Virus record (IMG/VR): IMGVR_UViG_3300047178_000019 | Location: 1-23,211 of that record | Length of the DNA stretch: 23,211 nucleotides | Direction: 5' to 3' (one strand) | DNA from: a virus | In this document: positions 1 through 23,211 of the stretch, piece by piece | How positions within the stretch are numbered: position 1 is the first letter of the stretch | Layout of the letters: each line of letters begins with the position of its first letter | Translations under genes and position numbers: made by a program | The notes under the pieces: model-generated | Seen by the model: the letters and a program-made list of their open reading frames with translations, nothing else | What the model was told of the DNA's origin: nothing | The model's database searches: none

Positions 1-961
1 TGATGCCCTCACCCGTCGGTTTGTAGCCGAAGTAGTTCTGTTCGGCCTGCATCACGGCGCCATTGATTGCGTCCATGCCGGCGGTCTTCGCAACCTGCGA
101 CAGCATCGATCCAGTGTCGCCGAAGAAGCCGAGCTTGTTTGTCAGATAGGCAACAGGCAGGTTCGACAGGAACGCCTTGTACGACTGCGCCTGCGCCACG
201 TCCTGATTTCCCGTGGTCTGCATGGCATTCTCGTAGGCTTGCTCGCCAACCATGGAAGCGCCGGCAGTAGCCGCCGTGCCGATCTGCAACACCCTGATCA
301 GCTTCGTTCCCAATCCGAGCAACGCGCCTACGCCACCAACAGCATCACCGCCACCGAGGAACATGGCAGCACCGCCGCCAAAGTTCGCCACCTGATCGGC
401 CGTGGTCGCGCGGTCAGGCATCATTGCCTCACCAGTCTTCGATGCTTCATCAGCCAGATTGGCGAGACCCTTGCTACCGACAGCGTGAGCGACGAACTTA
501 CCGACGCCACCGACACCCTGCGCAAGACCGGCCGCAGCGTCATCCCAAAGCTGCTTCATCTGAGCGGTTACGCCAGTGCCATCGTTCAGGCTGACGTCTT
601 GGGGATCCTGAGTCGAGCTGTCATGGCGGCCGTCGGTGCCGGCATAGAACTGGGCATGCTGAGCGGCGACATCCGCTGCGCGCGCCGTTTGCTCCTGACC
701 ATACTGAGCCAGACCGGCCTGACTGACATCCTTCTGATCAGGCGTGTTCTGCGGCAGGAAGCTATTGATCGCCGAGTCAACCGGGTTCATCCCGGCGTTA
801 TTGGGCGCCTGAGCGGCTGCCTGTTGAGCAGCACCAAAAGCCCCAGCGACTTGCGGGGGCATGAATGCGCCGAAGCCAGAAGGTGCTGATGGGGCACCCG
901 GTGTTACGGGCGCGGTAGGAGGCAGAAAGCTCGAGATCCCCGAGCCGGTTAAGTCAGCCAA
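1..961 (-). CDS. N-terminal part of a (probably very large) ejection/internal virion protein, cut by the window edge
   Basis: The minus strand stays open from a TTG at 961 to the first base of the window, giving 320 codons without a stop, so the gene continues outside. The start is fixed by a near-perfect AAGGAGG four bases upstream of TTG; no ATG or GTG lies close. It begins 9 bp after the stop of the preceding ejection-type gene. The protein starts MADLTGSG, is Ala/Gly/Gln/Pro-rich for about 140 residues, then has glycine-rich hydrophobic stretches (about 140-160 and 190-235) of the kind that could insert in membranes. Bcep22-like podophages have a virion protein of about 4,600 residues thought to help DNA entry. 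Position at the end of the tail/ejection block and composition fit such a protein, but no enzymatic domain is visible in this part. Confidence 0.8.
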   Translation of the reverse strand, partial: MADLTGSGISSFLPPTAPVTPGAPSAPSGFGAFMPPQVAGAFGAAQQAAAQAPNNAGMNPVDSAINSFLPQNTPDQKDVSQAGLAQYGQEQTARAADVAAQHAQFYAGTDGRHDSSTQDPQDVSLNDGTGVTAQMKQLWDDAAAGLAQGVGGVGKFVAHAVGSKGLANLADEASKTGEAMMPDRATTADQVANFGGGAAMFLGGGDAVGGVGALLGLGTKLIRVLQIGTAATAGASMVGEQAYENAMQTTGNQDVAQAQSYKAFLSNLPVAYLTNKLGFFGDTGSMLSQVAKTAGMDAINGAVMQAEQNYFGYKPTGEGI

Positions 962-970
962 GTGGCCTCC

Positions 971-2674
971 TTATTGTTGAGGGGTGTTCGTAGTCGCGCC
1001 TTGACGCTTCTGAAGATCGTTCTGCATCGCTTGGTTGCGCATCTTGATCGTGAGATCTTGGACATTCTTCGCTCCGAATGTCGCGCGCAGCTGCGCCCCT
1101 GTCATGCCTTGAGGATTCTGTTGCGACTGAGTACCCGGGATCACAGCGTTCGGATTCGTGAACGCGGCCGTTGCGTAGCTCGATGCCTGTTGAGTGAACT
1201 GAGACACTTGCTGCTGAGCTTGTGCAACCAGAGTCGGGATCGCCAGTGCAGCCGAGCGATCTGGCAGCGCGCCAGTACCCGCAGACTTGGCGACCTGATC
1301 CATCACCACATTCGTCATGTAGCTGTGCGCGTCGTTGTCCACCATCTTCTTGCCAGATCCCGGAGCCGTCGGATCATCGATCGTCGATGCCTGACCGATC
1401 AACGTGTTGGCACGATCAGCCAGCGCGCCAAAGGCTTGGTTGCCCTGCGCAGTGCGGTAGAACTCTTGCTGCGCCTGTGAAGCGGCAGCTGCGGCGCCAG
1501 ACATCCCGATGCGAGCATGTGCGTCTTCGATCTGAGCATCAGCCACGCGACCTTGCTGTTCAAGCGTCTGTTGCCTCTCGAGCGAGGAAGCCACGCCCGT
1601 GGCGCCCATGACATCAGCCAAGACGCCGAGCTGGAACTGGACCGGCTTGCCATTCGATCCCGTGACGCTGACGACCGGACCCTGCTTCGGATCTTGCGTA
1701 ATCTGCAGTGAGTCGGCGTTGTAGCCATTCTTCTGCGCCCACGCCTTCATGCCCGAGGTATCACCGTTGAAGATGAACGATGCGAACGCCTTCTGGCCGT
1801 CCTGACCGATCTTGTCCTTCAACATCGCGTCGTAGTACTTCATGTTCTCCGGATCGATCTTCCCGTACTTGGCATCGGTCTGCATGTTCTTCATGCGCCA
1901 TGAGAGGTAAAGATCGGCGTTGGCCGGGTCATACGGATTGACCGGCTTGTCGTTCGGATTGACTGAGCCGAGAGCTTGGCCGGCAGCCTGTCCAGCAGGC
2001 GTCTGGCTGGGCAATGCTTGTCCGCCCGGTGCAGATGGACCCTGCGACTGCTGCGGAGAATTGGGGGCCGCTGTAGGGGCTGGAGCAGCGCTCGACATGG
2101 CAGCAACAGGAGCAGTGCTGGCAGACTGGGCAGAAGGAACCGGAAGCGCGCTCTGACCCTGTGGAGCGGCTTGCGCTTGGGCAGTCGGCGTCGGCAGGGC
2201 TTGAGCCGGAGCAGGAAGCGCTTGGGCCGGCTGTCCTTGAGGCGCAGGTTGCGGAGTTCCGCCCGGGATCACGCCTTGAGGTTGCGCAGGAGGAGGGTTT
2301 GCAAGTGCAGTCGAACTGCCCGGAGCTGAACCATTCGCATTCGCGCCGCCCGCCACGCCACCATTCTGACCTGTCGGGTTCGGCGAGGCGCCATCGGCGA
2401 TCGGAGTTGAGCTGGTCTGCTGACCGTTCGCCCGAGCCTGCAGCTGAGTGTTGAACCACTGGACGTTCGATTGCAGCTCAGCAAGACGTTGCTGATCGCG
2501 GTCATGCGCCTCAGATAACCAGCCGAACTGGGTCTGCTGATTGGCGGCATTCTGCTTCTGGATCGCAAGCTCTTGATCAGCACGATCGCCAGCCTTCTGC
2601 TGCTCGTTGATCTTCTCTTGATTCTGGTAGCCCTGAGCTGCCCCGCCTGCGAATGCGCCTAGATTGAATCCCAT
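971..2674 (-). CDS. Putative ejection (internal virion) protein with a Pro/Ala/Gln linker
   Basis: This 567-aa protein has three parts. Residues 1-80 are polar and helical (MGFNLGAFAGGAAQGYQNQ and following, Gln/Asn-rich). Residues about 85-245 are a low-complexity Pro-Ala-Gln-Gly linker. Residues about 246-567 are a helical, Ala/Gln-rich C-terminal part. There is no signal peptide and no catalytic motif. The ATG is preceded by AGGGG five bases upstream, and only two bases separate it from the stop of the upstream gene. Its place between another Gln/Ala-rich protein and the start of a giant ejection protein suggests a virion protein released into the host with DNA, as the T7 gp14-16 or P22 gp7/gp16/gp20 groups are. 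That role is inferred from context and composition, not from a recognised domain. Confidence 0.75.
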   Translation of the reverse strand: MGFNLGAFAGGAAQGYQNQEKINEQQKAGDRADQELAIQKQNAANQQTQFGWLSEAHDRDQQRLAELQSNVQWFNTQLQARANGQQTSSTPIADGASPNPTGQNGGVAGGANANGSAPGSSTALANPPPAQPQGVIPGGTPQPAPQGQPAQALPAPAQALPTPTAQAQAAPQGQSALPVPSAQSASTAPVAAMSSAAPAPTAAPNSPQQSQGPSAPGGQALPSQTPAGQAAGQALGSVNPNDKPVNPYDPANADLYLSWRMKNMQTDAKYGKIDPENMKYYDAMLKDKIGQDGQKAFASFIFNGDTSGMKAWAQKNGYNADSLQITQDPKQGPVVSVTGSNGKPVQFQLGVLADVMGATGVASSLERQQTLEQQGRVADAQIEDAHARIGMSGAAAAASQAQQEFYRTAQGNQAFGALADRANTLIGQASTIDDPTAPGSGKKMVDNDAHSYMTNVVMDQVAKSAGTGALPDRSAALAIPTLVAQAQQQVSQFTQQASSYATAAFTNPNAVIPGTQSQQNPQGMTGAQLRATFGAKNVQDLTIKMRNQAMQNDLQKRQGATTNTPQQ

Positions 2675-2676
2675 TG

Positions 2677-3888
2677 TTACCCCTGTCCGTAGCGACGTTG
2701 AAGAGCCGCCGGAACGTGATGCTTGTCGATCAGGTTGTCGAAGAACTTGGTGCCCAGCTTGTGGACCACGTCGGCCGGGATGATGAACTCACCGTTCGAC
2801 AACTTCACAGGCTCTCCAGTGTCGGTGTTCTGGGCAGTCACGCTGTCCGAGATCCCTGTGCCCGGGCCGTAGATCGCGCCGCCCCGATGACCACTGTTGT
2901 CCGGGTGACCGCCCAATCCGCCACCATCCGCTTTCGTGATTGCGCCGCCGATCGCCGAGCCGAGGGCAGCTCCGACCGGTCCACCCATGACGCCACCAGC
3001 AATCGTGCCGAGCGCACTACCCAGACCAGCCGAGCTGTTGGCGCTCTGTTGCTGCTGCTCCTGCCAGCCACGCATCTCGTCGCCATACATCGTGCCGGCA
3101 GTGTTCGATGCGGCGTTCAGATCTGAAGCTGCGCTCGCCAGACCCTGTTGACCGACCGAGGTTGTTTGATCTCCCACCGACTGCGTACCGATCGAGTTGC
3201 CGGTTGCAGTCGCGCCGGCTTGGTTGCCGGAGTTTGAATAATTCAGCGCCTCACCCGCCATTGAGCTGGCCGTGTTGGCAGCCGTCTGACGCAGTGCAAT
3301 CGCAGTGTTTCGGGTATTGACGTCGGACGAGTTCTCCGCGCCTGCTACAGCTGCAGCTTGTTGGCCGAGCAGCTGCGTGTTGATGTCCGACATTGCTGCA
3401 GCGTTCGGCGAGATTCCGTAGCGCGACAGGTTGTCATCGTTCTCTTGCTCGATCTGCCCGTAGGCTTGATTCTCATTGGCCGCAGCTTCGCCAGCATAGA
3501 GATTTCGATTGGCCGTGCTGTCGTAGTCTTCAGCGTCTTGGATCGACTGCTCTTGGACAGGCAGGCCATACTGATCGTAGGCGCTGTAGATCTGCTGAGA
3601 GTCAGCATAATCCGTGTCCTGAGCCTTGATCGTGTTCGCGTTGATCGCTTCAGTCTGAGAATCCAGCTGAAGCTGCTGACCTTCGTTCTGGTTGTACGCA
3701 TCCTCTGCGAACTTCTGAGCCTGAGTAGACAGGTTGACCTGCTGCTGAAGGATGGCATCGTACTCAGGGTCAGGCTGTGGAGGGGACGAGCTGTCGCCGC
3801 CGCTGGCGCCCCACGTGTTCTCCATCTCGAAGTCCGTCAGATCCCGCAGGAGCCGACGCTTCAGGATGAACTTAAAGAATCTCAGCAT
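2677..3888 (-). CDS. Putative ejection/tail-associated virion protein with glycine zipper and ADGG/GPGTG motifs
   Basis: The product is 403 aa. Residues about 40-285 are Gln/Asn/Ala/Ser-rich and helical. Residues 287-317 form a glycine zipper (GxxxG-type repeats around GGVMGGPVGAALG) that could span or insert into a membrane. The C-terminus carries ADGGG (320-324), GPGTGISDS (341-349) and LSNGEFIIPADVVHKLG (363-379). This last set recurs near the C-terminus of many podophage virion proteins linked to DNA delivery. The ATG at 3888 gives a 17-bp overlap with the GNAT-like gene and has only a weak GGA upstream. A second ATG at 3825 (MENTWG) would drop a basic, hydrophobic 21-residue N-terminus and is an equally defensible start. 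Function is inferred from motif pattern and neighbours. Confidence 0.75.
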   Translation of the reverse strand: MLRFFKFILKRRLLRDLTDFEMENTWGASGGDSSSPPQPDPEYDAILQQQVNLSTQAQKFAEDAYNQNEGQQLQLDSQTEAINANTIKAQDTDYADSQQIYSAYDQYGLPVQEQSIQDAEDYDSTANRNLYAGEAAANENQAYGQIEQENDDNLSRYGISPNAAAMSDINTQLLGQQAAAVAGAENSSDVNTRNTAIALRQTAANTASSMAGEALNYSNSGNQAGATATGNSIGTQSVGDQTTSVGQQGLASAASDLNAASNTAGTMYGDEMRGWQEQQQQSANSSAGLGSALGTIAGGVMGGPVGAALGSAIGGAITKADGGGLGGHPDNSGHRGGAIYGPGTGISDSVTAQNTDTGEPVKLSNGEFIIPADVVHKLGTKFFDNLIDKHHVPAALQRRYGQG

Positions 3889-4309
3889 AGTCTTTGATCC
3901 AGCGGCACTCGGACCGCAACATTCCCATCACGATGACGTCACCGCCGGCCTTGTTGGCGCACTTCATAACGCCCTCCCTCTTGAAGCCGACGTGCTCATC
4001 AAAGCGAAGAGCTTTTGTGTTGTGGGCATCGACAAACCCATTGACCCTTTGGCAGCCGAGCTGCATGAAGGCATAGACGAAAATCTTGCGCAGGAACTCG
4101 CGTGTACACCAGTGCTTACCCGGCACGGCGCCGACGTGGATATTGACGCTGACGCCCGGGTCGTATCGCTCGAAGACCACGCCAGCGATCAGCTCACCGT
4201 CCTGCTCAACTCCGATACCCTTGGCGCCAGCCCAGCCGTTAGATCCGGTCTGGGATGCAACGAAGCGGTGAACCTGCTCGTCCATCCCGTAGATTATTGT
4301 GCGTGCCAT
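3872..4309 (-). CDS. GNAT-like N-acetyltransferase-family protein
   Basis: This 145-aa protein has the size and strand-helix rhythm of a small GNAT domain. A central strand (LIAGVVFERYDP and following) is followed by a basic helix region after VPGKHWCTREFLRK, then a strand with GFVDAHNTKALRF and the late GFKREGVMK segment, where GNAT proteins typically place the residue after motif A and the C-terminal strand. The classic Q/RxxGxG/A acetyl-CoA loop is not clean; VPGKHWC sits in its place, so catalysis is not assured. Similar small GNAT proteins are often found in podophage structural clusters with unknown targets. It starts 15 bp after the DUF4376-like gene, with only a weak purine-rich site (GTAAAG) before the ATG, and its end overlaps the next gene by 17 bp. 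Confidence 0.75.
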   Translation of the reverse strand: MARTIIYGMDEQVHRFVASQTGSNGWAGAKGIGVEQDGELIAGVVFERYDPGVSVNIHVGAVPGKHWCTREFLRKIFVYAFMQLGCQRVNGFVDAHNTKALRFDEHVGFKREGVMKCANKAGGDVIVMGMLRSECRWIKDYAEIL

Positions 4310-4324
4310 CTTTACGGTATTGTC

Positions 4325-4954
4325 TCAGGGCGACGACGTTCCACTAGGCCAGACCACCGCCAAAGCCTCAACCGGCGTCGTGGCGGCATTGATCTGCACC
4401 CGGAGCGCTGCAGCCGTGCTGAATGCCCCGGCGACCAGCTGGCCCACGGCAACTCCGAGCGCCATCATCTGACTGGCGTTCAGGGTCATGGTCGTGTTGT
4501 CAGTCAGGGTCCACTCGATCGCCCACGCCTGACCGGCCGCAGTCGCCATGGTGGCAAGGGTGACTGCCGATCCGATGCGTTGCTGGCTGATCTGGTCAGT
4601 CTGGAAGTTGCCGCCGTTGTAGGTCACGCCACCGTACTGCAGCGCATCTCGAGCGGCCTGCACCGCCGTCCACGCATCTGCCTGAGCCTGAGCCAGCGAT
4701 CGATTGTCCGTCCACGTGCATGACGGCAGCGACCATGTGAAGTTCGGTCCGGGCCAAGCCTGCAACAGAGCCGCCTGAGGTTGGGTGTAGGCGACCAGCT
4801 CGCCATTGGCGACGTAGTGGCTGTACAGGTTGACCGTTGAATCGCAGGCCATCGCCGTGCCATTCAGGGTCTTGAAGTTGGGAAGATCGGCTTCTGGGAT
4901 CTGACCGAACTGGACGATCCTGCCGGTGGCGTCAAAGACGCAGTAAGGAGTCAT
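4325..4954 (-). CDS. DUF4376-like tail-fibre-associated protein
   Basis: The gene encodes 209 aa from an ATG whose A overlaps the upstream stop (ATGA), with AGGAG-free but coupled initiation. A longer reading from 4999 would need a 48-bp overlap and has no ribosome site. The N-terminal half (MTPYCVFDATGRIVQFG) resembles small fibre-associated proteins. Residues about 100-205 resemble DUF4376, with an ARDALQYGGVTYNGGNFQTD-like strand pair followed by a long helix and a final helix around ALRVQINAATTPVEAL. DUF4376 proteins usually lie next to tail fibre genes and may be chaperones or minor fibre components. The immediate upstream gene is a 650-aa fibre/tip protein, which fits. There are no signal peptide or membrane segments. 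Confidence 0.8.
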   Translation of the reverse strand: MTPYCVFDATGRIVQFGQIPEADLPNFKTLNGTAMACDSTVNLYSHYVANGELVAYTQPQAALLQAWPGPNFTWSLPSCTWTDNRSLAQAQADAWTAVQAARDALQYGGVTYNGGNFQTDQISQQRIGSAVTLATMATAAGQAWAIEWTLTDNTTMTLNASQMMALGVAVGQLVAGAFSTAAALRVQINAATTPVEALAVVWPSGTSSP

Positions 4955-6903
4955 CGACGAGTCTCCAGCGCAAACAATGTTGATCCATAGGTGTAGCAAG
5001 TCACGGATCCGGTGGCGCCTTCAGCACCGTTCGCGTAACCGTAGACTCCCCAAGCGTGATAGCCGGCAGCCGGTGTATCGACATAGGTCAAGGTGGATAC
5101 GTTAGCCAGAGAATAGACAGTGGTGCCATCACGCTGAAGGACAATCGTTCCGCATACTGGAGCACTTCCAGCTGAAGATCCGCCGCCACCTTCACCACCC
5201 TCAGTTCCGGTCCAAGTCGTCTGGAAGGAACCGGTGAAGTTGAGGTAGACAGGGCCACCCGTCGTCGTGAAACCTACGGAAGTGATACCAGTTGCCGAGG
5301 AGATCGTGCCAGTGCCGCCATGAGCCGACGCGGCAATCGTCACCGCATTGCCGGCAATGTTGATCGTGTTCACCGCATTGACAGCTGCAGCCGTTAACGT
5401 GCCAGAGAAGGTTCCATCGGCCGCAGACAATGTGGCATTGGTCGTTATGTACGAGCTGTCGCCATCGTTGTAGTACTGGAGGTACCTTCCGCCACCGTTG
5501 TAATTTCCCAGCAGAAGGCCATTGATCCCGATGTAAAACCCGCCACTACCAGCAGCAGGCCATGCGTAGCTTGTGATCGCTCCGCCGGTCAGCTGAGTAA
5601 CGACGCCGGTCGTGGCGTTAATCGTCCCGGTGAAAGTTCCGCTTCCGATGACGCTCAGCGCACTGCCGTTCCATAACAGGCCGCTCGTACCATTCCCGAT
5701 GGAGAGCTTGTAAGCGCTCGATCCACCTGTGGTGTCGTACCCAAGGAAGAAGCCGGTGCCGGTGTTGTACGCAGTCTGTCCGCCACGAATGTACGAGCTG
5801 GAGTCGAGCGTGATGTTGCCCGAGCTGATCGCACCCAAAGCAGCGTTGATCGCAGACAGGCTGCCGATCGATGCAGTGTTGATCTGAGCCAAGCCGACAG
5901 CTGCAGACTGGATGTTCGCACTGCTGATGGCAGCCATGCCGATCTGTGCATTGCCGATTGCAGCCGCCGCGATCAGTGCTTGCGTGATGGCGGCCGTACC
6001 GATCTTGGCAGTGGTGATCGTGCCATTGGCGATCGAGGCATTCGTGATGTAGACGCCCGGTGGAACTGTCTGCCCATTCACCACCGTCGATGTCGTGATC
6101 ACGGTGAAGGGATTGATTGCGCTGACGCCGCTCGTCCCAGCTGGGGGAGAGATCGTGAAAGCGCCGGCCGTGATGTTGACCGGATCCGAGACCGTGGCGC
6201 TGTTCACCAGACTCAGGATGTACGTGGGATCTACACCCGGGGTGGCTGCCAGACCTGCGGTGGCCGAGCTGTTCGCTGGACCCTCGATCGGATACTGAGT
6301 CACAAACGTGATCCAGTAGTAGTAGGTCACTCCACCCGTGCCGAGCGTATCAACGAATGTGGTACCCGGCGACATGCCGATGCACACCGCATCCGAGAAG
6401 TTGTCAGTCGTCGATCGATAGATCTTGGTGAAGGCTGGGTTGCTGTAGGTCGGCGCGTCCCATGACAGGATGACGCACCCAAGTGCGCCAGCTCCGGTCA
6501 GGCCAGTAGGGGCGGGCGGAGGATCCCCATTCTGCACGCCAGAGCTGACGTCCACACTCGCGCCACTCCCACCGCCACTTTCACTGATGATGGTCTCGGT
6601 CGTGCTACCTGCTTGCACGTTCGTGCTCGATCCAGACGCTATCAATCCGGCGGAGCTGACCTTAACGATCCCGTTCGCGACGAGATCTCGCCACGTCACA
6701 TTGGAATCAGCGATGGATCCGGAGCGCCCCTCGCGCGTGTCGAGGCCGATCTTGATCTGGCGAATCGCAGCCGCCAGAGAGTCAACGGTGTTGCCGACCT
6801 TAGAGATCGACGGAACCGAAGCGGGATCCTGCGCGAAAGTCTGGACATCAACCCCTGTGAGAACAAGGGGCTGACCCAGCATGCGAGACTGATGGACTGT
6901 CAT
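4951..6903 (-). CDS. Tail fibre/tip protein with Fn3 domain and lambda-J-like C-terminal region
   Basis: This 650-aa protein is modular. Residues 1-100 are a helical head that probably attaches it to the tail, with SLAAAIRQIKIGLDTREGR at about 42-60. Residues about 129-220 form a fibronectin type III-like domain (PPPAPTGLTG, ILSWDAPT, IYRST, TYYYWITF). Residues about 290-350 are an unusual Ala/Ile repeat in which short AxIxxAxI units follow each other. Residues about 360-520 resemble the C-terminal region of siphophage host-specificity proteins of the lambda J type (SSGNITLDSSSYIRGG, SALSVIGSGTFTGTINATTG). The last 120 residues are Gly-rich and beta-rich, a likely receptor-binding tip. The gene begins with an ATGA overlap with the nozzle-like gene and ends with another. 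Receptor binding is inferred from domain order; the exact family was not searched. Confidence 0.8.
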   Translation of the reverse strand: MTVHQSRMLGQPLVLTGVDVQTFAQDPASVPSISKVGNTVDSLAAAIRQIKIGLDTREGRSGSIADSNVTWRDLVANGIVKVSSAGLIASGSSTNVQAGSTTETIISESGGGSGASVDVSSGVQNGDPPPAPTGLTGAGALGCVILSWDAPTYSNPAFTKIYRSTTDNFSDAVCIGMSPGTTFVDTLGTGGVTYYYWITFVTQYPIEGPANSSATAGLAATPGVDPTYILSLVNSATVSDPVNITAGAFTISPPAGTSGVSAINPFTVITTSTVVNGQTVPPGVYITNASIANGTITTAKIGTAAITQALIAAAAIGNAQIGMAAISSANIQSAAVGLAQINTASIGSLSAINAALGAISSGNITLDSSSYIRGGQTAYNTGTGFFLGYDTTGGSSAYKLSIGNGTSGLLWNGSALSVIGSGTFTGTINATTGVVTQLTGGAITSYAWPAAGSGGFYIGINGLLLGNYNGGGRYLQYYNDGDSSYITTNATLSAADGTFSGTLTAAAVNAVNTINIAGNAVTIAASAHGGTGTISSATGITSVGFTTTGGPVYLNFTGSFQTTWTGTEGGEGGGGSSAGSAPVCGTIVLQRDGTTVYSLANVSTLTYVDTPAAGYHAWGVYGYANGAEGATGSVTCYTYGSTLFALETRR

Positions 6904-8564
6904 GCGTTCGCGATCTCATCACCCGTCTCCGCCACCGCGACGGTACGGACAGTTGTGGCACTACCGCTCAGCGTGATCGACAGGATACGGGACTGATTCG
7001 GCGGGATCCGGAAAGGCATGTTGCTGGTCACCGAAGTGGTCCAGCTGTGCGACGTGTTCTTGCCATCGATCCAGTTGTATGTGAAGCTCACCGGATACGC
7101 GGTCGCGTCGATCTTTCCGTAGCCGATGTCAGCGAACCAAGGTGAGCGGTAGTCCTTCGACTGCCACTGCCACGTCAGGCTCGAGCCGCCATCCCATTTG
7201 TTGATCACTCCCGATTGGCAAAGATAGAGGTTGCCGAACTGCTGATCGTAGTAGCCGGCCGTTGCCCACTGATCGGAATGCGTCACGTAGGGAATGTCCC
7301 GCGTGAAGTCGAAGATCATGCTGCCCTGCGTGCTGTTCGCTGTGTTCTGCCAGAAGACGTGGTAGCGGCCATCGTAGTACTTGCCCATCATCGAGGACGG
7401 GTTGTACTGCTGCCAGATGTCGCGCGAGAACAAGTCCTCGGTCATGTTCTGTATCCCGTTGTCCGAGATCAGCCAGACGCCATCGAAACCGCAGTACAGC
7501 ACGCCATCAAGCATCGAGACGATCGAGCGCTTCGACGCGCAGGCCGCCATGGTCCGGATCGGATACATGGTCAGCTGAGACGGATCCGTGCCCTGCAGCA
7601 CGTAGGGATTTCCCTTGGTCAAGATCGCCCAGCTCTGATCGAACACGCCGATGCCGACGATGTCCACGTCCACCGACTCTTGGTAGGCATCCGGGTAGGC
7701 ATAGAGCGCATAGGCCACCGACGGGTAGACCGTGCGGCCGGCGAACATGACAGCGATTCCCGATGGACCCATGCACATGCCCTGCCCGTTCGACGGCGGC
7801 ATATTCCATCCATTCGTCGCCACCACCTCACCCAGCTGCGTGTTGGATGCCGTGTCTGCGTAGGTCGTGGTGCCGATCGTGATGTCGGCCACCTTCTGGT
7901 ACGCCGTCGAGCTGGTACCGGTATTGGTCCGGTACAGGCGCAGCGTAGCGATGTTGAAGTTGCCGGTCGGCGCGACAGGCAGGTTTGACAGTGAAAGGTT
8001 CTGTCCGGGCTGAACTGCTTCAACCACGCCGTTGTTCAGCGGCGCCGAAGGGGCGCCCTCTTCGCCCAGAGCTGACACATAGGTCACCACGTAGGCGACG
8101 TAGTTGATCGGATCCGTCGAAGGGTTCGTGGCCGTGCCAGAGACCGTCACCGTGGATCCAGTGACAACCGGTGTCGGGATGCCGAGCGTGTAGGTGGCCG
8201 TCGGAAACGGACCGGACCCACTGGTGCCGAGCGGCGAGTAGGTCATCTTCGGGACGCCAGATCCAGTGAAGTACGTGCGCTCTGTCGTGTCGTCAGCAAT
8301 CGGCGCGCGCACCACGTCAACGTCAGTAGTCCAGCAGAACCAAGTGGCCGTGTCTACCGTGCTCTCCATACCCCAGCGGTAGATCGTCTGGATCGTGCCG
8401 CCGATAGCAACCGGGGTGTAGATGGCCGACGGAGCGTTCCAAGCCTGCAGGTTGCTGTGATGCACCCGCAGGTTGTTGGTGGACTGAGCGTACCCGTCTT
8501 GCAGTAGCTCAGGATCCTTGAGTGGCTGCTCGCCGTAGAAGCTCCGTGTTACGAACGAAGCCAC
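6900..8564 (-). CDS. Tail nozzle/stabilisation-like structural protein (beta-propeller type)
   Basis: The product has 554 aa. The N-terminus (RSFYGEQPLKDPELLQDG, then a NLRVHHSNLQAW segment) resembles that of podophage nozzle or packaged-DNA stabilisation proteins (P22 gp10 type). Repeated beta blades follow, with WAILTKGNPYVLQG, CGFDGVWLISDNGIQ and YYDGRYHVFWQN as the clearest, in the style of a propeller. An Fn3-like insert with YVVTYVSALGEEGAPS lies at about 130-240. The start is GTG at 8564, three bases after the holin-like gene's stop, with a weak GCGAG site upstream; no nearby ATG competes. The last four bases overlap the fibre gene (ATGA). The role in closing the portal channel is an inference from position and fold impression. 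Confidence 0.7.
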   Translation of the reverse strand: MASFVTRSFYGEQPLKDPELLQDGYAQSTNNLRVHHSNLQAWNAPSAIYTPVAIGGTIQTIYRWGMESTVDTATWFCWTTDVDVVRAPIADDTTERTYFTGSGVPKMTYSPLGTSGSGPFPTATYTLGIPTPVVTGSTVTVSGTATNPSTDPINYVAYVVTYVSALGEEGAPSAPLNNGVVEAVQPGQNLSLSNLPVAPTGNFNIATLRLYRTNTGTSSTAYQKVADITIGTTTYADTASNTQLGEVVATNGWNMPPSNGQGMCMGPSGIAVMFAGRTVYPSVAYALYAYPDAYQESVDVDIVGIGVFDQSWAILTKGNPYVLQGTDPSQLTMYPIRTMAACASKRSIVSMLDGVLYCGFDGVWLISDNGIQNMTEDLFSRDIWQQYNPSSMMGKYYDGRYHVFWQNTANSTQGSMIFDFTRDIPYVTHSDQWATAGYYDQQFGNLYLCQSGVINKWDGGSSLTWQWQSKDYRSPWFADIGYGKIDATAYPVSFTYNWIDGKNTSHSWTTSVTSNMPFRIPPNQSRILSITLSGSATTVRTVAVAETGDEIANA

Positions 8565-8567
8565 GGT

Positions 8568-9152
8568 TTAACTCGCAGTCGTGGCGGATACTGAGGTGGC
8601 AGGAACGGAAGCGGCCAGCAGCTCTTGGAGGCGACCTTGATGCGCGCCCGGGCCGAAGAAGAACTGAAGCACGAGGATGACGGCAGCGTCGAGCGTACCG
8701 AGCAGACGGGCCACGATCTCCTTCATGGTCGGATCGATAATGTGCGTGATCATGAAGTACTGCACCAGTCCCCACGCGATCAGCACAAACGCAGCGACCA
8801 CGCATTGAGGGATGATCGAGGTCTTGGTCGCCATGTCGCGGGCGCCATTCTCTTGCGACGCCTCATTGTTCGACTCGGCGATCTGCAGGTCGGCCAACTT
8901 CTCGAGCTTGTCCGCGCCCAGCTTCGCCATGAACTCAGCGTGCGTGCTGTCAGCCTGCTTCAGTGCGAGCAGTTGATCCGAGCTTGCACCCTTGATCGAG
9001 GCGGCTAGGGTTGCCGGCGTCGCAGCTCCCTTATCCAAGCCGAAGACACTCTCAAGCGCGCTAACAGCCACACCAGCTGCTGGTGTTCCAATGCTGCCTG
9101 CAATCCAAGGAGCCAAGCCTTCAAGAGTCGGTACCAGTTTTGAAAAGTCCAT
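8568..9152 (-). CDS. Holin-like membrane protein
   Basis: This 194-aa protein has a soluble, Ala-rich N-terminal half with a charged helix (about 55-105) and two strong hydrophobic segments at about 113-135 (IIPQCVVAAFVLIAWGLVQYF) and 148-167 (around LDAAVILVLQFFFG). A weaker hydrophobic segment lies at 10-38. The arrangement resembles the three-TM holins described from gene transfer agents and many prophages, but it is longer than a classical 70-120 aa holin. It lies two genes after a signal-less endolysin, which needs a holin to reach the cell wall. The start ATG shares one base with the upstream stop (TGATG). It could instead be a phage membrane protein with another role. Confidence 0.7.
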   Translation of the reverse strand: MDFSKLVPTLEGLAPWIAGSIGTPAAGVAVSALESVFGLDKGAATPATLAASIKGASSDQLLALKQADSTHAEFMAKLGADKLEKLADLQIAESNNEASQENGARDMATKTSIIPQCVVAAFVLIAWGLVQYFMITHIIDPTMKEIVARLLGTLDAAVILVLQFFFGPGAHQGRLQELLAASVPATSVSATTAS

Positions 9153-9355
9153 CAGTCTTCCTTCAGCTTTTTCAGCGCTTCCGCGATCAGTTCTGCGAAA
9201 AGCTCTCTGTCGAGCGTTATGTGTGCGCTGTCACCACAGGATCCGTCGTGATGAGCGCATGAGCGGACGGTGACAGTTACCTCACCACCATCTTGATTGA
9301 TCGATATGAAGGCCGGATAGTTAAAGCCGGCGAACGTGTGAGCAGCCAGATTCAT
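9152..9355 (-). CDS. Small Cys/His-rich protein in the lysis cassette
   Basis: The 67-aa product starts at an ATG overlapping the endolysin stop (ATGA); a longer reading from 9418 would overlap the endolysin by 67 bp and lacks a ribosome site. The protein has a beta-strand-like first half (FNYPAFISINQDGGEVTVTVR), then a compact Cys/His cluster with C33, H35, H36, C40 and H45, and ends in an acidic/basic helix (ELFAELIAEALKKLKED). No membrane segment or lipobox is present, so it is not a spanin. The cluster could bind a metal ion, which is speculation from spacing alone. Its position between endolysin and holin-like genes suggests co-expression with lysis, but not necessarily a lysis function. 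Confidence 0.75.
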   Translation of the reverse strand: MNLAAHTFAGFNYPAFISINQDGGEVTVTVRSCAHHDGSCGDSAHITLDRELFAELIAEALKKLKED

Positions 9356-9831
9356 TGCGCACCGATCAGTAGGTTCTTCGCTATGCGTTTCGCCCAGCCT
9401 TTCGAGAAGGTCTGCCAATCATTGAGCGAATCCATGTACTCCAGTCGGTAGGCGAGGAAGCGTGCGCAGACACGCACAGGATCGATCGCCTTGATCGCAG
9501 CGATCGTTGCCGGTCCGATGACGCCGTCCGCCGTAACGCCGGCAGCCTGTTGCAACCACTGCGTCGGATGCCCACCATTGAAGGCAGCGTCGAACACCTC
9601 GAAGCCAATGGCGCCGTCGTACTGGTCGCAGTGAAACTTGTCCCAGTACTGAGACTTCGCAATCGCCTTGGCTTGGTCGAGCGTCAGATCACGCATCTCT
9701 CCTGTGTACCCATTGGCGACAGCAACACGCTTGGTGATGCCGTACATCGTCTCGCCGCCCGGGTCTGCAGGGTTGTTACTGTAGCCACCTTCGTAGCCAA
9801 TCAGCGTCTTGAAAACATCGTCGAATGTCAT
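9352..9831 (-). CDS. Endolysin, GH108-type N-acetylmuramidase with PG_binding_3-like domain
   Basis: This 159-aa enzyme should cut the glycan strand of peptidoglycan at the end of infection. The N-terminus has the GH108 signature: a short helix, then GYEGGYSNNPADPGGETMYG, with Glu14 in EGGY as the expected catalytic acid. The C-terminal 70-80 residues (AFNGGHPTQWLQQAAG, TADGVIGPATIAAI) form the peptidoglycan-binding domain found with GH108. The length is normal for the family. There is no signal peptide or signal-anchor, so release should depend on a holin. The start ATG follows AGGTAGGC closely, seven bases after the upstream gene's stop. The end overlaps the 67-aa gene as ATGA. The call is firm on sequence motifs. 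Confidence 0.93.
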   Translation of the reverse strand: MTFDDVFKTLIGYEGGYSNNPADPGGETMYGITKRVAVANGYTGEMRDLTLDQAKAIAKSQYWDKFHCDQYDGAIGFEVFDAAFNGGHPTQWLQQAAGVTADGVIGPATIAAIKAIDPVRVCARFLAYRLEYMDSLNDWQTFSKGWAKRIAKNLLIGAQ

Positions 9832-9837
9832 GCCTAC

Positions 9838-10188
9838 CTACTTGTGATTTTTCTCGAGCGCGCTGATGCGGGCGTGATCGTCCGCGATGTCACCCAAGAC
9901 GCGAGCGAACCGTTCGTCAAGCTCAGTGCGAGAGACGTTGGTCAATTGCGCCGCCTTCACGTCGGACTTGATCTCAGCCAGCTCAACAGCTAACTGTGAA
10001 GTGATCGTCTCCTGACGGATCTGCCCCTCGCGCAGATCGAGCGTGGTTTTACCCAGCCCGACTGCGACAGTGAGAAGGAGATAGACCGCGACCTGCGACA
10101 GCTTCTCGCCGAAGCCCTTCATGCCTGAAGCATGCTCAGCATGATCGAGACGATTCTCGGAGATCTCGACGCCTTCTTTTGCAGCCAT
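9838..10188 (-). CDS. One-TM coiled-coil protein next to endolysin (holin or inner-membrane spanin candidate)
   Basis: The product is 116 aa. A 28-residue charged N-terminus is followed by one hydrophobic segment (about 29-48, VAVYLLLTVAVGLG). A long charged helix follows (about 50-116) with heptad-like spacing, ending in ISALEKNHK. This topology fits either a class III-type holin or an inner-membrane spanin. No outer-membrane lipoprotein partner, separate or nested, is visible nearby, so the spanin reading is incomplete. The ATG at 10188 has AGAGGTGG just upstream and lies 11 bp after the previous stop. An upstream reading from 10272 runs into the preceding gene and was not used. Its place directly before the endolysin supports a lysis role. 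Confidence 0.75.
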   Translation of the reverse strand: MAAKEGVEISENRLDHAEHASGMKGFGEKLSQVAVYLLLTVAVGLGKTTLDLREGQIRQETITSQLAVELAEIKSDVKAAQLTNVSRTELDERFARVLGDIADDHARISALEKNHK

Positions 10189-10199
10189 GAAACCACCTC

Positions 10200-10619
10200 T
10201 TAGCTCAGCGCAACCTTGCGGATCGTGCCTGCGACATTGACCACGAGGTAAGCAACACCGCCGACAACGCACACGGTGTAGACGCCCTGCGGCAGCTGGG
10301 TGCCGGCAGAGATTGCATTCAGCGTCGCTTGGGTCGGAGGATTGGTCGTCGGAGCTGCGGTCGGCAGAGCGCCGAGCGGAACGGCTTGGCGGAACGCGCC
10401 TTCAGGATCCACGAGGCGAATGCCCGGGATACCGTCTTGCGAGCTACCACCTTGCGTCGATGCGTCCACCGAGCCAGTAGCGACAGTGCCGCCGGCAGTG
10501 ACGACCTTCATCAGCGGGAAGCCAGCCGAGTTGATGGACGTCAAGTGAGAGCTGGTGCTCTGGGCTACCTCAGGGTTGATCGGTGAGGTCTTAGAATTGC
10601 CTGCTACTGGGGTTGACAT
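10200..10619 (-). CDS. Small spike/decoration-like protein sharing the N-terminal module of the 758-aa spike
   Basis: This 139-aa protein has residues about 26-77 that align with residues about 12-63 of the upstream 758-aa protein. Shared anchors are LTSIN/LTTVN, GFPLMKVV/GVPLFKAV, GGTV and IRLVDPEGAF/VRIVDSEGAL. The rest is a Pro/Thr-rich linker and a short beta-rich tail (LPQGVYTVCVVGGVAYLVVN). With no catalytic domain it could be a short fibre, a capping or decoration protein, or a receptor-binding stub that uses the same docking site as the spike. The start ATG has AAGGA nine bases upstream. The two genes are separated by 19 bp. Homology of the module is seen directly; the docking role is inferred. 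Confidence 0.8.
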   Translation of the reverse strand: MSTPVAGNSKTSPINPEVAQSTSSHLTSINSAGFPLMKVVTAGGTVATGSVDASTQGGSSQDGIPGIRLVDPEGAFRQAVPLGALPTAAPTTNPPTQATLNAISAGTQLPQGVYTVCVVGGVAYLVVNVAGTIRKVALS

Positions 10620-10638
10620 TGTCTTGTCCTTTTTGAAA

Positions 10639-12915
10639 TTAGAGAGCCATTACTGCGTCGTGGAAGGCGCTTGCGTGCCTGAAACCGTGGTAGTCGATAC
10701 CTTGGTTAATCTGACCACCCCACGCGCGTTGCACGATCGAATTGGCCGGAATTGCAAGAGTGTTGCCCGAGCAACCAGTGAACTGTCCACCGTAGGTACC
10801 GTTCGCGCTGTAGCCGGTGTACGTCACGAGCTGACCGTTGACCCAGATGTTGTAAGTGCCATTGGGCGATGCCGCCGCGTTTGCCGGCGTCGGCCACTGA
10901 TCTCCCGGTGCCGGCGCATTGGTCAGGACAGGGATTGTGGTGGCATTGGCAGCAACGAGCGAAGCAACTTGCACGTTGTTCGAGTGAGCCGGGTGAACCG
11001 CGTCATTGGTCGGGGTGGCAGGGTTGCCGACGTTCGCGTCAGCGTTGCCGTCCGCCACATGGTTGTAGACCTGACCAGATCCAGTGATCAATGCCTGACC
11101 GCTCTGCCCCGATGCACCTGACGAGTTGTACCAAGTGCCCGTCATCGTGCTCCAGTAAATCCACAGCCCCGTCATCTGGGTCTGCATGAAGTTGAGCATG
11201 TAGGCATCGCGCGCAAGATCTGCGGTAACCGGCGTAGCCTTGATGAATCCCGGCGTGACAAACAGGATCGCGTTGGGGTTGTTCGCGCGCGCGGCGAGAA
11301 GCGTAGTTTGAATTGCGGTTGCGACACTCAGTCCGTTTGCAGCAGTCGGCCATCCGTCATTGATACCCGCAGCCAGAACAACCACGTCAGCCTGAGCTGC
11401 AGCAAGAGCCGCGATACGGCGCGAATCAGTCGTGTTCGGAAGGAACGAGTAAGCGGTAGCGAACGAAACCTCAGCGTACCCCGTGCCACCGATCGCATCG
11501 AGCGTATGCGCAGGAGCACCAGTCAGGAGACCGAACTGAGCAGCAACTCCACCGAGCGCGCCAGACGCAAGACCCTGCGCCTGCATGATCGAGTCACCCT
11601 GCCATGCGTGCGTGAACGACTTCGAGGTGATGTCGAGCGGAACCACGGTGTCGATGGCGTTGAAACCGAAGCCCGAGAAACCAGCGCCGAACATCCAGAT
11701 CAACTTCCGCATCTTGCGAGTGCCGAAGTTCACCAACGTCATGTTGTTGTTTTCAGGATAGATGGGGTTCTGATTCTGAAGCTGCCCATCAACCATCAGT
11801 TGCCAATTGCCGCCGCCGCCGCCATACACAGCGATGTTCGGAGCATCGGTAGACATCGCGATGAAGCCAAGGCTAGCACCGTTACCTACGGTTGTTGCCT
11901 GATCCGGCAGGCACGGACTGAAATAGGACAGGTGCGTACCGTCGTTGGTATTGCTCGTGGACCCGTTGTCAGTCCAGTTTTGGAAGTTCCAAACGGTCGC
12001 GTAGTTCAGCAGGTTGAACGTGTACGGCGATGCGAACTGGCGCGGCTCACATGCGGTACGAACAGTCGAACCAAGTCCGACAGCTGCGGTACCACCGATG
12101 CAACCGTAGAAGTGAGTCGCATCCTTGTAAAGATAGGTGACCGTGTTTGCGGAAGTCTCGCTGCCGATTGCGCCACCGACGTAGATCTGATTGGTCTGAT
12201 TGAAGACTTGCGAACTAGATGGGAAGGTTCCCGGTACAGCCGGCGACGCGCAGTTGCAACCTTGCAGAACATTGCCGACGATGCTGGTGTAGGTGATGGC
12301 ATTGCCGGCGCTGCCGATGTAAACCGTGCCAGATCCAGCCAACGCATACGTGTCATTGACCGCGATGGTGCCGTTCGAGATTGGGAGCGTGACTGCCGCA
12401 GTCGATACGGTGTACGAGTTGCTCGGAAACTGCTTGGTCGAGGTGACTGGGATCGTTGCAGCAGGAAGCTGAAGAGCGGCCGTGGTCGGCGTCTGGGCTT
12501 GCGGCAGGTAGTAGTAGACGTAGTTGGCAATGGCCGGCCCGCCAGAGGTGCCATTGTAGACGTAGCCGACGGTGTTGACGCTGGGCTGATTCGAGTTGCT
12601 GCTGGTGACCGTGATGACCGGTGGATTCGCCATGATCGGAATCGATGGCGCGCCCATGCTGGCAATCAAGGACGCCAGCAGCGTGTTGCGAACGCGCGTC
12701 AGCACCGACTTCGAGCCACTGTTCGCGAGGGCGCCTTCAGAGTCAACGATACGCACGATCGGGAGATCATCTCCTGATACGCCAGTGACTTGCTCGCCAG
12801 CACCAATTTCACCGTAGGGAACCGTACCGCCGAGACCCACAGCCTTGAAGAGCGGAACACCCTTGTTGTTGACCGTGGTGAGGCGGCGACGGCCCAGCGT
12901 ACTAGATTCGATCAT
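10639..12915 (-). CDS. Tail spike/fibre with SGNH (GDSL-type) hydrolase domain, putative polysaccharide esterase
   Basis: The product is 758 aa. Residues 1-65 form a module also present in the next gene. Residues about 150-240 and 655-735 contain two related beta segments (ITYTSIVGNVLQGC and VTYTGYSANGTYGG) that flank the enzyme domain. The SGNH core lies at about 430-650. Block I is WQGDS (nucleophile Ser442), block II GGTGY (476-480), block III GIND (517-520, Asn519) and block V NDAVH (Asp638, His641). All four catalytic-block residues are present. SGNH domains in phage spikes are known to deacetylate surface polysaccharide (phage G7C gp63.1). A similar role in capsule or O-antigen recognition is likely. 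The ATG follows the upstream TAA directly, with GGAG eight bases before. No signal peptide is seen. Confidence 0.88.
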   Translation of the reverse strand: MIESSTLGRRRLTTVNNKGVPLFKAVGLGGTVPYGEIGAGEQVTGVSGDDLPIVRIVDSEGALANSGSKSVLTRVRNTLLASLIASMGAPSIPIMANPPVITVTSSNSNQPSVNTVGYVYNGTSGGPAIANYVYYYLPQAQTPTTAALQLPAATIPVTSTKQFPSNSYTVSTAAVTLPISNGTIAVNDTYALAGSGTVYIGSAGNAITYTSIVGNVLQGCNCASPAVPGTFPSSSQVFNQTNQIYVGGAIGSETSANTVTYLYKDATHFYGCIGGTAAVGLGSTVRTACEPRQFASPYTFNLLNYATVWNFQNWTDNGSTSNTNDGTHLSYFSPCLPDQATTVGNGASLGFIAMSTDAPNIAVYGGGGGNWQLMVDGQLQNQNPIYPENNNMTLVNFGTRKMRKLIWMFGAGFSGFGFNAIDTVVPLDITSKSFTHAWQGDSIMQAQGLASGALGGVAAQFGLLTGAPAHTLDAIGGTGYAEVSFATAYSFLPNTTDSRRIAALAAAQADVVVLAAGINDGWPTAANGLSVATAIQTTLLAARANNPNAILFVTPGFIKATPVTADLARDAYMLNFMQTQMTGLWIYWSTMTGTWYNSSGASGQSGQALITGSGQVYNHVADGNADANVGNPATPTNDAVHPAHSNNVQVASLVAANATTIPVLTNAPAPGDQWPTPANAAASPNGTYNIWVNGQLVTYTGYSANGTYGGQFTGCSGNTLAIPANSIVQRAWGGQINQGIDYHGFRHASAFHDAVMAL

Positions 12916-13224
12916 TTAGAATGCTCCGTTGCCCAGCGTGGTGATCAGGGTCGCGGTACCGGCCGGCGAGATCCCTGCGATGTTGGTGTTGGCGCCCAGC
13001 TCGAAGACCTTGCGGCCATTCACCGGGATCGGATAGTCGGCAGCGGTTGCGGCAGCTGTGCCGTTCTGAGCGAGACGGACGTAAGCCACATTCGGTCCAG
13101 CATTGAAGACGTCCACATTGGTGGCAGCGGACAAGTTAGCGGCAGTGCCGAGCGTTGTGTTCGACGAAGCGGCAGTTAGCGCATGGCTGGCGCCGGAACC
13201 GGGAATGGGCTGGAACAGTTGCAT
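12916..13224 (-). CDS. Small beta-rich virion protein (possible decoration or head-tail protein)
   Basis: The start used is the ATG at 13224 (MQLFQPIPG, 102 aa), which has AGGACA just upstream. A GTG at 13254 would add ten residues but has no ribosome site and falls in a hairpin region. The protein is rich in Ala, Thr, Asn and Gly, with strands such as VDVFNAGPNVAYVRL and YPIPVNGRKVFEL and a GTATLITTLGNG ending. This pattern is common in small phage decoration or neck proteins that wrap a structural fold round Asn/Gly turns. It lies 69 bp after a neck-type gene and directly before the spike gene, with no gap. I do not recognise a named family with confidence. Confidence 0.75.
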   Translation of the reverse strand: MQLFQPIPGSGASHALTAASSNTTLGTAANLSAATNVDVFNAGPNVAYVRLAQNGTAAATAADYPIPVNGRKVFELGANTNIAGISPAGTATLITTLGNGAF

Positions 13225-13236
13225 GAGTTGTCCTAT

Positions 13237-13286
13237 GCGGCCTGTGCCGCTCACTTACATCAATGTTAAGGACGGATCGACCGTCC
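13237..13286 (-). other. Two tandem hairpins before the spike cluster
   Basis: GGACGG/CCGTCC with a 5-base loop (13270-13286), followed on the minus strand by TTAAC, and GCGGC/GCCGC with a 4-base loop (13237-13250) occupy most of the 69-bp gap between the neck-type gene and the 102-aa gene. The second lies 13 bases upstream of the ATG used here, next to its ribosome site. They may attenuate transcription or shield the start. Confidence 0.45.
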
Positions 13287-13293
13287 ACAGTTG

Positions 13294-13956
13294 CTAGACC
13301 AGAGGAATCACAACTTGGTCGCTGAGACGGGCGTACATCTTGTTGGCGCGGATCTGGGCCAGCAGCAGACCACGCTCGTACTCACCCTTCTTCAGCATGG
13401 CGATCTTGGTCTCGGTGAACTCTTGGCGCGGCACCATCAGGAGACTCGAGAGCACCCCAGCCGCGATGACCTCGGCGAACTCGTCGAAGATGATCTGATC
13501 GAACAGGGTGCAAGATCGGTTCGGCTTGAGCGCCACCCAGAAGGTGAATGCCGCAGTCGATGCAACGGCCGGCGGGTAGTCAACTTGGAAGGTGTTCGGA
13601 TCGGTTTGGAAGATCGTCTTCGGCGTAGCGCTCTGAGTGTCCGCCCCAGTGAAGGCGTTGTTCAGCTGCTCAGTGCGGAAGTTCGCGGTGTCCACGGTAG
13701 CGATGTCGAGCTTCTGGTTCAGGTACCACGCCTGCCGCAGCAGCGCCACGGAAAAGCCAGTCGGCAACGTTACCGGAATGCTGGACGCGCCCGCCACCGC
13801 GTTGTACGGCCCAATCTGCTGCTGCACGAACAGGGTCTTGCCGTAGAAGTCGATCAGCGTGTTCAGAATGAACTGGTCCACGAGCGGCTCTGCGGCGCCC
13901 GAGGCGAACGGCAGGATGAAGGGATAGAGTTCGTAGAACGGTACTGACGCGGCCAT
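13294..13956 (-). CDS. Putative neck/tail structural protein
   Basis: The 220-aa product starts MAASVPFYELYPFILPF. It alternates helices (EPLVDQFILNTLIDFYGKT, VALLRQAWYLNQK) and strands, and ends in a helix-rich, Leu-rich tail (RGLLLAQIRANKMYARL). There are no membrane segments in the usual sense; the hydrophobic N-terminus is part of a helix with Pro and charged flanks. The gene is translationally coupled to the upstream adaptor-like gene through a TAATG junction, so both products are probably made in equal amounts. The position after the capsid and adaptor genes and before the spike cluster suggests a head-to-tail joining or tail tube role. I do not recognise a family for certain. Confidence 0.75.
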   Translation of the reverse strand: MAASVPFYELYPFILPFASGAAEPLVDQFILNTLIDFYGKTLFVQQQIGPYNAVAGASSIPVTLPTGFSVALLRQAWYLNQKLDIATVDTANFRTEQLNNAFTGADTQSATPKTIFQTDPNTFQVDYPPAVASTAAFTFWVALKPNRSCTLFDQIIFDEFAEVIAAGVLSSLLMVPRQEFTETKIAMLKKGEYERGLLLAQIRANKMYARLSDQVVIPLV

Positions 13957-14645
13957 TAAGGCGCTCCCTTAGCAAGCGCCCCGGCGTGCGGGTTGGCGCC
14001 ACGGTTGGTGAGATCTGGGCTTTGCGCTTGGTCGGAAACGAGCTTGATGCCAAGTGCGTTGCTGAGTGCTTGCATGTGCATCATGGCCTTCTGCATGCCA
14101 TTCGCTTCGGTGTCCTTCATGAAGCAACGCATGAGCGTGTAGGACAGGAGCGCCTCGCGGTAAGCGGTGGCGATCGTCAGACTGTCCGTCAGGTTCACGA
14201 CATCTGTTGGCTGCTCGGCGGCCGAGATCTCGATCTGTTGGCCGGCCGTGGCGGGCGGGTAGGTGAAGAATTGCAACGGCACGCGCTCGTCATACATGAC
14301 GTGCTGGATGAATCCGTTGTTCGTCGCCGAGTGCCAATTCGGGTTCTGCTGATCGAGCATGTCCCGATCGATGTAGCGAACCACGCGGCCCGGAGCACCT
14401 CCGGTGATGTTACGGTAAACGTCGAGCAGGAAGATTGATCCAGCCGGAAGCGCTTGCTTCGTACCGGCGACCAATGTCACGACGACGTCTTGAGCTGATG
14501 CGTCAGGTCTCTTGTTGACAATGAACTCTTGCCCATCCGAGATGTAGAGCATCAGCTCTGCATTGAGCCAGCGGACACCGTCCGACCCGTTGATAGGATC
14601 GTTCGCGACGTCGCGCACGCGGTTGATGATGTCGCTGGCGATCAT
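13956..14645 (-). CDS. Putative head-tail adaptor protein (DUF6682-like)
   Basis: The 229-aa product begins MIASDIINRVRDVANDP with a WLNAELMLYISDGQEFI helix, a pattern found in phage adaptor-type proteins grouped as DUF6682. Such proteins usually sit between portal and tail. A long central strand region follows, with RVVRYIDRDMLDQQNPNW, then FFTYPPATAG and VNLTDSLTIATAYREALLSY, as in known adaptors in which a helical domain packs against the portal. The last 40 residues are polar and disordered. Start and stop are both coupled: TAATG with the 82-aa gene upstream and TAATG with the next gene. The assignment rests on length, pattern and position; a profile search was not possible. Confidence 0.75.
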   Translation of the reverse strand: MIASDIINRVRDVANDPINGSDGVRWLNAELMLYISDGQEFIVNKRPDASAQDVVVTLVAGTKQALPAGSIFLLDVYRNITGGAPGRVVRYIDRDMLDQQNPNWHSATNNGFIQHVMYDERVPLQFFTYPPATAGQQIEISAAEQPTDVVNLTDSLTIATAYREALLSYTLMRCFMKDTEANGMQKAMMHMQALSNALGIKLVSDQAQSPDLTNRGANPHAGALAKGAP

Positions 14646-14893
14646 TACTGCGCTTCCTTGTTAGGAAGTCCCAACTTCTTGCCGGCGCGCTGGATGGCCG
14701 CCTCAGTGACTGCCTCGAGTTCTTCGACCTTCTTGCTCACCACTTGGCCCAGCTCTTTGAGCTGATCTTCAATCGGCTTTGTGATGTCCAGAGTGAGCAA
14801 ACGGAAATGCTCGGGCGGGTTTTCCAACAGGTACGGGCTGGCCGGAATCAGACGGCCGTCCTTGACGTGCTGATAGAACTTTTGAATCGACAT
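14645..14893 (-). CDS. Small helical protein between capsid and adaptor genes
   Basis: This 82-aa protein begins MSIQKFYQHVKDGRLIPASP, with a short strand/turn, and continues with a long helix (about 38-75; KPIEDQLKELGQVVSKKVEE) of coiled-coil character, ending LGLPNKEAQ. It has no membrane segment or known motif. The ATG has AAGAGG a few bases upstream and lies just after the strong hairpin that follows the capsid gene, so it may be translated from a processed or read-through transcript. The stop overlaps the adaptor-like gene (TAATG). The position suggests a minor virion or assembly factor. I do not recognise it. Confidence 0.75.
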   Translation of the reverse strand: MSIQKFYQHVKDGRLIPASPYLLENPPEHFRLLTLDITKPIEDQLKELGQVVSKKVEELEAVTEAAIQRAGKKLGLPNKEAQ

Positions 14894-14905
14894 GTTTTCC
14901 TCTTG

Positions 14906-14940
14906 TGAAACGGGGTCCGATCCGCTAAGACCAGACCCCG
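14906..14940 (-). terminator. Strong hairpin after the major capsid gene (terminator or attenuator)
   Basis: On the minus strand, 12-base arms (CGGGGTCTGGTC and GATCGGACCCCG) pair fully with two G-T wobbles around a TTAGCG loop, followed by TTTC. It begins 27 bases after the capsid stop and precedes the next gene's ribosome site. The T-run is short, so partial termination or RNA processing is more likely than a complete stop. This would leave more capsid mRNA than downstream mRNA. Confidence 0.7.
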
Positions 14941-14966
14941 GGATTACAGCTTACTGCCTTCCGGTA

Positions 14967-15971
14967 TTAACCGTGGACGCAATGGATCCAGACGAGTGCC
15001 TCGGGCTTGGTGACCTTGAATCCGAAGATGTTCAGGCCACGCAGGATGTCGCCGAAGGTGGTCGTCGAACGGACCGATTCAACCTTGGTGACTTGCGAAG
15101 CGAACGAGATCGCATCGCGGGTACCTGCCAGCAGCTCGTAGCAGTTGACCGTCGCGCTGTTGTAGGTGTCGGTACCTTGGTACAGGTTGTTCGACACATA
15201 CAGGGTGAAGCGGTCGATCATGCCCAGCTTGCCGTTACGCAGAGGCGTCACGTCGTCACCGGTCAAGTACACTTCACGCAGATCCGAGCGCTTGATCATC
15301 GCTGCGATCCACGGGGTGATCACCATCCAGCGACCGGTCTCAGGCACGTTCTGTTCGTCCAGCACTTGGCCGGCGTAAACGATCGTGTCGAGCACGTTGC
15401 TGTTGTTGATCGCCAGAGGCGTACCAACCGCACCGAGGTTCACCGAGCCGGTCTTGGCGCCAGCGGTCAGACCTTGGTTGCCCGAGGAACCTGCCACGTT
15501 GCCGGTTTCAAAAGCGGCTGCTTGCGAGTACACCGAGCTGAACACGTCGTACTCAACGGCGATCTTCATCTGCTCGGCAGCATCCGAGCTGAAGATGTCC
15601 ATGAGACGAATGTCCGACTGCACGGCATCGACGTCGTCAAGGACCACGGCGAAGTACTTGCCTTGGTCGATCGACAGAACGATCGTGCCAGCCTCAGGAA
15701 CTTGACCGGTGAGCGTCGCGCCCTTGGTGTAGTTGTTGATCGTGATGGTCGGGATCGAACGGATGACAACCTTGTCACCGTATTCCTGAATCTCGCCTTC
15801 CCAATCGTTGTTCGTGATCTCGGTCAGGCAGGTCGCGATGTAGAACTTGACCGCGAGCTTGCCAGACCAGACCTGTGGTACGAACGTACCGCCGGGGTTG
15901 GTGCCGGTTGCGGTACCGTAGGTATCGGTCGTGCCCGATCCGTAGTACCCATTATTTACGCCGATAGACAC
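14967..15971 (-). CDS. Major capsid (coat) protein
   Basis: The 334-aa product follows a scaffold gene and precedes neck genes, the place expected for the coat protein. It shows a capsid-like pattern: an N-terminal arm (MSIGVNNGYYGSG), then LAVKFYIATCLTEITNND and GDKVVIRSIPTITINNYT, an EAGTIVLSIDQGKYFAVVLDD strand series as in P22/N4-type coats, a helix with SDAAEQMKIAVEYDVFSSV, and GRWMVITPWIAAMIKRSDL, the typical P-domain/A-domain segment. The start is GTG at 15971, supported by AAAGGAAA seven to eight bases upstream. No ATG lies near. The sequence is well conserved in style with podophage coats; the HK97 fold is inferred. A strong hairpin follows the gene. I am fairly sure of this call. 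Confidence 0.9.
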   Translation of the reverse strand: MSIGVNNGYYGSGTTDTYGTATGTNPGGTFVPQVWSGKLAVKFYIATCLTEITNNDWEGEIQEYGDKVVIRSIPTITINNYTKGATLTGQVPEAGTIVLSIDQGKYFAVVLDDVDAVQSDIRLMDIFSSDAAEQMKIAVEYDVFSSVYSQAAAFETGNVAGSSGNQGLTAGAKTGSVNLGAVGTPLAINNSNVLDTIVYAGQVLDEQNVPETGRWMVITPWIAAMIKRSDLREVYLTGDDVTPLRNGKLGMIDRFTLYVSNNLYQGTDTYNSATVNCYELLAGTRDAISFASQVTKVESVRSTTTFGDILRGLNIFGFKVTKPEALVWIHCVHG

Positions 15972-16005
15972 AGCAATTTCCTTTCTTGTCTATCCGCCCT
16001 GCTGC

Positions 16006-17010
16006 CTATGCTTTACGCACGCGGCCTTCACGCTGAGCGGCAAAGATGTCTTGCTCAATCCGCTGCATGTCGGCTTCCTTGCCCTTGAACGCTCCACGAC
16101 GAACATCGTCATAGAACCTCGCAATGTTCTGCGTTGTGAACCAAGGCTTCGTGTTCGGATCCACATTCAGATCCGGAACTTCGCCCGAGCCACGATTCGG
16201 TGGAACAACCTGCGCTTCAAGGCTAGTAGCCGTGCTGCGGTTCTCGGTTTGCGATGAAGGTCTGAAAGTGTTGAAGAACGCTGCGATGCGATTGACGTCA
16301 AAATTCTTGAAGGCGTCATTGAAAATCGCTTGTCGAACTGCACCAGTGAATGCGTCCCTTTCCTTGAGCCATTCGAGGAACTTCACGTCCGTGTTCAGCT
16401 GTTCCCAGTGAGGTGCCGCCTTGGTCAACGCCGTGAAGAATTTCTCTTCCTTCGTAGCGCCAACCTCCTGCTGGAGTTCTTGCACTTGCCGCTGCAGAGG
16501 AGACAGATCGACGACTGGCTGAGCGGTGCTGGCCGGCGCGGGCTTCATGTTTGCCGCCGCCACCAAAGCTACCGTCCTCAAAAACTCTTCGCCGTACTGC
16601 TCACGTGTTGCGGCTGGGATTGAGCTGAGATCGATGTCTTCCGGTCTCACGGTCCGATTCTGTCCGGCATTAACTGCGGACGAACCTTGGGCCTTGAGGT
16701 TGGTGTTCTCGGTCTCCAGTGAGCTGACCTTTGCGGTCAAGTCCTTGATCTGCTGATGCAGTCGAGGAACCTCGCTGTTGTACTTCCCTTGCAAAACTCG
16801 GAACTGCTGTTCAAACGTTGTATCGAATGCACTCGGCTGAGGTGTTGCGGCGACCGCTGGCACTTGAGCCACTACGGGTGCAGCCTCAGTCTGGGTCGGG
16901 GAGCCATCTGTACCAGCCGGTTTCCCGGTATTGGCGACACCACTACGCTCTGCGTAATAGGCGTCTGCTCTCGCGCCTGCTTCTACTACTGCTTTCGGAA
17001 TCATCTTCAT
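16006..17010 (-). CDS. Capsid scaffolding protein
   Basis: The 334-aa product directly precedes the capsid gene, the place of P22-like scaffolds. The N-terminal 60 residues are Ala/Pro/Thr-rich and disordered. Residues about 65-107 are a clear coiled coil (RLHQQIKDLTAKVSSLET), and a second helix around 165-195 (LQRQVQELQQEVGATKEE) is similar. The last 45 residues contain a basic helix pair (FYDDVRRGAFKGKEADM, AAQREGRVRKA) like the coat-binding C-terminus of scaffolds. Methionines at codons 1 and 3 both lie after GGAAAG, so the exact start may be 6 bp later. The gene ends 34 bp before the capsid start and starts 95 bp after the 77-aa gene, separated by a structured gap. Confidence 0.85.
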   Translation of the reverse strand: MKMIPKAVVEAGARADAYYAERSGVANTGKPAGTDGSPTQTEAAPVVAQVPAVAATPQPSAFDTTFEQQFRVLQGKYNSEVPRLHQQIKDLTAKVSSLETENTNLKAQGSSAVNAGQNRTVRPEDIDLSSIPAATREQYGEEFLRTVALVAAANMKPAPASTAQPVVDLSPLQRQVQELQQEVGATKEEKFFTALTKAAPHWEQLNTDVKFLEWLKERDAFTGAVRQAIFNDAFKNFDVNRIAAFFNTFRPSSQTENRSTATSLEAQVVPPNRGSGEVPDLNVDPNTKPWFTTQNIARFYDDVRRGAFKGKEADMQRIEQDIFAAQREGRVRKA

Positions 17011-17082
17011 CTTTCCGTGAGTCTGAGCGAGCCACCCTCCAGTTGCGATGCCTTCGGGGTCTCTCAGGTGTTCACTTGCTTC

Positions 17083-17106
17083 GACGAGCCGTTACCGGTC
17101 TTCGTC
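17083..17106 (-). other. RNA hairpin with GTAA loop before the scaffold gene
   Basis: On the minus strand GACGA pairs with TCGTC and the inner CCG with CGG around GTAA, a GNRA-type loop, separated by an AGA/C internal loop. It starts at the last base of the stop codon of the 77-aa gene and lies in the 95-bp gap before the scaffold start. It has no T-run, so an RNA processing or stability element is more plausible than a terminator. Confidence 0.4.
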
Positions 17107-17339
17107 TATTGTTGCCTCTCAAGGCGATCGAGAATCTCTCGAGCACCATCTATCGCTTCATGGATCTCCCTGAGGCATCGGGCTTCTCCACGAAGGGCGT
17201 GCAGTTCTTCGGTGTTCACTGTGGATTCCATTCGCACATGGACTTCCGCCAGCGAGCCGCTGACCCACTTCGCCAATTGACTCGTATTGCTCCTAACGAA
17301 ATTCAGCTCTTTGATGAGCTTTGGGTCTAACGGGATCAA
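17106..17339 (-). CDS. Small coiled-coil protein, TTG start
   Basis: The 77-aa product (MIPLDPKLIKELNFVRSNT and following) is almost fully helical, with a C-terminal coiled-coil stretch (LREIHEAIDGAREILDRL). It is charged and soluble. The start is TTG, overlapping the upstream stop in a TTGA junction, with AAGAAG a few bases before; no ATG lies further in that would keep the first helix. It sits between two Met/Gly-rich miniproteins and the scaffold. It may be a small assembly factor, but I do not recognise it. Codon use and length give no sign of pseudogene status. Confidence 0.7.
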   Translation of the reverse strand: MIPLDPKLIKELNFVRSNTSQLAKWVSGSLAEVHVRMESTVNTEELHALRGEARCLREIHEAIDGAREILDRLERQQ

Positions 17340-17638
17340 CGCTTCTTCCCGTAGTGACGATCGTCAACGACCCCAGATCGATAGTGCTTGCTGACCGAGC
17401 CACCATCAGCCATTGCTTGTTGTCCGCCGGCAGGCATGCCGCCCATCACTGGGTGCATCATCGGATCTCCGGCGCCGCCAAGGCTTTTGGTCAAACTACT
17501 TCCCAAGCTATCGTCTGACGACGATCCCGGACCGGATACCCCGGTCGGACTTGGGGGTGCTCCCTGTGGCTTGCGAACCATGTTCACGCCCCGGTTAAAA
17601 CCAGAGGCGAGACCACCGAGCATGCCGCCGGCCAACAT
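17336..17638 (-). CDS. Gly/Met-rich small protein with ADGG motif
   Basis: This 100-aa protein has a Gly-rich N-terminus (MLAGGMLGGLASGFNRG) and a central Pro/Ser/Gly-rich disordered part. It then has Met-rich clusters (MMHPVMGGMPAGGQQ), followed by MADGGSVSKHYRSG and a basic tail (DDRHYGKKR). It shares a (L/M)ADGG motif near its C-terminus with the neighbouring 77-aa gene, and the 403-aa ejection-type protein also has ADGG. The start ATG overlaps the upstream stop (TAATG) and the end overlaps the next gene (TTGA). A virion or packaging accessory role is plausible from position only. Such Met/Gly-rich proteins are common near podophage portals but have no assigned function that I know. Confidence 0.7.
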   Translation of the reverse strand: MLAGGMLGGLASGFNRGVNMVRKPQGAPPSPTGVSGPGSSSDDSLGSSLTKSLGGAGDPMMHPVMGGMPAGGQQAMADGGSVSKHYRSGVVDDRHYGKKR

Positions 17639-17871
17639 TACTTGCTACCCTTGCGACCGTCCGTTTGAACACGGATGCCGGCATAACCACCGGCCGGCAC
17701 TTGGCTCGACGGCATCAACTTGCCGCCAACTTTTCCGCCGTCAGCCAATGCTTGACCCTTGCCCGCCGACATTGCCATCGGTGCGGGTTGGGGGCCATTC
17801 ATTCCGGCTCCGGCGCCACGAGCTGCGGCCATTGGCATGGCTTTGCCCGGACTCATTTTCATACCTGCCAT
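17638..17871 (-). CDS. Met/Gly/Ala-rich small protein with ADGG motif
   Basis: The 77-aa product (MAGMKMSPGKAMPMAAARG start) is extremely Met/Ala/Gly/Pro-rich for 45 residues, then has LADGGKVGGKLMPSS and ends in a basic RVQTDGRKGSK. The ATG has AGGAG seven to eight bases upstream, and the portal stop TAG is part of that site (TAGGAG), so it is probably translationally linked to portal. The end overlaps the next gene as TAATG. It resembles the 100-aa neighbour in composition and in the ADGG region; the two look like diverged relatives or products of similar selection. No membrane segment and no named family are evident. Confidence 0.7.
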   Translation of the reverse strand: MAGMKMSPGKAMPMAAARGAGAGMNGPQPAPMAMSAGKGQALADGGKVGGKLMPSSQVPAGGYAGIRVQTDGRKGSK

Positions 17872-17882
17872 TTTGATTGCTC

Positions 17883-19835
17883 CTATGCTGGCTGGGGTGC
17901 AGGCTGACCGTTCTGCATACTTGCCATTGCGGCTGCCTGTGCATTCATACTAGCAACCTTCTGACCGATCTCTTCAGGTGTTGGGATGATGTCATCGACG
18001 TTCATATCGAGCGAAGCCGCCATCTTGCGCAGCAGGTTCGCGCGGCCTTCCATACCCATGATCTGCGAGTCGATCGGATTGAGCGTGGTCTGCAGGAATT
18101 CTTGACGACGAGCTTGGACGTTGTCCTTGATCAGAGTCGCGACCGAGCCGCTTGCCTTGATCTTCATGTCACCCTTGCACGCGCTGTCAGGGTCGTAGAT
18201 CATAATGTGCTCGAACGTGCGCTGGATCGCTCCGGAGCGCGTCTTGTCGAGATTCAGGATCGCGTTCTTGATACCCTTGCCCGCGTTCTCCATCAGCATC
18301 GAGAGACCCGACGCAGTACGGCCGGCGCCGGATGCTTGGTTCGATCCGTAGATGTAGTTCGGCACACCCGTGACTTCATCCGCCACGCGCGCGAAGTACT
18401 GGTAGATCGCCATCAGCTGCTCGGCGTTCATGTCGGGCTGGAAGAACCTGATCGCAGCTTGGCCGCCGCCTGTGCGGTCACCAGTGGTCTGCCAGATCTT
18501 CCATGGGTACATCTGCGTTACTGGCTCACCCGGGGGCAGACGGCTGATGTCCACCTCAACCTGTGGTCCAGAGGCGATTGCCATGTTGTTGCCGAGCGCG
18601 CGCGCAGCTGCATTGCACATGATCTGCACGTCGCTCATCACTTCGGGCAGAGCCATGCCCCAGAACGCACCCGGGATATTGATGAACGAAGCAGTCTCGT
18701 AGGGACGACGTCCCAACGGGTCCGGGTTCATGATGGCGCGCACCGTGTACGGGCCGATCGTCCAGAGGTTAACTTCATAGTCGGTGTAGGGATCAAGTCC
18801 CTTCATACCCCACTGCAGCAGCATGTCACCCGATACGGCGCCCCAGAACTCGATGCACTCGATCGAGCCGCGCGAGTAGTAGGTGTTCTGCTTGCCCTCG
18901 AGGCGCTCGTGTTCGCTGTCACCGTCCTGCCAGTTCTTCAAACCGTTGCGGCCGTACAGCTCGAGCACCTTCCGGATTTCGTCGTCATTGGATCCGGGCT
19001 GGCCGATCATCCCCTGCAGGTTCTTGCGATTCAGGCGCGAGCGCTCGATGAAGAACTCGTCTCCGGCGCCAGTGGCCTGCGGGCAAGGGAAGGCATCGTA
19101 GGGAGAGACGCGGTAGTAATCACGCATCATCTTCATCTCGACCTGCGGCGTGAACTTCGGCCCCCAAGTCATGGTGGGCTTCTTGCGCATGATCGGACCC
19201 TTGAGAATGCAGGTCGGGTACGTCACGAAGTCGTAGACGATCGCACGGAAGTGCTCGTCGAACTTGGCTTGCTCGAGGATCCCCTCGATCTTCTCTTCCA
19301 TCAGGTCAGCAGCGGTGCGCGCCTGCTCCTTCAGCTTCTCGTGGACCGTGTGATACAGGTCGTCCATGCGCTGATAGACCGCCTCAGGCAGCACCCCTTG
19401 GCCGGTCTGCTCCTGCAGCATCTGTACCTCTTGCTGCACGTGCTTGATGATCTGTTGATTCAGGTTCGCTGGCAGATCCGGTTCCGAGTTCGGATCCAGA
19501 CCCCAGCTCTTCTCGCCGCCGTTCATCAGGACATCGTTGATCCACGCCTCAGCCGCGCGGCACTTGATGTCGGTCAGCATCATGTAGATGTCTGTCCCGC
19601 CGGTCTTCCGGATCTCGACAGCTCGAGCCGGGTCGTACACACCACGCCGTTGTCGTTCGCACTGCAAGAGCCGTTGCGTCACAATGGTCCGAGCAGATCT
19701 CGCCTGCCAGTAGCACTGATGCACATACGACGTCAGGTTCAACATCGCCAATCCCTCGACATCCTTGTTCGAGGGCACCGGCAGAGCAGACTGTTGCTGC
19801 GCCGCCATCTGCGCCGTGTTCATTGCGAAACTCAT
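17883..19835 (-). CDS. Portal protein
   Basis: The 650-aa product forms the dodecameric ring through which DNA enters the capsid, as judged by place and pattern. It follows terL with an ATGA overlap; the ATG at 19835 is preferred over a GTG two codons earlier because of this junction. Portal-like elements are the N-terminal helices, the IECIEFWGAVSGD strand region, a FPCPQATGAGDEFFIERSR region, and the conserved GVPNYIYGSNQASGAGRTAS loop region (about residue 490-510) followed by the long helix. Length is in the range of P22-like portals (about 700 aa). The C-terminal 30 residues are Ala/Met/Gln-rich, as in other portals of this group. The call is strong because terminase lies immediately upstream and scaffold/capsid follow. 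Confidence 0.9.
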   Translation of the reverse strand: MSFAMNTAQMAAQQQSALPVPSNKDVEGLAMLNLTSYVHQCYWQARSARTIVTQRLLQCERQRRGVYDPARAVEIRKTGGTDIYMMLTDIKCRAAEAWINDVLMNGGEKSWGLDPNSEPDLPANLNQQIIKHVQQEVQMLQEQTGQGVLPEAVYQRMDDLYHTVHEKLKEQARTAADLMEEKIEGILEQAKFDEHFRAIVYDFVTYPTCILKGPIMRKKPTMTWGPKFTPQVEMKMMRDYYRVSPYDAFPCPQATGAGDEFFIERSRLNRKNLQGMIGQPGSNDDEIRKVLELYGRNGLKNWQDGDSEHERLEGKQNTYYSRGSIECIEFWGAVSGDMLLQWGMKGLDPYTDYEVNLWTIGPYTVRAIMNPDPLGRRPYETASFINIPGAFWGMALPEVMSDVQIMCNAAARALGNNMAIASGPQVEVDISRLPPGEPVTQMYPWKIWQTTGDRTGGGQAAIRFFQPDMNAEQLMAIYQYFARVADEVTGVPNYIYGSNQASGAGRTASGLSMLMENAGKGIKNAILNLDKTRSGAIQRTFEHIMIYDPDSACKGDMKIKASGSVATLIKDNVQARRQEFLQTTLNPIDSQIMGMEGRANLLRKMAASLDMNVDDIIPTPEEIGQKVASMNAQAAAMASMQNGQPAPQPA

Positions 19836-21295
19836 GTCCACCCACTCATCGATACAGGTTGAACTTCACGCCTGCGGACCGGGTTCGCTTCACCACGGAA
19901 ATGCAGGCACAGGTACTGCAGGGCGTCGTGCGGGTGGGAATACTTATCCTTCACCGGACGGTCCTTGAATCTGGAGCTACCGCTGACCTTCAGGCGTTCG
20001 TAGCGGTAGCCGCTGGTGAAGCCCTTCTTCAGCACCTTGCAGCTGGGGTCGAGCAGGAAGCCCGTCTCACCGGCCGCCATCTTGGTCAGGAAGAACGCCA
20101 CCGATTCACGACGCGAAGTGAACTCGTTCGTCACTGCCGGCTCGCAAATGCAGCCCATGTCCGCCAACTCTTGGATCGGCGTGAACTCGTCGGTCTGCGA
20201 GCGGATCGAGCCTGCAGGATCCCCAGTCCAGTCGATGCGATAGCCCCTGTAGTTCTCAGCCACCCACGGCAGCACCACGTCGGTGTAGAACCTGCGGATC
20301 CCCATGTCCTCAGCCACAAGCTCGGACAGAATGTTCAGGCGCCCTCGAGCGTCCATCTGCCCGAAGATGCAGGCCGGCGTCAGACCAAAGTCAAAGGCGC
20401 CAACCAGTGGCCGTCCGGGGATCGGCTTGAGCGCCTCCTTCGCCAGATGCGCGTCTTGGTTCCACTCGCCCTGATAGACCGGCTTGCCATCGAGCGTCGT
20501 GCCGTACATGCCACCAAGGAAGACCTTGATCCACTCCTCGGTCTTGCCGGCCAGCTGACGCAGGTAGTAGTTGTAGCCCGACTGCAGGTTCTGAATGTTC
20601 TCGGCCATGGGGTTGGGTACCCACAGCTCATTCTTCGGATTCTTCGGATCCACGATCTTCATCAAGCCACCGGGCTGGTTGAAGAACTCGTAGGTCTCGG
20701 GAGTCTCCTTCTCGTCCCAGTGGTACCACCAGTGATCGTCGTCCGGCGGGTTGGTGTCCATGAACAAACCAACCCACGAAGCTCCCCCATTGCGCTTCGC
20801 CGGGTACCGATCCAGCCGGCTCGTCATCATCTCGATGACCGTGCGCTCCAGCTCACTGGCCTCATTGGCCCAGCCGAACGTCACCTCGAGCGACTTCAAC
20901 TTACGGACGTCATCCGGCCGATCAATCGCCAGAAAAGTGGCCTCATGCCACAGTCCGGTACCGTCCCCAATGTCCGGGATCTCAATCGTCCCCGTGATCG
21001 GCGAGTCGTACTTCATCTCGCAGATCGGATCGAACCAGTCCAAGAACGTCTTGATCGTCGTGGATCGAAGCTCCGGGTACGTGTTCCGCACAATCACCGA
21101 CTTCGACTTGCGCACACCCTTGTAAGGCCGCTGCTCCATGGCCCGAGTCAGGATCTCCATGCAGCACGAACTCGACTTCCCGGATCCAACCGGACCCTTC
21201 AGCCCCCGAACGAACGCATTGCTCGCATGGAACGCCTCAGCAACCGGCCCGGGCGGGACGTAGTTGACCGTGTGCTCGTCCACAACCTCGCTCAA
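19832..21295 (-). CDS. terL: Terminase large subunit (packaging ATPase and nuclease)
   Basis: The 487-aa motor protein pumps DNA into the procapsid and cuts it. The ATPase has a Walker A (GPVGSGKS, 34-41), a Walker B-like segment with catalytic Glu (SLEVTFGWANEASEL, Glu145), and a coupling motif (FMDTNPP, about 178-184). The RNase H-like nuclease shows Asp302 (GAFDFGLTP), Asp359 (WTGDPAG) and Asp457 (SHPHDALQY), the three acidic positions expected. The length is normal for this family. The start is TTG in a TTGA overlap with the upstream small gene; no better start lies near. It ends in an ATGA overlap with portal. The motifs make the call firm. Confidence 0.95.
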   Translation of the reverse strand: MSEVVDEHTVNYVPPGPVAEAFHASNAFVRGLKGPVGSGKSSSCCMEILTRAMEQRPYKGVRKSKSVIVRNTYPELRSTTIKTFLDWFDPICEMKYDSPITGTIEIPDIGDGTGLWHEATFLAIDRPDDVRKLKSLEVTFGWANEASELERTVIEMMTSRLDRYPAKRNGGASWVGLFMDTNPPDDDHWWYHWDEKETPETYEFFNQPGGLMKIVDPKNPKNELWVPNPMAENIQNLQSGYNYYLRQLAGKTEEWIKVFLGGMYGTTLDGKPVYQGEWNQDAHLAKEALKPIPGRPLVGAFDFGLTPACIFGQMDARGRLNILSELVAEDMGIRRFYTDVVLPWVAENYRGYRIDWTGDPAGSIRSQTDEFTPIQELADMGCICEPAVTNEFTSRRESVAFFLTKMAAGETGFLLDPSCKVLKKGFTSGYRYERLKVSGSSRFKDRPVKDKYSHPHDALQYLCLHFRGEANPVRRREVQPVSMSGWT

Positions 21296-21510
21296 TCGAT
21301 CGACCCCGTCACGCGGATCTTCTCGATCAGGCTCTTGGCGCCGTAACTGGTCGTGCCGGCCGGCAGCTCAAGGTCGAACGTATCCACGCAATTGCCCACA
21401 TAGCGCCGGATCCGCCACTCAGGCTTCCTGCAATCGATCGACAACAGAAGCAATCCGGGTTTTAGCTGAGTTCTCATACGAAAAAGCGTAACAATCGATT
21501 GACATTCCAC
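21292..21510 (-). CDS. Small hypothetical protein upstream of terL
   Basis: An open frame runs from 21591 to 21292 and its stop overlaps the terL start (TTGA). I prefer the GTG at 21510 (72 aa), which has GGAATTGCT before it, nearly the same as the capsid gene's start region (GGAAATTGCT). A GTG at 21591 (99 aa) has no ribosome site and lies inside a hairpin. An ATG at 21477 (61 aa) also lacks one. The protein has an MRTQLKPGLLLLSIDCRK-type N-terminal strand, a WRIRRYVGN segment and a C-terminal helix (SLIEKIRVTG). No domain is recognised. Its coupling to terL suggests a packaging-related role. Confidence 0.55.
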   Translation of the reverse strand: MECQSIVTLFRMRTQLKPGLLLLSIDCRKPEWRIRRYVGNCVDTFDLELPAGTTSYGAKSLIEKIRVTGSID

Positions 21511-21848
21511 AGCAATTCCACAAGGAATTAGTGCATGGCGAACGAAGGTGATACCGAAAAGTATCGTATAAACCCGTGTTTTCGGAGACACAGGGTGCTA
21601 TCGGTATCGCCTAATGATACTTTTTGCTATTTTGCGCGAGGGGTGAAGACTGTGCGGGGGGGGTAGAGTGCTGGATCCAAACCACCCCCGGGTGACCCCG
21701 ATGGTCCACATGGGGTGTCGCGACCGCGATCACGGCGCTAGGGCGGATTTTCGACCGACTTCAAGGGATGGAAGACCAAGCCAGCTGGCTGCTGGAGGGT
21801 AGAACGACGGATCATGTATCCGTGATGCTGGCCTTATGAATCAATGGC
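21511..21848. other. Non-coding gap between terS and the pre-terL gene, with inverted repeats, a G8 tract and a palindrome
   Basis: No convincing gene is present. It holds a GATAC(6)GTATC repeat (21550-21565), a GTATC(7)GATAC repeat (21604-21620), and an 8-bp inverted repeat GATACCGA/TCGGTATC (21550-21557 and 21601-21608). The last encloses a further hairpin (21573-21579 with 21589-21595). It also holds a run of eight G (21656-21663), a perfect 12-bp palindrome AGCCAGCTGGCT (21779-21790), and an ACGGAT/ATCCGT hairpin (21807-21823). On the minus strand a TATCAT -10-like hexamer lies in the GTATC(7)GATAC repeat behind A-rich DNA, but no -35 is seen. Regulation of the terL transcript or a packaging-site role are both possible. 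Confidence 0.5.
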
Positions 21849-22862
21849 TTAGCGTTGCTCGATGGCTGGCTGTACAGGGACAGACACGCGCTGCGGTACG
21901 CCAATGTTGAATGTCGGACTGACTTTATGCTCGTGTTCGACCTTGTCGCCATAGCGGCCCGGTTTCATCTTCGCAGCGATCCACTGCCTTGTTTCTATTC
22001 GAGTTTTTCCCGCAATGACCTCAACCATGCTCTTCGCGTGCTGTAGACCATCTGCGATGTCCAAAATGTCGTCTGCCAGTGTGTCGGCGCGATCTTCATG
22101 TGCGCGCGAGTAAGCGACCGCGAACTCTCGATTTTCCGCTATCCACTTGTAGATCGTGCCTGCTTGTCCACCGTACTTTTGCAGATAGCTTGCCAGTGAT
22201 CGACCTGATTGAATCCATTCGCATATGGCTAGACCCTTTTCGAGTGTGTACTGGCTTGGTGCTCCTCTTCGTCTTGGGAGACCTACGATGTCTGCAGGGT
22301 TTACTGTTGGCTCTACTGTGACTTGAGAGGTTGCTACGTTTGCCACGGGGAGAATGGCCGCCGACTCGTTGCGCTCCTTCTCCCGCTTGATTGCCTCTTG
22401 ACCATCCAGTGCCGCTGTGACGATTGCTGCCATCGCTTGGCTTACCCGAGCCGCCACGATCAGCGCTCCTGTGCGATTTTCTGCACCTGCCTTGATCAGT
22501 TCATCGGTTAGCGCTATGGGAGCCTTGTTCGCAGCTTGTAGCATCTCTTCCGGCACTTCATCGCCTCGAATGATCCTGTCCGCCACGTAAACGCATTGCT
22601 GTACCGCATGCTTGGTCGCCTTCAAGACCGCCGATCGCTCACGACGCAATACCTTTGCCTCTGGCTTACCTCCTGCGACTGCGATCTCCTGCGATAGAAC
22701 TTGATTCATTGCCATCTTCGTTGCCGCTTGGTTGCGCTCTGCCGCCGGTAATTTTTCGAGATATTCCCGCTTGTTCGCTGCCTTGCGTTCGGCCAATTTC
22801 GGGCGCTTTTTTTTGAGCTGGGGCGCGACGTTCGTCGCTTCGTTGTTTTTTTCTTCACTCAT
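21849..22862 (-). CDS. terS: Terminase small subunit (DNA-recognition subunit) with long N-terminal extension
   Basis: The 337-aa product ends in a typical small-terminase region (about 200-310). It has a helix-turn-helix-type start (SQYTLEKGLAICEWIQSG), a GQAGTIYKWIAENREFAVAY segment, and HEDRADTLADDILDIADG, leading to ETRQWIAAKMKPGRYGDK, as in Sf6 gp1-like proteins. Residues 1-195 are extra compared with the usual 140-190 aa. They are Lys/Ala/Glu-rich and helical (MSEEKNNEATNVAPQLKKKR start; KATKHAVQQCVYVADRIIRG inside) and could be an oligomerisation or DNA-binding extension. The ATG at 22862 has no strong ribosome site (GGA eleven bases away). It is the first gene of the leftward late block; the leftward promoter is not obvious. 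terL lies downstream with one small gene between. Confidence 0.85.
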   Translation of the reverse strand: MSEEKNNEATNVAPQLKKKRPKLAERKAANKREYLEKLPAAERNQAATKMAMNQVLSQEIAVAGGKPEAKVLRRERSAVLKATKHAVQQCVYVADRIIRGDEVPEEMLQAANKAPIALTDELIKAGAENRTGALIVAARVSQAMAAIVTAALDGQEAIKREKERNESAAILPVANVATSQVTVEPTVNPADIVGLPRRRGAPSQYTLEKGLAICEWIQSGRSLASYLQKYGGQAGTIYKWIAENREFAVAYSRAHEDRADTLADDILDIADGLQHAKSMVEVIAGKTRIETRQWIAAKMKPGRYGDKVEHEHKVSPTFNIGVPQRVSVPVQPAIEQR

Positions 22863-22888
22863 AACTTATTGATTCCGAACGGTATTCA

Positions 22889-22917
22889 TTGACACTGAGT
22901 AGTTCTACTTACAAAAT
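22889..22917 (+). promoter_or_regulatory. Sigma70-type promoter, rightward
   Basis: A perfect -35 (TTGACA, 22889-22894) is followed by exactly 17 bases and a -10-like CAAAAT (22912-22917), which matches TATAAT at four positions. Transcription would start near 22924, heading away from terS and into a structured region with no protein gene. It is the only strong promoter-like match I noticed in the non-coding parts of the window. Confidence 0.6.
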
Positions 22918-22925
22918 TACTTTGA

Positions 22926-22958
22926 TTAATCCCGTTTGGCATCTACATTTAATCCCGT
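22926..22958. repeat. Two direct 10-bp repeats TTAATCCCGT
   Basis: Identical copies at 22926-22935 and 22949-22958 start 23 bases apart, about two helical turns, so a dimeric protein could bind both on one face. They lie just downstream of the rightward promoter's predicted start and 64-96 bases upstream of terS. They could serve as an operator for the rightward transcript or an activator site for the leftward late genes. Confidence 0.55.
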
Positions 22959-22970
22959 AAGACGTTGTAT

Positions 22971-22979
22971 CGCTCTTTA
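22971..22979 (+). promoter_or_regulatory. boxA antitermination element
   Basis: CGCTCTTTA is an exact match to the classical boxA consensus bound as RNA by NusB-S10 in lambda nut sites and rRNA leaders. It lies about 48 bases inside the predicted rightward transcript and 22 bases before the first large stem-loop, the order expected for an antitermination leader. A nine-base match can occur by chance, so context carries much of the weight. Confidence 0.55.
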
Positions 22980-23164
22980 AAAACTTGGTCTTCCTGTGAC
23001 GCGCTTGACGGGAAATCTCAGTGGCAGCGGAAGCCCTGCCTGAGCTGAGATCGAGTGAAGCGCCGAGGAAATCGAGTCAAGGCCGGAAACGGAAACCTTG
23101 CTCGTGACAACACCATTATGACTTGAACCTCACGTATCTCTGTGAGAATTCGAGAGAAAAGCTG

Positions 23165-23200
23165 AAGGCCATTGGTTAACTCCAGTGGCCTTTGTCGTTT
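23165..23200 (+). terminator. Terminator-like hairpin, rightward
   Basis: AAGGCCATTGG pairs with CCAGTGGCCTT (11 bp with one T-G wobble) round a TTAACT loop, followed by TGTCGTTT. The T-run is interrupted, so strength is uncertain. The other strand has a T-rich CAGCTTTTCTC after the same stem, so the hairpin may work in both directions. Confidence 0.6.
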
Positions 23201-23211
23201 CTGTCACTAGG

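Follow-up and report, generated by a model that had tools for sequence, protein, structure and literature searches.

A putative boxA leader transcribed away from the terminase genes of a viral contig, and promoter-boxA leaders in other phages

The 23,211-base window analyzed here, which is the whole of one IMG/VR record (class linear, often a fragment), raises the question of what function is served by the stretch between its terS gene and its right-hand end, where a putative plus-strand leader runs to the contig end at 23211. All family-identified genes (terS, terL, the adaptor and the virion proteins) lie on the minus strand, opposite to this leader as an initial annotation of the DNA had claimed, and terS and terL are followed on that strand by a head-tail adaptor, a tail fibre and internal virion proteins. 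Named phages with a related TerL, at about 40-44% identity, include BcepC6B, MEP301, Cronobacter Ss1 and Pseudoalteromonas Y3. The initial annotation had listed a promoter, a boxA, three stem-loops and a final hairpin in this order on the plus strand, and each of these was recovered at or adjoining its annotated place (Table 1). Three readings had been offered for them: a nut- or put-like antitermination leader of a rightward operon, a free small RNA and a packaging RNA. Elsewhere in the window, weak matches below the Pfam cut-off were seen among the virion genes to a GDSL lipase (10639-12915, minus strand) and a GNAT acetyltransferase (3872-4309, minus strand). Around 21544-21615 the terS-terL gap (21296-21848, about 550 nt) has a large inverted repeat, and it also harbors a G run; a small minus-strand ORF located in the gap (21292-21591), without a Pfam match, may be a real gene.

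Table 1. Features of the putative leader and the neighboring terminase genes (window coordinates)
Feature	Position	Strand	Evidence	Remark
terL	19832..21295	-	PHROG 2, E 1.5e-21; tblastn	
terS	21849..22862	-	PHROG 1482, E 1e-31	divergent neighbour of the leader
sigma70-type promoter TTGACA-17-CAAAAT	22889..22917	+	consensus scan, 10/12	predicted
two exact TTAATCCCGT copies, 23 bp apart	22926..22958	+	repeat search	at the putative transcript start
extended boxA CGCTCTTTAAAAACTTGG	22971..22988	+	motif scans	presumed NusB/NusE binding site
nested stem-loop	23001..23063	+	predicted folds	z -3.6 for 22984-23120
GAAA-capped stem-loop	23073..23104	+	predicted folds	
small stem-loop	23122..23154	+	predicted folds	
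terminator-like hairpin	23164..23193	+	predicted folds, T-tail scoring	weak T-tail

The interpretation of this locus rests on its boxA. The segment CGCTCTTTAAAAA (22971-22983) differs from CGCTCTTTAACAA by one mismatch and is the only match to it in the window with two mismatches or fewer, 0.30 being expected at that laxness. Within it, positions 22972-22982 form a perfect GYTCTTTAANA, again the sole one in the window, which bears out the consensus boxA of the initial annotation; this consensus was derived for functional gammaproteobacterial boxA elements (PMC5725501) and may not be that of the host. The boxA of the rRNA leader and of suhB, a NusB/NusE site, shares GYTCTTTAANA with the window (PMC5725501), but neither rRNA nor suhB lies downstream here, up to the contig end. 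In the centroid fold the boxA is unpaired, as is the first part of the transcript, and it continues with CTTGG in agreement with the extended consensus of other phage leaders described below.

The predicted promoter points away from terS and lies 53 nt upstream of the boxA. A transcript would start near 22924, placing the boxA about 48 nt past its expected start. A scan over 1.9 kb should yield about one 10/12 match by chance, and the promoter is therefore not significant alone; the promoter-to-terminator order, which had been held to argue against chance, is present, but its first element is by itself at chance level. The two TTAATCCCGT copies could possibly be an operator or a chance repeat, and the rest of the window holds no more sequences resembling TTAATCCCGT than chance would give. 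The same ten bases are also found at the promoter of the boxA leaders of two very large phages (L136 and L151).

It is decidedly unlikely that the region is an intergenic stretch in which a promoter-like word, a boxA-like word and GC-rich hairpins have merely come together, although the chance-level promoter and a folded part without homologues would suit such an origin. By our estimate a perfect boxA arises by chance with a probability of about 5e-4 in a 290-nt leader, for a motif that had been pre-chosen by the initial annotation, and it stands here in the right orientation and at the right distance. Moreover, it is extended as in other phage leaders and shared with the relative L021, and the plus-strand fold has a z below -4.

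The folding itself is strong. The plus strand from 22924 to 23211 folds with a z of -4.09, better than all shuffles, so that the compact structure claimed earlier does hold against chance; with the last hairpin left out (22984-23155) the z is -4.21 and 0 of 200 shuffles are as good. Folding of the minus strand is weaker (z -2.1 and -2.7). The last hairpin had been called terminator-like at 23165. With -18 to -20 kcal/mol it is stable, yet the T-tail behind it scores only about 1.9 as compared with 3.4 for an rrnB T1 tail, and owing to this weak U-tail we regard it as no more than a candidate terminator.

Similarity searches with the region were largely negative. Rfam, including its phage pRNA family, gave no match at the gathering score and two chance matches only at a relaxed threshold. 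No homologue emerged from blastn comparisons with phage and plasmid sequences and with 13 relatives, and a one-sequence covariance model (R1) detected little elsewhere beyond the boxA part (L021 with E 0.086, others with E above 1). By blastn and R1 searches the folded part thus has no alignable homologue, and the long exact pattern GCTCTTTAAAAACTTGGTCTTCCTG likewise had no match. The put element of HK022 is also an early leader RNA folded into several stem-loops, and is described as about 70 nt with two stem-loops that act alone (PMC9378689). That description sets put apart from the window, whose recognizable element is a boxA, and a put-like assignment is not supported; the HK022 stretch examined carries no annotated put sites. 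We consider it quite unlikely that the folded 22984-23155 is an antiterminator RNA of a new class, combining features of the T7/rRNA and put types, that cooperates with boxA and needs no phage protein.

The order from promoter to hairpin and the strong fold would also suit a free, trans-acting small RNA of about 270 nt, extending from about 22924 to the hairpin at 23164-23193, in which the boxA is accidental or titrates NusB/NusE. Such an RNA is unlikely, and less likely than an antitermination leader: the T-tail of its presumed terminator is weak, other phages have boxA in the leaders of their long transcripts, and neither an Rfam match nor a homologue was found.

Searches with TerL and TerS yielded about 130 loci, many of them too short to reach upstream of terS; TerS scans with a single protein found nothing. 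Several of these relatives carry genes divergent from terS. In L021, a boxA CGCTCTTTCAAAACTTGCTC (window counterpart CGCTCTTTAAAAACTTGGTC), one position off GYTCTTTAANA, lies on the strand opposite to terS, 65 bp from the terS start. It opens a leader of about 450 nt followed by genes on the same strand, including AAA/CbbQ-like and CobT-VWA proteins, and these rightward genes appear to span about 20 kb before leftward virion genes begin, an extent that is approximate because the ORFs are mechanical and the DNA is GC-rich. The first 140 nt of the L021 leader fold no better than shuffles (z -0.5) and 460 nt give a z of -2.0; a strong fold is therefore not a trait common to the two leaders. As for its gene content, an AAA/CbbQ-like ATPase is the first gene of the divergent operon in both L021 (562-4168, minus strand) and L020 (905-2182, minus strand), followed in L021 by the CobT-type VWA protein. 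Upstream of the L021 leader lies a perfect palindrome TTGATCTAGATCAA (4947-4960, minus strand) built like an FNR/ANR site. The first codons of terS, as annotated, overlap with this palindrome, and the gene may in fact start at the next ATG.

Among the TerL/TerS relatives scanned, L021 is the only one with a boxA near terS. In the closest TerL relatives, L018 and L019 (63%), the divergent promoter reads TTGACT and the short leader behind it lacks a boxA; the divergent gene of L019 begins only about 70 nt downstream of the promoter. L182-L203 likewise combine a divergent promoter with a leader lacking boxA. A boxA-like CGCTTTTTCCA at a constant distance in L182-L203 was rejected, as it lies inside small genes on the terS strand. 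The divergent promoter of L182-L203 (TTGACA or TTGACC) is well conserved upstream of terS, and the hairpin-rich leader behind it (CACTGGCCTCCCAGACGGGCCA...) is also conserved. Otherwise the relatives, with 3 perfect boxA sequences in 1.24 Mb, do not exceed the chance frequency, and no boxA was found in the stretches examined of BcepC6B, Ss1, Rollin, MEP301 and Y3, named phages with related TerL. Thus, related phages commonly have a promoter next to terS that points away from it, but the boxA leader, present in the window and L021 only, is mosaic.

The same comparison bears on a role in packaging. A pac site or pRNA beside terS, whether acting as DNA or RNA, would account for the adjoining gene and perhaps for the short direct repeats, but the region is not conserved beside terS in relatives, Rfam with its phage pRNA family gave no match, and the boxA would be left unexplained. 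We therefore find no support for the packaging RNA suggested earlier and regard a packaging element of either kind as highly improbable.

Do leaders of this organization occur outside the terminase relatives? The pattern CGCTCTTTNAAAACTTG matched 52 IMG/VR loci against 13 for its reversed control, a count in which many loci are coding and near-copies are included. Promoter-boxA-like leaders within this set belong to Pseudomonas temperate phages, the T7-like L125 and the very large phages L136, L151 and L156. A direct scan of IMG/VR for TTGACA-TANNAT followed 40-70 nt on by CGCTCTTTAA gave 69 matches, where fewer than 10 would be expected by chance on our rough estimate. Together with the window, and after removal of near-copies, these make a nonredundant set of 51. 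In 44 of them CGCTCTTTAA is followed by CAA or AAA (about 1.6 expected), although the pattern makes no demand on these three positions, and the extended consensus of promoter-boxA leaders is CGCTCTTTAA[CA]AA[TC][CT][TC]G(G/C). The class is defined by a single search pattern and a single type of control, with ORF context judged mechanically. T7 falls within the set: counted from the A3 start, its boxA comes after about 62 nt, and gene 0.3 follows about 110 nt further on. The Pseudomonas phage phiAH14a (KU708004, L158) has the same 17-base boxA as the window, in an operon adjoining the repressor. A literature search found no paper on boxA early leaders across phages, which is not proof of novelty because most subscription journals lay outside it.

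An extended boxA stands 40-70 nt behind a promoter in L221-L289, L108, L111, L125, L128, L136, L140, L142, L144, L148 and L153. In the Pseudomonas temperate phages (L108, L111, L128, L140, L142, L148, L153 and phiAH14a), the 70-300 nt of leader past the boxA are nearly invariant (CGCTCTTTAAAAACTTGATGGACGCCGAGCTGGCC...), and this leader is partly annotated as a hypothetical protein.

T7 offers the closest comparison. Its early leader (promoters A1-A3, boxA, gene 0.3) and that of the window both have a host-type promoter, a boxA about 50-60 nt downstream of the start (AACAATCTGG in T7, AAAAACTTGG in the window) and a folded leader. The early operon of T7 is transcribed by host RNA polymerase, as that of the window would be according to our proposal. 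On the other hand, the fold past the boxA in the window is unrelated to that of T7 and stronger, and the presumed operon of the window, unlike that of T7, diverges from terS and would lie beyond the contig end. According to a paper that cites Savalia et al. 2010, the early T7 promoters are followed by a boxA antitermination element, and Gp2 becomes dispensable when this element is mutated (PMC3709561).

We propose that a rightward early operon probably begins with 22889-23211, and that its boxA loads NusB/NusE so that the polymerase resists termination. Host RNA polymerase would start near 22924 and move away from the genes for terminase and virion proteins, which run leftward, and the boxA would be made about 48 nt into the transcript. 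Host NusB/NusE would then bind the boxA RNA and other Nus factors would join, forming a termination-resistant polymerase that could pass the 23164-23193 hairpin and terminators within the operon. The folded RNA past the boxA may either complete the antitermination site or merely space the boxA from the first gene. Promoter activity, the operon beyond 23211 and any phage cofactor are putative, as are Nus binding and read-through, which we infer from the boxA consensus and by analogy with T7.

Of the three readings put forward initially, an antitermination leader is the best supported, because of the perfect boxA, the nearly identical boxA of L021 and the layout of T7. In its favor are also the unpaired state of the boxA, the 69 IMG/VR matches and phiAH14a; against it count the chance-level promoter, the absence of boxA from L018/L019, the folded part without homologue, and the fact that L021, the only relative with a boxA near terS, has it one position off and in a leader that is not unusually folded.

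The nut and put particulars of that reading are not supported. Lambda nut sites, like the window, have a boxA in an early leader, and the window has hairpins besides, one with a GAAA loop, which could suggest a lambda-type nut site bound by an N-like phage protein encoded beyond the contig. However, no boxB-sized hairpin is predicted within about 15 nt of the boxA, the GAAA hairpin lying about 90 nt downstream, and no N protein is seen within the contig, which stops before the early region. T7, which is not known to have an N protein, shows the promoter-boxA layout, and we also count this against a lambda-type nut site. N-dependent nut sites, three in each phage, are known in non-lambdoid coliphages (PMC11893012), but on balance a site of this type is quite unlikely here. 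The putative antitermination leader of the window would be a new example of a device known from T7, rather than a new kind of RNA.

Of greater interest than the window leader itself is the by-product of this analysis, that early leaders of phages seem to use boxA widely. The window leader suggests that a T7-like boxA strategy extends to phages whose terminases and genome layouts differ, and the leaders collected here suggest that many unrelated phages, including T7-like and Pseudomonas temperate ones, carry an extended boxA 40-70 nt behind a strong promoter. If the extended boxA is so widespread, host Nus factors would be a common dependence of phages, and the motif would provide a simple sequence test for the starts of early operons in uncharacterised phages. 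As a separate observation, CGCTCTTTCAAAACTTG is found between two tRNA genes at position 5647 of a 94-kb IMG/VR record (L115).
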